Shown: piece after piece, positions 1-64,000 of the stretch | Layout: each line of letters starts with the position of its first letter | Position numbering within the stretch: the first letter of the stretch is position 1 | Source: Cryobacterium sp. PH31-AA6 | GTDB taxonomy: Bacteria; Actinomycetota; Actinomycetes; Actinomycetales; Microbacteriaceae | Direction of reading: 5' to 3' | Length of the DNA: 64,000 bases | Assembly (NCBI RefSeq): GCF_030063195.1 | Contig: NZ_JASISS010000001.1 | Location: 62,001 to 126,000 of the forward strand | Position numbers and translations under genes: made by a program | Notes under the pieces: model-generated | What the model saw: only the letters and a program-made list of their open reading frames with translations | The model's database searches: none | What the model was told of the DNA's origin: nothing

Positions 1-54
1 GAAAACGCGCCAGTCCCTGAAAAGGCGCCAGTCCCTGAAAACGCGCCAGTTCCC
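1..54 (+). repeat. 18-bp tandem repeat x3 in the plsC N-terminal linker
   Basis: Three consecutive 18-bp units (1-18, 19-36, 37-54) differ at only a few positions and encode E-N/K-A-P-V-P. The array may extend left of the window. It is in frame, so copy-number change would lengthen or shorten the linker without breaking the gene. Confidence 0.85.
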
Positions 55-837
55 GAGGAAGCGTCCACGCCCGAGCAACGGCTGACCGAGAAACGGCAGG
101 GTTCCGAGACCCGGCGACCATCGATTTTCTGGATCCTGGCGGCGATCGCGCTCCCGATCATCAACCTCTCCGTGCGTTACCGCATCGAGGATGGGGACAA
201 GTTCCCACGCACTGGCGCGTTCGTGATGGCGCCCAACCACTTCAGCGAAATCGATCCACTGGTGATGGGCGTGCTGAGCTGGAAGCTGGGGCGCGCGCCC
301 CGGTTCATGGCGAAGGCGTCCGTGTTCGGGATCCCCGTGCTCGGCGCGTTGCTGCGCAAATCGGGGCAGATCCCCGTTGCCCGCGGCGGAGCCGCCCGGG
401 GCAATGAACCCGTCAAGGCCGCCGAACGACTGGTCCGCAACGGCCAGATGGTCGTCGTCTATCCGGAGGGCTCGCTGACCCGCGATCCTGGCCTGTGGCC
501 GATGCGCGGCAAGACCGGCGCGGTGCGGATCGCCCTCGAGCAGGGTATCCCCGTCGTCCCGGTCGCCCACTGGGGCACCCAGGCGCTCATGCCCCGGTAC
601 TCCAAGAAGATCAGCCTGTTCCCCCGCAAGACCGTGAAGGTCAAGATTGGCGACCCGCTCGACCTCGCCGAGTTCCGCGGCCGCGCCCTCGACCCGACCA
701 CACTGAACGAGGCGACCGCGGTCGTCATGGACGCCATCACCCACCTGCTCGAAGACCTCCGCGAGGAGAAGGCGCCTGCCCACCGCTGGAATCCAGCGGA
801 GCACAACCAGAAAGAGACCGGCCGTTTTGAAGCCTAA
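1..837 (+). CDS. plsC: 1-acyl-sn-glycerol-3-phosphate acyltransferase (PlsC family), 5'-truncated by window
   Basis: The frame is open from base 1, so the true start lies upstream; 278 residues are visible. It should acylate lysophosphatidic acid at the membrane in phospholipid synthesis. The family motif N-H-F-S-E-I-D (catalytic His near visible residue 80, Asp 85) and a Y-P-E-G motif near residue 155 are both present, with a Lys/Arg-rich segment after them. A hydrophobic stretch (residues about 42-57) precedes the catalytic domain. The N-terminus is a low-complexity Pro/Glu/Ala region containing three copies of a six-residue unit (E-N/K-A-P-V-P). A GTG at 172 could be mistaken for the start, but it falls after the hydrophobic segment. 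The last 11 nt overlap gpsA, suggesting co-transcription with gpsA and ddl. Confidence 0.9.
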   Translation, partial: ENAPVPEKAPVPENAPVPEEASTPEQRLTEKRQGSETRRPSIFWILAAIALPIINLSVRYRIEDGDKFPRTGAFVMAPNHFSEIDPLVMGVLSWKLGRAPRFMAKASVFGIPVLGALLRKSGQIPVARGGAARGNEPVKAAERLVRNGQMVVVYPEGSLTRDPGLWPMRGKTGAVRIALEQGIPVVPVAHWGTQALMPRYSKKISLFPRKTVKVKIGDPLDLAEFRGRALDPTTLNEATAVVMDAITHLLEDLREEKAPAHRWNPAEHNQKETGRFEA

Positions 838-1954
838 GGTTCAGCCAGGCAAGCGGGTCGCCGTTCTCGGCGCCGGCAGCTGGGGCACCACATTTGCGAA
901 GATCCTGGCCGACGGCGGGGCGGACGTCGTGCTCTGGGCGCGCCGGCCCGAACTCGCCCGGGAGATCACCGAGGGGCGCCGCAACAGCGACTACCTCCCG
1001 GGCATCAACCTGCCTGCCAGCCTCCGCGCCACCTCGCGGCTCGACCTGGCCCTCGCCGGGGCCGAGCAGGTGTTCGTCTCCGTGCCGAGCCAGTCGCTCA
1101 GGGAGAACCTGATCCTCGCCGAACCGTTCCTCGCGCCCGGCGCGATCATCGTGTCGCTGATGAAGGGCGTCGAACGTGGCTCCGGCCTGCGGATGAGCGA
1201 GATCATCGCCGAGGTCCTGCCGATCAACCCGGACCTCATCGCCGCCATCTCCGGGCCCAACCTCGCCCTCGAAATCGCCAAGGAGCAGCCCACCGCGGCG
1301 GTGGTCTCCTCGAACAGCCTCGAGACCGCGCAGGCGGTCGCCATGCTCGCGACCAACCGCTACTTCCGCTCCTACGTCAACACGGATGTCATCGGCACCG
1401 AATTCGGCGGCGTGCTGAAGAACCTGATCGCCGTCGCCATCGGCATCGTCGACGGGGTCGGCTACGGCGAGAACACCAAGGCGTCGATCATCACGCGAGG
1501 TCTGGTCGAGATGACGGACTTCGCTGTGGCCTACGGTGCCAAGCCGGAGACCCTGGCCGGGCTGGCCGGACTCGGCGACCTGATCGCCACCTGCCAGTCC
1601 CCGCTCTCGCGCAACAACACCGCCGGCCGGCTCCTCGGCCAGGGTTACGGCATCAATGACGTCGTGAAGCAGATGCAGCAGACCACCGAGGGTCTCGCCT
1701 CGGTCGGCCCCATTCTCGAGCTCGCCCGTGCCAAGGGGGTGGACATGCCCATCGTCGAGCAGGTTCGCCAGGTGCTGGCCGGTACGCTGAAACCGCGGGA
1801 TCTCGCCCCGCACCTCACCACGGACTCGGACGAGCCGCAGGGCGAAAGGACGATCGATGACTCACAAGCTCACGGTGGCGCTGCTCTTTGGGGGTCGGTC
1901 AAGCGAACATTCGATCAGCTGCGCCACGGCGGGGGGCGTTCTGGCGGCAATTGA
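827..1954 (+). CDS. gpsA: glycerol-3-phosphate dehydrogenase [NAD(P)+]
   Basis: Reduces dihydroxyacetone phosphate to sn-glycerol 3-phosphate, the substrate that PlsC-type enzymes acylate. The Rossmann motif G-A-G-S-W-G is at residues 15-20; S-G-P-N-L-A, the catalytic Lys (about K198 in V-L-K-N) and the G-L-G-D-L motif are all present. The start is TTG at 827, overlapping the plsC stop by 11 nt. The protein is 375 residues, longer than the usual 320-345, because its frame has no stop until 1954. The last 98 nt are also the 5' end of ddl. The catalytic domain appears to end near residue 330, and the Gly/Ser/Arg-rich tail looks like accidental extension after loss of an ancestral stop. Confidence 0.93.
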   Translation: MKPKVQPGKRVAVLGAGSWGTTFAKILADGGADVVLWARRPELAREITEGRRNSDYLPGINLPASLRATSRLDLALAGAEQVFVSVPSQSLRENLILAEPFLAPGAIIVSLMKGVERGSGLRMSEIIAEVLPINPDLIAAISGPNLALEIAKEQPTAAVVSSNSLETAQAVAMLATNRYFRSYVNTDVIGTEFGGVLKNLIAVAIGIVDGVGYGENTKASIITRGLVEMTDFAVAYGAKPETLAGLAGLGDLIATCQSPLSRNNTAGRLLGQGYGINDVVKQMQQTTEGLASVGPILELARAKGVDMPIVEQVRQVLAGTLKPRDLAPHLTTDSDEPQGERTIDDSQAHGGAALWGSVKRTFDQLRHGGGRSGGN

Positions 1955-2960
1955 CCGCGAACGTTACGACGTCATCCCGATCGGCATCACCCGCGACGGG
2001 GCCTTCGTGCTGGAGGTGGACGACCCGGCACGGTTCGCGCTCAACGCGGACGAACTGCCGGAGGTCTTCGACAACGGCAGCCGGGTTCGCTGGCCGGAAA
2101 GCACCCTCAGCCGGCAGCTGACCGTCACCGACGGCGCCGGTCTCGGTTCGCGCTCGCTCGGCAACGTCGACCTCGTTTTCCCGATCCTGCACGGACCGTT
2201 CGGCGAGGACGGCACCATCCAGGGGCTGCTCGAGCTCACCGGTCTGCCCTATGTCGGCTCCGGAGTGCTCGCATCGGCGCTCGGGATGGACAAGCACTTC
2301 ACCAAGACGGTCTTCCAGCAGGCGTCCCTGCCGGTCGCGCCGTGGCGCACGATCACGGCGGATGACTGGGCGGAGGCTCCCGGGATGGCCCACGCGGCGA
2401 TCGAGGAACTCGGGCTTCCCGTGTTCGTCAAGCCCGCCAGGGCCGGGTCCAGCGTCGGGGTCAGCAAGGTATCGACGAGGGACCAGCTGCCGGAGGCGAT
2501 GAGGGTGGCCCTCGCCGAGGACGAGAAGGTGCTGATCGAGGCCGCCCTCGTCGGGCGCGAACTCGAGATCGCGGTTCTGCAGGGTCGCCCAGGCGAACCG
2601 ACCAGGGCATCCGTCGCCGGCGAGGTACTCGTCAGCGGTCGCGACTTCTACGACTTCGCCGCCAAATATCTGGGCGCCGCCGGCATCGACCTGATCTGCC
2701 CCGCCGATCTCACGGCCGCCGAACTCGCCGAGATGCAAAGGCTCGCCATTCGCGCGTTCGACGCCATCGACGGGGCCGGGCTCGCCAGGGTGGACTTCTT
2801 CCACACCGAGGGCGGCTGGGTGATCAACGAGATCAACACCATGCCGGGTTTCACCCCGATCTCGATGTTCCCCAGTTGTTGGCTCGCCAGCGGCTACACC
2901 TACCCGCAGCTGATCGACGAGCTGATCGAGGTGGCGGTTAGCCGCACGGCGAAGCGGTAA
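1857..2960 (+). CDS. ddl: D-alanine--D-alanine ligase
   Basis: ATP-grasp ligase that joins two D-alanines for peptidoglycan precursor synthesis; 367 residues, normal length. The N-terminal L-F-G-G-R-S-S-E-H motif, H-G-P-F-G-E-D-G, the ATP-binding K-P-A-R-A-G-S-S-V-G segment and the C-terminal E-I-N-T-M-P-G-F-T motif are all visible. The start is the ATG at 1857 with an A/G-rich Shine-Dalgarno (aaagga) upstream; it lies 98 nt inside the gpsA frame. The gene ends 15 nt before the convergent DUF3515 gene, with a perfect hairpin between them. Confidence 0.96.
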   Translation: MTHKLTVALLFGGRSSEHSISCATAGGVLAAIDRERYDVIPIGITRDGAFVLEVDDPARFALNADELPEVFDNGSRVRWPESTLSRQLTVTDGAGLGSRSLGNVDLVFPILHGPFGEDGTIQGLLELTGLPYVGSGVLASALGMDKHFTKTVFQQASLPVAPWRTITADDWAEAPGMAHAAIEELGLPVFVKPARAGSSVGVSKVSTRDQLPEAMRVALAEDEKVLIEAALVGRELEIAVLQGRPGEPTRASVAGEVLVSGRDFYDFAAKYLGAAGIDLICPADLTAAELAEMQRLAIRAFDAIDGAGLARVDFFHTEGGWVINEINTMPGFTPISMFPSCWLASGYTYPQLIDELIEVAVSRTAKR

Positions 2961-2967
2961 CCGGCGC

Positions 2968-2993
2968 GCCGTGACCTATGGGGCGGTCACGGC
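2968..2993. terminator. bidirectional hairpin between ddl and the DUF3515 gene
   Basis: Perfect 9-bp arms (2968-2976 and 2985-2993) enclose an 8-nt loop. It lies between two convergent genes and covers the DUF3515 stop codon. There is no clear T-run, which is common for actinobacterial terminators. Confidence 0.6.
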
Positions 2994-3491
2994 CGTGCCG
3001 CCGTCGGTGGGGATGGTGAGGTCCTCGACCCCGAGGCACTGCCGGGTGGCCGGGATGGCGGACACCGCCTGGGCCAGGTCGACCAGTACGGTCGAACCGC
3101 TGACCGTGCCGGAGTCGATCACCAGCTCGGTCGCCGGGTTGCGACCGTAGGTCGTGTACCGGTAGAGCGGCGCCTCCGAGTCGTCCTCGATCCAGTCGAT
3201 GCCGTTCACGTTGAGGCAGGGAAGGGTTGTCGGCACCGGTACGGCGACCCCGCAGTGCAGCAGCACCGCGGCGGGGGTGCCCCAGGCCCCGGTGGACTGC
3301 GCGTTCGTCTCGCGCTCCGGTAACGCCCCGACGGCGGTGGGCAGGCGCACGATCAGATCGGCGCAGGTCGGATTCGCGGCATCCTTCGACGGCTCGAGCG
3401 GCACGATCGCGGTGCAGCCGGTGAGGAGCACGGTGCCGACGACGAGCGTGATCGCGAGGCCGGCGCGGAGGAGGCGGGAACGGGGGGTCAT
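2976..3491 (-). CDS. DUF3515 family lipoprotein
   Basis: A 171-residue secreted protein. It has a short basic N-terminus, a hydrophobic core and a lipobox L-L-T-G-C at residues 22-26, so it should be lipid-anchored outside the membrane. The body carries several Cys residues and a C-L-x-V-N-G-I-x-W segment typical of DUF3515 proteins, which occur next to thiL in actinobacteria. The function is unknown. The start is the ATG at 3491, chosen because a TAGCCT -10 element ends 7 nt before it. The gene is transcribed divergently from thiL across a 24-bp gap and converges on ddl. Confidence 0.82.
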   Translation of the reverse strand: MTPRSRLLRAGLAITLVVGTVLLTGCTAIVPLEPSKDAANPTCADLIVRLPTAVGALPERETNAQSTGAWGTPAAVLLHCGVAVPVPTTLPCLNVNGIDWIEDDSEAPLYRYTTYGRNPATELVIDSGTVSGSTVLVDLAQAVSAIPATRQCLGVEDLTIPTDGGTAVTAP

Positions 3492-3498
3492 TGCATTC

Positions 3499-3508
3499 AG
3501 GCTACCGT
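3499..3508. promoter_or_regulatory. overlapping back-to-back -10 elements for thiL and DUF3515
   Basis: The plus-strand hexamer TACCGT (3503-3508) ends 7 nt before the thiL ATG, and the minus-strand hexamer TAGCCT (3504-3499) ends 7 nt before the DUF3515 ATG. They share the central TA. Both genes are therefore predicted to be leaderless and to compete for RNA polymerase. Based on spacing and the TAnnnT consensus. Confidence 0.65.
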
Positions 3509-3515
3509 TTGACGT

Positions 3516-4523
3516 ATGACGATTGCTGCGGCCGCACCGCTTCCCTCCGGCCAGACACTCGCCGACCTCAGCGAGGGTGAGGTGCTTGCCCGGATCTTCC
3601 CGCGCCTGCCCGGCTCTGCCGCCCAGCTGATCGGACCGGGCGACGACGCCGCCGTGCTGCGGGCCCCGGACGGCCGCTATGTGGTGACCACGGACATGAT
3701 GATCCAGGGTCCTGACTTTCGTCTGGCCTGGTCGACCCCGCACGACCTCGGCTGGAAGGCAGCCGCGACGAACCTGTCGGATGTCGCCGCCATGGGTGCA
3801 CGCCCCACCGCCCTGGTCGTCGCCATCGCCGCGCCGCCCTCCACGCCGATCTGGGTGATCGAGGGGATCGCAGACGGACTCAGGGACGGCTGCGAGGCGC
3901 TGGCCCCCGGCTGCGGCGTCGTCGGCGGCGACCTGTCCGCCTCCGACGCCCTCACGCTGGCCGTCACGGCCTTCGGCGACCTGGAGGGGCGCGAGCCCGT
4001 GTTGCGCTCCGGGGCGCGCCCAGGCGACGTCGTGGCGCTTGCCGGGCGGCTCGGAGACGCCGGGTGGGGGCTCAGCCTGCTGTTCCGGCTCGGTGTGGAC
4101 GCCGACGGGGTGCCGGATGCCGCGCTCGCCGCTGCACTGCGGCAGCAGCATCCGCGCGAGATCGAAGCCCAGCTCACTCCGGAGCCGCCGATCGACCGCG
4201 GCCCGGCCGCCGCGGTCGCCGGGGCGACCGCGATGCTCGACGTGTCGGACGGCCTCGCCATCGACGCCGGGCGACTCGCCCGGGCCAGCGGCGTGGGGAT
4301 CGATTTCGACGGGGCGACGCTCGGCGACCACGTCGAGCGTGCCCTCGGCGGCGGCGAGGACCACGGACTGCTGGCAACGTTTCCCGCCGGGACGACGCTG
4401 CCGGAAGGCTTCCGCCGGCTCGGTGTCGTCACGGCCGAGGCGGGCATGGTGTTCGTCGACGGGACCGCGCACACCCAGGGCGGCTGGGACCCGTACCGCG
4501 GTTGGGACGGCGCGGCGGGCTGA
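3516..4523 (+). CDS. thiL: thiamine-monophosphate kinase
   Basis: Phosphorylates thiamine monophosphate to thiamine pyrophosphate with ATP; PurM/ThiL fold. The N-terminal G-P-G-D-D-A-A-V motif (Mg-ATP binding), T-T-D-M, a W-K-A-A-A-T-N-L-S-D-V-A-A-M-G-A segment and the L-D-V-S-D-G-L-A motif are characteristic. At 335 residues the length is normal. The start is the ATG at 3516; no Shine-Dalgarno is seen, but a TACCGT hexamer ends 7 nt upstream, so the mRNA is probably leaderless. It converges on rsmD, with a large hairpin between the two genes. Confidence 0.93.
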   Translation: MTIAAAAPLPSGQTLADLSEGEVLARIFPRLPGSAAQLIGPGDDAAVLRAPDGRYVVTTDMMIQGPDFRLAWSTPHDLGWKAAATNLSDVAAMGARPTALVVAIAAPPSTPIWVIEGIADGLRDGCEALAPGCGVVGGDLSASDALTLAVTAFGDLEGREPVLRSGARPGDVVALAGRLGDAGWGLSLLFRLGVDADGVPDAALAAALRQQHPREIEAQLTPEPPIDRGPAAAVAGATAMLDVSDGLAIDAGRLARASGVGIDFDGATLGDHVERALGGGEDHGLLATFPAGTTLPEGFRRLGVVTAEAGMVFVDGTAHTQGGWDPYRGWDGAAG

Positions 4524-4543
4524 GCGCCCCGCCGGTCGATGAG

Positions 4544-4603
4544 CGCGCCCGTTTCCGCACCCCGCGCCCGCCCCCGCGGTAGCGGGCTGCGGAAACGGGC
4601 GCG
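4544..4603. terminator. large bidirectional hairpin between thiL and rsmD
   Basis: Perfect 16-bp arms (4544-4559 and 4588-4603) surround a G/C-rich spacer that can form its own inner stem. It sits in the gap between convergent genes and is the natural terminator for both. No T-run is visible on either side. Confidence 0.7.
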
Positions 4604-4625
4604 GCGGCGGGTGCGCGACCGCGAA

Positions 4626-5216
4626 TCAGGCCGGCGGCAGGTCCTGGGCGGAGACGGGAACGGCGTACCAGACGGTGGTGTCGCCGTAGTCCTTGCGCCG
4701 GTCGCTCTCGAGGCCGGGGCCCCAGGTCGGTTCGGGGGAGCGGGAACTGCGCTCGACGACCACAAGGGCGTCTTCATCGAGGAGCGGGGCGAGCGCGGCC
4801 AGGTTGTGCCCGAGTTCGATCTCCGGCAGGTCGTAGGGCGGGTCAAGGAAGACGAGGTCGAAGCCCTCCCCGGTGGCGGCCAGGAACGACTGGACGGCCT
4901 GCGACGTCACCTTGATCTTCGGTGTGTCCTTCTTCGGCGCGGCCCGCAGCACCGCGTCCGTGTTCTTGCGGCACAGCTGCGCGGCCCCGAAGCTGTTCTC
5001 GACCAGGGTGACGATGCGGGCGCCCCGGCTGGCTGCCTCGAGGCCGAGCGCACCCGACCCCGCGTAGAGGTCGAGTACCCGGGCGCCGCGCACGATGTCG
5101 CGGGCGTCGAGGGCGGAGAAGATCGCTTCGCGCACCCTGTCGCTGGTGGGACGGGTGCCGGTCTTGGGTACAGCCAGGGGCAGGGAACCGGCAAAACCGG
5201 CGACAATTCGCGTCAT
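4626..5216 (-). CDS. rsmD: 16S rRNA (guanine(966)-N(2))-methyltransferase
   Basis: SAM-dependent methyltransferase acting on G966 (E. coli numbering) of 16S rRNA; 196 residues. Visible motifs are the N-terminal T-R-P-T-S-D-R-V-R-E-A-I-F, the SAM-binding V-L-D-L-Y-A-G-S-G-A-L-G-L-E-A, and the catalytic L-D-P-P-Y. The start is the ATG at 5216 just before R-I-V-A-G. A TAGGCT hexamer on the minus strand (5232-5227) lies 10 nt upstream, implying a very short or absent leader. The gene is divergent from recG across 72 bp. Confidence 0.94.
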   Translation of the reverse strand: MTRIVAGFAGSLPLAVPKTGTRPTSDRVREAIFSALDARDIVRGARVLDLYAGSGALGLEAASRGARIVTLVENSFGAAQLCRKNTDAVLRAAPKKDTPKIKVTSQAVQSFLAATGEGFDLVFLDPPYDLPEIELGHNLAALAPLLDEDALVVVERSSRSPEPTWGPGLESDRRKDYGDTTVWYAVPVSAQDLPPA

Positions 5217-5276
5217 GAGGGTTTCGAGCCTAGCGCCCGGCCGCCCGATGGGTGCGTCAGTGTCGGAGCCCACGCC

Positions 5277-5282
5277 TACGAT
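5277..5282 (+). promoter_or_regulatory. -10 element (TACGAT) of recG, leaderless layout
   Basis: The TAnnnT hexamer ends 6 nt before the recG ATG, which places the transcription start at or next to the start codon. No Shine-Dalgarno is present. Confidence 0.55.
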
Positions 5283-5288
5283 CGAAGC

Positions 5289-7481
5289 ATGACCGAATCG
5301 GCTGCCGCACACACCGACGCCGTCACCCTCGACACGAAGCTGGCGAACGTGGTCGGCGGCCGCACGACGACCGCGCTGACCAAGGCATTCGGCATCGTCA
5401 CGGTCGGCGACCTGCTCAGTCACTACCCGCGCCGGTATGCCCGACGCGGCGAACTCTCCGCGATCAGCCTCCTGCCCCTCGACGAGAACGTGACGATCAT
5501 CGCCGAGATCCGCACCGTGGAAGAACGCGAGATGAAGGTCCGAAAGGGGTCGATCGTCGAGGTCAAGATCTCCGACGGTCGCGGCATTCTCAGCCTCACC
5601 TACTTCAACCAGTCCTGGCGGGCCAAACAGCTCGCCCCCGGCATGCGCGGCATGTTCGCCGGCAAGGTGTCCGATTACAAAGGCCACCTGCAGCTCACCC
5701 ACCCGACCTATCGACTCTTCGGTGCCGGCGAAGACGACGAGCCCGACATGCCCACGGATGCCGCGGCCGCGAAACTGTGGATCGAGCAGCCGATCGCGAT
5801 CTACCCGGCCACGAACACCATCGCCAGCTGGCAGATCACCAAGACCGTGGAGGTCGTCCTCGACGCCCTCCGCCGCGTCCCAGACCCGATCCCGGCCGCG
5901 CTCCGCGCCGAACGGGGTCTGCTGCCGCACGCCAGGGCGCTCGAACTCATCCACCGGCCGGAGACCGATTCGGACTGGCGCCGGGCGAGGGACACCCTCC
6001 GGTTCACCGAGGCGCTCGTGCTGCAAACCGCGCTCGTGCAGCAGCGAAACTCCGCCCGTGCCCAGAAGGCGACGCCGCGCGTGCCGGTGCCCGGCGGCTT
6101 CCTCGAGCGTTTCGATGCCGCCCTCCCCTTCACCCTGACGAGCGACCAGGAGGTTGTCGGCGGTGAGATCGCCCGCGACCTCGCCGAAGACGCCCCGATG
6201 AACCGTCTCGTGCAGGGTGAGGTCGGGTCCGGGAAGACGGTCGTCGCGCTCCGGGCCATGCTCGCGGTGGCGGACTCCGGTGGCCAGGCAGCATTCCTCG
6301 CCCCGACCGAGGTGCTCGCCGGGCAGCACCTCCGGTCGATCGTGCGTGCCCTCGGACCAGACCTCGCCGTGGCGCTGATGCCGACGCTGCTCACCGGGCA
6401 ACTGCCGGTCGCCGAGCGCCGCAAGGCCCTGCTGCGGGCGGTGTCCGGCCAGTCGCGCATCGTCATCGGCACCCACGCCCTTCTCGGCGACACGGTCACC
6501 TTCTTCGACCTCGGGCTGGTTGTGGTCGACGAACAGCACCGGTTCGGCGTCGATCAGCGTGAGGCCCTGCGGCAGAAGGGCGCCGTTCCGCCGCACGTGC
6601 TCGTGCTGACCGCGACCCCGATCCCGCGCACGATCGCGATGACGGTCTTCGGCGACCTCGACGTGAGCACGATCGCCATGCTGCCCGAGGGCAGGCAGGG
6701 CATCGAGACCTTCGTCGTTCCCCTCGGCGACAAGCCGGCCTGGGTGACCCGGGTCTGGGAGCGGCTGGCGGAGGAGCTCGCCCTGGGCAGGCAGGCCTTC
6801 GTGGTCTGCCCGGCGATCGCGCCGAAACAGGTCGAGGAGGGCGAAATCCAGGACCCGGAAGCCAGGGCACCGGCGTCCGTCGAGGAGATGCTCGCCGAGC
6901 TGCGGGCCAGGCCGATCTTCGCCTCCGCGCGAATCCAAGCCCTGCACGGCCGGATGACCAGCGAACAAAAAGACCTGACCATGCGTGCGTTCGCCGGCGG
7001 GGAGATTGACGTGCTCGTCGCGACCACCGTGATTGAGGTCGGCGTCGACGTGCCCAATGCGTCGGTGATGGTGGTGATGGACGCCGACCGGTTCGGCGTG
7101 TCCCAGCTGCACCAGCTTCGTGGCCGGGTGGGCCGCGGGGGAGTGCCCGGACTCTGCCTCCTCGTCACCACGGCGGAGGCCGAATCGGTGGCCCGGGAAC
7201 GGGTCGATGCCGTCGCGGCGACCCTCGACGGCTTCGAACTGGCCCAGGTCGACCTCGAATTGCGCCGGGAGGGCGATGTGCTCGGCAGCAACCAGTCCGG
7301 CGGGCGGTCCTCGCTGCGACTGCTCCGGGTAATCACTGACGGCGACCTGATCGGGGAGGCGAGGGGGCACGCCCAGGAGCTGATCGGTTGGGATCCCGAG
7401 TTGGAGAGCGTTCCTGCGCTGCGGGACGCGGTGCGGCGGCGGCTCGACGACTCCGAGCGAGCCTCACTGACAAAGAGCTGA
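5289..7481 (+). CDS. recG: ATP-dependent DNA helicase RecG
   Basis: Remodels stalled replication forks and Holliday junctions; 730 residues. An N-terminal wedge/OB domain comes first (R-R-Y and G-x-L-S-L-T-Y-F-N motifs). The helicase core follows: Walker A G-E-V-G-S-G-K-T near residue 310, D-E-Q-H at about 414, T-A-T-P-I-P-R-T, and the helicase motif VI region L-R-G-R-V-G-R-G. The start is the ATG at 5289, placed by a TACGAT -10 element 6 nt upstream. The frame is open far upstream, but that stretch is the antisense of rsmD and carries no RecG homology. Confidence 0.96.
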
Positions 7482-7503
7482 CCCGCCGTCCACACTCTGG
7501 GGC

Positions 7504-7509
7504 TAGGGT
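7504..7509 (+). promoter_or_regulatory. -10 element (TAGGGT) of coaD, leaderless layout
   Basis: The hexamer ends 7 nt before the coaD ATG at 7517. It argues for 7517 rather than the in-frame GTG at 7508, which would overlap the hexamer itself. Confidence 0.55.
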
Positions 7510-7516
7510 GAAACGT

Positions 7517-8005
7517 ATGCGCAGGATCGCCGTCGTCCCTGGATCATTCGACCCCGTCACACTGGGTCACCTCGACGTGATCGAACGGGCGGCCGGTCTC
7601 TTCGATGAACTTCATGTTCTCGTCGTGCACAATCCGGACAAATCGGCACTCCTGCCGATCAGCCAGCGGGTGTCGCTGATCCAGCTGGCGATCAAGGATG
7701 CCGGCCTGCCGGACAACATCACGGTCGCGTCCTGGAGCATGGGCCTCCTCGTCGACTACTGCCTGGAGGTCGGTGCCAGCGTGCTGGTCAAGGGCATCCG
7801 CTCGCAGGTCGACGTCGCCTACGAAACCCCGATGGCGATCGTCAACCGCAACCTCGCGTCGGTCGAAACGGTCTTCCTGCTGCCCAACCCCGCCAACGCC
7901 CACGTCTCCAGCTCGCTGGTGCGCCAGGTCGCCGCGCTCGGCGGAGACATCACCCCCTACGTGCCCAGCGTCGTCGCCAGCTTCCTGCAGAAGGCCCCCG
8001 TGTGA
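7517..8005 (+). CDS. coaD: phosphopantetheine adenylyltransferase
   Basis: Transfers AMP from ATP to 4'-phosphopantetheine, the penultimate step of coenzyme A synthesis. At 162 residues it has the normal length. The nucleotidyltransferase signature [10 protein letters not shown] is at residues 9-18, and the C-terminal S-S-S-L-V-R segment of the family is present. The start is the ATG at 7517, 7 nt after a TAGGGT element. The stop overlaps the following MoxR gene by 4 nt (GTGA), so coaD probably leads a four-gene operon with the MoxR/DUF58/transglutaminase genes. Confidence 0.95.
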
Positions 8006-9078
8006 ACGCAACCCCCGTCAGAGTCGTGACGGGCCCGGCGGGCGCCGGGACCGCGGTCGGAGTTGCGGCCGAGGTCGGAGTTGCGGCCGAGGTCGAGACG
8101 CCGATGGACCTCGCCGCCGTCGAAGCGTCGGCGCGGGCGATCATCCTCAACGTCGAGACCGTCATCGACGGCAAACACGCGGCAGTCAAGACGGCCCTGA
8201 CGGTGCTGCTGGCGGAGGGACACCTCCTGATCGAAGACGTCCCCGGGGTCGGGAAGACCATGCTCGCCAAGGCTCTCGCCAAGTCGGTGCACTGCACGGT
8301 CAGCCGGATCCAGTTCACCCCCGACCTTCTCCCCTCCGATGTGACCGGCGTCTCGATGTTCAACCAGGCCGACCGCCGGTTCGAATTCAAGCCGGGCGCC
8401 ATCTTCGCGAACATCGTCATCGGTGACGAAATCAACCGGGCCAGCCCGAAGACCCAGTCCGCCCTGCTCGAATGCATGGAGGAACGCCAGGTCACCGTCG
8501 ACGGGGCCACCTACCTGCTCCCGCTGCCGTTCACGGTGGTGGCCACCCAGAACCCGATCGAGATGGAAGGCACCTACGCGCTGCCGGAGGCGCAGCGCGA
8601 TCGCTTCATGGCCCGGATCTCGATGGGCTACCCCGACAAGACGTCGGAGCTGGCCATGCTCGACTCCCGGGACACCGCGAGCCCGCTCGCCGGCATCGCC
8701 CCCGTCGTGTCGGGCGCCCAGCTGCGCGGCATGATGACCGCGGCGCGCGCCGTCTTCGCGTCCGGAGCCGTGAAGGAATACGCGGTCAACCTGGTCAGGG
8801 CGACCCGTGACGACCGGGACCTGCGCCTCGGGGCCAGCCCCAGGGCGACCCTGCAGCTGATCAGGGCGGCGAAGGCGCAGGCCGCACTGAACGGCCGGGA
8901 GTATGTGCTGCCCGACGACATCGATTCGCTCGCGGTGGCCGTGCTCGGGCATCGCCTGGTCGTCAGCAGCAGGGTGCTGGGACACCACCACCAGGATTCC
9001 GCGCCACTGATCGAGGAGATCGTCACCCGCATCGTCGAGGCCACTCCGGTGCCGGTCGGCGCGCAGGGACGCCCCTAG
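8002..9078 (+). CDS. MoxR-family AAA+ ATPase
   Basis: A 358-residue AAA+ chaperone-like ATPase. Walker A G-V-G-K-T lies near residues 80-85 and Walker B with D-E-I-N-R-A near 141-146, followed by the family's P-K-T-Q-S-A-L-L-E-x-M-E-E sensor helix and N-P-I-E-x-E-G-T-Y. MoxR ATPases usually act with a neighbouring DUF58 protein on assembly or maturation of envelope or metal-dependent complexes; the client here is unknown. The start is a GTG overlapping the coaD stop. The first 35 residues are Gly/Ala/Val-rich and include a duplicated six-residue unit (V-G-V-A-A-E). The DUF58 gene begins 4 nt downstream. Confidence 0.92.
8056..8091 (+). repeat. 18-bp tandem duplication in the MoxR N-terminus
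   Basis: Two identical 18-bp units (8056-8073, 8074-8091) encode V-G-V-A-A-E twice in the low-complexity leader of the MoxR protein, ahead of the AAA+ domain. Confidence 0.85.
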
Positions 9079-9082
9079 GCTC

Positions 9083-10537
9083 ATGTCCGCGTCGCGGCGG
9101 CCCGTGTGGTTTCCCCGGCTCACCCTCCGGGGCGGGGTGTTCCTCGGTGTCGGCGGGCTCTTCCTGGCGCAGTACTTCTTCACCGGGCGCCGGGACATCC
9201 TCTTCGTGGCCTGCCTGCTCATGCTCGTACCGGTGACCGCAGCAGCCTTCGTCGCGATCCGTCCGGTGGCGGTGAAGGTGACCAGGGGGTTCCGGCCGCT
9301 GGTGGTCGAGGCCGGCCGGGAAGCGGTCGTGTCCCTCACCGTGCGCAACCTGTCCGCCCGGCCGCTCCAGGGACTGCGCTGGCGCGACACGGGCGATCCG
9401 GGCTTCGGCACAACCGGCCTGACGGCGCTGCCCGGCCTCGACCGGTTCGACGGCGGCAGGGACAACAGCGGAGACGTCGTCCGGCTCGAGTACACCCTGG
9501 TGCCCCGCCGACGGGGCAGATACGCCAGTGGCCCGCTCCGTCTGGAACGGTACGACCCCTTCGGTCTCGCCGCGAGCGAGTGGGCGGTCGGGGAGCCCGT
9601 CGACCTGTTGGTCACCCCGACGGTCACCGTGTTGCCCGGTCGGGGGCTGGCGAGCGCCGACGGAGACGGCGACGCGCATGATCGGCTGAGGCACCTCAAT
9701 CACAACTCGGACCAGTTGATCGCCAGGGAATACCGGCCCGGGGATCCGCTCCGGCGGGTGAACTGGCCGGCCACGGCGCGGCACGGCGAGATCATGGTGC
9801 GCCAGGAAGAACACCGCAGCAACCCGGCGGCGCGGATTGTGCTGGACACGGCGCTGCGCGGGCGTCCGGTGCCGCCGCCCGGCCAGGGCGCGGGTCACCA
9901 GAACGGCCACGACCAGGCCTTCGAGGTCGCCGTCGAACTGGTCGCCTCCATCGGGGTGCACCTCCTCGTGGCGGGCTTCAGAGTGGATCTCGTGGAGCTG
10001 GGTCCGAGTCAGCTGGGTCCGAGCCAGCTGGGTCCGAGTCAGCTGGGTCCGAGCCGGCTGGGTCCGAGTCAGCTGGGTCCGAGCCGGCCGGCGCCGGGCA
10101 CGTTCGGGAAGCGGGGCGGGCTGCGCGGGGATGCACCGGTCGATTTCGAGGCGATCGGCGATGTGCAGGCGCTGCTCGAGGGGCTGGCCGGCGTCGTGCC
10201 CCTCGAGCCTGCCCAGGCCGCTCCGGTACACAGCAGCGGAGCCGCGCCCGAACCGGCCGTCCTTCCCGTCGGCTACGCGCCGCAGGTGCCACTGCCCACC
10301 TTCGCCGTGCTCGTTGATGTCGACCGCACGGATGCCGCGGAGCTGGCCGCTCTCGCGGCCGCGGGCCGGCCGGCGGTCGCGTTCGTCCTCGATCCGATGG
10401 ACCGGGACACTGTTGCTGTGCTCCGCGACGCCGGGTGGCGCTGCATCCGGGTTCGGTCCGCCCAGGGCATTGCCGCAGCCTGGCAGGAAGCCACCGGTGC
10501 GACGGTTTCCGCACCCGTCCCGGGGAGTCGACGATGA
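9083..10537 (+). CDS. DUF58 domain-containing membrane protein
   Basis: A 484-residue partner of the preceding MoxR ATPase. Two hydrophobic segments near residues 16-60 probably anchor it, followed by a beta-rich region. The DUF58 signature Y-R-P-G-D-P-L-R-R-V-N-W-x-A-x-A-R is near residue 218, leading into a von Willebrand A-like fold. Between the core and the C-terminus is a linker with six copies of L-G-P-S-Q/R encoded by a 15-bp tandem array. The ATG start overlaps nothing and has no convincing Shine-Dalgarno, so coupling to the MoxR gene 4 nt upstream is likely. It overlaps the transglutaminase gene by 4 nt (ATGA). Confidence 0.88.
   Translation: MSASRRPVWFPRLTLRGGVFLGVGGLFLAQYFFTGRRDILFVACLLMLVPVTAAAFVAIRPVAVKVTRGFRPLVVEAGREAVVSLTVRNLSARPLQGLRWRDTGDPGFGTTGLTALPGLDRFDGGRDNSGDVVRLEYTLVPRRRGRYASGPLRLERYDPFGLAASEWAVGEPVDLLVTPTVTVLPGRGLASADGDGDAHDRLRHLNHNSDQLIAREYRPGDPLRRVNWPATARHGEIMVRQEEHRSNPAARIVLDTALRGRPVPPPGQGAGHQNGHDQAFEVAVELVASIGVHLLVAGFRVDLVELGPSQLGPSQLGPSQLGPSRLGPSQLGPSRPAPGTFGKRGGLRGDAPVDFEAIGDVQALLEGLAGVVPLEPAQAAPVHSSGAAPEPAVLPVGYAPQVPLPTFAVLVDVDRTDAAELAALAAAGRPAVAFVLDPMDRDTVAVLRDAGWRCIRVRSAQGIAAAWQEATGATVSAPVPGSRR
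9998..10087 (+). repeat. 15-bp tandem repeat x6 inside the DUF58 gene
   Basis: Six 15-bp units encode L-G-P-S-Q or L-G-P-S-R. Units alternate between two near-identical variants, suggesting duplication of a 30-bp double unit as well as single-unit slippage. The array is in frame and lies in an exposed linker outside the conserved domain. Confidence 0.9.
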
Positions 10538-12876
10538 GCGGGCCAGGCCGGACCGGGAGCTCGGAATGGCCGGTCACCGGCGCGCTGCTGCTACTGCTGC
10601 TCGTGGCGAACGGCGCCCTCGGCCCGGTGCTCCAGGGCACCGCCTGGTGGTGGCTGATGGCGTTCGTCACCGCGGCCGTGATCCTCGGCCTGGCCGGACT
10701 GCGCCGGCTCGGCCTGCCGGATTCGCTCGCCCCGGCTGCCGGCTTCGGCATCGTGCTGGCCACGGTGACGCTGTTGTTCGGTGCGGGCAGCGGGCTGCTG
10801 TGGCTGATCCCGACGCTGGACACCGTCGACCGGTTCCGTGTGTTCGTCGACGCCGGGCTGGAATCGATCCAGCGGCAGGGCACCCCGGCTGACCCGATCC
10901 CCGGGATTCTCCTCCTGCTCTGCGTGGGCGCCGGCGTGATCGCGATCATGGTGCACCTGCTCGCGATCACCCTCCGGGTCCCGGCGCTCGCCGGGCTGCC
11001 CGCGCTCGTCCCCGTCGCCGTTCCGGGGCTCATCATCGAGGGAGGGGCAGACACGTTGGCCCTCGTGCTCACGGCCGCCGCCTTCCTCCTGCTCCTGCGC
11101 GTCGAGGTGCAGGTGCGGCGCACGAGGGAGGTCGAGAACCCGCCCGTCGGGCCGGGGGCGCCCCGGGTGCTCGGCCCGGCCCGGCGCCACGGACCCGGCC
11201 CGCTCTGGGGATCGACGGTGGTCGGCAGCATCGGCATCGTCGGCGCGCTCCTGCTCAGCGTCGCCACCCCCGCCGTGCCCGGCGGCGGTTTCGCGGGCAC
11301 CGGCGGCCAGGTCGGATCGCTCCTGTTCGGACGTGGGGTCACCCCGCTGATCAACCTCGGCCAGGACCTGCGACGCCCCGAGTCCAGCCCTGCCCTGCAC
11401 TACCGCACCAACGCGACCGTTCCGCCCTACCTGAAACTGCTGACCCTCGACAACTTCGTCGGGTCCACCTGGATGGCCAGGATCGAACCGACCGACCCGC
11501 GCGGCGATCTCGAGGCCATCGACCCGCCGCAGGGCCTCTCCGCCGCTGTCGTCACCTCCGAGACGACGACCCAGATCGTCATCGACGGCCTCGTCACCGG
11601 CTGGCTGCCCACCCCGTTCGCGCCCACGAACGTCACCGGACTCCAGGGCGAGTGGTACTGGGACGCGCCGACCTCGACCATCGCGAGCACGACCACCATC
11701 ACCCGAGGCCAGTCGTACACGGTCACGGCGCTCCAGCTCGCCCCGACCGCCGAACAGCTCAGGGCGGCCGGATCCCGGTACCCGGCGAGCATCAGACGGT
11801 CCCTCGCCCTGCCGCGCAACCGGCCGGCACTCATCGACGAGACGGCCCGCAGGGTGACCGCCGGCTCGATTTCGCCCTATGACTCGGCGGTCGCGCTGCA
11901 GGACTACCTGAGGGGCAATGAGTTCACCTACGACACGGATGCGCCGGTCGAGAAGGGCTACGACGGCGGCGGCGTCGACATCGTCGGCAAGTTCCTCGAG
12001 GTGAAACGCGGGTACTGCGTGCACTTCGCGTCGGCGATGGCCGTCATGGCCAGATCCATCGGCATCCCCGCCCGGCTCGCGATCGGCTACCTGCCCGGTT
12101 CGCGGTCGACCAGTTACATCGAGGGCAGGGACCGGTTCAACGTCGACGCGCACGATCTGCACGCGTGGCCCGAACTGTACTTCAACGGGATCGGCTGGGT
12201 GGCATTCGAGCCCACCCCCGGCCGCGGCACGGTGCCCGCGTACACGAGGCCGACGGATTCCCAGGTTCCGGTCGGCGGCGAGATCGGCGGGCTCCCCTCC
12301 ACCGCGCCGCGCGACGCCGACCAGGCCGGCCAGAACGTGCCGGGCGGCCTGGGCGCCGCCGACTCCTCGACCGGGGACGACGCGCTCACCCGCACGGTCT
12401 CCGCGGCACTCGCAGCCCTCGTGCTGCTGCTCATCCTGCCCGCCGTGGCCAGGATGCTGCGGAGACAGCGCCGCCGCCGCCGGGTCGGCGCCGGCCCGGG
12501 AGCGGCGGCCTGGGCCTGGGACGAACTCGTCGATACGGCCGTCGACCACGGTGTGCGGGTGCGCGACACGGAGACCCCCCGGGAGCTCGCCGCGCGGCTC
12601 GAAGTCCTCCCCGGACTCGTTCTCGCGGGCGAGGAGGATGCCGTCGGCGCCCTGCGGCGGCTGCTGGTCGCCGCCGAGCGTCAACGCTTCGGCCGGCCGG
12701 GCACCGACCAGCACGGGGAGGTCGCCGCCGGCCTCGTCCGAGACCTCGACGCGGTCATCCGCGCGATCCACGCCGGCGCCCGGGGGCCGGCGCGCATCCG
12801 CGCCCTCGTGCTGCCGGCCTCGCTCCGGATGCCGGCTCGGGCGGCACGGAACGAGACCGTGCCCGCGGACGCGTAG
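10534..12876 (+). CDS. transglutaminase-like membrane protein (DUF3488/TgpA type)
   Basis: A 780-residue integral membrane protein. A block of hydrophobic helices fills roughly the first 260 residues (DUF3488-like). An extracytoplasmic transglutaminase-like domain follows, with catalytic Cys in R-G-Y-C-V-H-F-A-S (about C495), His in D-L-H-A-W-P-E (about H543) and an acidic residue in F-E-P-T-P (about E559). One more membrane helix and a cytoplasmic C-terminal region (DUF4129-like) complete it. The MoxR/DUF58/transglutaminase trio is a widespread set, presumably acting on surface or peptidoglycan-linked substrates; the actual reaction is not known. The start is the ATG at 10534, overlapping the DUF58 stop. 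Its TAG stop doubles as the first half of the next promoter. Confidence 0.9.
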   Translation: MSGPGRTGSSEWPVTGALLLLLLVANGALGPVLQGTAWWWLMAFVTAAVILGLAGLRRLGLPDSLAPAAGFGIVLATVTLLFGAGSGLLWLIPTLDTVDRFRVFVDAGLESIQRQGTPADPIPGILLLLCVGAGVIAIMVHLLAITLRVPALAGLPALVPVAVPGLIIEGGADTLALVLTAAAFLLLLRVEVQVRRTREVENPPVGPGAPRVLGPARRHGPGPLWGSTVVGSIGIVGALLLSVATPAVPGGGFAGTGGQVGSLLFGRGVTPLINLGQDLRRPESSPALHYRTNATVPPYLKLLTLDNFVGSTWMARIEPTDPRGDLEAIDPPQGLSAAVVTSETTTQIVIDGLVTGWLPTPFAPTNVTGLQGEWYWDAPTSTIASTTTITRGQSYTVTALQLAPTAEQLRAAGSRYPASIRRSLALPRNRPALIDETARRVTAGSISPYDSAVALQDYLRGNEFTYDTDAPVEKGYDGGGVDIVGKFLEVKRGYCVHFASAMAVMARSIGIPARLAIGYLPGSRSTSYIEGRDRFNVDAHDLHAWPELYFNGIGWVAFEPTPGRGTVPAYTRPTDSQVPVGGEIGGLPSTAPRDADQAGQNVPGGLGAADSSTGDDALTRTVSAALAALVLLLILPAVARMLRRQRRRRRVGAGPGAAAWAWDELVDTAVDHGVRVRDTETPRELAARLEVLPGLVLAGEEDAVGALRRLLVAAERQRFGRPGTDQHGEVAAGLVRDLDAVIRAIHAGARGPARIRALVLPASLRMPARAARNETVPADA

Positions 12877-12879
12877 AAT
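12874..12879 (+). promoter_or_regulatory. -10 element (TAGAAT) of the DUF177-rpmF-rnc operon
   Basis: TAGAAT ends 8 nt before the GTG of the DUF177 gene, a leaderless layout. Its first three bases are the stop codon of the transglutaminase gene. Confidence 0.55.
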
Positions 12880-12887
12880 CTCCCACC

Positions 12888-13460
12888 GTGACCAAGTTTA
12901 AGAAGACCCCGTACAAGGTCGATGTGCGCGACCTCATCAACCGGCCAGGCACCATGCACGAGCGCCAGATCGAGGTCGTCGTGCCCGATGACCTCGGAGA
13001 GGGCCTGGTGGCCGTCAAGAGCGGTTCCACGCTCACCGTCAACCTGCGCCTCGAGACCCTCCACGAGGGCATCCTGGTGTCCGCTCAGATCGCCGGAAAA
13101 GCCGCCGGAGAGTGCGGACGATGCCTGATTGACATCGAGTTGCCTGTCCAAGTCGAGTTTCACGAGCTTTTCGCGTACTCTCGAGACGAAGCTTATGAGT
13201 GTGAGGTTCAAGATGACCACGTGGATCTTGAACCTCTGATCAGGGACGCAGTGGTGTTATCACTGCCTTTCCAGCCGGTTTGCCGGCCGGATTGCCCAGG
13301 TCTCGACCCAGAGACCGGGCAGCGGCTTGCCGAGGCCCCTGTGCTCGAACCAGAAGAAAAGCGCGATCCCCGGTGGGCCGCGCTGATGGAATTCCAGGCT
13401 TCCGCAAGCATCGGCACGGATGAAGACATCCGCGCTGAATCAGATAGAGAAGAGAAGTAG
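12888..13460 (+). CDS. DUF177 / YceD family protein
   Basis: A 190-residue protein of the YceD family, encoded just upstream of rpmF as in many bacteria. It contains the conserved G-x-C-x-R-C motif (G-E-C-G-R-C-L) and a C-terminal C-R-P-D-C-x-G-L motif that could bind metal. In plants and E. coli the family is linked to 23S rRNA accumulation or processing; a role in ribosome assembly is therefore inferred. The GTG start at 12888 is set by the TAGAAT element 8 nt upstream and the M-T-K-F-K start typical of actinobacterial members. It is followed by rpmF after 2 nt. Confidence 0.88.
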
Positions 13461-13462
13461 TC

Positions 13463-13666
13463 ATGGCAGTCCCGAAGCGCAAGCAATCACGCTCGAACAC
13501 CCGCTCACGTCGTTCCTGCTGGAAGGCCGAAGCCCCCACCCTGGTGAAGACCATGGAAAACGGCAAGGTCGTCTACAGCCTCCCGCACCGTGCCAAGGTC
13601 GTCACCGACGCCGCCGGCACCGCGCTCTTCATGGAATACAAGGGCCGCAAGGTCGCTGACGTTTAG
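13463..13666 (+). CDS. rpmF: 50S ribosomal protein L32
   Basis: A 67-residue basic protein beginning [13 protein letters not shown], the family hallmark. Normal length. Only one Cys is visible (C19), so this is the Cys-poor form that does not bind zinc. It starts with ATG 2 nt after the DUF177 stop and is certainly co-transcribed with it. A small hairpin (13667-13680) immediately follows the stop, and a larger structure precedes rnc. Confidence 0.96.
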
Positions 13667-13680
13667 CCAGAAAGCTCTGG
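13667..13680 (+). terminator. short hairpin after rpmF
   Basis: Arms of 5 bp (13667-13671 and 13676-13680) with a 4-nt loop follow the rpmF stop directly. It is too weak to be a sure terminator and may instead define the 3' end of a processed rpmF mRNA. Confidence 0.3.
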
Positions 13681-13699
13681 TCAGCAGATGCTGGATCGT

Positions 13700-13767
13700 C
13701 TGATGCCGCGCCGACGCACGCCGAGCAGTCCCACCAGGGGCCGCCCCACGTCGCGACGCGGCATCAG
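13700..13767 (+). promoter_or_regulatory. long stem-loop in the rpmF-rnc gap, candidate RNase III autoregulatory site
   Basis: Perfect 11-bp arms (13700-13710 and 13757-13767) continue inward with a further 5-bp pairing (13712-13716 with 13749-13753) across a small internal loop. The outer stem ends 21 nt before the rnc start. In E. coli and Streptomyces, RNase III cleaves hairpins in its own transcript to limit its level; the placement here fits that role, which is inferred. Confidence 0.55.
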
Positions 13768-13788
13768 TCATTGCCGGAAGGTCGCCGG

Positions 13789-14478
13789 ATGAGCGCCGAC
13801 GAAATCGGGATCTCGACTCTTCCGGCCATCCTCGGCGTCTCGATCGACCCCGGTCTGCTTGAGCTCGCGCTGACCCACCGCTCGTACGCGTACGAGCACG
13901 GCGGCGTGCCCACGAACGAACGCCTCGAATTCCTCGGCGACTCGATCCTCGGCCAGGCCGTCACGGTCATGCTCTACCGTGACTTCCCGCGCCTGGATGA
14001 GGGTGACCTTGCCAAGCGCCGGGCCAGCCTCGTCTCGAGTGTCGCCCTGGCCGAGATCGCGCGCGGCATCGGCCTGGGCGAATTCATCCGCCTCGGCCGC
14101 GGTGAAATCCTTACCGGCGGACGCGACAAGGGCTCGATCCTCGCGGACACCGTCGAGGCGCTGATCGGCGCGGTCTACCTGGACTCCGGCGGCGAGGTTG
14201 CCACCCGACTCGTGCTGCGCCTGATCGCACCGATGCTGAACGACCCCGGTCACTTCGGGGTCTCGATGGACCCGAAAACCAGCCTGCAGGAGGCCGCGGC
14301 CCGGCTCGGATCAGGGGTTCCGGTCTACGAGATCGCCGAAAGCGGTCCCGACCATTCGAAGGTCTTCATCGCAACGGTCACCGTCGGCATCATCACCGCG
14401 ACCGGTGAGGGCACGAGCAAGAAGCACGCCGAAATGGCGGCCGCGCTCGACGCCTGGACCCTGCTCAGCGAACGCTGA
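13789..14478 (+). CDS. rnc: ribonuclease III
   Basis: Double-stranded-RNA endonuclease for rRNA and mRNA processing; 229 residues. The catalytic signature [12 protein letters not shown] is at about residues 43-54, the second acidic cluster D-T-V-E-A-L-I-G-A at about 122-130, and a C-terminal double-stranded RNA-binding domain ends with K-K-H-A-E-M-A-A-A. The start is the ATG at 13789, served by GGAAG at 13776-13780; a TTG at 13771 is a less likely alternative. It lies downstream of a long hairpin and is followed 24 nt later by mutM. Confidence 0.95.
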
Positions 14479-14502
14479 CCCTGCTGCTGAAAGGCGCGTG
14501 AC

Positions 14503-15408
14503 GTGCCCGAACTTCCCGAGGTGGAGGTCGTCCGGTCAGGGATCGAGCCGGCGGCCACCGGCGCGGTCATCGCCGCGGTCGAGGTCTTCGAGCAGCGCTC
14601 GCTCCGCCGCCACGACCCCGTGCTCGGACCGTTCGCCGGTTTGCTCGAGGGGCGGCGCATCCTCGGTGCCGTGCGGCGCGGCAAGTTCCTCTGGCTGCCG
14701 CTTGACTCGGGTCAGGCCCTCGTCATCCACCTGGGGATGAGCGGCCAGGTGCTGCTGCGTGCCCCCGGCTCCGACGCGGACCGGATGCTGCGGGTGCGGC
14801 TGCACCTGGACCACCCTGGGCACGGTGAGCTCTGGCTCAACTTCGTCGACCAGCGCATCTTCGGCAGCATGGCCGTCGACACGATGCGACCCACCGATGA
14901 CGGCCTGCCAGCGGGATTCTCCGGCGCCGCATCCGGCGACTGGTCGACGCTGATCCCGACCCAGGTGGCGCACATCAGCAGGGACCCGATCGACCCCGAC
15001 TTCTCGGCGGCCGGGTTCCTGGCCGCCCTGTCCCGCAAGAAGACCGGAATCAAGCGCGCGCTTCTCGACCAGACCCTGATCAGCGGGATCGGCAACATCT
15101 ACGCCGACGAGGCGCTCTACGAGGCCCGTCTGCACTATGACCAGCCCGCCAATTCGTTGTCCGCGCCCAGGGCAGGACTGCTGCTCGACTCGGTACGCAC
15201 CATCCTCGGCCGTGCCCTCGCCGAGGGTGGCACCAGCTTCGACGCCCAATACGTGAACGTCAACGGCGAATCCGGTTACTTCGCGCACAGCCTCGCCGCG
15301 TACGGGCAACAGGGCACCCCGTGCCGGCGTTGCGGCACCACCCTGGTCAGGGAACAGTTCATGAATCGGTCCTCCCACCTGTGCCCGCGCTGCCAGCGGC
15401 TGCGCTGA
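14503..15408 (+). CDS. mutM: formamidopyrimidine-DNA glycosylase
   Basis: Bifunctional glycosylase/AP lyase that removes oxidized purines such as 8-oxoguanine. The mature N-terminus P-E-L-P-E-V-E provides the catalytic Pro and Glu; a conserved Lys is in R-R-G-K-F-L (about K62). The C-terminal zinc finger C-x2-C-x16-C-x2-C is complete. At 301 residues the length is normal. The GTG start follows an aaagg Shine-Dalgarno. Its last 50 nt overlap, tail to tail, the end of the GNAT gene on the other strand. Confidence 0.95.
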   Translation: MPELPEVEVVRSGIEPAATGAVIAAVEVFEQRSLRRHDPVLGPFAGLLEGRRILGAVRRGKFLWLPLDSGQALVIHLGMSGQVLLRAPGSDADRMLRVRLHLDHPGHGELWLNFVDQRIFGSMAVDTMRPTDDGLPAGFSGAASGDWSTLIPTQVAHISRDPIDPDFSAAGFLAALSRKKTGIKRALLDQTLISGIGNIYADEALYEARLHYDQPANSLSAPRAGLLLDSVRTILGRALAEGGTSFDAQYVNVNGESGYFAHSLAAYGQQGTPCRRCGTTLVREQFMNRSSHLCPRCQRLR

Positions 15409-16495
15409 CCGGGCCGGCGGCGCACTTCCGCCACGCCCCCTCCTGACCCATCGGCCGAAACCCCATGGCCTCGTTGACCGAGAGCATGGGCCGGTTCTCC
15501 TCGGCGTTGAAGGTCATCACCGACGGATGCCCCGGCCGCTCCCGTTCCAGCCGCTGCAGGTTCGTCGCCTTGAGCAGCAGTCCCAGCCGGTGACCCCGAT
15601 GTTCCCTCAGCACGAGGGTGTCCTCCTGGAGCACCGCGCGGGCAGTCTCCTGCGGCACAGACAGCTCCGTGAAGCCGACCAGCCGGCCGGAGGGGCGATG
15701 CAGGGCGGCCGCGGTGAGCGTGCTTCGCGGGCTCTGCGCCGCGGCATTCTCCTCGGCGGTGACCCGCGCGGCCGTCCACACATCCTCCGGCTCCTCGAGG
15801 CCCGCGCTCGGGGCATCCGTCGTCATCCGCGTGCGGAGCACGGCCAGGTCGGCCAAACGGTCCGGCGGGGTATGGTCGCTCCAACACAGCACGGCATAGT
15901 CGGGTCCGGCCTTCAGTGCCGCGGTGACCCGAAGCCGTTCGACCGTGTCGGGGTCGCAGGGAAGATCGAGACGGCTGGTGCGCACAACCTGCTCGAGGCG
16001 ATAGCCGCGCCCGATCAGGAACTTCACCTCGGGGTTGCCGAGGGGCACCGAACCGAAACCGGTCTGGGCGTGCAGCCGGGGGCTCTCGGCCTCCGGAGAT
16101 ACGGTGTACACGATTAGGGAGAGCCGGGACTCGGCCATCGCGATGGCCTCGAGATGATCGAACAGTGCCGTGCCGATGCCGTGGCGACGCCGGTCGGCGA
16201 GCACCTGCACGGCGATCCAGGCGTGGGTGATCGACTCGTCGGCCAGAGTCTCGTAGACCCCGCGAGCCACGATCCGGCCGTCCTGCCTGGCCACGAACAG
16301 TCTTCGGGGTTGCCAGGTCTGGTTCAACCATTCCGGCAGTGACTCGGCGGCCGAGAGGGTCAATTCGTGGCCGCCGTACCCTTCCGCCTCGACCGTGGCG
16401 GCGACGGAAGCCGCGGCCTCGAAATCGGCCCAGCCCGGCTTGCCGGGGGCAGCGGGAATGAACAGCTCGTCCAGTTCGAAACCGGGGTCGGTCAT
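15359..16495 (-). CDS. tandem GNAT-family N-acetyltransferase
   Basis: A 378-residue protein with two GNAT-like halves. The first (residues about 50-190) has the acetyl-CoA loop V-L-A-D-R-R-R-H-G-I-G-T-A-L; the second (about 230-360) has L-R-E-H-R-G-H-R-L-G-L-L-L-K and the N-x-x-M-L-x-V-N-E-x-x-G-F-R end typical of this group. Mycothiol synthase MshD is also a double GNAT, but nothing specific here identifies the acceptor, so no symbol is given. The start is the ATG at 16495, with a minus-strand TACACT ending 8 nt upstream. It converges on mutM with a 50-nt overlap and diverges from smc. Confidence 0.85.
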   Translation of the reverse strand: MTDPGFELDELFIPAAPGKPGWADFEAAASVAATVEAEGYGGHELTLSAAESLPEWLNQTWQPRRLFVARQDGRIVARGVYETLADESITHAWIAVQVLADRRRHGIGTALFDHLEAIAMAESRLSLIVYTVSPEAESPRLHAQTGFGSVPLGNPEVKFLIGRGYRLEQVVRTSRLDLPCDPDTVERLRVTAALKAGPDYAVLCWSDHTPPDRLADLAVLRTRMTTDAPSAGLEEPEDVWTAARVTAEENAAAQSPRSTLTAAALHRPSGRLVGFTELSVPQETARAVLQEDTLVLREHRGHRLGLLLKATNLQRLERERPGHPSVMTFNAEENRPMLSVNEAMGFRPMGQEGAWRKCAAGPVSAAAGSAGTGGRTDS

Positions 16496-16503
16496 GGTCG
16501 AGG

Positions 16504-16509
16504 AGTGTA
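16504..16509 (-). promoter_or_regulatory. -10 element (TACACT) of the GNAT gene, leaderless layout
   Basis: On the minus strand TACACT ends 8 nt before the ATG at 16495. No Shine-Dalgarno is seen. Confidence 0.45.
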
Positions 16510-16532
16510 ACCGGGGTTGCTGCGGGAGGGAA

Positions 16533-16587
16533 GGTACCGTTGCCCGCGCCTCCCGGGCGTGACACCAACTGTCCGGTACCGTAGTTT
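16533..16587 (+). promoter_or_regulatory. smc promoter region with two GGTACCGT direct repeats
   Basis: The octamer GGTACCGT, with palindromic core GGTACC, occurs at 16533-16540 and again at 16575-16582, exactly 42 bp apart (four helical turns). A TAGTTT hexamer (16582-16587) follows the second copy and could be the smc -10 element. The layout resembles an operator pair, but no regulator can be named. Confidence 0.35.
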
Positions 16588-16619
16588 CAGGCGACAGACC
16601 CGCCGGAAAGGGCGCAGCG

Positions 16620-19600
16620 GTGTATCTGAAGAGCCTCACCCTCAAGGGGTTCAAGTCGTTCGCGCAGCCCACGACATTCGCCTTCGAGCCCGGCGTGACC
16701 TGCGTGGTCGGTCCGAACGGCTCCGGCAAGTCGAACGTGGTCGACGCGCTCGCCTGGGTGATGGGGGAACAGGGGGTCAAGACCCTTCGCGGCGGCAAGA
16801 TGGAAGACGTCATCTTCGCCGGCACATCGACCAAGGGCCCGCTCGGCCGGGCGCAGGTCACGCTCACCATCGACAACACCGACGGTGCCCTTCCGATCGA
16901 CTATTCGGAGGTCACGATCTCCCGCACGCTGTTCCGCAACGGGGCGAGCGAGTATGCGATCAACGGGCAGACCTGCCGACTTCTCGACGTGCAGGAACTG
17001 CTCAGCGACTCCGGACTCGGGCGGGAAATGCACGTCATCGTCGGCCAGGGCCAGCTCGACGCCGTGCTCAGGGCCAGCCCGGAGGAACGGCGCGGCTTCA
17101 TCGAGGAGGCCGCGGGCATCCTCAAACACCGCCGGCGCAAGGAGAAGACGCTCCGCAAGCTCGACGCCATGCAGGCCAACCTGACCCGTCTCAGCGACCT
17201 GGCCGGGGAGATCCGCCGCCAGCTCAAGCCGCTCGGACGCCAGGCCGAGGTCGCCCGTGAGGCGCAGACCATCGCCGCGGTCGTGCGCGACGCACGGGCA
17301 CGGCTGCTGGCCGACGACGTGGTCGCCCTGCGCACCGCCCTCGACGCGCATGGGCGCACCGAAAGCGAACGCCACTCGGAACGCATTGTTCTGCAGGAGC
17401 AGCTCGAGCAGAAGCAACTGCGACTGCACCGGCTCGAGGAAGCCCAGGTCGGTGACGCCGTCGACCTGGCCAGGCGCACCAGCTTCGCCCTCGAAACCGT
17501 TCAGGAACGCCTCCGCGGGCTGTACACGCTCGCCAACCAACGCCTGGCCCTGCTCGGTTCCGCATCGGACTCGGTCGCCGCCGGGCCGAGCGTGACCCCG
17601 GCCATGCTGCGGGATGCGGCGGCTGAGGTCGACGCGCTGAAAGACCGGATCGGGCTGGCCGAGACCCGTCACGCGGCCGCTCGTGACACCGCCGCCACCG
17701 CACGGGGCAGGCTCGACGCGCTCGACGTGGAGATCGCGGCCCAGGCCGCGCTGGTCTCCCGGCACGATCTCGACCTGGCCGCGCAGAAGGGCCGCGTCGA
17801 GACCGCCGCGTCGCGACTCGGCCAGGTCAGGGGCGAGGTGCTCCGCCAACAGCACGCCTTCGACGCGGCCGGCGAGCGGGCGCACGCCGCACAGGCCCTG
17901 CTCGACGGCCTCGAGGCCGAAGCCGGGGCGGTGGACACCGACGAAGCGGATCTCGGCGAGTCCTGCGAACGGGCCCAGGCCGTCGTCACCGAGGCAGAGG
18001 CCGAGGTCGAACGGCTGCGCGAACAACTGCATGCGCGCGAACGCGAACGGGACGCCCTGGCGGCCCGCGCCGGAGCCCTGTCTCTCGCCCTTGACCAGAA
18101 GGACGGCTCGTCGGCTCTCCTCGCCCAGGCGTTGCCCGGCATCCGCGGACTGATCGCTGAGCACGTGCACGTGCGTCCCGGCTTCGAGGCGGCAATCGCC
18201 GCGGCCCTCGGTTCGTTGGCGGATGCCGTGCTGGCGGAGACGCGGGATGCGGCCTTCGACGCCGTGGGCGCGGCCCGCTCCGGAGACCTCGGCCGGGTCG
18301 AACTCGTCGTCGCCGGGAGCGAAGCCACCGGCCCGTCCCTGCTGCCGGACCTGTCTTCGCGGCCCGGACTGGTCTGGGCGAGTTCGGTCGTCGAGGCCCC
18401 GGCCGGGGTGCTCGCACTGCTCGAACGCACCGTCGTCGCGGACGACCTCGACAACGCCAGGGCCGCGGAGGATCTGCTCGTCGGCGATGCAGCCGTGCCG
18501 CTGACCGTGATCACCCTGGCCGGGGACGTGCTCAGCGCACACGTGTTGCGCGGAGGCTCCGGTGCGCGGCGGAGCCGGCTCGAACTGGTCGCCGACCGGG
18601 ACACGGCCGCCGACCGGCTCGGTGAGGTTCGTTCGCTGGTCGAACGGGTTGGCGCCGACCTGGCCCAGCAGCGCACCCTCCTCCGGGGCGGCAAGGATCA
18701 ACTCGGCTCCGTGCGCGCCGCCCTCCGGGAATTCGAGTCCCGGGTCAGCGCCAGGGCGGAGAAGAGCAACCGTGCCACCGTGCAGGTCGAGGCGGCCGCC
18801 GCCGAATTCGCCCGGCTCTCCACCGGCCTGAAGCTGGCCGTCGAGGCCGTGAGCGGTGCGGAGGACGAATTGGCGCTCGCGTCCGCGGAACTCGAGGCTC
18901 TGCGCGCGCGACCCCGCCCGGTGCTCGACGTGAGCCGGCGCGACGCCGCCTATGCCGCGGTGGAACAGGCCAGGGAGACCGAGGTCGAGGCCCGGCTCCA
19001 GGTCGAGACCGCCAGGGAACGGGTGCGTGCAGGCCAGGCCAGGAGCGCCGCCCTCGTGGCCGCGCTCGAGGCCGACCGGGCGGCTGCCGAAGAGGCTGCC
19101 AGGCGTGCGGTCATCCGCCGACGTCAGGTTGGGGCGGCTACGGCTGTTGCGGAGGCGCTGCCCCCGGTGCTCGCCTCCGTCGACGGTGCCGTCAGCGAGG
19201 CCCGCCTTCGGCTGGCCCAGGCCGAGGCGGAACGGACCAGCCAGAACGAGGAACTGTCCGCGCTGCGGAGGGAAGACGCCGCGCTACGCAATCGGCTCCA
19301 GGCGGTCACCGAGAATGTGCACGGCCTCGAACTGGAGATCTACGAGAAGAAGCTGCATCTCTCCGGGCTGCTCGAACGGGCGACCAGTGAACTCGGTCTG
19401 GTCGAGGCCGTACTGGTGGGCGAGTACGGTCCTGACCAACCGGTTTCCGCCGAGGGTGATGACGCCCCCTCGGTGCCGTACGACCGGGCCGAACAGCAGA
19501 AACGCCTCGCCGGGGCCGAACGCCGGTTCGCGCAACTGGGCCGGATCAATCCACTCGCTCTCGAGGAGTTCGCGGCGCTCGAGCAACGGCACAAGTTTCT

Positions 19601-20150
19601 CAGCGAACAGCTCACCGACCTCACCAACACCCGCACCGACCTGCTCACGATCATCGAGGAGATCGACGAGAAGATGGGCGCCATCTTCGGCAGCGCATTC
19701 GACGACACCCAGGCGGCCTTCGCAGAGGTGTTTCCGGTGCTCTTCCCCGGCGGCAGCGGCAGCATCCGGCTCACCGATCCCGGCGACCTGCTCACCACAG
19801 GGATCGAGGTCTCCGTCAAACCGGCGGGCAAGAAGATCGAACGGCTCTCTCTGCTCTCCGGCGGGGAGCGGTCCCTGGCCGCGGTCGCCCTGTTGATCGC
19901 GATCTTCAAGGCGCGGCCGAGCCCGTTTTACATCATGGACGAGGTGGAGGCGGCCCTCGACGACGCCAACCTCGGCCGGTTGCTCACGATCTTCGAGGAT
20001 CTGAAGGCGGCGAGCCAGCTGATCATCATCACCCACCAGAAGCGCACCATGGAGATCGCGGATGCCCTCTACGGCGTCTCGATGCGCCAGGACGGGGTCT
20101 CGGCCGTCGTCGGGCAGCGGCTGGCAAAGGACGAGGCCCAGGCGTCCTGA
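16620..20150 (+). CDS. smc: chromosome segregation protein SMC
   Basis: Structural maintenance of chromosomes ATPase, 1176 residues, normal length. It has the N-terminal head with Walker A G-P-N-G-S-G-K-S (about residues 31-39), a long Ala/Glu/Arg-rich coiled coil, a hinge around residues 500-640, a returning coiled coil, and the C-terminal head with signature L-S-G-G-E-R-S-L (about 1079) and Walker B Y-I-M-D-E-V-E-A-A-L-D-D (D1107). It acts with ScpA/ScpB, which are not in this window. The GTG start has a GGAAAGGG Shine-Dalgarno. It ends 24 nt from the convergent Cys-rich protein gene. Confidence 0.97.
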   Translation: MYLKSLTLKGFKSFAQPTTFAFEPGVTCVVGPNGSGKSNVVDALAWVMGEQGVKTLRGGKMEDVIFAGTSTKGPLGRAQVTLTIDNTDGALPIDYSEVTISRTLFRNGASEYAINGQTCRLLDVQELLSDSGLGREMHVIVGQGQLDAVLRASPEERRGFIEEAAGILKHRRRKEKTLRKLDAMQANLTRLSDLAGEIRRQLKPLGRQAEVAREAQTIAAVVRDARARLLADDVVALRTALDAHGRTESERHSERIVLQEQLEQKQLRLHRLEEAQVGDAVDLARRTSFALETVQERLRGLYTLANQRLALLGSASDSVAAGPSVTPAMLRDAAAEVDALKDRIGLAETRHAAARDTAATARGRLDALDVEIAAQAALVSRHDLDLAAQKGRVETAASRLGQVRGEVLRQQHAFDAAGERAHAAQALLDGLEAEAGAVDTDEADLGESCERAQAVVTEAEAEVERLREQLHARERERDALAARAGALSLALDQKDGSSALLAQALPGIRGLIAEHVHVRPGFEAAIAAALGSLADAVLAETRDAAFDAVGAARSGDLGRVELVVAGSEATGPSLLPDLSSRPGLVWASSVVEAPAGVLALLERTVVADDLDNARAAEDLLVGDAAVPLTVITLAGDVLSAHVLRGGSGARRSRLELVADRDTAADRLGEVRSLVERVGADLAQQRTLLRGGKDQLGSVRAALREFESRVSARAEKSNRATVQVEAAAAEFARLSTGLKLAVEAVSGAEDELALASAELEALRARPRPVLDVSRRDAAYAAVEQARETEVEARLQVETARERVRAGQARSAALVAALEADRAAAEEAARRAVIRRRQVGAATAVAEALPPVLASVDGAVSEARLRLAQAEAERTSQNEELSALRREDAALRNRLQAVTENVHGLELEIYEKKLHLSGLLERATSELGLVEAVLVGEYGPDQPVSAEGDDAPSVPYDRAEQQKRLAGAERRFAQLGRINPLALEEFAALEQRHKFLSEQLTDLTNTRTDLLTIIEEIDEKMGAIFGSAFDDTQAAFAEVFPVLFPGGSGSIRLTDPGDLLTTGIEVSVKPAGKKIERLSLLSGGERSLAAVALLIAIFKARPSPFYIMDEVEAALDDANLGRLLTIFEDLKAASQLIIITHQKRTMEIADALYGVSMRQDGVSAVVGQRLAKDEAQAS

Positions 20151-20162
20151 GACCGGGCCCAC

Positions 20163-20184
20163 CCACGGCCGGGGCTAGCCGTGG
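20163..20184. terminator. hairpin between smc and the Cys-rich protein gene
   Basis: Perfect 7-bp arms (20163-20169 and 20178-20184) with an 8-nt loop lie between convergent genes and enclose the stop codon of the minus-strand gene. It probably ends both transcripts. Confidence 0.5.
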
Positions 20185-20570
20185 CCCTTCGCCAACAGGT
20201 CGAGCAGCCGGGTGCAGGAATCGCTGAGCCTGCGGCAGGCCATCGTGCAGGTCTGCCAGGACGGGTGCAGCACCTTCATCTGTTCGCAGGCCGTGATCGA
20301 GACCCGGCAGGCCTCGCGGCAGGCCTCCAGGATCGCGACGGCGGTCGGCCCGTCGTTCCGGGTATGCCAGGACAACACCCTGGTCGTGGTGATGCTGACC
20401 TCGATGCAGTCCAGATCGGCCAGGAAGCAGGCGGTGACCTCGCCGTTGCCCTCGAGGGCGAGGCAGGCGTCCGCGCAGTCCTCGCTGACCTTCACGAGCG
20501 CGTCGCAGGCGGCGACGCACTGGGAAATCCCGGCCTCAATCGAGTCCGCGGGCCACTCGTTCCCCGGCAT
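20175..20570 (-). CDS. Cys-rich four-helix-bundle protein (DUF326 / Csp-like copper binding)
   Basis: A 131-residue protein with twelve Cys residues, arranged largely as C-x3-C pairs on predicted helices (C18/C22, C32/C36, then E-A-C-R-E-A-C, T-C-T-M-A-C and others). This pattern matches the copper-storage (Csp) / DUF326 four-helix bundles, in which inward-facing Cys bind many Cu(I) ions. No signal peptide is seen, so it should be cytosolic. It is the last gene of the sulfur assimilation run, 35 nt after the ferredoxin gene on the same strand. Co-expression with Fe-S and siroheme enzymes would make sense as copper protection, but this is inference. Confidence 0.78.
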   Translation of the reverse strand: MPGNEWPADSIEAGISQCVAACDALVKVSEDCADACLALEGNGEVTACFLADLDCIEVSITTTRVLSWHTRNDGPTAVAILEACREACRVSITACEQMKVLHPSWQTCTMACRRLSDSCTRLLDLLAKGHG

Positions 20571-20605
20571 GCAGACACCATAGCTCCGATGTGCTCCGGC
20601 CGCCC

Positions 20606-20935
20606 CTACCCCGCAGTGCTGCCCTGGGGCGACAGCACGGCGATGATCGGGTGGTCCTTGTGGATCACGCCGACCTTGGCCGCGCCGCCGGGGGATCCGA
20701 CGTCGTCGAAGAATTCGACGTTGGCCTTGTAGTACTCGGCCCATTGTTCGGGCACGTCGTCTTCGTAGTAGATCGCTTCGACCGGGCAGACGGGTTCGCA
20801 GGCTCCGCAGTCGACGCATTCGTCGGGGTGGATGTAGAGCGAGCGGTCGCCCTCATAGATGCAGTCGACGGGGCATTCGTCCACGCAAGCGCGGTCCTTC
20901 ACGTCGACGCACGGGAGGGCGATGACGTAGGTCAC
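20606..20935 (-). CDS. fdxA: 7Fe ferredoxin ([3Fe-4S][4Fe-4S])
   Basis: A 109-residue ferredoxin. Cys 9, 17 and 50 match the 3Fe-4S ligands and Cys 21, 40, 43 and 46 the 4Fe-4S ligands of Azotobacter ferredoxin I, shifted by one; Cys 25 corresponds to its free Cys. It should pass electrons from the reductase encoded next door to sulfite reductase. The GTG start at 20935 overlaps the reductase stop by 4 nt (GTGA), so the pair is translationally coupled. Confidence 0.94.
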   Translation of the reverse strand: MTYVIALPCVDVKDRACVDECPVDCIYEGDRSLYIHPDECVDCGACEPVCPVEAIYYEDDVPEQWAEYYKANVEFFDDVGSPGGAAKVGVIHKDHPIIAVLSPQGSTAG

Positions 20936-22338
20936 GTCGACACCAGGCTGTCGTGCCGAGCGATGCCGACCTGCTCGTCCCGGGGAACGACCTTGACCCG
21001 TTCCCGCAGCACCGGTGAAGGGTCGGCCGCGCCGAGCGCGCGCTCGTGCGCGTCGAGGGCCAGCCAGCCCGCCCAGGTGGTGAAGCGGATGCCGCGCCCG
21101 TCGAGCAGGGCGAGGATCGCGTCCTCCTCCGGGCGTTCGGGCTGCGTCGCCGGACCGATGTCCTCGAGCAGCCTCGTCACGGTCTCGAGGGCGTCGCTCT
21201 TCGTGTGGCCGATCAGGCCGACCGGGCCGCGTTTGATCCAGCCGGTCGTGTAGAGCCCGGGGAGGGGAGCGCCGGAGGCGTCGAGAACGCGGCCGTCCTC
21301 GTTCGGGATCACCCCGGCCGCCTCGTCGAACGGTACCTGAGCGAGGGCACTGCCCCGGTAGCCGACGGCGCGGTAGACGGCCTGCAGCGGGTAGTCGAGG
21401 ATTCGCCCGGTGCCGCGCACGCCGCCGTCGCCGGTCGGTTCCGTGCGCTCGAAGCGCATGCCCTCGACCCGCCCGGTGCCGTAGACCTCGACGGGGCTGT
21501 GCAGGAAGTGCAGGTGAAGCCGGCGGGAGGCCCCGGTCGGCTGCCTGGCCAGCCAGCCGTTCAGGGTGCGGCTCATCACCTTGACCTGGTTGTTCGATGC
21601 GGCGAGCAGCTGCTCTGACGACTCGTCGCGAGGAAAGTCCTCCTCGTAGACCAGCACGTCGACGTCGGGGATGTCGCCGAGTTCACGCAGCTCGATCGGG
21701 GTGAACTTCACCTGGGCGGGCCCGCGGCGCCCGAAGACGTGCACGTCCGTGACGGGCGAGCCGGCCAGCCCGGCGTGCACGGTGCCGGGGATGTCGGTGC
21801 CGAGCAGGTCGATCGGATGCTTGGCGAGCATTCTGGCCACGTCGAGGGCCACGTTACCGTTGCCGATCACGGCGATATCGGTGGCGTCGAGGGGCCAGTC
21901 GCGCGGGGCATCCGGATGCCCGTCGAACCAGGACACGAAGTCGGCGGCCCCGTATGACCCGGGCAGGTCGATGCCGGGAATGGGCAGCGCGGCGTCCTGG
22001 ATCGCCCCGGTCGCGAAGATGACGGCGTGGTAGTGCGCGCGGAGGTCGGCCAGGTCGAGGTCGATGCCGTAGCCGACGTTGCCGATGAACCGGATGGTGC
22101 CGGCGCCCAGCATCTCGTGCAGCGAGTTCACGATGCCCTTGATCCGGGGGTGGTCGGGGGCGACCCCGTACCTGATCAGGCCGTAGGGCGCGGGCAGGGA
22201 ATCGAACAGGTCGATGCCGACGGTGCCGCCGGCCTCGCTCACCGCCCGGGCGAGGATGTTGCCGGCGTAGATGCCGGCCGGGCCGGCGCCGATGATGGCG
22301 ACGCGGAGGGGCTGGGGCGCCGGGGGCGTCCGGGTCAT
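20932..22338 (-). CDS. ferredoxin-NADP+ reductase (adrenodoxin reductase / FprA type)
   Basis: A 468-residue FAD enzyme that should move electrons from NADPH to the ferredoxin encoded just downstream. The N-terminal FAD motif G-A-G-P-A-G is at about residues 17-22; a second dinucleotide motif V-I-G-N-G-N-V-A-L-D-V-A-R lies near residue 167, followed by the family segment F-G-R-R-G-P-A-Q-V-K-F-T. The C-terminal G-W-I-K-R-G-P-x-G-x-I-G segment is also diagnostic. In related actinobacteria fprA or fpr2 genes accompany cys genes. It overlaps the siroheme synthase gene (ATGA) and the ferredoxin gene (GTGA). Confidence 0.93.
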   Translation of the reverse strand: MTRTPPAPQPLRVAIIGAGPAGIYAGNILARAVSEAGGTVGIDLFDSLPAPYGLIRYGVAPDHPRIKGIVNSLHEMLGAGTIRFIGNVGYGIDLDLADLRAHYHAVIFATGAIQDAALPIPGIDLPGSYGAADFVSWFDGHPDAPRDWPLDATDIAVIGNGNVALDVARMLAKHPIDLLGTDIPGTVHAGLAGSPVTDVHVFGRRGPAQVKFTPIELRELGDIPDVDVLVYEEDFPRDESSEQLLAASNNQVKVMSRTLNGWLARQPTGASRRLHLHFLHSPVEVYGTGRVEGMRFERTEPTGDGGVRGTGRILDYPLQAVYRAVGYRGSALAQVPFDEAAGVIPNEDGRVLDASGAPLPGLYTTGWIKRGPVGLIGHTKSDALETVTRLLEDIGPATQPERPEEDAILALLDGRGIRFTTWAGWLALDAHERALGAADPSPVLRERVKVVPRDEQVGIARHDSLVST

Positions 22339-23597
22339 GAGTGGGCCTTTCGGGGTGCGCTGGAGAGAAGTTCACTGAAGTCATCTTGACGGGCGTGCGG
22401 GCTCAGCCTGACGACGTCGCCGACCACGATGACAGCGGGGGAGGCGACGCCGCGGCTCACGGCCAGGGCGGTGATCGTGGCGAGAGTGCCGATCGTGACG
22501 CGCTGGTCCGGGCCGTAGCCGTCTTCGATGATGGCGACGGGACAGTCCTCGCCGCGGGCCCCGGTGGCCAGGACCTCGGCGGACCCGGCCAGGGCGCTGA
22601 CGCCCATCAGCAGGATCACCGTGTGGTCCCGCCCGCCGGGCAGCTCACGAAGCTGTTCGTGCCCGGTGACGACCGTGAAACCCGCCGCGACCCCGCGGTG
22701 GGTGACCGGGATGCCGGCGGCCGCGGGGACCGAGATGGCGCTGGTGACACCGGGCACGACCTCGACCTCGACTCCGCGGCTGCGGCAGTAGGCCGCTTCC
22801 TCGCCGCCGCGGCCGAGCACGTAGGGGTCACCGCCCTTGAGGCGCACGACCCGGCGCCCGGCGCGGGCGTGCTCGACGAGCAGCGCGTTGATCTCGTTCT
22901 GCGGAACCGGGTGGTGGCCGGGGAGCTTGCCGACGTCGATCACGAGCACCTCGGGGTCGAGTTCGCCGAGGAGGGAGCGCGGGCCGAGACGGTCGGCGAT
23001 CACGACGTCGGCCTCGGCGAGGAGTCTCCGGCCGAGCACGGTGATCAGACCGGGGTCACCGGGGCCGCCGCCGACCAGGTACACGGTTCCGGCGCCCGCG
23101 GGACGGCGATGGTGGCGGAGCGGCAGCTCGCCGGCGTCGAGGGAAGTCGCGATCGCATCCCGCAGCGCCATGGCCCGGCGTGGGTCGCCGCCGGTCGACA
23201 CCGTGACCGTGACGTCGTCCCGCCGGGTGACGGCGGGGACCCAGGCGTCGGAGGCAGTGTGATTGCCAGCGTTGAGGCACCAGATCCGGGCGTCCTCGGC
23301 ATCGGCGGCGACCAGGGCGTCGACATCGGTCACGCCGGTCGCCGTGTGGGCGAGCCAGGCCCCGGCCAGGTCGCCGGTGCGATAGGCGCGGTTCCGCCAG
23401 GTGACGCTGCCGGTGGCCAGGAGGGCGCGGAGGTCCAGTCCGGCCTCAGGGGCGACGACGGTGACGAGCGCTCCGGCGCCGACGAGGCCCGAGGCGCGCC
23501 GGGCGGCGACGGCACCGCCGCCCACCACGACAACGGCGCGGCCGGAAAGTTTCAGGCCGAGCGGGTACAGGGCGATGGGGTCGTGGGTGATCGTCAT
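22335..23597 (-). CDS. cysG: siroheme synthase: precorrin-2 dehydrogenase fused to uroporphyrinogen-III C-methyltransferase
   Basis: A 420-residue fusion that makes the siroheme precursor for the sulfite reductase in the same operon. The N-terminal half has the Rossmann motif V-V-G-G-G-A-V-A (precorrin-2 dehydrogenase). The C-terminal half starts V-Y-L-V-G-G-G-P-G-D-P-G-L and has R-L-K-G-G-D-P and V-P-G-V-T-S-A, the SUMT methyltransferase motifs. Iron insertion is probably handled by the separate chelatase at the head of the cluster, since the dehydrogenase half is short. The ATG start overlaps the permease stop (ATGA). Confidence 0.93.
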   Translation of the reverse strand: MTITHDPIALYPLGLKLSGRAVVVVGGGAVAARRASGLVGAGALVTVVAPEAGLDLRALLATGSVTWRNRAYRTGDLAGAWLAHTATGVTDVDALVAADAEDARIWCLNAGNHTASDAWVPAVTRRDDVTVTVSTGGDPRRAMALRDAIATSLDAGELPLRHHRRPAGAGTVYLVGGGPGDPGLITVLGRRLLAEADVVIADRLGPRSLLGELDPEVLVIDVGKLPGHHPVPQNEINALLVEHARAGRRVVRLKGGDPYVLGRGGEEAAYCRSRGVEVEVVPGVTSAISVPAAAGIPVTHRGVAAGFTVVTGHEQLRELPGGRDHTVILLMGVSALAGSAEVLATGARGEDCPVAIIEDGYGPDQRVTIGTLATITALAVSRGVASPAVIVVGDVVRLSPHARQDDFSELLSSAPRKAHS

Positions 23598-24505
23598 CGG
23601 GTGCCTCCGGGGGTCAGGCCGCGGTGGCGCAGGAGGCTGCGCTCGACCGGGGCGAATGCGATCAGTTCGACCAGGATGCCGACGAACAGGATGACGAGGA
23701 TGGTGGCGAGCACCGCGGGCAGGTCGGCCAGGTCCCGGCTCTGCTGCAGCATGGAGCCGAGGCCGAAACCGATCGACCCGCCCATCGCGATGATCTCCGC
23801 CGCCATCAGGGAGCGCCAGGAGAAGGCCCAGCCCTGCTTGAGCCCGGCCAGGTAGCCGGGCAGGGCGGCCGGCAGGATCACCAGGGTGGCGAGCTGGAGC
23901 GGGGAGGCGCCGAGCACTGTGCCGACCCGGCGCAGCTGCGGCGGAACCTGGTCGATCCCGGCGACAAGTCCGTTGGCGATCGAGGGGACCGCGCCCATCA
24001 GCACCACGAAGTAGACGGTCGCGTCCGTGAGCCCGAACCAGATGATCGCGGCAGGCACCCAGGCTACCGAGGGCAGCACCTGCAGCCCGGAGAGCAGCGG
24101 GCCGAGCGCGCGGCGGAGCAGCCGCCACTCGGCGAGCAACAGCCCGAGTGGGGTGCCGATGGCGACGGCGATCAGGAAGCCGGCGCCGCCGCGGGCGAGG
24201 CTCGTGAGCACCGCCTGCTGCAGCCGCCCGTTCGACCAGAGTTCGCCGATCGACGCGGCCACGTTGAACGGGCCGGGGATCAGGTCGGGGCGTGGCTGGG
24301 CAATCACCACGTAGAGCTGCCAGGCCAGGACGAGCGCCGCGAGCAGCAGCACCGGTGGCAGCACCCCGTCGACGATCCGGCGCCAGCGTCCGCGCTCGGC
24401 GAGGGGAACGGTCTGCAGGGCGTCGAGCCCGGCCTCGAGACTGCGGAAATCGTCGTCTCGGGGGGCTGCTACGGGGGAGACGAGCGTGCTGGATTCAGTG
24501 GGCAT
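23594..24505 (-). CDS. ABC transporter permease (SsuC/TauC/NrtB type)
   Basis: A 303-residue inner-membrane permease with about six hydrophobic helices after an Asp/Arg-rich cytoplasmic N-terminus. The EAA-like loop that docks the ATPase is seen as A-A-L-P-G-Y-L-A-G-L-K-Q-G. The family imports sulfonates, taurine, nitrate or related anions. Its place between cysN/SBP/ATPase and siroheme synthase implies a sulfur source as cargo; no sulfonate monooxygenase is encoded nearby, so sulfate or another sulfur anion is possible. It overlaps the ATPase gene by 11 nt. Confidence 0.9.
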   Translation of the reverse strand: MPTESSTLVSPVAAPRDDDFRSLEAGLDALQTVPLAERGRWRRIVDGVLPPVLLLAALVLAWQLYVVIAQPRPDLIPGPFNVAASIGELWSNGRLQQAVLTSLARGGAGFLIAVAIGTPLGLLLAEWRLLRRALGPLLSGLQVLPSVAWVPAAIIWFGLTDATVYFVVLMGAVPSIANGLVAGIDQVPPQLRRVGTVLGASPLQLATLVILPAALPGYLAGLKQGWAFSWRSLMAAEIIAMGGSIGFGLGSMLQQSRDLADLPAVLATILVILFVGILVELIAFAPVERSLLRHRGLTPGGTR

Positions 24506-25247
24506 TGCGGCGGATCTCCTGTCTGAGCTGCTCGGTGATCTCGATCGACAGGCGGGAAACCTCGGGGGATTCGATCCGGCGCGGCCCGGTGTCGGCCAGG
24601 CGCCACTCGTTGGCGATCCGTCCCGGCCGGGACGACATCAGCAGCACCCGCTGGCCGAGCCGGGCCGCCTCGCGAACGTTGTGGGTGACGAAGACGATCG
24701 TGCGGCCGGTTTCCCGCCAGATCCGCTCGAGTTCCTCGTGCAGCAGGTCCCGGGTGATCGCGTCGAGAGCGGCGAACGGTTCGTCCATCAGAAGCACCTT
24801 GCGGTCCTGGGCGAGCGAGCGGGCGAGGGCGACCCTTTGGCGCATGCCGCCGGAGAGCTCGTGCGGGCGCTTGTGCGCGGCATCCGCGAGGTTGACGAGA
24901 TCGAGCAGTTCGAGGGCCTGGCTCCGGCGCTCGGCCCTGGGCACTCCGCGCAGCTTGAGCGCGAGCTCGACATTGCGACCGGCGGTCAGCCAGGGGAAGA
25001 GTGCGGACTCCTGGAACATGACCGCGGCGCTGCCGCTGGCGACGGTGACGGTTCCGCTGGTGGGACGATCGAGGCCCGCAATGATATTCAGCAGGGTCGA
25101 TTTGCCGCAGCCGGATGCGCCGAGCAGGCAGACGAATTCGCCGGGGGCGATCGAGAGCGTGATGTCCTCGAGCACGATCGGGCCGTCGGTGCCGAATCTC
25201 TTGGTCAGGCCGTCGATGCGGATCTCGGTGTCCAGGGTGGTCAGCAT
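24495..25247 (-). CDS. ABC transporter ATP-binding protein (SsuB/TauB/NrtD type)
   Basis: A 250-residue ATPase. Walker A G-A-S-G-C-G-K-S-T is near residue 44, the Q-loop is in M-F-Q-E-S-A-L-F-P-W, the signature L-S-G-G-M-R-Q-R near residue 136, and Walker B L-L-M-D-E-P-F-A-A-L-D follows. The Q-E-x-x-L-F-P-W sequence is typical of the nitrate/sulfonate subfamily. It energizes the permease encoded 11 nt inside its 3' end and begins 3 nt after the solute-binding protein stop. Confidence 0.93.
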   Translation of the reverse strand: MLTTLDTEIRIDGLTKRFGTDGPIVLEDITLSIAPGEFVCLLGASGCGKSTLLNIIAGLDRPTSGTVTVASGSAAVMFQESALFPWLTAGRNVELALKLRGVPRAERRSQALELLDLVNLADAAHKRPHELSGGMRQRVALARSLAQDRKVLLMDEPFAALDAITRDLLHEELERIWRETGRTIVFVTHNVREAARLGQRVLLMSSRPGRIANEWRLADTGPRRIESPEVSRLSIEITEQLRQEIRRNAH

Positions 25248-25250
25248 CGC

Positions 25251-26327
25251 CTACTCCGTTCCGAGTCCGGCGGCGCTCGCCGGGGTGCCGCCGGACTGGG
25301 CCAGCACGGCGTTGAGGGGAGTCAGGTCGAAGAGCCCGGCCAGGTCGCCGGTGGTGGCGGTTCCGACCTTCACCCCGGCCCCCAGCAGCACGGGGAAGGT
25401 CGCCGCGAGCGGGTCGGTCGTGAAGGTCACATGCGCGAGCGCCCTGGTGATCACGGCGTCCGAGAGGGCCTTGCCGGTGTCTTCGGTCAGCTTCTTGTTG
25501 ATCACGGCGGCGGCCTCGTCGGGGTGATCGGTGAGCCAGCCGACGGATGCCGTGTGCCCGGCGACGAGGGCCCGCACGGTCTCCGGGTGCGCGGTCAGGT
25601 ACTCGCTCCGCACGAGCAGCACCGTGGTGGGGAAGGCCCCGTCGGGCCAGAGGGATGCCTCGTCGACGAGCACGGTGGCGCCGGCGTCGAGCACGAGCCG
25701 GGACACCCAGGGTTCGGGCAGCCAGGCCCCGTCGATCTTGCCGCTCTGGAACAGTGCCAGGGTCTGGGCGCTGTCGGTGGGGGCGATGTGCACCTGGCCG
25801 CCGCCCGCGGTGTCGGTGTCGTAGCCCTGCTCGCCGAGCCACGCGCGGAGGGCGACGTCCTGGGTGTTGCCGAGCTGGGGGGTGGCGATGGTGGTGCCGG
25901 CCAGGTCGTCTGGCCCGTCAATGCCGGCGCGCACGACCAGGGCGGCGCCGCCGCTGGCGGCCCCGGCGACGATTCTCACGGACTGCCCGGCGCTCTTGAT
26001 GTAGCTGTTGATCGCCGGGTTCGGGCCGATGTAGGCGGCGTCGATGGCTCCCGCGCTCAGAGCCTCGATGGTGGCCGGCCCGGCGCTGAAAATCTGGGTG
26101 CGGAGCGTCGTTCCGCCGAGGCTGTCGGCGAGGAGGCCCTTCTCCAGCCCGACGAGCGCGGGGGCGTGTGTGACGTTGTCGAAGTAGCCGAGGCGGAGTT
26201 CCTCGGCCGGTCCGGCAGGCGACGCCGCGCTGCCCTGCGCCGAGCATCCGCCCAGCAGCACGGGAACGAGGGCGATCGCGGCCAGGGCCAGGCCGGTGCG
26301 CGAGGCGAGACCGGTGCGCCGGGTCAT
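25251..26327 (-). CDS. ABC transporter solute-binding lipoprotein (SsuA/NrtA-like)
   Basis: A 358-residue secreted protein. The signal peptide ends with the lipobox L-L-G-G-C near residue 28, so it is membrane-anchored outside the cell. The N-lobe motif L-G-Y-F-D-N-V-T-H-A-P-A-L-V-G and the A-Y-I-G-P-N-P-A-I-N segment are typical of NrtA/SsuA-like binding proteins. The ligand is not predictable from sequence; sulfate, sulfonates or another sulfur anion fit the context. The ATG start overlaps the cysN stop by 4 nt. Confidence 0.9.
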   Translation of the reverse strand: MTRRTGLASRTGLALAAIALVPVLLGGCSAQGSAASPAGPAEELRLGYFDNVTHAPALVGLEKGLLADSLGGTTLRTQIFSAGPATIEALSAGAIDAAYIGPNPAINSYIKSAGQSVRIVAGAASGGAALVVRAGIDGPDDLAGTTIATPQLGNTQDVALRAWLGEQGYDTDTAGGGQVHIAPTDSAQTLALFQSGKIDGAWLPEPWVSRLVLDAGATVLVDEASLWPDGAFPTTVLLVRSEYLTAHPETVRALVAGHTASVGWLTDHPDEAAAVINKKLTEDTGKALSDAVITRALAHVTFTTDPLAATFPVLLGAGVKVGTATTGDLAGLFDLTPLNAVLAQSGGTPASAAGLGTE

Positions 26328-27709
26328 GCCGGCACCCCGGTGGCCGTGGCGATGCCGGCGGCGAGGGTTGCGCCGTCCTGCGGGTGGATGACGAGGAAGG
26401 CGCCCGAACGGCGGCTGGAGGCGAAGGTCTCGATCGGCAGCGCCGCGGCGAGCCGCACGGTGACGTGGCCGATGTCGTTGATGTCGAGGCTCGCGGCGGT
26501 CTCCTGCTCCAGCGTGTCCAGGTTGAGCCGGCCGGTGACGGCGGTGACGATGGCCTGAACCGTGTTGGCACCGAATTTCACGAGGGTGCGGTCGCCGGGG
26601 GTGAGCGGCCGGGGGTCGAGCCAGAACAGGGCCGCCGTCAGCTCCTTCGTGGGGTCGGGGAGCGTGCCGGCGGCGCCGATCACCGCACCGCGGGCGATGT
26701 CGAGGTCGTCCCTGAGCCGGAGGGCGATCGACTGCGGTGCGAAGGCCTCGGTGAGCGCGGTGCCGGCGAAGTCGATCCCGGTGACGACGGTGCCGGCCCC
26801 GCCGGGCAGCACGGTGACGGCGTCGCCGACCCGCACGGTGCCGGAGGTGACCTGCCCGGCGTAGGCGCGGTAGTCGCGGAAGGCGGGCGCGTCGGCTGCG
26901 GGGACGGCGACGGCTCCCTGCGGACGCAACACCAGCTGAACCGGCAACCGGAAGGCCTCCAGCGCACTCTCGACCTCGTCGACGACCGGCAGGGTCTCGA
27001 GCAGTTCGAGCAGACTGGGTCCGGTGTACCAGGGGGTGCGCGGGGAGGCGTCGACGACGTTGTCGCCGGCCAGGGCCGAGACGGGGATGACGTGCACCTC
27101 GCCCAGGCCGAGTTCCGCCGTGACGGCGCGCACGGCATCCGCGATCTCGGTGTACGCGGCCTCGTCGTAGCCGAGCAGGTCGATCTTGTTGACGGCGACG
27201 ATGATGTGCGGCACCCGGAGCAGGCGCACCACGGAGAGGTGACGTCGGGTCTGCTCGAGCACGCCCTTGCGCGCGTCGATGAGCATGATCACCGCATCGG
27301 CCGTGGTGGCGCCGGTGACCATGTTGCGCGTGTACTGCACGTGTCCGGGGCAGTCGGCGAGGATGAAGGAGCGTCGGTTGGTGGCGAAGTAGCGGTAGGC
27401 GACGTCGATGGTGATGCCCTGTTCGCGTTCGGCGCGGAGGCCGTCGGTGAGCAGGGCGAAGTCGATGCCGCCCTCGGTGCCGCCGAAGCCGCGCTCGGTC
27501 GAGGTGCGGGTGACGGCGTCGAGCTGGTCGGCGAGAACGGCTTTCGAGTCGTGCAGGAGCCTGCCGACGAGGGTCGACTTGCCGTCGTCGACCGAGCCGG
27601 CGGTGGCGAAGCGGAACAGGGTGCCGCCGGCCTGGTCGGTGAGCGCCTGGCTGTCGGTGAGTGCCTGGCTGTCGGTGAGTGCCTGGCTGTCGGTGAGTGC
27701 CTGGGTCAT
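26324..27709 (-). CDS. cysN: sulfate adenylyltransferase subunit 1 (GTPase)
   Basis: A 461-residue GTPase subunit of ATP sulfurylase; GTP hydrolysis drives formation of adenosine 5'-phosphosulfate from sulfate and ATP by CysD. The elongation-factor-like G motifs are G-S-V-D-D-G-K-S-T, D-C-P-G-H and N-K-I-D. No APS kinase (CysC) domain is fused, and none is nearby, consistent with direct APS reduction. The N-terminus before the G domain is built from repeated A-L-T-D-S-Q units. The ATG start overlaps the cysD stop by one base (TAATG). Confidence 0.95.
   Translation of the reverse strand: MTQALTDSQALTDSQALTDSQALTDQAGGTLFRFATAGSVDDGKSTLVGRLLHDSKAVLADQLDAVTRTSTERGFGGTEGGIDFALLTDGLRAEREQGITIDVAYRYFATNRRSFILADCPGHVQYTRNMVTGATTADAVIMLIDARKGVLEQTRRHLSVVRLLRVPHIIVAVNKIDLLGYDEAAYTEIADAVRAVTAELGLGEVHVIPVSALAGDNVVDASPRTPWYTGPSLLELLETLPVVDEVESALEAFRLPVQLVLRPQGAVAVPAADAPAFRDYRAYAGQVTSGTVRVGDAVTVLPGGAGTVVTGIDFAGTALTEAFAPQSIALRLRDDLDIARGAVIGAAGTLPDPTKELTAALFWLDPRPLTPGDRTLVKFGANTVQAIVTAVTGRLNLDTLEQETAASLDINDIGHVTVRLAAALPIETFASSRRSGAFLVIHPQDGATLAAGIATATGVPA
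27639..27706 (-). repeat. 18-bp tandem repeat (3.8 copies) at the cysN N-terminus
   Basis: Units at 27639-27656, 27657-27674 and 27675-27692 plus a partial copy (27693-27706) encode A-L-T-D-S-Q. The array starts at the second codon or so of cysN, so the first 20 residues are almost entirely repeat. Confidence 0.9.
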
Positions 27710-28710
27710 TAGAAGTACCCGTCCTTTTTTCGGTCTTCCATGGCGGCTTCGGAGATCCGGTCGTCGGCGCGGGTCGCGCCACGTTCGGTGATCGTGCTCA
27801 GGGCGACCTCGCGCACGACGGCGTCGACGGAGGCGGCATCCGACTCGACCGCGCCGGTGCAGCTCATGTCGCCGACGGTGCGGTAGCGCACGGTGCGGGT
27901 TTCGACGGTCTCGCTCGTGCGCGGCTCGCTGACCGGGCCGGTTGCCCGCCACATGCCGTCACGGCGGTAGACCTCGCGGTCGTGCGCGTAGTAGAGCGGC
28001 GGCAGAGCGATCTGCTCCCGCTCGATGTAGCGCCAGACGTTGAGCTCGGTCCAGTTGCTGATCGGGAATGCACGCACGTGCTGGCCGACAGTGTGGCGGC
28101 CGTTGTAGAGGTTCCACAGTTCGGGCCGCTGGTTGCGCGGATCCCACTGGCCGAATTCGTCGCGGAGGGAGAGGATGCGTTCCTTCGCCCGGGCCTTGTC
28201 CTCGTCGCGGCGGGCGCCGCCGAAGACGGCGTCGTGCCGGCCGGCAGCGATCGCGTCCAGCAGTGGCAGGGTCTGCAGCGGGTTCCGGGTGCCGTCCGCG
28301 CGCTCGTGCAGGCGGCCGTCGTCGATGTAGTCCTGCACCCGGGCGACCTCGAGCCGCAGCCCGAGGCGCTCAACGGTCTCGTCACGGAACGCGATCACCT
28401 CGGGGAAGTTGTGCCCGGTGTCCACGTGCAACAGCGGGAAGGGCACCCGGCCCGGCCAGAACGCCTTCGCGGCGAGGTGGAGCACCACGACGGAATCCTT
28501 GCCGCCGGAGAACAGCAGCACGGGTCGTTCGAATTCGGCCACCACCTCACGGATGATGTGGATGGCCTCGCTCTCGAGCACGTCGAGCTGTGACAGGCGG
28601 TGGCTGCCGGCCCGGTTCGCGGTGGCAGGGGCCGGGGTGGCAGCGTTCGGGGTGGCAGGGGCCGGGGTGGCAGCGTTCGGGGTGGCAGCGAGGACCGAGG
28701 AAGCGTTCAC
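27709..28710 (-). CDS. cysD: sulfate adenylyltransferase subunit 2
   Basis: The catalytic subunit of ATP sulfurylase, 333 residues from the chosen start. The PP-loop S-G-G-K-D-S is present, followed by H-V-D-T-G-H-N-F-P-E and the A-R-R-D-E-D-K-A-R-A-K-E-R motif. The C-terminus D-R-K-K-D-G-Y-F matches the family. The GTG at 28710 was chosen because it overlaps the cysH stop as GTGA, the coupling used throughout this operon; an ATG at 28725 is the alternative. Residues 8-35 are an Ala/Thr/Pro-rich tail made of a duplicated ten-residue unit absent from the core family. Confidence 0.94.
   Translation of the reverse strand: MNASSVLAATPNAATPAPATPNAATPAPATANRAGSHRLSQLDVLESEAIHIIREVVAEFERPVLLFSGGKDSVVVLHLAAKAFWPGRVPFPLLHVDTGHNFPEVIAFRDETVERLGLRLEVARVQDYIDDGRLHERADGTRNPLQTLPLLDAIAAGRHDAVFGGARRDEDKARAKERILSLRDEFGQWDPRNQRPELWNLYNGRHTVGQHVRAFPISNWTELNVWRYIEREQIALPPLYYAHDREVYRRDGMWRATGPVSEPRTSETVETRTVRYRTVGDMSCTGAVESDAASVDAVVREVALSTITERGATRADDRISEAAMEDRKKDGYF
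28621..28690 (-). repeat. 30-bp tandem duplication in the cysD N-terminus
   Basis: Two identical 30-bp units (28621-28650, 28651-28680) are followed by a 10-bp partial copy. They encode repeated A-T-P-N-A-A-T-P-A-P. Perfect identity suggests a recent duplication. Confidence 0.9.
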
Positions 28711-29411
28711 AGGTGGAGTCCGCATTCTGTTTTCGCCAGGCTGGCCCAGCGTCCGGATCGGGGATCGTCGCCGGCGGCGACGGGTTTGGTGCACGGCGCG
28801 CAGCCGATGGAGGGGTAGCCCTGGGCCATCAGCGGGTTGACCGGAACCTGGTGCAGCGCGGCGTAGTCGAGCACGTCTTCGAAGCTCCAGGCGGCGAGCG
28901 GGTTCACCTTGACCAGGCCGTTGCGGTCGTCCCAGGTGACCAGCGGTGTGCCGGCGCGGGTCGGCGCCTCATCCCGGCGCACGCCGGTGAACCACAGCTC
29001 GTAGTCGCCGAGGGCCCGGTGCAACGGCTCGACCTTGCGCATCGCACAGCAGAGGTTGGGGTCGCGGGAGAAGAGTTCGGCCCCGTGCTTCAGGTCCTGT
29101 TCGGCCACCGAGTGCTCGGGGAGAACGTCGACGACCCGCACCGGCAGCAGCCGGGCCACATCCGCCCTGGTCTCAAGGGTTTCGGAGAAGTGGTAGCCGG
29201 TCTCGAGGAACAGCACGTCAACGCCGGGCAGCTGCTCTGAGACCACGTGCGGGAGCACGGCGTCGGCCATCGAGCAGGCGACCGCGACCGCGTCGACGGA
29301 GAAGTTCCCGGCGACCCAGGCGACGACCCGTTCGAAGCCGGCGTCGCCGAGTTCTGCGGCGCCGCTCTCGGCGAGGGAGCGCAGCTCGGTTGCGGAGCGG
29401 AGTGTGCTCAC
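28707..29411 (-). CDS. cysH: assimilatory adenylylsulfate (APS) reductase
   Basis: A 234-residue reductase converting APS to sulfite. It has the paired Cys of C-C-A-M-R-K-V-E-P-L and the later C-A-P-C, the four ligands of the [4Fe-4S] cluster that distinguishes APS-using from PAPS-using enzymes. The C-terminal catalytic E-C-G-L-H motif is intact. The cluster motif and the absence of CysC agree that APS is the substrate. The GTG start overlaps the sulfite reductase stop (GTGA), and the stop overlaps cysD in the same way. Confidence 0.95.
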   Translation of the reverse strand: MSTLRSATELRSLAESGAAELGDAGFERVVAWVAGNFSVDAVAVACSMADAVLPHVVSEQLPGVDVLFLETGYHFSETLETRADVARLLPVRVVDVLPEHSVAEQDLKHGAELFSRDPNLCCAMRKVEPLHRALGDYELWFTGVRRDEAPTRAGTPLVTWDDRNGLVKVNPLAAWSFEDVLDYAALHQVPVNPLMAQGYPSIGCAPCTKPVAAGDDPRSGRWASLAKTECGLHL

Positions 29412-31117
29412 TGCAGGGCCTCCTCGTCGGCGCGGTGCGCCCACTGGGCGAAGGTTTCGGTTTCGGTGCGGTCGGCGAGGAAGCGGAGCACAATGCGTTC
29501 GACGTAGTCGGCGAGGTCGTCCGCGGTGACCTTGAGGCCACGCACGGTGCGGCCGAGTCCGGCCTCGTCCCGGCCGACCGACGCCAGGCCGCCGCCGAGG
29601 TGCACCTGGAACCCGGGAACCTGGCCGCCCTCGCCGTCCGGCAGGAGCTGCCCCTTGAGGCCGATGTCGGCCGTTTGGATGCGGGCGCAGGAGTTCGGGC
29701 ATCCGTTGACGTGCAGGCTGATCGGCTGGGGCACGTCGATGCCGGCCAGACGCTTCTCCAGTTCGAGCACGGCGTCGGTGGCCGTCTGCTTGGTCTCGAC
29801 GATGGCGAGCTTGCAGTACTCGATCCCGGTGCAGGCGATGGTGGACCGGCGGAACAGGCTCGGCCGCGCGGCCAGACCGATCTCGTCGAGCGCCGCGATC
29901 AGCGGTTCGACGCTCTTCTCGTCGATATCGAGGAGCACGAGCTTCTGGTGCGGCGTCGTGCGCAGCCGGGTCGAGCCGTGCCGTTCGAGCAGGTCGGCGA
30001 GCGTCGTGAGCATCGTCCCGGATACCCGACCGACGAACGGGGTCACGCCGAGGTAGAACCGTCCGTCGTTCTGCTTGTGCACGCCGATGTGATCGCCCTG
30101 CTGCGTCGGGGTGGGTGCGGGCGGGCCGTCGGGAAGGGTCTCGTGGAGGTATTCGTCCTCGAGCACCCGGCGGAACTTCTCCGGCCCCCAGTCGGCGAGC
30201 AGGAATTTGAGCCTGGCCTTGTTACGCAGTCGCCGGTAGCCGTAGTCACGGAAGATCGAGGCGACACCGAGCCAGACGTCGGCGACCTTGTCGGGGGTGA
30301 CGAAGGCACCGAGGCGCTCGCCGAGGCGGGGGCTCGCGGAGAGGCCGCCGCCGACCCAGAGGTCGTAGCCGAGGCCGAGTTCCGGGTGCCGGAGGGCGAC
30401 GAAACCGACGTCGTTGATCTCGTGCACGACGTCCTGGCTCGGGTGCCCGGTGAGGGCCGTCTTGAATTTCCGGGGCAGGTTGGCGAGCTCGGGGACTCCG
30501 ATGTACCGCGCGGTGATCTCGTTGATCGTGTCGGTCGGGTCGAGGAGCTCATCGACGGCGATCCCGGCGACGGGGGAGCCGAGAACAACCCGGGGCACGT
30601 CGCCGCAGGCCTCCGTGGTCTGCAGGCCGACGGCCTCGAGGCGTCGCCAGATCTCCGGCACGTCCTCGACCCGGATCCAGTGCAACTGGATGTTCTGCCG
30701 GTCGGTCAGGTCGGCGGAGTCGCGGCCGAACTCGATCGAGATCTCGCCGATCACGCGCAGCTGGGCGGTGCTGAGCTGGCCGCCGTCGATGCGCACGCGG
30801 AGCATGAAGTACTTGTCTTCGAGCTCGTGGGGTTCGAGGGTGGCGGTCTTGCCGCCGTCGATTCCCGGCTTGCGCTGCGTGTAGAGGCCCCACCAGCGCA
30901 TCCGGCCGTGCAGGTCGGTGCTCTCGATGGAGTCGAAGCCCGCCTTGGAGTAGATCTTTTCGATCCGCTCCCGCACGTTCAAGCCGCCGTCATCCTGCTT
31001 CCAGGCTTCGTTTCCGTTCAGCGGCGCGGTGCCGTCGACCTTCCATTGTCCGTTCGGGCGCGACGCCGGGCGCTGGGGGCGAACCGGCGGTGCCGTCTCG
31101 GTCTGACTCGGTGTCAC
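29408..31117 (-). CDS. sir: ferredoxin-dependent assimilatory sulfite reductase (NirA/Sir family)
   Basis: A 569-residue siroheme/[4Fe-4S] enzyme reducing sulfite to sulfide with six electrons from ferredoxin. The cluster and siroheme ligands are C-T-G-I-E-Y-C and N-G-C-P-N-S-C (C-x5-C and C-x3-C). The family also includes nitrite reductases; the flanking cys genes favour sulfite. The GTG start at 31117 is preceded by a strong GAGGAGG Shine-Dalgarno, unlike most genes here, and by a 157-bp gap that likely holds the main operon promoter. Confidence 0.94.
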   Translation of the reverse strand: MTPSQTETAPPVRPQRPASRPNGQWKVDGTAPLNGNEAWKQDDGGLNVRERIEKIYSKAGFDSIESTDLHGRMRWWGLYTQRKPGIDGGKTATLEPHELEDKYFMLRVRIDGGQLSTAQLRVIGEISIEFGRDSADLTDRQNIQLHWIRVEDVPEIWRRLEAVGLQTTEACGDVPRVVLGSPVAGIAVDELLDPTDTINEITARYIGVPELANLPRKFKTALTGHPSQDVVHEINDVGFVALRHPELGLGYDLWVGGGLSASPRLGERLGAFVTPDKVADVWLGVASIFRDYGYRRLRNKARLKFLLADWGPEKFRRVLEDEYLHETLPDGPPAPTPTQQGDHIGVHKQNDGRFYLGVTPFVGRVSGTMLTTLADLLERHGSTRLRTTPHQKLVLLDIDEKSVEPLIAALDEIGLAARPSLFRRSTIACTGIEYCKLAIVETKQTATDAVLELEKRLAGIDVPQPISLHVNGCPNSCARIQTADIGLKGQLLPDGEGGQVPGFQVHLGGGLASVGRDEAGLGRTVRGLKVTADDLADYVERIVLRFLADRTETETFAQWAHRADEEALQ

Positions 31118-31193
31118 GATGGTTCCTCCTCGGTGGACGCGGCGACGGCGATAACGGTGCCGGACTGCGTGGGAGAAAACGTACCGAGAACGG

Positions 31194-31209
31194 GGGGACA
31201 AGTCTCCCC
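31194..31209. promoter_or_regulatory. inverted repeat upstream of sulfite reductase
   Basis: GGGGA and TCCCC half-sites flank a 6-bp centre. It lies about 77 bp upstream of the sulfite reductase start, within the 157-bp gap after the chelatase gene, and could be an operator for a sulfur-responsive regulator. No match to a known operator is claimed. Confidence 0.3.
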
Positions 31210-31274
31210 GGCGCGTAACGGCCAGTCATGCGCCGTAGCGCGGCGTCACAGAGGGTATCGGCGAGGCGGGTCGG

Positions 31275-31985
31275 CTACAGTGCGGCGGAATACCGGCCGA
31301 CGACAACCTCGACGAGCAGCGGCGGTGCCGGCTCGTCCGGCACGAGAAGCGGCCGGGTCACGACATCGGCTCCGGCCTTCTCGACCAGCCCCTGGAAATA
31401 GCCCGGAGCCAGCAGGTAGCTGCTGACGACGACCCGTCGGCCGGGACGGTTGATCCTGGCCCTTGTCACCGCGCAGGCGAGGCGGGGGGTCGCGGCGGAG
31501 AGGAAGCCGAGGGTCACCTCGAGCCCGCCGGCATCCGCCAGCCGTTCCGCCACGACCCGGCAGGCCTCGACGGCCCGCGCGTCGCTCGAACCGGCGACGG
31601 CGAGCACGACCACGTCGTCGGGGCGGAGCCCGGCCTCCGCGAGCCGCTGGCGGAGGACGGCGACGATTCGGTCGTCTGGCCCGAGCGCGCCGGCGAGCAG
31701 CACCGAGCGCCCGGTCTCGGCCCGCACCGCCTCGGTCAGGTCAACGTGCACGTGATAGCCCGCCGACAGGAGCAGAGGCACAACGACGGCCGGTAGTCCC
31801 GCCGGGAGGGCGGCAAGGGTCGCCGGCGTGTCAGGCTGCTGCACGTCGACGAAACCCGCGGCGACCGTGAGGCCGGGTTGAGCCGCGGCCACGGCGCGCA
31901 TCAGCCCGGCGACCGCGGCCTGGCCGTCCGGGGACGACGTGCCGTGGGCGATCCCGACGAGCGCCGGGGGAGTCTGGGTGCTCAC
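31275..31985 (-). CDS. sirohydrochlorin chelatase (CbiX/SirB family)
   Basis: A 236-residue chelatase predicted to insert Fe2+ into sirohydrochlorin, the last step to siroheme. The metal-binding His are in A-H-G-T-S-S (residue about 13) and S-A-G-Y-H-V-H-V-D. It heads the sulfur cluster on the minus strand, 157 bp before sulfite reductase. The GTG start follows a CAGAAT hexamer by 6 nt, a possible weak -10 element. A cobalt chelatase role cannot be excluded by sequence, but the neighbours make iron far more likely. Confidence 0.9.
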   Translation of the reverse strand: MSTQTPPALVGIAHGTSSPDGQAAVAGLMRAVAAAQPGLTVAAGFVDVQQPDTPATLAALPAGLPAVVVPLLLSAGYHVHVDLTEAVRAETGRSVLLAGALGPDDRIVAVLRQRLAEAGLRPDDVVVLAVAGSSDARAVEACRVVAERLADAGGLEVTLGFLSAATPRLACAVTRARINRPGRRVVVSSYLLAPGYFQGLVEKAGADVVTRPLLVPDEPAPPLLVEVVVGRYSAAL

Positions 31986-32048
31986 CCGACCATTCTGCCG
32001 GGTTGGGCGGTCGGTGTTACCCCGGATGTCACCGCGGGTCGCGAGCCA

Positions 32049-32054
32049 TAGGCT
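32049..32054 (+). promoter_or_regulatory. -10 element (TAGGCT) of ftsY, leaderless layout
   Basis: TAGGCT ends 6 nt before the ftsY ATG; no separate leader can be fitted. Confidence 0.5.
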
Positions 32055-32060
32055 AGAGGC

Positions 32061-32936
32061 ATGGCAGAACGCACCTCCTGGTCTCTCTCCGGCGCTCTGC
32101 GCGGCATGTTCGCAAAGAAGACGATCGACGACGACACCTGGGACGACCTCGAGGACGCGCTGATCCAGGCCGACTTCGGACCGGACGTGACCGAGGTGAT
32201 CGTCGCCGAGCTTCGAGCGAAGGTGGCGAAGTACCACACGACCGACCCGGTCGACCTGCAGCGGATGCTCCGCGAGGGCATCGAGGAACGCCTCGCCAGG
32301 CACGACCCGACCCTCAAGCTCAGTGCGCGCCCCGCGGTCGTTCTCGTCGTCGGTGTCAACGGCGTCGGCAAGACGACCACGATCGGCAAGTTCGCCAAGT
32401 TCCTCCGTGGCTACGATCGCAGCGTGCTGATCGGGGCAGCGGACACGTTCCGTGCCGCCGCCGTCGAGCAGCTCGCCACCTGGGCCGAACGGGCCGGGGC
32501 GGACATCGTGCGGCCGCAGGCGCACGGCCAGGATCCGGCATCCGTCGCCTTCCAGACCGTGCAGAAGGCGATGAACGAGGGCATCGAGATCGTGCTCATC
32601 GACACCGCCGGTCGGTTGCAGACCAAGGGCGGTCTGATGGACGAGCTCACCAAGATTCGCCGGGTGATCGAGAAGCAGACCCCGATCGCCGAGGTGCTCC
32701 TCGTGCTCGACGCGACGACCGGCCAGAACGGGCTCGCCCAGGCCGAGGCCTTCATCGAACACGCCGGCGTGACCGGGCTCGTGCTCACGAAGCTGGACGG
32801 CTCGGCCAAGGGCGGCTTCGTGCTGGCGGTGCAGGAGAAGACCGGCATCCCCATCAAACTCGTCGGCCAGGGTGAGGGCATCAACGACCTCACCGGTTTC
32901 ACGCCGCACGTCTTCGCCAAACAACTCGTCGGATAG
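32061..32936 (+). CDS. ftsY: signal recognition particle receptor FtsY
   Basis: GTPase receptor that docks SRP-bound ribosomes at the membrane. It is 291 residues: the short actinobacterial form lacking the long acidic A domain. An N domain of about 90 residues is followed by the G domain with G-V-N-G-V-G-K-T-T-T (about 98-107), D-T-F-R-A-A-A, D-T-A-G-R and T-K-L-D. The ATG start follows a TAGGCT element by 6 nt. Its partner Ffh is encoded about 560 bp downstream with one small gene between. Confidence 0.96.
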   Translation: MAERTSWSLSGALRGMFAKKTIDDDTWDDLEDALIQADFGPDVTEVIVAELRAKVAKYHTTDPVDLQRMLREGIEERLARHDPTLKLSARPAVVLVVGVNGVGKTTTIGKFAKFLRGYDRSVLIGAADTFRAAAVEQLATWAERAGADIVRPQAHGQDPASVAFQTVQKAMNEGIEIVLIDTAGRLQTKGGLMDELTKIRRVIEKQTPIAEVLLVLDATTGQNGLAQAEAFIEHAGVTGLVLTKLDGSAKGGFVLAVQEKTGIPIKLVGQGEGINDLTGFTPHVFAKQLVG

Positions 32937-32943
32937 GACGTAC

Positions 32944-33447
32944 ATGACAATCGAACACGATTTCTTTGGAATTCTCGGCAGCGACGATGCGGGCGAGGTC
33001 TACTGGTCGGACACGGCCGAGCTGGGCGACCAGGACGTGCAGATCGACCTCAACTCGCCGGACGAGGACTCCGTCGCTGTCGAGGCGCTCGACATTGCCG
33101 CGGCCATGGTCAATGCGCTCGAGGAGCTCGACGCCCAGGCCCGCGAGTCTCTTGTGGCCGACCTCAGCGCCGAACGTTCGGTGACGAACGCATACATCAC
33201 CACCGAGCTGGAGGAGATGGATCCCGAGGCGCTCGAGGACGCCCTGATCTGGGACTCCGGCGACAAGCAGATCGACTTCCTGCGCTCGATCCAGCTGCAG
33301 CGGGTGGGCTTCCACCCGCACCACTTCCGCAGCGAGGAACACTTCGCGGTGCTCGAATACTCGATCAGCCCCGACGAGACCGACGCCCTGCTCGTGGTGA
33401 CGATCGACGTGCACGGGGACCCCGTGATCATCTCCGTCGAACGGTAG
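32944..33447 (+). CDS. DUF2004 family protein
   Basis: A 167-residue acidic protein with no signal peptide or membrane helix. The C-terminal part (F-H-P-H-H-F, E-E-H-F-A-V-L-E-Y-S-I, then L-L-V-V-T-I-D-x-x-G) matches DUF2004, a family of unknown function. It begins 7 nt after ftsY and lies before ffh, so it is expressed with the SRP genes, but no link to protein targeting can be shown. The ATG at 32944 is chosen because upstream in-frame codons are antisense-like and overlap ftsY. Confidence 0.75.
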   Translation: MTIEHDFFGILGSDDAGEVYWSDTAELGDQDVQIDLNSPDEDSVAVEALDIAAAMVNALEELDAQARESLVADLSAERSVTNAYITTELEEMDPEALEDALIWDSGDKQIDFLRSIQLQRVGFHPHHFRSEEHFAVLEYSISPDETDALLVVTIDVHGDPVIISVER

Positions 33448-33498
33448 ACGGCGCACCCGCTCACCGAGGGTCGGCTGACCGGTTAAAGTAGAAGCACA

Positions 33499-35079
33499 AT
33501 GGCTACTTTTGGAACCCTCTCAGATCGCCTGGCCGAGACGTTCAAGAATCTCCGCACCAAGGGCAAGCTCAGTGCGGCGGATGTTGACGGCACCGTCCGT
33601 GAGATTCGTCGCGCCCTCCTCGATGCCGACGTCGCCCTCGACGTCGTCAAGGACTTCACCGGGAAGGTGCGCGAGCGTGCCCTCGGCGACGAGGTCAGCA
33701 AGGCGCTGAACCCCGCACAGCAGGTGGTGCGGATCGTCAACGAGGAACTCGTCGAGATCCTCGGCGGCCAGCAGCGCCGGCTCGAATTCGCCAAGAAGCC
33801 GCCGACCATCATCATGCTCGCCGGCCTCCAGGGCGCGGGTAAGACGACCCTCGCCGGCAAGCTCGCGAAGTGGCTGGCGAAGGACGGTCACACGCCCGTT
33901 CTGGTCGCCGCCGACCTCCAGCGCCCCAACGCGGTCACCCAGCTCCAGGTCGTCGGAGCGCAGGCCGGCGTCGCCGTCTTCGCCCCTGAGCCGGGCAACG
34001 GCGTCGGCAACCCCGTGCAGGTGGCCCGCGACGGCGTGAAGTTCGCCCAGCAGAAGATGCATGACGTGGTCATCGTGGACACCGCGGGCCGTCTCGGCGT
34101 CGACGCCGACATGATGAAGCAGGCCTCGGACATCCGTGCGGCTATCGGGCCGGACGAAGTGCTCTTCGTCATCGACGCGATGATCGGCCAGGATGCCGTC
34201 GCCACGGCGAAGGCCTTCCAGGACGGCGTCGACTTCACCGGTGTCGTGCTGACCAAGCTGGACGGTGACGCCAGAGGTGGTGCGGCGCTATCCGTGGCAT
34301 CGATCACCGGCCGCCCGATCATGTTCGCGTCGACGGGTGAGAGCCTGGACGACTTCGAGCCGTTCCACCCCGACCGGATGGCCAGCCGCATCCTCGACCT
34401 CGGTGACATCCTCACCCTGATCGAACAAGCCCAGGGCGCCTTCGACGAAGACGAAGCGCGCAAGATGGCGGAGAAATTCTCCACCGACTCGTTCACGCTC
34501 GACGACTTCCTCAGCCAGATGCAGCAACTGCGCAACATGGGCTCGATCAAGAAGATGATGAGCATGCTCCCCGGCGCAGGCGCCATGAAGCAGCAGCTTG
34601 AGAACTTCGACGAGCGCGAGATCGTGCGCACCGAGGCGATCATCCAGTCGATGACGAAGGCCGAGCGCACCACCCCGAAGTTGTTGAACGGATCCCGCCG
34701 CCTGCGCATCGCCAAGGGCGCCGGCTCCAGCGTGACCGAGGTCAACCAGCTGGTGCAGCGTTTCGAGCAGGCAGCGAAGATGATGAAGACGGTCGCCAAG
34801 GGCGGCATGCCCAACATTCCCGGGATGGGCCCGATGCCAGGCGCCGGCCTGGGCGGAAACCGAGGCAAGCAGCAACCGAAGAAGAAGGGCTCGAAGTCGG
34901 GAAACCCGGCCAAGCGCGCGGCGGAGAACGCAGCGCTCGCGTCGGGGGAGAAGCCCGCCGGTGCGGCAACGGCCGGCGGAACGGGCTTCGGCCTGGGTGG
35001 CGGCAAGCCGGGGGCAGGCAAGCCCGGCGGACCCACCGAAGAAGAGATGGCCGCGCTGCAGAAGATGCTCGGGCGGTAA
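33499..35079 (+). CDS. ffh: signal recognition particle protein Ffh
   Basis: SRP54-type GTPase that binds signal peptides and the 4.5S/SRP RNA; 526 residues. N domain, then G domain with G-L-Q-G-A-G-K-T-T (about 109-117), D-T-A-G-R-L and T-K-L-D-G-D, then a Met-rich M domain with G-S-I-K-K-M-M-S-M-L-P-G and the S-R-R-x-R-I-A-x-G-x-G/S-S RNA-binding motif. The last 75 residues are a Lys/Gly/Ala-rich low-complexity tail seen in actinobacterial homologues. A TAAAGT hexamer ends 9 nt before the ATG. The SRP RNA gene was not seen in this window. Confidence 0.96.
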   Translation: MATFGTLSDRLAETFKNLRTKGKLSAADVDGTVREIRRALLDADVALDVVKDFTGKVRERALGDEVSKALNPAQQVVRIVNEELVEILGGQQRRLEFAKKPPTIIMLAGLQGAGKTTLAGKLAKWLAKDGHTPVLVAADLQRPNAVTQLQVVGAQAGVAVFAPEPGNGVGNPVQVARDGVKFAQQKMHDVVIVDTAGRLGVDADMMKQASDIRAAIGPDEVLFVIDAMIGQDAVATAKAFQDGVDFTGVVLTKLDGDARGGAALSVASITGRPIMFASTGESLDDFEPFHPDRMASRILDLGDILTLIEQAQGAFDEDEARKMAEKFSTDSFTLDDFLSQMQQLRNMGSIKKMMSMLPGAGAMKQQLENFDEREIVRTEAIIQSMTKAERTTPKLLNGSRRLRIAKGAGSSVTEVNQLVQRFEQAAKMMKTVAKGGMPNIPGMGPMPGAGLGGNRGKQQPKKKGSKSGNPAKRAAENAALASGEKPAGAATAGGTGFGLGGGKPGAGKPGGPTEEEMAALQKMLGR

Positions 35080-35138
35080 CGCCCGGGTCGCCCGACGGCC
35101 ACGGGGCGGAACGCGGGCCGGGCCAGGGGCGGTCGGAT

Positions 35139-35144
35139 TATGCT
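35139..35144 (+). promoter_or_regulatory. -10 element (TATGCT) of the LLM-class oxidoreductase gene
   Basis: TATGCT ends 6 nt before the ATG at 35151, a leaderless layout. Confidence 0.5.
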
Positions 35145-35150
35145 GGCCGC

Positions 35151-35942
35151 ATGACTTCAGCCGCTACCCGCCCGGTGCGCATCGGCGCGCAATTGGCCCC
35201 CCAACACGCCACTTACGGCACGATCCGCGATGCCGTCGCCCAGGTGGAGGCGATGGGAACCGATGTCGCCTTCAACTGGGACCATTTCTTCCCGCTCTCG
35301 GGTGACCCGAACGGGCTCCATTTCGAGTCCTGGACGATACTGGCCGCCTGGGCGGAGCAGACCACCACCATCGAGATCGGTGCCCTGGTGAACTGCAACA
35401 GCTACCGGAATCCCGATCTGCAGGCGGACATGGCCCGCACCATCGACCAGATCAGCGGCGGCCGGTTCATCTTCGGTACCGGTTCGGGCTGGTTCGAGCG
35501 CGACTACGACGAGTACGGCTACGACTTCGGCACCGTGGGCAGCCGGCTGGACGCCCTGGCCGAAGACCTGCCTCGGATCGAGGCACGGTGGGCGAAGCTC
35601 AATCCGCCGCCCGTCCGGAAGATTCCCGTGCTGATCGGCGGTGGCGGCGAGAAGAAGACACTGCACATCGTCGCCCGTCACGCCGACATCTGGCACTCGT
35701 TCTCCCGCCCGGACGTGCTCGAACACAAGCTCGGCGTGCTGGCCGACTGGTGCGACACGGTTGGCCGCGACCTGGCCGAGATCGAGATCTCCACCGAACT
35801 CCGCGGGCGGAGCGTGGAGGAAGCCGACCAGCTCTACGACCTCGGTGCCCGCCTGTTCACCCTCGGACTGTCGGGCCCGGAGTACAAGCTGGACCGCCTG
35901 ACCGATTGGCTCGCCTGGCGCGACTCCAAGAACGAGGGCTGA
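35151..35942 (+). CDS. LLM-class (luciferase-like) F420-dependent oxidoreductase
   Basis: A 263-residue TIM-barrel oxidoreductase of the bacterial luciferase-like superfamily. N-W-D-H-F near residue 41, a D-Q-I-S-G-G-R-F-I-F-G-x-G-S-G-W block near residue 101 and P-V-L-I-G-G-G-G-E-K-K-T-L near 163 are the hallmarks. Actinobacterial members commonly use F420, but FMN use is possible; the substrate is unknown. The gene stands alone, 71 nt after ffh with its own -10 element, and converges on the HNH gene. Confidence 0.85.
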   Translation: MTSAATRPVRIGAQLAPQHATYGTIRDAVAQVEAMGTDVAFNWDHFFPLSGDPNGLHFESWTILAAWAEQTTTIEIGALVNCNSYRNPDLQADMARTIDQISGGRFIFGTGSGWFERDYDEYGYDFGTVGSRLDALAEDLPRIEARWAKLNPPPVRKIPVLIGGGGEKKTLHIVARHADIWHSFSRPDVLEHKLGVLADWCDTVGRDLAEIEISTELRGRSVEEADQLYDLGARLFTLGLSGPEYKLDRLTDWLAWRDSKNEG

Positions 35943-35972
35943 CCCAGACGCCCATTTCGATGCCGCAGTCGC

Positions 35973-37283
35973 TCAGAACGGTGCGTCGTCGTAGCGGGCT
36001 GCCGCTGACCCTGCCGCTGACCCTGCCGCTGTCGCCGGCGCCGGCGCCGGCGCTGTCGGTGGTGGTTCGGTGGGGAGGATGGTGGCGGGTTCGGTGGTGA
36101 AGTCGCGCCCGGTGGGTGAGGTCCAGGTGAGGATGCCGCCGGGTTGTTGGGTGACGGTCCAGCGGGTTTGGGTTTTCAGGGCGTGGCTGGCTGTGCAGAG
36201 GTGGGCGAGGTTGTCGGCTGCGGTCATGCCCTGCAGCGCCCAGTCATGGGTGTGGTCGAGTTCCGCGTTGCGTGCGGACCGGTTGCAGCCCACGAAGCGG
36301 CAGGTTTCGTCGCGGAGGCGCAGGAATTGGCGCATGCGTTTGGGGACCTTGTATCGGTCTCGGCCGACGGAGAGGATCACCCCGGTTTCGGGGTGGGTGA
36401 GTAGCCGGGTGAAGCTCGGCGCCCGCGAGGCGAGGTCCCGGGCGGTGTCGGCGTCGATCGGCCCGTACCCCTCGAGGTAGCCGGGCTCGTCACTGTGACC
36501 GAGGAGTGTCATGACCGGCACGGTCACCTGCACGCTCGCTTTCACTCCCGCGCCCACCCCGGTGGGGGTGACCCCGTCGATCAGCAGGTCGCTGAGCACA
36601 TCGGTGCGGATCTGGCTGAGCGTGCGCGTTTCGCCCGGGCCCTGCAGGCTGGTGGCGAGGTCGGTGGCCCGGTGGAAGATCGCCTGCACCAGCTCCGCCC
36701 CCGTCGTCACGTACAGCGTCGCCATCCCGTCGTGCTCGGGGATCACCCCGCTGGTGCGGTCCGCGATCGACTTCTCCCGCCTGGTGGTGATCGTCTCCGG
36801 GTGCAACTTCTCCCGCAACAGGCGGGCCTTGTGCTTGAGTTTGGCCACGGTGAGCTTCTCCGCCGCGGGCAGCAGGGCTTGTTCGAAGGCGGCGAGTCCG
36901 TCGACCGGGATCGACCAGGACTGTTGGACCACCGTTTGCGCGTGCCGGTAGCTGATCCGACCGGCCGCCAGCGCCGCCCGGGTGCCGGGCAGGTCGTCGG
37001 CCAACGCCCGGCTCTCCGCGAGGAGGTTCTCCGCGGTGCGCTCCGGGATCCGCAGGGTCGCGGCCAGCTCGCTGGAGAGCTCCCGTTCGGCGATCTCCTC
37101 CCGGGTCCACCGGGCCTGCAGGCTGAGCGGGATTCCGACGGCGTGCGCGGCGCTGAACCGGCGGGCCCGGTCGACAGCCTCGGCCCGGGCGGCGAAGCAC
37201 TGGGCGATCGCCTTGTCGGCTGCCGCGACCGCGTCGAAGAGCAGTCCGAGCTGCTGTTGGGAGGTGCTCACCAGGGTGGCCAT
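35973..37283 (-). CDS. DUF222 / HNH endonuclease domain protein
   Basis: A 436-residue protein of the DUF222 (13E12-like) family, found in many copies in actinobacterial genomes. The DUF222 region spans about residues 15-310. The HNH domain follows with C-R-F-V-G-C-N, then E-L-D-H-T-H-D-W and N-L-A-H-L-C-x-x-S-H, i.e. zinc-type Cys plus catalytic His. The C-terminus is Pro/Ala-rich and contains a short A-G-S-A repeat from a 12-bp unit near 36000. The role is unsettled; mobility or DNA cleavage is suggested by the domain only. The start is the ATG at 37283. Confidence 0.88.
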   Translation of the reverse strand: MATLVSTSQQQLGLLFDAVAAADKAIAQCFAARAEAVDRARRFSAAHAVGIPLSLQARWTREEIAERELSSELAATLRIPERTAENLLAESRALADDLPGTRAALAAGRISYRHAQTVVQQSWSIPVDGLAAFEQALLPAAEKLTVAKLKHKARLLREKLHPETITTRREKSIADRTSGVIPEHDGMATLYVTTGAELVQAIFHRATDLATSLQGPGETRTLSQIRTDVLSDLLIDGVTPTGVGAGVKASVQVTVPVMTLLGHSDEPGYLEGYGPIDADTARDLASRAPSFTRLLTHPETGVILSVGRDRYKVPKRMRQFLRLRDETCRFVGCNRSARNAELDHTHDWALQGMTAADNLAHLCTASHALKTQTRWTVTQQPGGILTWTSPTGRDFTTEPATILPTEPPPTAPAPAPATAAGSAAGSAAARYDDAPF

Positions 37284-37388
37284 ACCCGAACTTTACGACC
37301 AGCCACCGACATTCGTGACCGGCCGGGACGGCATGGTGGAAAGGGGTGGATAACCTGATCAACGGCGCTTTGTGGAGGAGTTGTTCGG

Positions 37389-37413
37389 GGTGATTTCGAC
37401 AGGCTCAATCACC
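37389..37413. repeat. REP-like palindrome downstream of the YbdK gene
   Basis: Seven-bp arms GGTGATT/AATCACC enclose TCGACAGGCTC. The reverse complement of its core resembles the sequence at 38635-38649, so two members of one small interspersed family flank the YbdK gene. On the minus strand it lies 3' of that gene and could also terminate or stabilize its mRNA. Confidence 0.6.
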
Positions 37414-37481
37414 GGGCGGCTCAATCACCGGGCGGCTCAATCACGGGGCGGCTCAATCACCGGGCGGCTCGATCACCGGGC
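37402..37481 (+). repeat. 16-bp intergenic tandem repeat x5
   Basis: Five 16-bp units (37402, 37418, 37434, 37450, 37466) with the consensus GGCTCAATCACCGGGC; units 3 and 5 carry single substitutions. The first unit overlaps the right half of the REP-like palindrome, so the array looks like an amplified part of that element. It ends 12 bp before the YbdK stop codon. Confidence 0.9.
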
Positions 37482-37493
37482 GGGAGAGCCGGC

Positions 37494-38633
37494 TCAGCGC
37501 GCGACGAGTCCCGTGCGCAGTTCGTCGGCGAGGGAGCGTACGACGCTCGGCAGGTCGCCGCCGGCCGCGTCGGCCACCCGCAGTTGGCGCTGGTAACTCG
37601 CCCCGGCATCGAGGATCAGGTTCAGTCCCAGAAGCTCCGGCAGGCAGCCCAGGCGTTCCGCTACGGGGGAGAGAACCCCGATCAGGCGCCGCACATCGTC
37701 GACGACGTGGCATTCGGAGCCGGCGGAGTCGACGATGATCTCAGCGTCGAGCCCGTACCGCGCCGCGCGCCACTTGTTCTCTCGCGCGAACCATTGCGGC
37801 AGATGAGGCACTGTCTCGCCCGCATCCAGCCGGGTCGACATCCACTCGACCAGGCACTGGATGAACGCGGCGATCGCGGCCAGCTCCTCGGCCGTGGAGA
37901 CGCCGTCGCAGGCACGGATCTCGATCGTGCCCCAGCGCGGCGACGGGCGGATGTCCCAGCGCACCTCTGTCACATCATCGACGATGCCGGTGACGGTCAG
38001 GTCCTCGACGTAGCGCTCCCACGCCGCCCAGTCCTCCAGGATCCAGGGCAGGCCGGCCGTGGGCAGCTGCTGGAACATCTGCGCCCGGTTCGAGGCGTAG
38101 CCGGTGTTCACGCCCGCCCAGAACGGGCTCGACGCGGACAGCGCCTGCAGGTGCGGCAGGTAGGTGAGCAGGCCGTTGAGGATGGGGATCACCTTGTTGC
38201 GGTCCTCGATGCCCACGTGCACGTGGATGCCCCAGATCATCATGTTGCGGCCCCACCACTGGGTGCGGTCGATCAGACGGTGGTACCGGGGCTTGTTCGT
38301 GACCTGCTGGTCGAACCACTGGCCGAACGGATGCGATCCGCTGCAGATGAGGTCGACGCCGCGCGGGTCGGTGATCGCGCGGACTTCGCCGACCTGGCCG
38401 ACGACATCCGCCACGGCCCCGGCCACGGTGTGGTGCACCGCGGACACCAGCTCGACCGTGTTGAGGAGCAGCTCGCCGGTGATCTTCGGATGCGCCGAGC
38501 CGTCGCCCCCGCGGAGGTCGTGGAGCACTTCGTCGGCGATGGAGACGAGGTCGCCGGTGTCGCGATCGACCAGCGCGAGTTCCCACTCGATGCCGATGGT
38601 CGACCGCTCAGAGCGGGCGAACTCGATTTCCAC
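37494..38633 (-). CDS. YbdK-family carboxylate-amine ligase (putative glutamate--cysteine ligase 2)
   Basis: A 379-residue ATP-dependent ligase. N-terminal G-I-E-W-E-L-A-L-V-D, G-S-H-P-F-G-Q-W, the H-V-H-V-G-I metal-binding segment and G-T-I-E-I-R-A-C-D are the family signatures. YbdK shows weak gamma-glutamyl-cysteine ligase activity in vitro; the natural substrate in actinobacteria, which use mycothiol, is unclear. The GTG start at 38633 is preceded by GAAAGG, which itself lies in a REP-like sequence. Its 3' end abuts a 16-bp tandem array. Confidence 0.88.
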   Translation of the reverse strand: MEIEFARSERSTIGIEWELALVDRDTGDLVSIADEVLHDLRGGDGSAHPKITGELLLNTVELVSAVHHTVAGAVADVVGQVGEVRAITDPRGVDLICSGSHPFGQWFDQQVTNKPRYHRLIDRTQWWGRNMMIWGIHVHVGIEDRNKVIPILNGLLTYLPHLQALSASSPFWAGVNTGYASNRAQMFQQLPTAGLPWILEDWAAWERYVEDLTVTGIVDDVTEVRWDIRPSPRWGTIEIRACDGVSTAEELAAIAAFIQCLVEWMSTRLDAGETVPHLPQWFARENKWRAARYGLDAEIIVDSAGSECHVVDDVRRLIGVLSPVAERLGCLPELLGLNLILDAGASYQRQLRVADAAGGDLPSVVRSLADELRTGLVAR

Positions 38634-38656
38634 GTTGAGCCTTTCGAAGGGTCACC
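38631..38656. repeat. second REP-like element, at the 5' end of the YbdK gene
   Basis: TTGAGCCTTTCGAAG (38635-38649) matches the reverse complement of 37395-37409 at 13 of 15 positions and is followed by GTCACC. It overlaps the start codon of the YbdK gene and supplies its Shine-Dalgarno. Confidence 0.5.
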
Positions 38657-38896
38657 CCGATTTGGGTGCGTCCTGGCACAATCCTGACACCGATTGGGGG
38701 TGCTCGGCCACGAGGGCGGGTGCGCCGAATGCCGATTATCGGAATCGGGGCATCGTCTGGCAGAATGGTTAGTCGAGTTCTCTTGCGTTCGACCCTCTAC
38801 TCAGACGCAGGAAAAAACCACCTTATTGAGCTTGTGCCGAGTGTGCCCCCACGCTCACGGCCGTCAGTTCGCCAAAATCAAAAACACAGGAGAATT
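38657..38896 (+). promoter_or_regulatory. rpsP: promoter and leader of the rpsP operon
   Basis: The 263-bp gap between the divergent YbdK gene and rpsP holds a hairpin (38729-38753) with ATGCC/GGCAT outer and GATT/AATC inner pairing. It is followed within 10 nt by CAGAAT, a possible -10 element. The 3' part is A-rich and ends with AGGAGA 5 nt before the GTG. The -35 box could not be placed with confidence. Confidence 0.4.
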
Positions 38897-39322
38897 GTGG
38901 CTGTCAAAATTCGTTTGAAGCGCATGGGTAAGATCCGTGCACCGTACTACCGCATCGTTGTCGCCGACTCGCGCACCAAGCGCGATGGCCGTGTCATCGA
39001 AGAGATCGGCATCTACCACCCCACGCAGGAGCCCTCCGTCATCGAGGTCAAGTCCGAGCGTGCGCAGTACTGGCTCGGCGTCGGCGCACAGCCGACCGAG
39101 CAGGTTGCCGCTCTCCTCAAGCTGACCGGCGACTGGGGCATCTTCAAGGGTGACAAGAACGCCGTCAGCACCGTGAAGTTCAAAGAAGCCAAGGTCGCGT
39201 TCGTCGCCGACGAGAAGAAGAAGCCGGTTCTGAAGCCGAAGGCCGACAAGCCCGTCGCCAAGGAAGAGGCTCCCAAGGAGACCGAAGCTGACGCAACGGC
39301 CACCGAAGAGGACAAGGCGTAG
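38897..39322 (+). CDS. rpsP: 30S ribosomal protein S16
   Basis: A 141-residue S16. It starts [10 protein letters not shown] and contains R-I-V-V-A-D-S-R-x-K-R-D-G-R and I-G-x-Y-x-P, the S16 core, in the first 85 residues. The C-terminal 45 residues form a Lys/Ala/Glu-rich extension typical of actinobacteria. The GTG at 38897 has an AGGAGA Shine-Dalgarno. It leads the rpsP-khpA-rimM run; khpA follows after 2 nt. Confidence 0.96.
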
Positions 39323-39324
39323 CC

Positions 39325-39561
39325 TTGCTCGCTCCCGCGCTTGAGCACCTCGTCAAGGGAATCGTTGATCACCCGGACGACGTGCACGTTGCCGCCCAGA
39401 ACTCCCCGCGTGGCGAGGTGCTCGAGGTTCGCGTGAACCCCGAAGACCTCGGCCGCGTGATCGGTCGCTCTGGGCGCACCGCCAAGGCACTGCGCACCCT
39501 CGTGGCCGCGCTGGCCGATGGCAGGCGCGTGCGGGTCGACGTCGTCGACACCGATTTCTAA
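39325..39561 (+). CDS. khpA: KH-domain RNA-binding protein KhpA
   Basis: A 78-residue single KH-domain protein. The RNA-binding loop is V-I-G-R-S-G-R-T (G-x-x-G). The family (YlqC/KhpA) pairs with Jag/KhpB to bind many mRNAs and influences division and cell elongation in firmicutes; a similar role is presumed. It starts at TTG 2 nt after rpsP, a rare start codon that may keep its expression below that of the ribosomal protein. rimM starts 24 nt later. Confidence 0.92.
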   Translation: MLAPALEHLVKGIVDHPDDVHVAAQNSPRGEVLEVRVNPEDLGRVIGRSGRTAKALRTLVAALADGRRVRVDVVDTDF

Positions 39562-39585
39562 AGAACCGTAAGCGAGTAGTTGGTA

Positions 39586-40266
39586 ATGAGTGTGAACGAC
39601 AGCACGCCTCCCCGTAGTCAACTCCGGGTGGGGCGTCTGACGAAGGCGCACGGCCTTAAGGGCGCCATCAAGCTCGAACTGTTCACGGATGACCCGGGAC
39701 GTCGTTTCGTCCCGGGCGCCGTGTTCACCCTTCAGGTCCCCACGGGGTCACCCTGGCACGGCAAGACCATCGAGCTCGTTGAGTTGCGCTGGTACAACCA
39801 GCACGCCGTCGGGTTCTTCAAGGACGTGCCCGACCGCGAAGCGGCCGAGGCCCTCGCCAAGGCGATCCTCTGGATCGACCAGGACGACGCGGAACAGCCC
39901 GACGAAGAAGACGCCTGGTACGACCACCAGTTGGTCGGACTCTCCGTCGTGCGGGATGGCGAGGCGATCGGCACCATCGCCCGGCTCGAGCACATGCCGG
40001 CGCAGGACCTGCTGATCGTGAAGACCCCGGCCGGCGAAGTGATGATCCCCTTCGTCAAGGCCATCGTGCCCTCCGTTGACATCACGACCGGCATCGTTAC
40101 GATCACGCCGCCGCCCGGACTCCTTGAGGAGTTGCCGGAAGAACCGGACACCGAACCGGACACCGAGCCGGACACCGAGCCGGACACCGAACCAGAGTCC
40201 GAACCGGAGTCCCCAACGGACACCCAGACTTCTCCGGCGGAAAAGCCGGATAGCGAAGGCGCATAG
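39586..40266 (+). CDS. rimM: ribosome maturation factor RimM
   Basis: A 226-residue 16S rRNA processing factor that binds S19 during 30S assembly. The N-terminal R-V-G-R-L-T-K-A-H-G-L-K-G domain and the PRC-barrel domain (D-H-Q-L-V-G-L-S-V) are present. After about residue 183 comes an acidic tail made of repeated E-P-D-T and E-P-E-S units from a 12-bp array, not part of the conserved fold. The ATG at 39586 is preferred over the TTG at 39580. A hairpin follows the stop. Confidence 0.93.
   Translation: MSVNDSTPPRSQLRVGRLTKAHGLKGAIKLELFTDDPGRRFVPGAVFTLQVPTGSPWHGKTIELVELRWYNQHAVGFFKDVPDREAAEALAKAILWIDQDDAEQPDEEDAWYDHQLVGLSVVRDGEAIGTIARLEHMPAQDLLIVKTPAGEVMIPFVKAIVPSVDITTGIVTITPPPGLLEELPEEPDTEPDTEPDTEPDTEPESEPESPTDTQTSPAEKPDSEGA
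40141..40212 (+). repeat. 12-bp tandem repeat x6 in the rimM C-terminal tail
   Basis: Six 12-bp units encode E-P-D-T (four) and E-P-E-S (two). They add 24 strongly acidic residues beyond the folded RimM domains. Confidence 0.88.
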
Positions 40267-40268
40267 GC

Positions 40269-40297
40269 GCGCCAGACTCTCACCCGGGGAGTGGCGC
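40269..40297 (+). terminator. hairpin after rimM
   Basis: Arms GCGCCA-ACTC (one bulged G) and GAGT-GGCGC pair around a 9-nt loop immediately after the rimM stop. It probably limits readthrough from the rpsP operon into the channel gene. No T-run. Confidence 0.45.
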
Positions 40298-40359
40298 CCG
40301 CGCCCGTCCGACTTCCCTCCTCGTCATGACGCGGTACACCCTCCAAGGAGAACCGCCGC

Positions 40360-41199
40360 ATGTCGTACGTCAAACCGGACCAACTCATCGATGACATTAT
40401 TCATTCCGGTGTCCTAAAAACCAGACTGACCATTAAGCAGATGTTCCTGCGCGGCGCCCTGTCCGGCGCCATCCTCGGTGCCGCCACGGCGGTTTCCCTG
40501 ACCGCGGCCGCCCAAACCGGCTTGCCCATCGTGGGCGCCGTGCTCTTCCCGGTCGGCTTCGCCATTATTCTGCTGCTCAACCTCGAGCTGGTCACCGGCA
40601 GCTTCGCCCTTATCCCGCTCGCGATCCTCGAGGGCCGCACGACGCTCAAGAAGGGCCTCACCAACTTCGGTGTCGTCATCGGCGCGCACCTCTTCGGTGC
40701 GGTTCTCTTCGCCCTCCTCTATGTCATCTCGATCACCTATATGGGCACCCAGACCACCGACCCGGTGATCGACGCGATCATCAACCTCGCCGACCACAAG
40801 GTGCTGCCGTACGAGGCGGCCGGCCCGGCCGGAATCCTCGTTGCCTTCATCAAGGGCATGCTCGCCAACTGGATGGTCGCGCTCGGCACGATGATGTTCT
40901 ACGTCTCCAAGTCGACCTCCGGGAAGGTGCTCGCGATGTGGCTGCCGGTCACGATCTTCTTCAGCCTGGGCTTCGAGCACGCGATCGTGAACATGTTCGC
41001 CATCCCGGCGGGCATGATGCTCGGCGCCCCCATCAGCATCGGCCAGTGGCTGGTCTGGAACCAGGTCCCCGTGCTCGTCGGCAACCTGCTCGGAGCGATC
41101 CTGTTCACCGCGCTGCCGGTCTATTTCTCGCACCGCACCAAGGTGAACCGGGCCGCCAAGCTCGTCGAAGCGAACGAGCCGGCGCTCATCCGCTCTTAG
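40360..41199 (+). CDS. formate/nitrite transporter (FNT) family channel
   Basis: A 279-residue membrane channel with six hydrophobic helices. L-N-L-E-L-V-T-G-S-F near residue 68, G-M-L-A-N-W-M-V near residue 167 and F-E-H-A-I-V-N-M-F near residue 207 are FNT signatures; the last contains the pore His region. It should conduct formate, nitrite or a related small anion (HS- is known for some members). It has a good Shine-Dalgarno (AAGGAG) and sits between rimM and trmD, which are normally adjacent. trmD follows after 9 nt. Confidence 0.92.
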   Translation: MSYVKPDQLIDDIIHSGVLKTRLTIKQMFLRGALSGAILGAATAVSLTAAAQTGLPIVGAVLFPVGFAIILLLNLELVTGSFALIPLAILEGRTTLKKGLTNFGVVIGAHLFGAVLFALLYVISITYMGTQTTDPVIDAIINLADHKVLPYEAAGPAGILVAFIKGMLANWMVALGTMMFYVSKSTSGKVLAMWLPVTIFFSLGFEHAIVNMFAIPAGMMLGAPISIGQWLVWNQVPVLVGNLLGAILFTALPVYFSHRTKVNRAAKLVEANEPALIRS

Positions 41200-41208
41200 A
41201 CTTCACTG

Positions 41209-41964
41209 GTGCGCATCGACATCCTCACCATCTTTCCGGAGTTCTTTTCCGTCCTCGACGTTTCCCTCGTCGGCAAGGCCCGCCAATCGGGACTGATCGA
41301 CCTGCGCGTGCACAACCTGCGCGATCACACGCATGACCGGCACAACACCGTCGACGACACTCCTTACGGCGGCGGCGCCGGGATGGTGATGAAACCGGAG
41401 CCCTGGGGCGAGGCACTCGACGAGATCCTCGGCGAGGTCTCCGGCGCCGGGGCAGAGGGCGAAGCGGGGGCGGATGCCGGGCCGGTCCTGATCTTCCCGT
41501 CCCCGGCCGGAGAGGTGTTCACCCAGAAGATGGCCAGGGCCCTGGCCGTGGAGCCGAACCTGGTCTTCGGCTGCGGGCGCTACGAGGGCATCGACCAGCG
41601 GGTGTTCGACCATTACGCGGCCAGTGGGCGGGTGCGTCTGGTGTCGCTCGGCGACTACGTGCTCAACGGGGGAGAGGTCGCCGTGATGGCCATGATCGAG
41701 GCCATCGGGCGGCTGATCCCCGGCGTCGTCGGCAACCCGGAAAGCCTGGTCGAGGAATCGCACGAGGACGGGCTGCTCGAATACCCGAGCTACACCAAGC
41801 CGTCCAGCTGGCGAGGCCACGACGTGCCGCCCGTGCTGCTCAGCGGAAACCACGGTGCGGTCGCAGCCTGGCGTCGGGAGCAGCAGCTCGAACGCACGCG
41901 CCGGGTGCGCCCCGACCTTCTGCCCCCAGCGAACTCCGAGCCGGACGCCAAATCGCGCGGGTAG
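41209..41964 (+). CDS. trmD: tRNA (guanine(37)-N1)-methyltransferase
   Basis: SPOUT-class methyltransferase adding m1G37 to tRNAs to prevent frameshifting; 251 residues. The start [31 protein letters not shown] and [12 protein letters not shown] are all diagnostic knot residues. The GTG start lies 9 nt after the FNT gene, so it relies on that transcript. Its TAG stop forms the first half of a TAGTCT element for the next gene. Confidence 0.96.
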
Positions 41965-41967
41965 TCT
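41962..41967 (+). promoter_or_regulatory. -10 element (TAGTCT) made from the trmD stop codon
   Basis: TAGTCT ends 6 nt before the GTG at 41974. The TAG is the trmD stop codon. Confidence 0.5.
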
Positions 41968-41973
41968 GATCTC

Positions 41974-42504
41974 GTGTTCGTACGCAGAGTCTTCTACTAC
42001 TGGCAATTCATCGCCGTCGTCGTGCTGCCCGCATGGCTGATGGTCGGCGCGTCGATGTTCGGCGCGAGTGGCTGGATGGTGCTCGGCAGCTTCTTCGGCG
42101 GGGTGATCCTCGGCATCGGCCTGCTCTTGGTGGCCTTGCTCATCTACGCCCGCAAAGAGGTGCGCACCCGTCGAGCGGTGTCCTGGGCCGACGTGGGAGT
42201 TCTCACCCTCTGGCATGCCATGATCGTCGCCGTCGGTTTCAGCACGGCGTCATCCGGTCTTCCCGTGCTTGTCGTCGCCGTAGGTCTTGCCGCGTTCTGG
42301 TTCGTCATCTGGGAGTTCTACAACGCCGCCAGGGCCAGGATGCGGGAGATGCTCGTCGTGATCGACGAAACCGCCCGGTTCGGGTCGGCGCAGGCCGCGG
42401 GCGGTCAGGGTGCTGCCAGGCCGCCTCGCTTCGACAGCACGATCGATCCCTCGGTTATCGTCATCCGTGAGAAGGCGGCGGACGAGAAGCCCACCGAGCA
42501 GTAG
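41974..42504 (+). CDS. small membrane protein of unknown function
   Basis: A 176-residue protein not matched to a named family. Four hydrophobic segments are seen (about residues 9-30, 35-60, 70-88 and 92-112), then a soluble C-terminal tail of about 60 residues rich in Ala, Arg and acidic residues. The N-terminus (F-V-R-R-V-F-Y-Y-W) is basic, giving a likely cytoplasmic N-terminus. The GTG start is supported by the TAGTCT element. It sits between trmD and the rplS promoter. Confidence 0.7.
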   Translation: MFVRRVFYYWQFIAVVVLPAWLMVGASMFGASGWMVLGSFFGGVILGIGLLLVALLIYARKEVRTRRAVSWADVGVLTLWHAMIVAVGFSTASSGLPVLVVAVGLAAFWFVIWEFYNAARARMREMLVVIDETARFGSAQAAGGQGAARPPRFDSTIDPSVIVIREKAADEKPTEQ

Positions 42505-42514
42505 CGGCGTTCTT

Positions 42515-42544
42515 TTGCGGCGCAGGCCGCTTCCATGACATAAT
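42515..42544 (+). promoter_or_regulatory. rplS: rplS promoter
   Basis: TTGCGG (42515-42520) and CATAAT (42539-42544) are separated by 18 bp, a good sigma-70/SigA-type match and the clearest -35/-10 pair in the window. It sits just after the preceding gene and directs a leader of about 145 nt. Confidence 0.65.
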
Positions 42545-42548
42545 CAGC

Positions 42549-42656
42549 GTTTGTGCCGTAGCAAGCCTCTGCCACAGGGGAGCTGCAACATCTGGCACGA
42601 AACATACTCAGTCGGTTGCCGACGCGGTTCGCGTGAAGCGGGTCGTCCGGCACAAA
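42549..42656 (+). promoter_or_regulatory. rplS: structured rplS leader with competing pairings
   Basis: The 5' segment GTTTGTGCC (42549-42557) can pair with GGCAC(G)AAAC (42594-42603) or with GGCACAAA (42649-42656), but not both. Between these partners are two overlapping small hairpins (42611-42623 and 42622-42634). This resembles ribosomal-protein autoregulatory leaders. The exact start site (near 42550) decides how much of the first segment is transcribed. Confidence 0.45.
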
Positions 42657-42695
42657 TCGTAGTCGTCCTGTGGCGGATACAGAGAGCGAACCAAT

Positions 42696-43040
42696 ATGCA
42701 TATTCTCGACCAGGTGGATGCACCATCCCTCCGTAAGGACATCCCGGCGTTCCGCGCCGGCGACACCGTCAAGGTCCACGTCAACATCGTTGAGGGCGCC
42801 CGCTCTCGTGTCCAGGTCTTCCAGGGTGTCGTCATCGGCCGCTCCGGCGAAGGCGTGCGCGAGACGTTCTGCGTTCGCAAGGTCAGCTTCCAGGTCGGCG
42901 TCGAGCGTACCTTCCCGGTGCACTCCCCGGTGATCGACCACATCGAGGTCATCACCCGCGGTGACGTGCGTCGCGCGAAGCTGTACTACCTGCGCAACCT
43001 GCGTGGCAAGAAGGCCAAGATCAAAGAGAAGCGCGACTAA
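42696..43040 (+). CDS. rplS: 50S ribosomal protein L19
   Basis: A 114-residue L19. D-I-P[12 protein letters not shown], R[11 protein letters not shown], [11 protein letters not shown] and R-R-A-K-L-Y-Y-L-R are the conserved blocks. It has its own promoter and a long structured leader, so it can be expressed apart from trmD. A perfect 15-bp hairpin separates it from lepB. Confidence 0.97.
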
Positions 43041-43072
43041 CAGTCGACTCCCAGCCTCGGCTGGACTTCTCC

Positions 43073-43109
43073 CTGAGCTCCTCACCCTTACACTGGGTGA
43101 GGAGCTCAG
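43073..43109 (+). terminator. perfect 15-bp hairpin between rplS and lepB
   Basis: Arms 43073-43087 and 43095-43109 pair without a mismatch around a 7-nt loop. The right arm contains AGGAG (43100-43104), the only good Shine-Dalgarno for lepB, and ends 8 nt before the lepB ATG. It can act as a terminator, as a translational lock on lepB, or both. The downstream T-run is weak. Confidence 0.7.
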
Positions 43110-43117
43110 GCGGTTTA

Positions 43118-43864
43118 ATGACAGACAATTCTCTGCCCACACGATCACATCGCGTGGCATCAGAAACGAAGCGCAAGAAGCGTGGGGTGGCACTGTTCAT
43201 TCGCGACCTTCTGGTTATTTTCGTGGTGGCTCTGCTCATCTCGTTCCTGATCAAGACCTTCCTGATTCGATCGTTTTACATCCCCTCCGGGTCGATGGAA
43301 ACGACCCTCCTGGTGAACGACCGCATCATCGTGAACGAGCTCGAGCCCGGGCTCATCCCGATCAGCCGCGGTGACGTCGTCGTGTTCCGCGATCCGGGCG
43401 GCTGGCTCCTGCCGCAGGCGCCCCTGGAACAGAACCCGATTGTGGCCGGCGTGGACTGGGTGCTCGCCGTGGTCGGCCTGTCCGCCCCGGACAGCAACGA
43501 CCACCTGATCAAACGGGTCATCGGTCTGCCGGGCGACCACGTCGTCTGTTGCAATACCCTCGGCCAGATGAGCGTCAACGACATTCCGATCTCGGAACCG
43601 TATGCGCGGCTTCCGGTCGGTGAGACGAAGGTCTCCAAAGATCCCTTCGACGTCGTCGTCCCCGCGAAATCGCTCTGGGTGATGGGGGACAACCGGTACA
43701 ACTCCAAGGACTCCCGGTACAACGGCGACACACCCGGCAAGGGCTTCGTCCCGATCGACAACGTCGTCGGCCGCGCCCTGGTGATCAGCTGGCCGCTGGC
43801 ACGCTGGAGCTGGCTCGACGACTACCCGGAGGTTTTCCGCGGGGTCACAACGGAGACCAGGTAG
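43118..43864 (+). CDS. lepB: signal peptidase I
   Basis: Membrane serine protease that removes signal peptides; 248 residues. One hydrophobic anchor lies at about residues 28-48. The catalytic Ser is in P-S-G-S-M-E (S59) and the general base Lys in L-I-K-R-V-I-G-L-P-G-D (K132). The G-D-N-R-x-N-S-x-D-S-R box is present. The ATG at 43118 gives M-T-D-N-S; a GTG at 43097 lies inside the hairpin arm and is less likely. rnhB follows with no gap. Confidence 0.95.
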   Translation: MTDNSLPTRSHRVASETKRKKRGVALFIRDLLVIFVVALLISFLIKTFLIRSFYIPSGSMETTLLVNDRIIVNELEPGLIPISRGDVVVFRDPGGWLLPQAPLEQNPIVAGVDWVLAVVGLSAPDSNDHLIKRVIGLPGDHVVCCNTLGQMSVNDIPISEPYARLPVGETKVSKDPFDVVVPAKSLWVMGDNRYNSKDSRYNGDTPGKGFVPIDNVVGRALVISWPLARWSWLDDYPEVFRGVTTETR

Positions 43865-44509
43865 ATGGCGGTCGTCGACCCCACCCTCGACGTGGAGCTG
43901 GCCATGATCGCCGCCGGGGCGAGCTGTGTGATCGGCTGTGACGAGGTCGGCCGCGGCGCGCTGGCCGGTCCGGTCGGCGTCGGCGTGGCCGTCGTCGGGC
44001 CCGCCGCTGCGAACATCCCCGCCGGCCTGCGCGACTCCAAGATGCTCAGTGAGCCCAGGCGCGAGGCCATGGCGCCCGTCGCGGCGGCCTGGGCGTCGCA
44101 CTCCGCCGTCGGCCTGGCTTCGGCCGCCGAGGTCGACGAACTGGGCATCATCGCCTGCCTCGGGCTCGCGGGCAAACGAGCCCTGGCCCAGCTGCACGCC
44201 GCCGGGGTCGACATCGCCGGGAGCGTCGTGCTGCTCGACGGTAACGACGACTGGCTGAACAAGGCCCTGAACACGCCGCTCAACGTGGTCACCCGGGTGC
44301 GCGCCGACCAGGACTGCGGTTCCGTGGCCGCGGCATCCGTCATCGCCAAGGTGCACCGGGATCGCCTGATGATCGAAGCGGACGCCCTGAATCCGGGGTA
44401 TGGGTGGGCGGGAAACAAGGGCTACGGCAGTGCGGCCCACATGAAAGCGATCGCCCTGCTCGGGCCGACCCTGCTACACCGCAAATCGTGGCTGAGTATC
44501 ACAGCGTAG
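43865..44509 (+). CDS. rnhB: ribonuclease HII
   Basis: Removes ribonucleotides and RNA from RNA-DNA hybrids; 214 residues. The active-site motif D-E-V-G-R-G (D26, E27) is followed by D-S-K-x-L-S and a C-terminal D-Q-D-C-x-S-V-A-A-A-S-V-I-A-K-V segment. The ATG directly abuts the lepB stop (no intergenic base), so translation is coupled. Its TAG stop starts the TAGGAT hexamer ahead of the next gene. Confidence 0.95.
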   Translation: MAVVDPTLDVELAMIAAGASCVIGCDEVGRGALAGPVGVGVAVVGPAAANIPAGLRDSKMLSEPRREAMAPVAAAWASHSAVGLASAAEVDELGIIACLGLAGKRALAQLHAAGVDIAGSVVLLDGNDDWLNKALNTPLNVVTRVRADQDCGSVAAASVIAKVHRDRLMIEADALNPGYGWAGNKGYGSAAHMKAIALLGPTLLHRKSWLSITA

Positions 44510-44512
44510 GAT
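44507..44512 (+). promoter_or_regulatory. -10-like TAGGAT made from the rnhB stop codon
   Basis: TAGGAT ends 9 nt before the DUF2469 ATG. The TAG is the rnhB stop. Confidence 0.4.
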
Positions 44513-44521
44513 TGAAACACC

Positions 44522-44845
44522 ATGGAAGAAGAAGAATTCGAGGACTACGACCGCGAGGTCGAGTTGGCCCTGTACCGAGAGTACCGAGACGTTGTCGGGC
44601 AGTTCCAGTACGTCGTCGAGACCGAGCGACGCTTCTATCTCGCCAACGAAGTCGAACTGGTACGCCGTGACACGGAGCACGACTTCTACTTCGAACTGAC
44701 CATGAAGGACGTCTGGGTCTGGGACGTCTATCGCTCCGACCGCTTCGTCAAGTCGGTGCGCGTGCTGACCTTCAAGGACGTCAACGTGGAGGAACTCGCC
44801 TCCAAAGAGTTCGAGTTGCCCAAGGAACTCGCGCTCGACGAATAG
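44522..44845 (+). CDS. DUF2469 family protein
   Basis: A 107-residue, strongly acidic cytosolic protein. The sequence is near-invariant in actinobacteria: M-x-x-E-x-L/F-E-x-Y-D-x-E-V-E-L-A-L-Y-R-E-Y-R-D-V and D-V-W-V-W-D-x-Y-R. It is regularly encoded beside rnhB. The function is unknown. It starts 12 nt after rnhB, with a TAGGAT element between. Two short hairpins fill the 59-nt gap before the dehydrogenase gene. Confidence 0.92.
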   Translation: MEEEEFEDYDREVELALYREYRDVVGQFQYVVETERRFYLANEVELVRRDTEHDFYFELTMKDVWVWDVYRSDRFVKSVRVLTFKDVNVEELASKEFELPKELALDE

Positions 44846-44904
44846 CTAGACCCAGGCTGCCAGCCTGCAGAACCCGGCGCAACGATGCGGCCGGGAGAGA
44901 AGGG

Positions 44905-46389
44905 ATGTCCTTGCTTCAGGATGCTGATCGCTGCCGAGCCACATGGATCAACCGGGAGGAGCTGGCGGAGGCGATGATCCCGCTGATCGGCCGGCTGTAC
45001 CGGGACAATAACGTCGTCACCAGCGTGCACGGACGCAGCCTGATCAACCAGTCGGTGGTCGGCCTGCTCAAGGCGCACCGCTTCGCCCGGCAGATCGACG
45101 AGGTCGAGCTGTCTCTGGAAGACACCCTGCCGATGCTGCAGGCGCTCGGCCGGCTGGCGCTCGGGGCGGCCTCGATCGACCTGGCCCGGCTGAACCTGGC
45201 CCGCCGGCGCGACGAAACCGGTCGGAGCCTTGACGAGTTTCTGCGCGAAGAACTGGCCGACGTCGTCGGCCTGCAGGGCATCGACCCGCGCACGAGTACG
45301 GACGTCGTGCTGTACGGGTTCGGCCGGATCGGGCGCCTCCTGGCGCGGATCCTGATCGAACACGCCGGCGGCGGCCAGGGGCTGCGACTGCGCGCCATCG
45401 TCGTGCGCCGCGGGTCGGCCAACGACATCGTCAAGCGTGCCAGCCTGCTGCGCCGCGACTCGGTGCACGGGCCGTTCGAGGGCACCATCACCGTCGATGA
45501 GGCCAACGACACCATCCTCGCCAACGGCACGCTGATCCAGGTCATCTACTCCTCCGATCCGGCGACAGTCGACTACACCCGGTACGGCATCCAGGATGCC
45601 GTCGTCGTCGACAACACGGGCCGCTGGCGCGACGAGGAGGGCCTCTCCCAGCACCTCGCCTGCCCAGGCGTGGCCAGGGTCCTGCTCACCGCACCCGGCA
45701 AGGGCAGCCTGAAGAACATCGTGCACGGCATCAACCACACCTCGATCACGGCGGACGACCTGATCGTCACCGCGGCATCCTGCACCACCAACGCGATCAG
45801 CCCCGTGCTCAAGGCCGTCAACGACCGCTACGGCATCGTCGACGGGCACGTCGAGACCGTGCACTCGTTCACGAACGACCAGAACCTGATCGACAACTTC
45901 CACTCCGGTGACCGCAGGGGCCGTTCCGCGGCGCTCAACATGGTGCTGACCGAGACCGGCGCGGCGAAAGCGGTGGCCAAGGCCCTCCCCGAGCTGGCCG
46001 GCAAGCTGACCGGCAACGCCATTCGGGTGCCCACCCCCGACGTGTCGATGGCGATCCTCAACCTCACCCTCGAGCGGGAAACCGACAAGGACGAACTCAA
46101 CGCATACCTGCGTTCGATGAGCCTGAACTCCGACCTGCACAAGCAGATCGACTACATCGACTCGCCGGAGGTGGTCTCCAGCGACTTCCTCGGTTCACGC
46201 CGGGCCGGGATCGTCGACGGGCTGGCCACCATCACGACCGACCATAAGGCCGTGCTCTACGTCTGGTATGACAACGAATACGGCTACAGCTGCCAGGTCA
46301 TCCGGGTGCTCGAGGAGATGGCCGGCGCGCATCCGCCGGCGTTCCCGCGCACCGCGACCGTGTTGCCCGACGCGGTGCTGCAGGCCTAG
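44905..46389 (+). CDS. gap: glyceraldehyde-3-phosphate dehydrogenase, long N-extended type
   Basis: A 494-residue GAPDH. The Rossmann motif Y-G-F-G-R-I-G-R starts only at about residue 137, after a helical N-terminal extension of roughly 130 residues. The catalytic Cys is in S-C-T-T-N (about C293), with N-T-G-R-W and the C-terminal W-Y-D-N-E-Y-G-Y motif. This architecture matches the GapB-like enzyme of Corynebacterium, which runs mainly in the gluconeogenic direction with NADP; cofactor use here is not certain. A Shine-Dalgarno (AGAAGG) precedes the ATG closely. It ends at a hairpin shared with the convergent DUF385 gene. Confidence 0.93.
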   Translation: MSLLQDADRCRATWINREELAEAMIPLIGRLYRDNNVVTSVHGRSLINQSVVGLLKAHRFARQIDEVELSLEDTLPMLQALGRLALGAASIDLARLNLARRRDETGRSLDEFLREELADVVGLQGIDPRTSTDVVLYGFGRIGRLLARILIEHAGGGQGLRLRAIVVRRGSANDIVKRASLLRRDSVHGPFEGTITVDEANDTILANGTLIQVIYSSDPATVDYTRYGIQDAVVVDNTGRWRDEEGLSQHLACPGVARVLLTAPGKGSLKNIVHGINHTSITADDLIVTAASCTTNAISPVLKAVNDRYGIVDGHVETVHSFTNDQNLIDNFHSGDRRGRSAALNMVLTETGAAKAVAKALPELAGKLTGNAIRVPTPDVSMAILNLTLERETDKDELNAYLRSMSLNSDLHKQIDYIDSPEVVSSDFLGSRRAGIVDGLATITTDHKAVLYVWYDNEYGYSCQVIRVLEEMAGAHPPAFPRTATVLPDAVLQA

Positions 46390-46391
46390 CG

Positions 46392-46413
46392 GCGAGCGGT
46401 CAACGCGGCTCGC
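46392..46413. terminator. short hairpin between gap and the deazaflavin gene
   Basis: GCGAGC (46392-46397) pairs with GCTCGC (46408-46413). It overlaps the last codons of the convergent minus-strand gene. Confidence 0.35.
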
Positions 46414-46840
46414 AGATGACCACCGGGATGTCCCGGTTGGTCTTCTGCTGGTAGCCGTCGTAGCCCTTGTACGAGGCGACGATCTGCGGCCACAGCACGC
46501 TCTTCTCCTCCGTGGTCGCCGTGCGGGCGCGCATCGGCATGGTGGTGCCGTACACGGTGAGCTCGACCTCCGGGTTCGCGACCAGGTTCAGGTACCACTG
46601 CGGGTTGCGGTCGTCGCCGCCCTTCGACGCGATCAGCACGTAGCGGTGCCGGTCGTGCACGGGAGCGGTGAGCATCGTGGCGCGCCGTTTACCGCTCGAG
46701 CGGCCGATCGTGTGCAGCTCCACCGCGGGCATCGACCCGAAGGAGGCGAGGACGCGCCCGCCGGAGACCCGGAACACGGCCCGGTGCAGCACGTTCATCG
46801 TCTTCATCTGCAGGTCGACCAGCTCATTGCGAAATCCCAT
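46400..46840 (-). CDS. nitroreductase / deazaflavin-binding family protein (DUF385, Ddn-like)
   Basis: A 146-residue split-barrel protein. H-T-I-G-R-S-S-G-K-x-R and W-Y-L-N-L-V-A-N-P-E-V are signatures of the F420-dependent Ddn/DUF385 group. Members reduce quinones or xenobiotics with F420H2; the natural substrate here is unknown. The start is the ATG at 46840 with a minus-strand TAGTCT ending 6 nt upstream. It is divergent from the dipeptidase across 47 bp. Confidence 0.88.
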   Translation of the reverse strand: MGFRNELVDLQMKTMNVLHRAVFRVSGGRVLASFGSMPAVELHTIGRSSGKRRATMLTAPVHDRHRYVLIASKGGDDRNPQWYLNLVANPEVELTVYGTTMPMRARTATTEEKSVLWPQIVASYKGYDGYQQKTNRDIPVVICEPR

Positions 46841-46846
46841 GGTTCC

Positions 46847-46852
46847 AGACTA
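46847..46852 (-). promoter_or_regulatory. -10 element (TAGTCT) of the deazaflavin-family gene
   Basis: On the minus strand TAGTCT ends 6 nt before the ATG at 46840; leaderless layout. Confidence 0.5.
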
Positions 46853-46875
46853 CGAGTCATCGGACGGCCTGCCGC

Positions 46876-46881
46876 TAGCGT
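46876..46881 (+). promoter_or_regulatory. -10 element (TAGCGT) of the dipeptidase gene
   Basis: TAGCGT ends 6 nt before the ATG at 46888; leaderless layout, divergent from the deazaflavin-family gene. Confidence 0.5.
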
Positions 46882-46887
46882 GGACGC

Positions 46888-47973
46888 ATGACTCCCGCCG
46901 ATCCTCTCGCAGCCGTCGTCGCCCGGGCACTCGAACTCGCGCCGGTCATCGACGGCCACAACGACTGGGCCTGGGTCTGCCGCGAGGAGCGGGAGTACTC
47001 GGTCGAGGGCCTCGAACGCGGTCTGGCCACCGACACGGACATCGCCCGACTCCGCGCCGGCCGGGTCGGCGCGCAATTCTGGTCGGTCTACGTGAGCGAC
47101 GACCACCGCGACGCCGACGCCGTGCAGGGGACCCTCGAACAGATCGACTGGGTCTACCGGCTCGCGGCCCGCTACCCCCGGGAGTTCGTCATCGCGCGCA
47201 GCGCGGCCGACGTCGAGGCGGCCAGGGCGGACGACCGGGTCGCATCACTGCTCGGTGCCGAGGGCGCGCGCTGCCTCAACGACTCGCCGGCGGTGCTGCG
47301 GATGTTCGCCCGACTCGGCGTGCGTTACCTCACTCTCACCCACGTGCACAATACGAGCTGGGCCGATTCGGGCACCGACGAGCGCGTGCACGGCGGCCTG
47401 ACCCGGCGCGGGGAGGAGTACATCCGGGAACTGAACCGGCTCGGCATGCTCGTCGACCTCTCTCACGTGTCGCCCGCCACGGCGCACGCAGCCCTCGACG
47501 TGACCGACTCCCCGGTGATCTTCAGTCACAGCTGCGTCACGGCCCTGGCCGATCATCCCCGGAACGTGCCGGACGACGTGCTCGTGCGGCTCGCGGCCAA
47601 CGGAGGCGTGGTCATGATCACCTTCGTTCCGCAGTTCCTCACCATGGACTATTCGGCCTGGTTCAACGGTGCCCAGGACACCCCGGCGCCTCAGGTGTCG
47701 ATCGTGCACGTCGCCGACCACATCGAGCACGCCCGCCGGGTCGCGGGCATCCGGCACATCGGACTCGGCGGCGACTTCGACGGTACGGACGAGTTCCCGG
47801 CGGGCCTCGAGGGCGTCGACGGCTACCCGGCACTGCTGGCCGAGCTCGCCCGGCGTGGCTGGTCCGCGGAGGACCTCGCCGCCCTCATCGGCGGGAATAT
47901 TCTCCGCGTTCTCGGTGCCACGGATGCGGCCTTCGCCGCTGCCGGCGCCGGGATTCCCTCGCTCGTGCGCTGA
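46888..47973 (+). CDS. membrane-dipeptidase family (M19) peptidase
   Basis: A 361-residue zinc dipeptidase of the renal dipeptidase family. The metal-binding D-G-H-N-D is at residues about 22-26, the bridging Glu is in G-A-E-G, and two further His are in L-S-H-V-S and F-S-H-S. G-L-G-G-D-F-D-G near residue 292 is also diagnostic. No signal peptide is seen, so it should be cytosolic, cleaving dipeptides including those with D-residues. It has its own -10 element and is followed 64 nt later by the SGNH gene. Confidence 0.92.
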   Translation: MTPADPLAAVVARALELAPVIDGHNDWAWVCREEREYSVEGLERGLATDTDIARLRAGRVGAQFWSVYVSDDHRDADAVQGTLEQIDWVYRLAARYPREFVIARSAADVEAARADDRVASLLGAEGARCLNDSPAVLRMFARLGVRYLTLTHVHNTSWADSGTDERVHGGLTRRGEEYIRELNRLGMLVDLSHVSPATAHAALDVTDSPVIFSHSCVTALADHPRNVPDDVLVRLAANGGVVMITFVPQFLTMDYSAWFNGAQDTPAPQVSIVHVADHIEHARRVAGIRHIGLGGDFDGTDEFPAGLEGVDGYPALLAELARRGWSAEDLAALIGGNILRVLGATDAAFAAAGAGIPSLVR

Positions 47974-48037
47974 ACGTGCGTCCCGGGAGTAGCGTCGACT
48001 GAAGGCGCGACCAATCCGGAAGGGCCACCGCTGCCGA

Positions 48038-48745
48038 ATGAGAGTCATGACCCTGCGCCGCCGAATCGTCCTCCTGACCGTGATCGGCGCGTTGTGCGTC
48101 GGGACCATCGCCATTGTCGCGGGGGCGAGCGTCGCGGGCTCGACCGTCGCTGGCTCGACCGTTGCGGGCTCGACCGTCGCTGGGTCGACCGTCGTCGCGT
48201 TCTACGGCGACTCATACACGCGCGGCACCGGCGCGTCGAACCGGGCCGCGCGCTGGTCGACCATCGTGTCCGCCGAGCACGACTGGACCGAGGTCAACCC
48301 GAGCACGAACGGACTCGGCTTCGTGAACAACCGGGCCAACCTGCCCGGACCAGACCTGGTCGACCGGGTGATCGGGGCGAAACCCGACATCGTGTTCAGC
48401 ACCATGGGGTTGAACGACAACTTCGTCATGCGCGACCGCGCCGACGACGTGCGCGCCGCGATTGAACGCGACTTCACCGAGATGAAGAGGGCCCTGCCCG
48501 ACGCCCGGTTCATCATCGTCGAACCGTTCTGGTACACCGACGACCGGCCCGAATCCGTGGAGCGCATCATCGGCTGGGTCAGGGACGCGGCCGCCGCGAT
48601 CGACGCCGACTACATCCCGGGCGCCTCGCACTGGCTGGACGGGCATCCCGAATGGATGGCCGCAGACAACCTCCACCCCAACGACGTGGGCTACGCGGAA
48701 ATCGCGAACCGGATGGACGCCGAACTGGCAAAACTGGGTCTCTGA
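48038..48745 (+). CDS. secreted SGNH/GDSL-type hydrolase
   Basis: A 235-residue esterase-like protein. After an N-terminal hydrophobic segment (residues about 11-32) comes a linker with four A-G-S-T-V repeats, then the catalytic motif Y-G-D-S-Y-T-R-G, G-L-N-D-N and the C-terminal D-N-L-H-P-N-D-x-G-Y (catalytic Asp/His). It is predicted to be exported or membrane-anchored by the N-terminus and to act on an acyl ester, possibly a surface polymer. An ATG at 48047 is an alternative start. A TAGCGT near 47989 may be its -10 element. Confidence 0.85.
   Translation: MRVMTLRRRIVLLTVIGALCVGTIAIVAGASVAGSTVAGSTVAGSTVAGSTVVAFYGDSYTRGTGASNRAARWSTIVSAEHDWTEVNPSTNGLGFVNNRANLPGPDLVDRVIGAKPDIVFSTMGLNDNFVMRDRADDVRAAIERDFTEMKRALPDARFIIVEPFWYTDDRPESVERIIGWVRDAAAAIDADYIPGASHWLDGHPEWMAADNLHPNDVGYAEIANRMDAELAKLGL
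48134..48193 (+). repeat. 15-bp tandem repeat x4 in the SGNH hydrolase
   Basis: Four 15-bp units encode A-G-S-T-V, preceded by a degenerate half unit. They join the membrane segment to the catalytic domain. Confidence 0.88.
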
Positions 48746-48823
48746 GCGGCCTGACCCCGCGGAACCGCCGCCGTTCCTCCACAGGACGGGCACGGACACT
48801 CTCCGCACCTATCCCGGACGGCA

Positions 48824-48861
48824 CCGGGGCAGCGGCCCCGGCCGGGACACTCTGGTCCCGG
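48824..48861 (+). terminator. two consecutive 7-bp hairpins before yraN
   Basis: CCGGGGC/GCCCCGG (48824-48830 with 48835-48841) and CCGGGAC/GTCCCGG (48842-48848 with 48855-48861) are perfect and back to back. The second partly covers the yraN Shine-Dalgarno (GGAGG, 48860-48864). They may end the SGNH transcript and damp yraN translation. Confidence 0.5.
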
Positions 48862-48869
48862 AGGCACCC

Positions 48870-49226
48870 GTGGCAGAGAAGGATGAGCTGGGCAGGCTGG
48901 GCGAGGAACGCGCCGCAGTGTTCCTCGTCGCCGCCGGCTACCGGGTCGTCGCGCGCAACTGGCGGTGCGACCAGGGTGAGATCGACCTCATCGTCGAGCG
49001 GGACGGCGAGGTCGCGTTCGTCGAGGTGAAGACACGGTCGGGAACGCGCTTCGGGCATCCCTTCGAGGCGATCACGGTGCAGAAGCTCGCCCGACTGCGC
49101 CGGCTGGCCGCGGCCTGGTGCGATCAGGCGATGACCCGGCCGGCGCGCATCCGGATCGACGCGGTGTCGGTCATTGCTCGGCCGGGGGCCGACCCGGAGA
49201 TCGAACACCGTGCCGGGGTGTTCTGA
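48870..49226 (+). CDS. yraN: YraN family (UPF0102) endonuclease-like protein
   Basis: A 118-residue protein with a restriction-endonuclease-like fold. G-E-x-x-A-A-x-F-L, R-N-W-R-C-x-x-G-E-I-D-L-I and F-V-E-V-K-T-R form the nuclease-like active-site pattern (E, D, E-x-K). The biological role is unclear; it is usually encoded next to the Mg-chelatase-like comM gene and dprA, as here. The GTG start has GGAGG 5 nt upstream. Its stop is part of a TGATG junction with a five-codon mini-ORF. Confidence 0.92.
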   Translation: MAEKDELGRLGEERAAVFLVAAGYRVVARNWRCDQGEIDLIVERDGEVAFVEVKTRSGTRFGHPFEAITVQKLARLRRLAAAWCDQAMTRPARIRIDAVSVIARPGADPEIEHRAGVF

Positions 49227-49250
49227 TGGCCAGGGTGTTCTGATGGCGCT
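49217..49250 (+). repeat. 17-bp tandem duplication at the yraN-comM junction creating a mini-ORF
   Basis: The 17-bp unit starting at 49217 recurs at 49234 with 14 identical leading bases. Each copy carries TGATGGC. The first TGATG joins the yraN stop to an ATG that opens a five-codon frame (M-A-R-V-F, 49226-49243); its TGA overlaps the comM ATG in the second TGATG. Confidence 0.8.
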
Positions 49251-50778
49251 TGCGCGAACGCACGCGGTGGCGCTCCTCGGCCTGACCGGGGCGTTGGTGG
49301 AAGTGGAGGCCGACATCTCCGGCCAGCTGCCGGGCATCGTGCTCATCGGTCTGCCCGACGCCGCACTCTCGGAGGCCACCTGGCGGGTGCGCACCGCAGC
49401 GCAGAACTCGGGTTGCCCGCTCACCCGCAACAAGCTCACCATCAACCTGTCCCCGGCGGCCCTTCCCAAACACGGGTCCGGCTTCGACCTGGCGATCGCG
49501 CTGGCCTGTCTCGCCGCCGATGAGGTGGTGTCCGCCGCGTCGGTCGGATCGGTGGTGCACATCGGCGAGCTCGCCCTGGACGGTCGGCTGCGCCCGACGT
49601 CAGGCATGCTTCCCGCCGTGCTCGCCGCCTCCAGACTGGGCCACACCACGGTGATGGTCCCGGCAGGCAACGCCGCGGAGGCCTCCCTGGTGCCCGGCAT
49701 GCGGGTCGTCGGAGTCGCGTCCCTCCGGGACGCCGCCATCTGGCACGGTTCCCGGCTCGAACCGGTCGACGTCGAGGTGATCGAGGCGCCGGGCGAGGAC
49801 GGCGCCGACACCGCCGAACCGGAACTGGCCGATGTGATCGGCAACGATGATGCCATCCTGGCCCTGCAGATCGCGGCGGCCGGCGGCCATCATCTCTTCA
49901 TGGTCGGCCCGCCAGGGGCGGGCAAGACAATGCTGGCGGCCCGGCTCCCCGGACTCCTGCCCGATCTCGATCCGGAGGCCTCCCTCGAGGTCAGTTCGAT
50001 GCGCTCGCTCAGCGGGCGTGGCGTCGGCCGTGCCCTCGTCACCCGGCCGCCGCTCGAGGCGCCCCACCACACCGCCACCGCCGCGGCAATGGTCGGCGGG
50101 GGCAGCGGCCGAATCCGCCCAGGCGCGGCGGCGCGGGCCTCCCACGGCGTTCTGTTCCTGGACGAGGCGCCGGAGTTCGCCTCCGCCGTGCTCGACGCAC
50201 TCCGCCAACCGCTCGAATCGGGCGAGATCAGCATTCATCGCGCGAATGCGGTGGCCAGGTTCCCGGCCAGATTCCAGCTCGTGTTGGCCGCGAACCCCTG
50301 CCCCTGCGGCCAGTACGGCGCCGCCGACCTCGAGTGCAGCTGCCCGCCCAGCGCCCGCCGGCGATACCTGGCCCGGCTCTCCGGTCCACTGCTCGACCGG
50401 ATCGACATCCAGCTGAGGGTGCAGCGGATCACCGCGGCGCAGCTGCGCCTGGCCGCGGACGGACCGCGCCTGACCAGCCAGGCCGCGCGGCAACGCGTGG
50501 TCACGGCCCGGGCCGCAGCCGCCGAACGGCTTGCCGACACGCCCTGGTCGCTCAACTCGGAGGTGCCGGGACCGTGGCTGCGTGGCGGGCCGGCCCGGCT
50601 CCCCGGTGCGACCACCGCGGTGCTCGACCGGGCCCTCGAGCGCGGCGGGATCACCATGCGCGGCTACGACCGAGTGCTCCGGGTGGCGTGGACCGTCGCC
50701 GATCTCGGCGGTGTCGCGCGGCCAGGGCCCGAACACCTCGGCCAGGCGCTCTACCTGCGGAAGGGAATGTCATCGTGA
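49243..50778 (+). CDS. comM: YifB/ComM family Mg-chelatase-like AAA+ ATPase
   Basis: A 511-residue AAA+ protein. An N-terminal Lon-protease-like domain (residues about 1-170, with I-V-L-I-G-L-P-D) precedes the ATPase with Walker A G-P-P-G-A-G-K-T and D-E-A-P-E-F. The N-P-C-P-C-G cysteine segment and S-G-P-L-L-D-R-I-D of the family follow. In Vibrio and Acinetobacter ComM is a branch-migration helicase for natural transformation; in non-competent bacteria its role is less clear. It overlaps a mini-ORF stop at its start and the dprA start at its end. Confidence 0.93.
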   Translation: MALARTHAVALLGLTGALVEVEADISGQLPGIVLIGLPDAALSEATWRVRTAAQNSGCPLTRNKLTINLSPAALPKHGSGFDLAIALACLAADEVVSAASVGSVVHIGELALDGRLRPTSGMLPAVLAASRLGHTTVMVPAGNAAEASLVPGMRVVGVASLRDAAIWHGSRLEPVDVEVIEAPGEDGADTAEPELADVIGNDDAILALQIAAAGGHHLFMVGPPGAGKTMLAARLPGLLPDLDPEASLEVSSMRSLSGRGVGRALVTRPPLEAPHHTATAAAMVGGGSGRIRPGAAARASHGVLFLDEAPEFASAVLDALRQPLESGEISIHRANAVARFPARFQLVLAANPCPCGQYGAADLECSCPPSARRRYLARLSGPLLDRIDIQLRVQRITAAQLRLAADGPRLTSQAARQRVVTARAAAAERLADTPWSLNSEVPGPWLRGGPARLPGATTAVLDRALERGGITMRGYDRVLRVAWTVADLGGVARPGPEHLGQALYLRKGMSS

Positions 50779-52037
50779 TGCTGTTCGGATTGGAGGAGGC
50801 CGCTGTTGCCGAGCTCGCCGCCGGGGTGCGCCCCGCGGCTGCCACGCACGGCAGGTCCGAACCCGGTGAGATTGAGCCCGGTGTCGCGGGTGAGGTGTTC
50901 GCCAGGGCCGCCTGGTCCTGCATCGCGGAGCCCGGAGACGGCACTGCCGGGGCGCTGGTCGACCGACTCGGCGCCGGGCCGGCACTGGCCGCCGTGCTCG
51001 ATCCCGGCACCCCGGACCGACTCGCGGCGCTGCTCGCGGATGCCGGCGGTGCGGAGGATCTGGGCTCCGACCTGGAACCGGCCCTGCAACGGTGGCGACC
51101 ACGACTGTCCTCGGCGGACGTCATCCGGGCGCTCCGGCAGGCCGCTCGAGTCTCGGCCCGGCTCGCCATTCCCGGGGACGATGTGTGGCCGTGCGGGGTG
51201 GACGACCTCGGCCACCACGCCCCGATCGCACTCTGGTGGCGAGGCATCGCACCGGCCCTCACCTCGCTCCCGAACTCGATCGCCCTGGTCGGCGCTCGGG
51301 CCGCGACCGGGTACGGCGAACACGTCGCCATGGAAGCCTCGGCCGGGCTGGTCGACCGCGGCTTCACGATCGTCTCCGGAGCCGCCTACGGCATCGACGG
51401 GATGGCGCACCGCGCGGCCCTGGCCAGTTCGGGGCTGACCGCGGCCTTCCTGGCCGGGGGAGTCGACCGGTTCTACCCGAGCGGCCACGACGCGCTGCTC
51501 GGCCGGATCGTCGCCGCCGGCGCTGTGCTCTCCGAGCTGCCCTGCGGGGCGGCGCCGACCAAATGGCGATTTCTGCAACGCAATCGGTTGATCGCGGCCT
51601 CGAGCACGGCCACGGTCGTGCTCGAGGCCGGCTGGCGGTCCGGTTCGCTCAACACGGCCGGTCACGCCGCAGCCCTCGGCCGTCCCCTCGGCGCGGTGCC
51701 CGGCCCGGTGACCAGTCCGACATCGGCCGGCTGCCACCGGCTGATCCGCGAATACGACGCCGTGTGCGTGACCACGGCGGCGGAGATGGCCGAACTCGTC
51801 GGTGATCGGGTGGTCCAGGTGCCGCTCGATCTGCCCGGCGACGTCGTCGGTGGTCAGCGCACCAGCGACCAGATTCGGGTGTTCGACGCCCTGAGCGCCC
51901 GGTCCCCGCGCACGGTGCATGACATTGCGCGCCGGGCCGGGCTCTCGGTCGCCGCCGTGCAGGGCTCCCTCGGCGCCCTCGACCTCGACGGGGCGGCCAG
52001 GGAGCGGGAAACCGGCTGGGTGCGCGCCTCCACCTGA
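50775..52037 (+). CDS. dprA: DNA-processing protein DprA
   Basis: A 420-residue DprA/Smf protein that loads RecA onto incoming single-stranded DNA in competent bacteria. The Rossmann core has A-L-V-G-A-R-A-A-T-x-Y-G, S-G-A-A-Y-G-I-D-G-x-A-H and A-F-L-A-G-G-V-D. A C-terminal winged-helix-like segment (about residues 345-410) is present. The N-terminal 100 residues are poorly conserved. GTG at 50775 overlaps the comM stop (GTGA) and sits about 10 nt after GGAAGG; ATG at 50778 is the alternative. It is followed by an independent promoter. Confidence 0.92.
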   Translation: MMLFGLEEAAVAELAAGVRPAAATHGRSEPGEIEPGVAGEVFARAAWSCIAEPGDGTAGALVDRLGAGPALAAVLDPGTPDRLAALLADAGGAEDLGSDLEPALQRWRPRLSSADVIRALRQAARVSARLAIPGDDVWPCGVDDLGHHAPIALWWRGIAPALTSLPNSIALVGARAATGYGEHVAMEASAGLVDRGFTIVSGAAYGIDGMAHRAALASSGLTAAFLAGGVDRFYPSGHDALLGRIVAAGAVLSELPCGAAPTKWRFLQRNRLIAASSTATVVLEAGWRSGSLNTAGHAAALGRPLGAVPGPVTSPTSAGCHRLIREYDAVCVTTAAEMAELVGDRVVQVPLDLPGDVVGGQRTSDQIRVFDALSARSPRTVHDIARRAGLSVAAVQGSLGALDLDGAARERETGWVRAST

Positions 52038-52046
52038 CCGGCGGGT

Positions 52047-52052
52047 TAGGTT
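52047..52052 (+). promoter_or_regulatory. -10 element (TAGGTT) of the alcohol dehydrogenase gene
   Basis: TAGGTT ends 7 nt before the ATG at 52060; leaderless layout. Confidence 0.5.
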
Positions 52053-52059
52053 GGACAGC

Positions 52060-53193
52060 ATGACGCAGGCAACGATGCTCAGTTCCGTGCTCTACGACGC
52101 CGGGCTGCCGCGTCCATACGCCGACAGCCGACCGCTGCGGCTGGAGTCCGTGGCGATGCCGGCACCGCGCGCAGGCGAGGTGCTCGTGAAGATCGAGCGG
52201 GCCAGCCTGTGCCACTCGGATCTGTCCGTGGTCAACGGGGCACGTCCGCGTCCGCTGCCGATGGCTCTCGGCCACGAGGCCGCCGGCACCATCTCGGCGG
52301 TCGGCTCCGGCGTGACGGACGTTCGCCCCGGCGACCGGGTCGTGCTCGTCTTCGTGCCGAGCTGCGGAGACTGCCGTGCCTGCGACGCGGGTCGCCCCGC
52401 CCTCTGCCACCGTGGGGCCGAGGCCAACGGCACCGGGGACCTCCTGCATGGCGCGGCCGTCCTGACCACGCCGGCGGGGGAGCGGCTCAACCACCACCTC
52501 GGAGTCTCCGCCTTCTCCGGGTTCGCGGTGGTCGCCCGCGAATCCGTCGTCGTCGTGGACGACGACGTGTCGTTCGAGATCGCGGCCCTGTTCGGGTGCG
52601 CCGCCCTGACCGGGATCGGAGCCGTGGAGAACACCGCTCGGGTCACCGCCGGCCAGTCCGTCGTCGTCTTCGGCCTCGGCGCCGTCGGCCTGATGGCGGT
52701 CATGGCCGCCGCGCGCATCCCCGGAACCTGCGTGATCGCCATCGACCCGCTGCCGGCCAAACAGGAGCTGGCCCTCCGGGCCGGCGCGCACTTCGCCGGT
52801 TCGCCGGACCAGGCCGCCGCGCTCGTCGCCGACCACGCCGGCGACGGCGTCGACGTCGCCATCGAGGCCGTCGGCAGCGCCCGGGTCATGGAGGTGTGCC
52901 TCGAGCTGCTCACCCGTGGCGGAGCCCTGGTCTCCGTCGGGCTGCCGCACCCCGACCAGACCGTGAGCGTGCAGGCGCTGCAGTTCGCCGGACGGGGGAT
53001 TCGCATGCTCGGCTCCTACCTCGGCGACTCCGTGCCGGCCAGGGACATCCCGCGCTACCTCCAGATGTGGCGCGACGGCACCCTCCCGGTCGAACTCCTG
53101 CACACCGACACGAAACCGATCGCCGAGCTCAACGAGGGCCTCGACGCGCTCGCCGATGGATCCGTGGTGCGGCGGCTCTTCACTTTCGCCTGA
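52060..53193 (+). CDS. zinc-dependent alcohol dehydrogenase (MDR family)
   Basis: A 377-residue class III-like medium-chain dehydrogenase. The catalytic zinc residues are in C-H-S-D and G-H-E-A-A-G; the structural zinc loop is C-G-D-C-R-A-C-x7-C; the NAD motif is G-L-G-A-V-G. All zinc ligands appear intact, so activity is likely. The substrate is unknown; some relatives act on glutathione- or mycothiol-formaldehyde adducts. It stands alone with its own -10 element. Confidence 0.9.
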   Translation: MTQATMLSSVLYDAGLPRPYADSRPLRLESVAMPAPRAGEVLVKIERASLCHSDLSVVNGARPRPLPMALGHEAAGTISAVGSGVTDVRPGDRVVLVFVPSCGDCRACDAGRPALCHRGAEANGTGDLLHGAAVLTTPAGERLNHHLGVSAFSGFAVVARESVVVVDDDVSFEIAALFGCAALTGIGAVENTARVTAGQSVVVFGLGAVGLMAVMAAARIPGTCVIAIDPLPAKQELALRAGAHFAGSPDQAAALVADHAGDGVDVAIEAVGSARVMEVCLELLTRGGALVSVGLPHPDQTVSVQALQFAGRGIRMLGSYLGDSVPARDIPRYLQMWRDGTLPVELLHTDTKPIAELNEGLDALADGSVVRRLFTFA

Positions 53194-53235
53194 CCGGGGG
53201 CCGCGCCGCGCCGACCGAGCGTCGGCGGCGAGCCG

Positions 53236-53241
53236 TAGGGT
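53236..53241 (+). promoter_or_regulatory. -10-like TAGGGT before the phosphoesterase gene
   Basis: TAGGGT lies 25 nt before the ATG at 53267. Unlike the leaderless genes nearby, this one would keep a short leader carrying AAGGAAAGG as Shine-Dalgarno. Confidence 0.4.
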
Positions 53242-53266
53242 GAAGGGCATCAAGGAAAGGCAGGTC

Positions 53267-54217
53267 ATGGCAGGGGTTCAGAATCACCGGGTCCAGTTCG
53301 GCCAGCACGCGCCGGCCAGCCACCTGATCGTGCACATCAGCGACACGCATTTCCTCGGCGGCTCCCGCGAGCTCTACGGCACCGTCGACACCGACACCCC
53401 GGTGCGCCAGGCACTGACCCAGCTCGAACGCTCCGGGCTGCGCCCCGACGCCCTCGTCTTCACCGGGGACATCGCCGACACCGGCGAGCCGGATGCCTAC
53501 CGCCGGGTGCGCGCGCTCGTGCAGGCGTCGGCCGACCGGCTCGGCGCCCGGGTCGTCTGGGTGATGGGCAACCACGACAAACGTGCCGCCTTCCGTGCCG
53601 ACCTCCTCGGCGAAGCCGAGTCCGATACCCAGGCGGATGCCCCGGTCGACGCGGTGTTCGACCTGAATGGTCTGCGCCTGATCGCGCTGGACAGCAGCGT
53701 GCCCGGCTACCACCACGGTGACCTGACCGGGCAGCAGCTCGACTGGCTCGCCGAGGTGCTCCGCACACCGGCGCCCCACGGCAGCCTGCTGGCGCTGCAC
53801 CACCCGCCGATCCCCACCCTGGTCCCGCTGATGAGCATCCTGGAACTCCGCGGGCAGGAGCGGCTGGCCGCGGTCATCCGCGGCACGGATGTGCGGGCCG
53901 TTCTCGGCGGTCACCTGCACTACGCCACCACCGGTCTGTTCGCCGGAATCCCGGTGTCGGTGGCCGCCGCCACCTGCTACACCCTCGACGCGAGCGCGCC
54001 GCAGGGCGAACTGGTCGGCCGGATCGGCGGCCAGTCGATCAACCTGGTGCACGTGCACGACGACCAGATCGTGCACTCGACCGTGCCGCTGGGCGAATTC
54101 GACGTCGCGACCCGGTTCGACGCGGACTTCCTGGCCCGGATGGAGGCGCTCACCCCCGAGGAACGCACCGAGGCGTTCTCCCGCCAGGCCGGCTCCGCGC
54201 CAGGAAGCGTGGCGTGA
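53267..54217 (+). CDS. metallophosphoesterase (CpdA-like 3',5'-cyclic-nucleotide phosphodiesterase)
   Basis: A 316-residue calcineurin-like phosphoesterase. The two-metal site is complete: S-D-T-H-F (residues about 25), T-G-D-I-A, G-N-H-D, H-H-P-P and G-G-H-L-H. The arrangement matches CpdA, which hydrolyses cAMP, but other phosphodiesters are possible. The ATG at 53267 follows AAGGAAAGG. It ends 4 nt before the xerC GTG, so the two may be coupled. Confidence 0.9.
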   Translation: MAGVQNHRVQFGQHAPASHLIVHISDTHFLGGSRELYGTVDTDTPVRQALTQLERSGLRPDALVFTGDIADTGEPDAYRRVRALVQASADRLGARVVWVMGNHDKRAAFRADLLGEAESDTQADAPVDAVFDLNGLRLIALDSSVPGYHHGDLTGQQLDWLAEVLRTPAPHGSLLALHHPPIPTLVPLMSILELRGQERLAAVIRGTDVRAVLGGHLHYATTGLFAGIPVSVAAATCYTLDASAPQGELVGRIGGQSINLVHVHDDQIVHSTVPLGEFDVATRFDADFLARMEALTPEERTEAFSRQAGSAPGSVA

Positions 54218-54221
54218 CGCC

Positions 54222-55151
54222 GTGCGCCTGACGGCGACCCTCGCCGATTTCACCGTCTACCTCGCCGCCGAGCGAGGGTTCTCACCGCACACCATCCGCG
54301 CCTATCGGAGCGACCTGTCCGGGCTCCTCTCCTTCGCCGAGGGGCGCGGCGTCGTCGACTCCGCAGCACTGACCCTGGATCTCCTGCGGGACTGGCTCTG
54401 GGTGGGCAGCCAGGCCGGCCTCGCCCGGGCCACCATCGCGCGGCGCTCCGCGTCGGCCCGGGGCTTCACGGCGTGGCTGGCCCGCACCGGCGCGAGCCCG
54501 GCCGACCCGGCGATCCGGCTGCGCTCACCCAAGCCCGGCCGCACCCTGCCCCGGGTGATCAATCGGGTCCAGATGCAGGATCTGCTCGGCCATCTCGAGC
54601 AGCGCGCAGCCACGGGCGAGCCGCACGCCCTGCGCGACCTCGCGATTGTCGAGCTGCTCTATGCGTCGGGGCTCCGGGTCTCCGAGCTCGTCGGCCTCGA
54701 CACCGCAGACGTCGACCTGCACCGGCTCACCGTGCGGGTGACCGGAAAGGGACAGAAGGAGCGGGTGGTGCCGTTCGGCGTGCCCGCCCAGTCCGCCATC
54801 CTCGCCTACCTCGACCGAGGACGCCCCGCCCTCGCAGCGGCGAAGCTCCCGGACGGACTGCCCCCGTCGCCCGTCGCGGCGCTCTTCCTCGGCACCGGGC
54901 GGAGGCGGTTGGGCGTGCGGGCCGTGTACCGTCTTGTCGCCACCCTGCTCGCGGATGTTCCCGGGAACGGGCCGGCCGGCCCGCACGCCCTGCGCCACAC
55001 GGCGGCCACCCATCTGCTCGACGGCGGGGCCGACCTGCGGGCGGTCCAGGAACTGCTCGGCCACGCCAGCCTCGGCACCACCCAGATCTACACCCACGTG
55101 TCGGCCGAACGGCTCAAACAGAGCTACCTCAACGCCCACCCCAGGGCCTGA
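54222..55151 (+). CDS. xerC: tyrosine recombinase XerC
   Basis: A 309-residue site-specific recombinase that resolves chromosome dimers. The N-terminal core-binding domain (residues about 5-95) is followed by the catalytic domain with R152 (G-L-R-V-S-E), H255-x-x-R258 and the nucleophile Tyr at about 290 in I-Y-T-H-V-S. Position near rpsB is typical for actinobacteria. The GTG at 54222 lies 14 nt after AGGAAG. The open frame of the M23 gene on the other strand overlaps its last 627 nt. Confidence 0.95.
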
Positions 55152-55643
55152 GCGCTCGTCCCCGGCGAGCGGAAGCAGCACCGCCCGAGGGATGCCGCCC
55201 AGGTAGACCCGCGGAGAGACGTAGCGGCCGTGCAACCGGGACCCCAGGTGCAGGCATCGATCCGAACAGTGACCGCCCGCGGCGACGTGACCGACCAGCT
55301 GGCCGCGGCCGACCTCGTCGCCGACCGCGACGATCGCGATCACGGGCTCCACACTCGAGGTCAGGTCACCGGTGTGGCGGAGCGAGAGCACGGGGCGGTC
55401 GACGACGACGCCGGCGAACGACACGACGCCGTCGGACACGGCGAAGACCGGCGCCTCCGCGGATGCCGCCAGGTCCAGGCCCCGGTGGCCCGCGGCGTAG
55501 TCGGTGGCGGGCGCCACGAACTCGGCCACGACCGGGTGCGGCGGGGCCAGCGGCCAGGTCCACGGCGCCGGCAGCGTCACGCCGACGGGGACGAAGGAGG
55601 CGGCCGCAAGCGCGGCGGCGGCGAGCATTCGGGGGAGCAGCAT
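54525..55643 (-). CDS. M23-family (LytM) peptidase with run-on C-terminus antisense to xerC
   Basis: The supported part is the N-terminal 165 residues (about 55152-55643). It has a hydrophobic export segment and an M23 domain with G-H-R-G-L-D-L-A (metal His and Asp), V-S-x-A-G and C-L-H-L-G, ending [12 protein letters not shown]. Such proteins cleave peptidoglycan peptides. Relatives stop soon after this segment, but here the frame runs on for about 200 residues as the antisense of xerC. A lost stop or a frameshift near 55150 is likely. The ATG at 55643 (very close GGAGG) or at 55628 could start it. Confidence 0.6.
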
Positions 55644-55963
55644 GCCTCCACCGTGCGGGAGTCGCCGCCCCGGTCGGCTCGGTCCGGGGCATCCGTGCAC
55701 ACCTCCGCCACGGTCCGCGCTGTGGGGGGACCCTGCCGGGACAGGGGTGCACCGGCGCCCCTCCGCCTGGTGCTAAACTCATCCAAGCAGCGCTTCGTGC
55801 GCTGACTACGCGTGCCCAGTCGGCCTCCGCATCCACTCGGTCCTCGCTTCCTCGGAAGCAGGCGGATGCGCGCCGGGCACCAGGAGTAGTGATCATCCGA
55901 TCACGACACAAACCGATTGGCGTTGCTCTGCCCTGCAGGCGCGCCGGACAAGGAGTACGGCTC
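55644..55963 (+). promoter_or_regulatory. rpsB: rpsB promoter and long structured leader
   Basis: TAAACT (55774-55779) is the probable -10 element, giving a leader of about 175 nt. Three hairpins follow: CAGCGC/GCGCTG (55788-55804), an outer CGCATCC/GGATGCG (55828-55834 with 55864-55870), and inside it GCTTC-CTCG-GAAGC (55846-55859 region). AAGGAG precedes the ATG by 8 nt. The first 130 bp hold only the upstream side of the divergent M23 gene. A role in S2 feedback control is inferred from position. Confidence 0.5.
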
Positions 55964-56896
55964 ATGGCCGTCGTAACCATTCGCCAGCTGCTCGACAGCG
56001 GCGTGCACTTCGGGCACCAGACCCGCCGTTGGAACCCGAAGATGAAGCGCTTCATCTTCACCGAGCGGTCCGGCATCTACATCATCGACCTGCAGCAGTC
56101 GCTCGGGTTCGTTGACAAGGCCTATGACTTCGTCAAGGAGACCGTCGCCCACGGCGGCACCGTTCTCTTCGTCGGCACCAAGAAGCAGGCGCAGGAATCG
56201 ATTCAGGAGCAGGCGACCCGCGTCGGCCAGCCCTACGTCAACCAGCGCTGGCTCGGTGGCCTCCTCACCAACTTCCAGACCGTTTCCAAGCGTCTGGCCC
56301 GCATGAAAGAGCTCGAAGAGCTCGACTTCGAGGACACCGCCAAGAGCGGTTTCACGAAGAAGGAAATGCTCATCAAGAAGCGCGAGCTCGTCAAGCTGCA
56401 CAAGAGCCTCGGCGGTATCCGCAACCTCACGAAGACGCCGTCGGCGCTGTGGGTCGTTGACACCAACAAGGAGCACCTCGCCATCGATGAGGCGCGCAAG
56501 CTCGGCATCCCGGTCATCGCGATCCTCGACACCAACTGCGACCCGGACGACGTCCAGTACCCGATCCCGGGCAACGACGACGCCATCCGTTCCGTTGGCC
56601 TGCTGACCCGCATCATCGCGGACGCAGCGGCCGAGGGCCTCATCCAGCGCCACGCCAAGCCGGAGGCCGAAGTCGAGCCCCTCGCCGCCTGGGAAGCCGA
56701 ACTGCTGAAGAGCGGCGAGACCGCCGCGGCAGAAGAGACCCCCGCACAGTCCTCCGCCGAGACCGCTGAGGTTGCCGACGTTGCCGTCGCCGCCGAGCAG
56801 GTCGCCGACGTTGCTGTCGTCGCCGAGGTCCCCGTTGTGGAAGAGGAAGCCGCAGTCGTTGCTGCCGCCGACGCTCCCACCGAAGAAGCCAAGTAA
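55964..56896 (+). CDS. rpsB: 30S ribosomal protein S2
   Basis: A 310-residue S2. [28 protein letters not shown] and P-V-I-A-I-L-D-T-N are the conserved blocks. The folded core ends near residue 230; the remaining 80 residues are an Ala/Val/Glu-rich acidic tail common in actinobacteria. The ATG has an AAGGAG Shine-Dalgarno. tsf follows after 10 nt. Confidence 0.97.
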
Positions 56897-56906
56897 GGAT
56901 TCGAGT

Positions 56907-57734
56907 ATGGCAAGCATCAGCCTCGCAGACGTCAAGGCACTGCGCGAGCGTCTCGGTACCGGCATGGTCGACACCAAGAACGCCCTCGTCGAAGCCGAAG
57001 GCGACATGGACAAGGCCGTCGAGATCCTCCGTATGAAGGGTGCGAAGGGCAACGCCAAGCGCGCCGACCGTTCCACCTCCGAGGGCCTCGTCGCCGCCAA
57101 GGAAACCGGCGACACCGCCACCCTGATCGAGCTCGCCTGCGAGACCGACTTCGTCGCCAAGGGCGACAAGTTCGTCGCGCTGGCGGAGAAGGTGCTGGAC
57201 GCGGTCGCCGCGGCCGGTGCCGGCTCGGTCGAGGAAGGCCTGGCCGCTCCGGCCGGCAGCCAGACCGTCGCGGAACTGATCGACGGCGAAGCCGCGATCA
57301 TCGGTGAGAAGTTCGAACTGCGCCGCGTCGCATCCGTCAAGGGTGAGAAGTTCGCGATCTACCTGCACAAGACCAGCAAGGACCTGCCCCCGCAGGTCGG
57401 CGTTGTCGTCGGCTACTCAGGTGACGACGCTGACACCGCGCGCAGCGTGGCCCAGCACATCTCGTTCGCGAACCCCGAGTACCTGACCAAGGAAGACGTC
57501 CCCGCGGACGCCGTCGAGGCCGAGCGTCGGATCGTCACCGAGATCTCGAAGAACGAAGGCAAGCCGGAAGCGGCACTGCCCAAGATCGTCGAGGGTCGCA
57601 TCCACGCGTACTTCAAGCAGGTCGCCCTGCTCGAACAGGACTACGCCAAGGACAACAAGTTGTCCGTCAGCAAGGTCCTGGCCGATGCCGGACTGACCGT
57701 GTCGGGCTTCGCCCGATTCAAGGTCGGCGCGTAA
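56907..57734 (+). CDS. tsf: elongation factor Ts
   Basis: Guanine-nucleotide exchange factor for EF-Tu; 275 residues. The N-terminal UBA-like segment (V-K[17 protein letters not shown]) and the E-T-D-F-V-A-K/R exchange motif are intact. It is co-transcribed with rpsB and ends at a strong intrinsic terminator 17 nt after its stop. Confidence 0.97.
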
Positions 57735-57751
57735 CAGGATTCACAATGAGG

Positions 57752-57787
57752 GAGACCGGGTTGCATCTGCAATCCGGTCTCTTTCTC
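57752..57787 (+). terminator. intrinsic terminator after tsf
   Basis: GAGACCGG/CCGGTCTC arms (57752-57759, 57774-57781), extended by a G-U and a TTGC/GCAA pairing around an ATCT loop, are followed by TTTCTCT. This is the most canonical terminator in the window. Confidence 0.85.
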
Positions 57788-57867
57788 TGTGTGGGCGGCC
57801 AGCCGCGCACACAGTAGTTTTAAGAACAGAGTTTTGGAAACGGCACAACGGAAGGACGCTCACGGGC

Positions 57868-58596
57868 ATGTCAGACACGGAATCGAAGCCGAGCAAGAAG
57901 CGCAGGGTCCTCCTCAAGCTGTCGGGTGAAGCGTTCGGGGCGGGCAGCCTCGGCGTCAACCCCGACGTGATCAGCGCCCTCGCCCGCGAGATCGCCGAAG
58001 CCGCCAAGACGGTGGAAATCGCGATCGTCGTCGGCGGCGGAAACTTCTTCCGCGGGGCCGAGCTGTCCCAGCGCGGCATGGACCGGGGGCGCGCCGACTA
58101 CATGGGCATGCTCGGAACCGTGATGAACGCCTTGGCCCTGCAGGACTTCCTCGAGCAGGCCGGCGCGGAAACCCGCGTTCAGTCCGCCATCGCGATGACC
58201 CAGGTCGCCGAACCGTACATTCCGCGTCGCGCCGAGCGGCACCTGGAAAAGGGCCGCGTTGTCATTTTCGGCGCCGGTGCCGGACTGCCCTACTTCTCGA
58301 CCGACACGGTCGCGGCCCAGCGCGCCCTGGAAATCGACGCGGACATCGTGCTCGTGGCCAAGAACGGTGTCGACGGGGTCTACTCCGCTGACCCGCGCAC
58401 GGATCCCGACGCCCGCAAGATTGACCACATCACCTACCAGGATGCGCTCCAGCGAGGCCTCAAGGTGGTCGACTCGACCGCGTTCAGCCTGTGCATGGAC
58501 AATGGGATGCCGATGCAGGTGTTCGGCATGGCTCCGCACGGCAACGTGACGGCCGCCATTCTCGGCGCCGATCTGGGAACCCTCGTCTCCAACTAG
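57868..58596 (+). CDS. pyrH: uridylate kinase
   Basis: Phosphorylates UMP to UDP; 242 residues. The amino-acid-kinase fold motifs [18 protein letters not shown], and [10 protein letters not shown] are clear. The ATG has GGAAGGA upstream. A TAGTTT hexamer (57815-57820) may be its -10 element, since the preceding terminator isolates it from tsf. frr follows 31 nt later. Confidence 0.96.
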
Positions 58597-58627
58597 GATT
58601 ATTGAAGCCACCGAAGAAGGAGTCACC

Positions 58628-59182
58628 GTGATCACGGATGTACTATCCGATGCGACCGCACGCATGCACAAGGCGCTCGAAGCCGCCAAAGACGATTTCG
58701 CGACCGTGCGAACCGGACGCGCGAACCCGCAGATGTTTGCCAAGATCCTGGTCAACTATTACGGCACCGCGACGCCGCTCGAGCAGCTCGCGTCCCTGCA
58801 GAACCAGGAAGCCCGCACGCTTCTGATCGGCCCGTACGACAAGGGCGCCCTGCGCGACATCGAGCAGGCCATCCGCGACACCCCGAACCTGGCAGCCAAC
58901 CTCGGCAACGACGGCAACGTCATCCGGGCCACCCTGCCGGAGCTCACGGCGGACCGCCGCAAGGAATACGTCAAGATCGTTCGCACAAAGGCGGAAGATG
59001 CCAAGGTGTCGGTGCGCAACCTGCGCCGCAAGGCGAAGGACGAGCTGGACGCGCTGAAGAGTGAGGTCGGAGACGACGACGTGGCCAGGGGCGAAAAGGA
59101 ACTCGAGCAGATCACCAAGACCCACGTCGACGCGATCGACGATGCGCTCAAACGCAAAGAAGCCGAACTCCTCGAAATCTAG
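58628..59182 (+). CDS. frr: ribosome-recycling factor
   Basis: Splits terminated ribosomes together with EF-G; 184 residues. [16 protein letters not shown]-x-T-P-L, and D-R-R-K-E-Y-V-K are conserved. The GTG start has AAGGAG. It lies between pyrH and cdsA, the usual order. Confidence 0.97.
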
Positions 59183-59197
59183 GGCGGAGTCAGCGTC

Positions 59198-60211
59198 ATG
59201 TCGCACGAACCCACGGACGAACCGCCGCCCAAGCGCGCGCGTGGCGTCAGCCGCGCCGAATTCCGGGCCCAGGTGCATGCGGCCAGGTCCGACATCGAGC
59301 GTCAGGTTCAGTCGACCCGCGCTGATTTCGAACGTCAGGTTCAGGCCACCAGGGCGCAGCTCGACGCGACCAATGAACGGATCGAGGCCCGCACCGGGCG
59401 CAACCTGATCCTGGCGATCCTGATCGGGCTCGCGCTGGGCCTGTTCATGCTCTTCAGCCTCATCTTCATCAAAGAGCTGTTCATGGTGTGCGCCGCGGCG
59501 TTCGTCGGCCTCACGGCCTTCGAGCTGGCCCAGGCGCTCCGTCACGCCGGCCGGAACGTTCCGCGCATCCCCGTGGTCCTCGCCGCGGTATCGGTCGTTC
59601 CCGCGGCTTTCTACTTCGGTGCGGCCGGCCAGTGGCTCGCGACGCTGGGCGGAATCGTACTGATCGGGCTCTGGCGCCTTGCCCTGCTGGCCATCGCCTC
59701 CCACCGCGCACCCGCCCGCGACGTGCTGGGGGACATCGGCTCGGGGTTCTTCATCCAGTCCTACGTGGTTTTCCTCGGCAGTTTCTCCGTGCTCCTGGCC
59801 GCGCAGCCGGAAGGACAGTGGTGGACACTGGCCTTCCTCCTTCTGGTGATCTCCGCGGACACGGCCGCCTATGCGACCGGACTGAGTTTCGGCAAACACA
59901 AGATGGTGCCGACGATCAGCCCGAAGAAGACCTGGGAGGGTTTCGCCGGTGCCGGCGTCGTGTGCCTGATCGCCGGTGTGCTCCTCGCCGTCTTCATGCT
60001 CGGACAGCCGTGGTGGTTCGGCCTCATCTTCGGCGTCGTCACCCTGCTCAGCGCGACCTTCGGTGACCTGGCCGAGTCGCTGATCAAACGCGACCTGGGG
60101 ATCAAGGACATGAGCTCGTGGCTGCCCGGCCACGGGGGATTCCTCGACCGGCTGGACTCGATTCTGCCGTCCGCGGCAGTCGCGTATGCTCTGTACCTCA
60201 TCTTCGCCTGA
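59198..60211 (+). CDS. cdsA: phosphatidate cytidylyltransferase
   Basis: Makes CDP-diacylglycerol from phosphatidic acid and CTP; 337 residues. A cytoplasmic N-terminus of about 65 residues, predicted helical with an imperfect 11-residue repeat (D-I/F-E-R-Q-V-Q-S/A-T-R-A), precedes the hydrophobic helices. The C-terminal signature S-A-T-F-G-D-L-A-E-S-L-I-K-R-D-x-G-I-K-D and G-H-G-G-F-L-D-R-x-D-S is complete. ATG 15 nt after frr. Confidence 0.95.
   Translation: MSHEPTDEPPPKRARGVSRAEFRAQVHAARSDIERQVQSTRADFERQVQATRAQLDATNERIEARTGRNLILAILIGLALGLFMLFSLIFIKELFMVCAAAFVGLTAFELAQALRHAGRNVPRIPVVLAAVSVVPAAFYFGAAGQWLATLGGIVLIGLWRLALLAIASHRAPARDVLGDIGSGFFIQSYVVFLGSFSVLLAAQPEGQWWTLAFLLLVISADTAAYATGLSFGKHKMVPTISPKKTWEGFAGAGVVCLIAGVLLAVFMLGQPWWFGLIFGVVTLLSATFGDLAESLIKRDLGIKDMSSWLPGHGGFLDRLDSILPSAAVAYALYLIFA
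59290..59355 (+). repeat. 33-bp imperfect duplication in cdsA N-terminus
   Basis: Two adjacent 33-bp units encode D-I-E-R-Q-V-Q-S-T-R-A and D-F-E-R-Q-V-Q-A-T-R-A. The three-heptad-like spacing suggests a coiled coil ahead of the membrane domain. Confidence 0.7.
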
Positions 60212-60257
60212 CGTGCCCGCTTTCGACACGACCAGCCGGGTGGGGCAGAATGATCCA

Positions 60258-60806
60258 GTGACCACCACCTTCCCCCGCACGCCCAAGAGGACGCTCGGCT
60301 ACAGCGCCGCTCAGGTTGACGCGTTCCTCGAGACAGCCCGGCGAGCCTACGACGGTTCGGATGTGAGCGCGAACCTCTCGGCCGAGAAGATCCGCAACAC
60401 GGCTTTCGAAATGAAGAAGGGCGGGTACTCGCCCGCACACGTCGATGCGGCTCTTGAACGGCTGGAGGACGCGTTCGCCTCCCGTGACCGTGAGCTGGCC
60501 TCCCGCATGGTCGGCAAGCAGGCGTGGCTGGAGGACGCGAAGGCCAGGGCGCAGGTGCTCGTCAACCGACTCAGTCGTCCTTCCGGCCACCGATTCTCCC
60601 GCACCAGTTTCCTCAGTGTCGGTTACCGTCGAGCCGATGTCGACCGGTTCGCGAACAAGCTCATCAAATACTTCGAGGCGGGATTCCCCGTTACCGTCGA
60701 GGACGTTCGCGGGGCGGTCTTCCGGCCCGAGCGAGGCGGTTACCGTGAGGCGCAGGTCGACGCGGTTCTGGACAGTGTCGTCGACGTGATGTTGGCGGTT
60801 CGTTGA
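60258..60806 (+). CDS. DivIVA-domain-like protein with four G-Y-x4-V-D motifs
   Basis: A 182-residue cytosolic protein built of two similar halves. The motif G-Y-x4-V-D-x2-L/A occurs four times (G-Y-S-A-A-Q-V-D, G-Y-S-P-A-H-V-D, G-Y-R-R-A-D-V-D, G-Y-R-E-A-Q-V-D), the pattern of short DivIVA-like domains in actinobacteria. DivIVA proteins mark curved membrane and direct polar growth, but these short ones lack the long coiled coil, so the role is open. GTG at 60258 with CAGAAT 6 nt upstream. Confidence 0.75.
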   Translation: MTTTFPRTPKRTLGYSAAQVDAFLETARRAYDGSDVSANLSAEKIRNTAFEMKKGGYSPAHVDAALERLEDAFASRDRELASRMVGKQAWLEDAKARAQVLVNRLSRPSGHRFSRTSFLSVGYRRADVDRFANKLIKYFEAGFPVTVEDVRGAVFRPERGGYREAQVDAVLDSVVDVMLAVR

Positions 60807-60860
60807 TCTGGGCCCCGTTATCTGGCCGTTACCTTGAATCTGGGATAGGCTCGACAAATC

Positions 60861-61526
60861 GTGGCTAGACATCTGAACATCATCGCGACCGTACCGGTCG
60901 GCAGGCCGTCCAGACCCCGGATGCGACGGGCCCGCTCTCGCGGTCAGGCCTCCCTGTTCACGTTCGCCTTCACCGCCGCCGCTGCATTCGTGCTGGTCAG
61001 CGTCGTCGACCCGTACTCCGGCGCCACGGCATCCCCCTACTTCCAGGTCGCCGGCGACCGCTTCGGCGGCGAGGCGGTCCAGGAGATCCAGGTCGCGGGC
61101 GCCTTCGCGAACACGATCACCCGGGACAACTTCACGGTGACGGAGAAGCCGAAGCCGCCCCCGGTTCCCGTCGCCGTCCAGGCCGCGTCCAGCGGCCGGG
61201 CACCGACCGCGGCCATTCCCGATCCGGGTTCGGCCCAGGCCATCGCCCGCGACAAGGTGAGCTCCAGAGGGTGGGGCGACGACCAGTTCAACTGTCTCGT
61301 CTCGCTCTGGAACAAGGAGTCCGGCTGGCGAGTCAACGCGTCCAACTCGTCGAGCGGAGCCTACGGAATCCCGCAGGCGCTGCCCGGGTCCAAGATGGCC
61401 ACCGCAGGCGCCGACTGGGAGACGAACGCCGGCACCCAGATCGAATGGGGCCTCGGCTACATTTCCGGCCGCTACGGCACGCCCTGCGGCGCCTGGGCCC
61501 ACTCCGTCGACAGTGGCTGGTACTAG
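60861..61526 (+). CDS. secreted lytic-transglycosylase-like protein
   Basis: A 221-residue protein. A basic N-terminus and one hydrophobic segment (residues about 31-48) suggest export or anchoring, followed by a Pro/Val-rich linker. The C-terminal 80 residues (W-N-K-E-S-G-W-R-x-N-A, S-G-A-Y-G-I-P-Q-A, I-x-W-G-L-x-Y-I) match the lysozyme-like/aggregation-promoting-factor C-terminal domain, with the catalytic Glu in K-E-S-G-W. It should act on peptidoglycan. A TAGGCT lies 9 nt before the GTG. Confidence 0.8.
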   Translation: MARHLNIIATVPVGRPSRPRMRRARSRGQASLFTFAFTAAAAFVLVSVVDPYSGATASPYFQVAGDRFGGEAVQEIQVAGAFANTITRDNFTVTEKPKPPPVPVAVQAASSGRAPTAAIPDPGSAQAIARDKVSSRGWGDDQFNCLVSLWNKESGWRVNASNSSSGAYGIPQALPGSKMATAGADWETNAGTQIEWGLGYISGRYGTPCGAWAHSVDSGWY

Positions 61527-61563
61527 AAGCGGTCGCCCGTCGCCTCCCTCGGCGCTGCCGTCG

Positions 61564-61569
61564 TAGACT
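61564..61569 (+). promoter_or_regulatory. -10 element (TAGACT) of the small Cys/His protein gene
   Basis: TAGACT ends 6 nt before the ATG at 61576; leaderless layout. Confidence 0.5.
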
Positions 61570-61575
61570 GGCCGA

Positions 61576-61875
61576 ATGCCACGCAGCAACCGACCCAGAG
61601 GCCACCGGCCCGGTTCGGACGAGGGCGACGGCGACGGGCTTGACCGGCTCCGCGCAGGCTGGCGCCGCACGGAAACCCGCCGTGACGGTCTCTGGACGGT
61701 GCAACCCGTCGCGGCGACCCGGGCAGGGAAGAGCTACGTCTGCCCCGGCTGCAACCTGGCGATCGAACCTGGCCGTGCCCACCTCGTCGCCTGGCGCGGC
61801 GACGGTCTGATGGGGGAGGCCGCCGACCTCGAGGCCCGCCGGCATTGGCACGCGCACTGCTGGAAGATCAAGTGA
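61576..61875 (+). CDS. small Cys/His-rich protein of unknown function
   Basis: A 99-residue protein that I cannot assign to a named family with confidence. A charged, Arg/Asp/Gly-rich first half leads to a likely zinc-binding site: C-P-G-C near residues 56-59, H68 and the C-terminal H-W-H-A-H-C-W. No membrane segment. The ATG follows a TAGACT element by 6 nt. The hydrolase gene starts 32 nt after its stop. Confidence 0.7.
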   Translation: MPRSNRPRGHRPGSDEGDGDGLDRLRAGWRRTETRRDGLWTVQPVAATRAGKSYVCPGCNLAIEPGRAHLVAWRGDGLMGEAADLEARRHWHAHCWKIK

Positions 61876-61907
61876 CGCCGCCGGGGTCCGACCGAGAAGG
61901 AGCATCC

Positions 61908-62633
61908 GTGAGCGAGAACACCGTCGAGATTCGCGGAGGAATCGAACTGCCCGCCGTGCGGGAGCACATCGAGTTGCACACGACCGACGGCCTCACCCTG
62001 GTCGGCGAGCTCGCGACGCCGGCGGATCGCCCGTCGGTGGCCACCCTCGTCACCCTGCACCCACTGCCAACCCACGGCGGTTTCATGGACTCGCACATCC
62101 TGAGGAAGGCTGCCGGGCGCCTGCCTGCCCTGGCCGACCTCGCGGTGCTGCGCTTCAACACCCGCGGGACCACCTCGCCGCGCGGCACGAGCGACGGCAC
62201 GTTCGGCCAGGGCGACGCCGAGCGAGCCGACGTTGCCGCTGCCATGGCCTTCGTTGCGGAGCGCGGCCTACCGAATCCGTGGCTGGTCGGCTGGTCCTTC
62301 GGCACGGAACTCGCGGTCAAGTACGGTCTCGAGCATCCGATCCGCGGGGCCATCCTGCTGTCCCCACCGCTGCACCGGGCGACGGATGCCGAGTTGGCGG
62401 CCTGGGCGGGCAACGAGCGCGAACTCGTGGCGATCATCCCGGAGCACGACGATTACCTGCGCCCGGCCGAGGCGAGGCAACGGTTCGCGAGCGTGCCGGG
62501 GACCCGGTTCATCGCGGTCGACGGGGGCAAGCACCTGTGGGTGGGGGAGAGCCAGACCCGGCGCATCCTGGACGAGATCGTCGCCGTCGTCAACCCGTCC
62601 GCGGCCCCGCTGCCGACCGCCTGGGCCGGCTGA
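61908..62633 (+). CDS. alpha/beta-fold hydrolase
   Basis: A 241-residue cytosolic serine hydrolase. The nucleophile elbow is G-W-S-F-G; the acid and base are likely D in P-E-H-D-D-Y and H in G-G-K-H-L-W. The R-F-N-T-R-G-T loop is typical of the dienelactone-hydrolase-like group. The substrate is unknown. The GTG at 61908 is supported by a good AGAAGGAG Shine-Dalgarno. It converges on the transporter gene. Confidence 0.85.
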   Translation: MSENTVEIRGGIELPAVREHIELHTTDGLTLVGELATPADRPSVATLVTLHPLPTHGGFMDSHILRKAAGRLPALADLAVLRFNTRGTTSPRGTSDGTFGQGDAERADVAAAMAFVAERGLPNPWLVGWSFGTELAVKYGLEHPIRGAILLSPPLHRATDAELAAWAGNERELVAIIPEHDDYLRPAEARQRFASVPGTRFIAVDGGKHLWVGESQTRRILDEIVAVVNPSAAPLPTAWAG

Positions 62634-62660
62634 ACCTCTGGTCGAACCGGGTCAGAGTTC
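62632..62660. terminator. hairpin between hydrolase and AI-2E-type gene
   Basis: GAACCTCTG (62632-62640) pairs with CAGAGTTC (62653-62660) with one bulge, covering both stop codons of the convergent genes. Confidence 0.45.
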
Positions 62661-63701
62661 GTTCTGGCGCGGGACGACGACCTGCTTGATGATCATGATC
62701 ACCGAGGCGGCGACGGGGATCGCAATGAGCGCACCGAGGATGCCCAGCAGCGAGCCGCCGGCGAGAGCCGCGACCACGACGACGGCGCCCGGAACCGATA
62801 CGGCGCGATTCATGATGTTGGGGCTGAGCACGTACGCCTCAACCTGCATGTAGATGAGGTAGTAGATCGCGGCGACCAACGCGGTCAGTGGGGAGCTGCC
62901 GATCCCCGGAATCAGGCAGGTCGCGACGATGATGACCGAGCCGCTGATCGTTCCGACCAGGGGGATAAGGGAGAGCAGGAACGCGATCAGGGCGAGCAGC
63001 GCGGGGAACGGCGCCCCGATGATCGAGAGGAAAGCGAAGCTCAGCACGCCGTTGCACAGGGCGAGGGCGGCCTGACCGACGACGAAGCGTCCGACGGCGG
63101 TCGTGATCTGCTCGCTCAGATCGGCGAAGCGCTCCCGCTTCGAGGCCGGGACCAGCTGGTAGGTGGCTCTCTTGATGCTGTGCAGGGACGCGGTGAAGTA
63201 GAGCGAGAGGATGAGGATGATCAGCCCGCCGAAGAGCCCGCTCACCAGGGCCAGTCCGGACTGGATCAGGGTCGTGGTGATCGTGGTCAGATTGCCGCCG
63301 AGATAATCGGTGATGGACGTGACGATCTCGTTCACCTTGAGGCCGGGGTACTGTGCCTGAATGTCCGCGAGGAATGTCGACGAGTTCACCGACTTGACCA
63401 GGTCGGGGATCGCCTTGGACAGGTTGGCGACCTGGGCGACGATGATCGGCACGATCGCGAAGACCACGCCGGTGAGCACGCCGAGAACGGCGACGAGCAC
63501 GGTGAGGATCGCGGCCCAGCGAGGGAAGCGCTTCTTCTCCAGCCAGGACACGGCCGGGTCCAGGCCGAGGGAGATGAAGAGCGCCGCGCCGACGTAGGTG
63601 ATGATCGTCTGCAGGGTGACCACGGAACTGATGATGAGCAGGCCCAGGCCGACACCCAGCGTGCCGACCAGCCCGACCTGGAACGCGTTCTTGATCTTCA
63701 C
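62652..63701 (-). CDS. AI-2E family transporter
   Basis: A 349-residue membrane protein with about eight hydrophobic helices. The R-F-V-V-G-Q-A motif and the A-L-I-A-I-P-V-A-A C-terminal pattern are characteristic of the AI-2E (TqsA/YdiK-like) family. Members export autoinducer-2 or exchange Na+/H+; which applies here is unknown. GTG at 63701, 24 nt after the upstream coiled-coil gene on the same strand, so the two are probably co-transcribed. Confidence 0.88.
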   Translation of the reverse strand: MKIKNAFQVGLVGTLGVGLGLLIISSVVTLQTIITYVGAALFISLGLDPAVSWLEKKRFPRWAAILTVLVAVLGVLTGVVFAIVPIIVAQVANLSKAIPDLVKSVNSSTFLADIQAQYPGLKVNEIVTSITDYLGGNLTTITTTLIQSGLALVSGLFGGLIILILSLYFTASLHSIKRATYQLVPASKRERFADLSEQITTAVGRFVVGQAALALCNGVLSFAFLSIIGAPFPALLALIAFLLSLIPLVGTISGSVIIVATCLIPGIGSSPLTALVAAIYYLIYMQVEAYVLSPNIMNRAVSVPGAVVVVAALAGGSLLGILGALIAIPVAASVIMIIKQVVVPRQNEL

Positions 63702-63725
63702 TCTGAGGTTCCCCCTGCTTCGTTG

Positions 63726-64000
63726 CTAGTCGTCCGCGGCCGTGACCCTCTCCGCCTGGGTGAGGAGGCCGCGCAGGCTTTCGAAGTAGCCGGCAACCGA
63801 GTCGCGCTCAATTCTAATCTGAGAGAGGCGTTCTTCGGCGTCGGTGACGAGGGCGCGTGTGCGCTGTTCGGTCTCGGTCAGCAGGGCGGCGGCCCTGGCC
63901 TCCGCCTCGTGCACGATGTGCTCGGCCTTGTCCTCGGCGGTCTTCTTCGCGATCTTGGCGTCGCTGCGGGCGCCGGAGTCCAACTGCTCGTTCAGCGCGC
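63726..64000 (-). CDS. coiled-coil protein, DivIVA-like, N-terminus beyond the window
   Basis: The minus-strand frame is open to base 64000, so only the C-terminal 90 residues are seen. They are a heptad-rich, Ala/Glu/Arg-rich coiled coil (A-E-D-K-A-E-H-I-V-H-E-A-E-A-R-A-A and similar) as in DivIVA/Wag31-type or stalk proteins. Without the N-terminal domain the family is a guess. A TTG at 63983 is not the start. The gene precedes the AI-2E-type transporter. Confidence 0.55.
   Translation of the reverse strand, partial: ALNEQLDSGARSDAKIAKKTAEDKAEHIVHEAEARAAALLTETEQRTRALVTDAEERLSQIRIERDSVAGYFESLRGLLTQAERVTAADD

Follow-up and report, generated by a model that had tools for sequence, protein, structure and literature searches.

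Sequence evidence for a probable, strongly conserved bidirectional promoter with interlocked -10 elements between thiL and a DUF3515 lipoprotein gene in Microbacteriaceae

The thiL/DUF3515 gap and the leaderless signal of the genome

Can a gap of 24 bp between two divergent start codons serve as a promoter for both genes at once? In a 64,000-nucleotide stretch of Cryobacterium sp. PH31-AA6 (hereafter “the window”), thiL (thiamine-phosphate kinase, 335 aa, ATG start; 3516..4523, plus strand) and a DUF3515 lipoprotein gene (171 aa, ATG start at 3491-3489; 2976..3491, minus strand) are separated by positions 3492-3515. ThiL passed TIGR01379 (226.3 bits; cut-off 184.15) and scored slightly below the cut-off of NF004351 (316.1 bits; cut-off 324), while its neighbor passed the Pfam model for DUF3515 (PF12028; 62.3 bits, cut-off 27.6) and carries a lipobox-like LLTGC, as read by eye from the translation. 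A literature search on the name DUF3515, with most subscription papers outside its reach, returned nothing. On the plus strand the order is CAT (3489-3491), 7 nt, AGGC-TA-CCGT (3499-3508), 7 nt and ATG (3516-3518); the hexamer TACCGT (3503-3508, plus) precedes thiL and the hexamer TAGCCT (3504-3499, minus) precedes the DUF3515 gene, with the TA step at 3503-3504 common to both and the 10-bp core AGGCTACCGT (3499-3508) as their union. A preliminary description of the locus had given precisely this geometry (24-bp gap, hexamers 7 nt from both starts, shared TA), and it is exact. The opposed -10 elements overlap reciprocally, both here and in the family regions described below. For each gene the first T of TANNNT lies at a leaderless-type distance of about 12-13 nt before the start codon, inspection of both strands by eye found no Shine-Dalgarno sequence before either start, and either of the start positions predicted below would leave no space for a ribosome binding site.

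To evaluate TAnnnT as a leaderless signal, 464 kb of the 3.68-Mb genome (the window plus 20 further stretches) were sampled and 383 genes called with a simple hexamer model; 731 ATG or GTG codons near gene starts were then compared with 5106 in-frame codons deep inside called genes. TAnnnT showed a sharp main peak at a spacing of 6 nt (49/731 near starts versus 4/5106 inside genes), with lower counts at 7 nt (8/731, thiL being one of the eight, versus 6/5106) and 8 nt (5/731 versus 2/5106). TAnnnT just upstream of a start codon is therefore a genuine promoter signal in this genome. The spacing of thiL and DUF3515, 7 nt in both cases, equals the mode of the genome plus one, and a one-nucleotide leader is accordingly possible for both transcripts: initiation 6 nt past the hexamer would leave one nucleotide of leader, and initiation 7 nt past it would be strictly leaderless. 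From the spacing, transcription is predicted to start at the A of the thiL ATG (3516, plus) and at the A of the DUF3515 ATG (3491, minus), or possibly 1 nt upstream in either case. The earlier proposal of leaderless promoters with an exact 7-nt spacing needs a qualification here, given a usual spacing of 6 and the possible 1-nt leader. Across the family these two genes are also mostly at spacing 7, although the leaderless peak of their own genome here is at 6.

Background matches alone would place two independent spacing-7 hexamers at one gene pair about once or twice in a million. In the whole 3.68-Mb genome, thiL/DUF3515 is the only place where this exact geometry is flanked by ATG on either side, and GGCTACCGT followed by ATG 3-12 nt downstream likewise has this one occurrence and none elsewhere in the genome. 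With genes ignored and spacings of 6-8 allowed, the bare motif was found twice in 464 kb against a mean of 1.0 in 20 simulated sets; since it is not rare in itself, the weight rests on its position at two real starts and on its conservation. Among 56 divergent called pairs in the 464 kb, five carried TAnnnT before each start, without a shared TA in any of the five; the simple gene caller overlooked thiL/DUF3515, however, and possibly other pairs. One divergent pair elsewhere in the window (46840, minus; 46888, plus) has TAnnnT 6 nt before both starts, with separate -10 elements and predicted starts 48 bp apart.

Conservation of the core across Microbacteriaceae

Regions upstream of thiL were collected from the genus (57 genomes searched, loci from 30), from the family (thiL in 287 of 299 genomes searched; 100 loci examined) and from named genomes (66 loci), and removal of near-identical duplicates left 157 unique regions. 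The 40 named loci ranking first by ThiL similarity (L034-L073) are all labeled Cryobacterium, in line with the genus of the window. A region passed if TAnnnT lay 5-9 nt before an in-frame thiL start and before a reverse start, with the TA shared. This geometry was found in 133 of the 157 regions (126 with a lipobox in the reverse frame and 7 more in a second pass without the lipobox filter) and in at least one locus of 62 of the 80 genera sampled, including several whose genomes measure 1.1-1.5 Mb. Cryobacterium and its near relatives contributed 47 of the 133 passing regions, so the remaining 86 were counted apart and a one-per-genus count was used. Both spacings were 6-8 nt in 131/133; as pairs (DUF3515, thiL) they were 7/7 in 75, 7/6 in 25, 8/7 in 12, 8/6 in 8 and other combinations in 13, with ATG or GTG as the start codon on either side. 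All 133 loci contained a DUF3515 match, to a profile built from DUF3515 sequences of the same loci. Conservation of both hexamers and their spacings across Microbacteriaceae, which the preliminary description had put forward as its own test, is thereby borne out (133/157 regions, 62/80 genera). Among the 157 regions, L096 does not belong to the family and L097 and L098 are truncated where their contigs end; the other 21 misses comprise ten loci in which the genes stand apart, three with DUF3515 and no shared core, and eight in which the sequence examined, only 511 bases each for L138, L151 and L161, gave no DUF3515 match (these three plus L081, L086, L182, L195 and L200).

The core is more uniform than the filter demands. 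It fits AnGnTAnCnT in 133/133 passing regions, and while the filter fixes the A, TA and T, it does not require the G at position 3 or the C at position 8, each of which is present in all 133. The variable positions are also skewed (G at position 2 in 128, C at position 4 in 114, C at position 7 in 118 and G at position 9 in 124, n = 133). At the 49 spacing-6 TAnnnT sites of this genome, by comparison, C stands at -9 in 14 and G at -14 in 20. In Mycobacterium tuberculosis, 49% of TANNNT promoters are reported, in the portion of the study available to us, to carry [G/C][A/G]N (SRN) directly before the hexamer, with no -35 motif and no base preference in the internal NNN (Cortes et al. 2013, PMC3898074). 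At thiL/DUF3515 the sharing of the TA places the SRN triplet of each promoter inside the hexamer of its partner: GGC (3500-3502, plus, G-14 at 3501) precedes TACCGT, and CGG in minus-strand reading (3505-3507, G-14 at 3506, opposite the invariant plus-strand C) precedes TAGCCT. Two interlocked SRN-TANNNT promoters yield the consensus A-S-R-N-T-A-N-Y-S-T, which AGGCTACCGT fits, and SRN was present before the plus hexamer in 133/133 regions and before the minus hexamer in 126/133 (the other 7 having A at -15). Through the shared TA, G-14 of one promoter is also C-9 of the other, and this putative double duty would lock the core.

As a one-way control we used the promoter of recG (5289, plus strand, in the window; the same gene in L034-L095), named from a reading of its translation; it is a single control promoter, few for such a comparison and perhaps atypical. 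It has a one-way TAnnnT in 57/57 named loci, at spacing 6 in 56, and mostly lacks G-14 (present in 6/57). Counted on one ThiL tree of the 54 species having both promoters, the three interior hexamer positions changed 7, 8 and 4 times at recG, as against 1, 0 and 0 times in the thiL hexamer (3503..3508) and 6, 0 and 0 times in the DUF3515 hexamer (3499..3504), and the recG -14 column changed 8 times. Columns outside the shared core changed 3-13 times, except for a single change at the base adjoining the outer A.

Ten loci (L075, L132, L147, L158, L180, L183, L184, L186, L190 and L198) have 41-180 bp between the predicted starts. A separate TAnnnT precedes each of the two genes there, 6-9 nt from the start codon, a property that is circular here in that these loci were recognized by it. 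The behavior of the outer bases is informative, as the thiL copy keeps the outer A of its partner in only 2/10 and the DUF3515 copy keeps the outer T of its partner in 2/10; a single operator should have remained intact, and the split pattern fits two superposed promoters. For the proposed double duty of G-14 and C-9, the evidence from separation is mixed: thiL keeps C-9 in 13/15 loci where it stands apart from or without DUF3515 (G-14 in 11/15); in DUF3515 hexamers that stand apart, C-9 persists in only 5/10 and G-14 in 7/10. The widest separation is that of L075 (Cryobacterium tepidiphilum), whose starts are 180 bp apart with a near-complete copy of the core on each side, as if duplicated by insertion. 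In the three loci that have DUF3515 and no shared core, TAnnnT was not found at thiL in L130, at DUF3515 in L169 or at either gene in L185.

Outside the family, the comparison covered 26 loci of other families in the same class, which were the best-scoring outside-family matches and no random sample. In 20 of them DUF3515 sits on the opposite strand, upstream of thiL, at 94-698 bp between the DUF3515 domain and the thiL match (37-101 bp in nine hand-picked family loci), and the shared geometry was found in 0/26. The idea that the pairing is conserved in actinobacteria holds only loosely for the gene order and, in these 26 loci, does not extend to the promoter geometry. In one outside locus (L210), a thiL GTG is preceded at 7 nt by AnnnTAnnnT, but a neighboring reverse start is missing. 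L221, the one locus checked for intervening genes, has a gene with an AsnC ligand-binding domain between DUF3515 and thiL; by eye, sequence similar to this gene is seen in several other outside-family loci. The simplest putative history is that the AsnC-domain gene was lost in an ancestor of Microbacteriaceae and the two promoters fused.

Proposed mechanism and rival explanations

Taking the conserved geometry together with the recG control and the separated loci, we consider a single bidirectional promoter, made of overlapping sigma-A -10 elements with their SRN triplets and yielding two leaderless or nearly leaderless mRNAs, to be the probable reading of the gap (probability roughly 0.85). 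Weighing against it are the 7-nt spacing, off the genomic mode of 6, and the loci L130, L169 and L185, which lack TAnnnT at one or both genes. The 24 bp would act as one promoter, with RNA polymerase carrying what is presumably the housekeeping sigma-A binding AGGCTACCGT in either orientation. In one orientation GGC-TACCGT would be read and thiL transcription would start at or beside its ATG; in the other, CGG-TAGCCT would be read and the DUF3515 lipoprotein transcript would start at or beside its own. Since neither side has a recognizable -35 element, each promoter would lean on its -10 hexamer and SRN triplet, and both mRNAs would be leaderless or carry about one nucleotide of leader. Two polymerases could not occupy the core together. 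The mutual exclusion that had been suggested for the two genes thus follows from the geometry at the level of polymerase binding; its extension to expression is a possibility only, as bidirectional promoters of Escherichia coli are described, in the available part of the source, as non-competing at basal activity (PMC12825309). Other candidates were tried for 2900-4700 and rejected: no classic -35/-10 promoter was found there, hexamers at the right distance having also been inspected, and there was no Rfam match to a structured RNA. In the window an open minus-strand frame continues upstream of the DUF3515 start, but spacers that differ by one base in length between genera ruled out coding constraint on the gap.

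The core might instead be an operator, bound by a regulator that controls one gene or both, with the promoters elsewhere or partly overlapping it, and a pseudo-palindrome conserved beyond the -10 element of recG is what such a site could look like. An operator would not, however, readily account for distances to both start codons of 6-8 nt in 131/133 regions when 5-9 were allowed, nor for the ten separated loci, where TAnnnT remains at each start and the outer base of the partner is lost in 8/10 per side; moreover, the form GGCTACCGT with a nearby ATG has no other sites in the genome. We regard this explanation as improbable. It is also hardly probable that only one direction is real, the second TAnnnT being a passenger of the overlap and the second gene being transcribed from inside the first. 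Within a single 10-bp core, a conserved promoter in one direction could in part preserve the other, and L130 and L169 do have TAnnnT at just one gene, but the outer A is part of one hexamer only and the outer T only of the other, and each gene of the ten separated loci (recognized by this very property) has a TAnnnT of its own at 6-9 nt.

A different issue is whether the bidirectional promoter has a regulatory purpose. The overlap may have arisen by compaction after loss of an intervening gene and be kept by the needs of both promoters, with no regulatory role; as this rivals a regulatory use of the promoter and leaves the mechanism itself as proposed, the likelihoods attached to the several readings need not sum to one. 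The AsnC-domain gene between the pair outside the family (one locus checked), the standing apart of the genes in at least ten loci and the non-competing basal activity reported for E. coli (PMC12825309, available part) speak for compaction, against which the arrangement has been retained in 62/80 genera sampled. We lean toward this reading with some reservation: the overlap most likely originated in compaction and is retained today because both promoters need it. A stronger proposal, which we consider doubtful, is that the interlocked SRN-TANNNT core works as an either-or device tying thiamine diphosphate synthesis to an envelope lipoprotein across Microbacteriaceae, with the G-14/C-9 lock explaining the constancy of the core. 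If true, the core would stay near-constant for as long as the genes stay adjacent.

Relation to known systems and implications

Bidirectional promoters of E. coli and Salmonella have been found by start mapping and given a working definition of starts 7-25 bp apart, most frequently 18 bp, with 10 and 23 bp also common (Warman et al. 2026, PMC12825309; Middlemiss et al. 2023, PMC10268837; both as far as their accessible text goes). As in those promoters, symmetry lets the -10 elements of the two strands overlap at thiL/DUF3515, where the predicted starts are 25 bp apart, at the edge of that definition; by arithmetic, a shared TA with a 6-nt spacing gives the published 23-bp class and a 7-nt spacing gives 25 bp. 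Unlike in the enterobacterial cases, both transcripts are predicted to be leaderless, with the promoter filling the intergenic gap, and a 10-bp core is near-fixed across a family; the starts here are predictions, whereas those were mapped. Leaderless TANNNT genes of actinobacteria have long been known (Zheng et al. 2011, PMC3160421), and the thiL/DUF3515 promoters resemble them, in what is accessible of that work and of PMC3898074, in having TANNNT about 12 nt before the start codon, no -35 element and an SRN triplet, which about half of the M. tuberculosis promoters have. They differ in that the middle NNN is described there as having little or no preference, while the interior of the thiL and DUF3515 hexamers is nearly fixed.

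Closely juxtaposed divergent promoters are called common in M. tuberculosis in the same partly available study (PMC3898074). The pair prpD/Rv1129c is likewise divergent and leaderless on both sides, but 120 bp separate its mapped starts (1254630 and 1254510), so that each gene has a -10 element to itself. Bidirectional transcription in Pyrococcus furiosus also involves a symmetric promoter element read in both directions; judging from the accessible part of the report (PMC6640164), it differs in being an archaeal TBP/TATA promoter that produces antisense transcripts and does not serve two protein genes, and the 5' leaders of P. furiosus are contrasted there with the mostly leaderless Haloferax. 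No published case of a shared -10 element with two leaderless transcripts was found, most subscription papers being beyond the search, and a search from which subscription papers were mostly absent found no transcription start sites for Microbacteriaceae, including Clavibacter (by title). The type of mechanism is thus known from E. coli, and the predicted double leaderlessness and the family-wide conservation are new.

The thiL/DUF3515 gap would accordingly represent a real and strongly conserved bidirectional promoter. From sequence alone, the pattern in 62 genera points to simultaneous selection on both directions, alongside the one-way recG promoter as a control and the ten natural separations. 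A promoter of 24 bp between start codons offers a very small setting in which the cost or use of competition between polymerases could be measured, and it links a gene for thiamine diphosphate, the vitamin B1 coenzyme, to the uncharacterized DUF3515 lipoprotein family.
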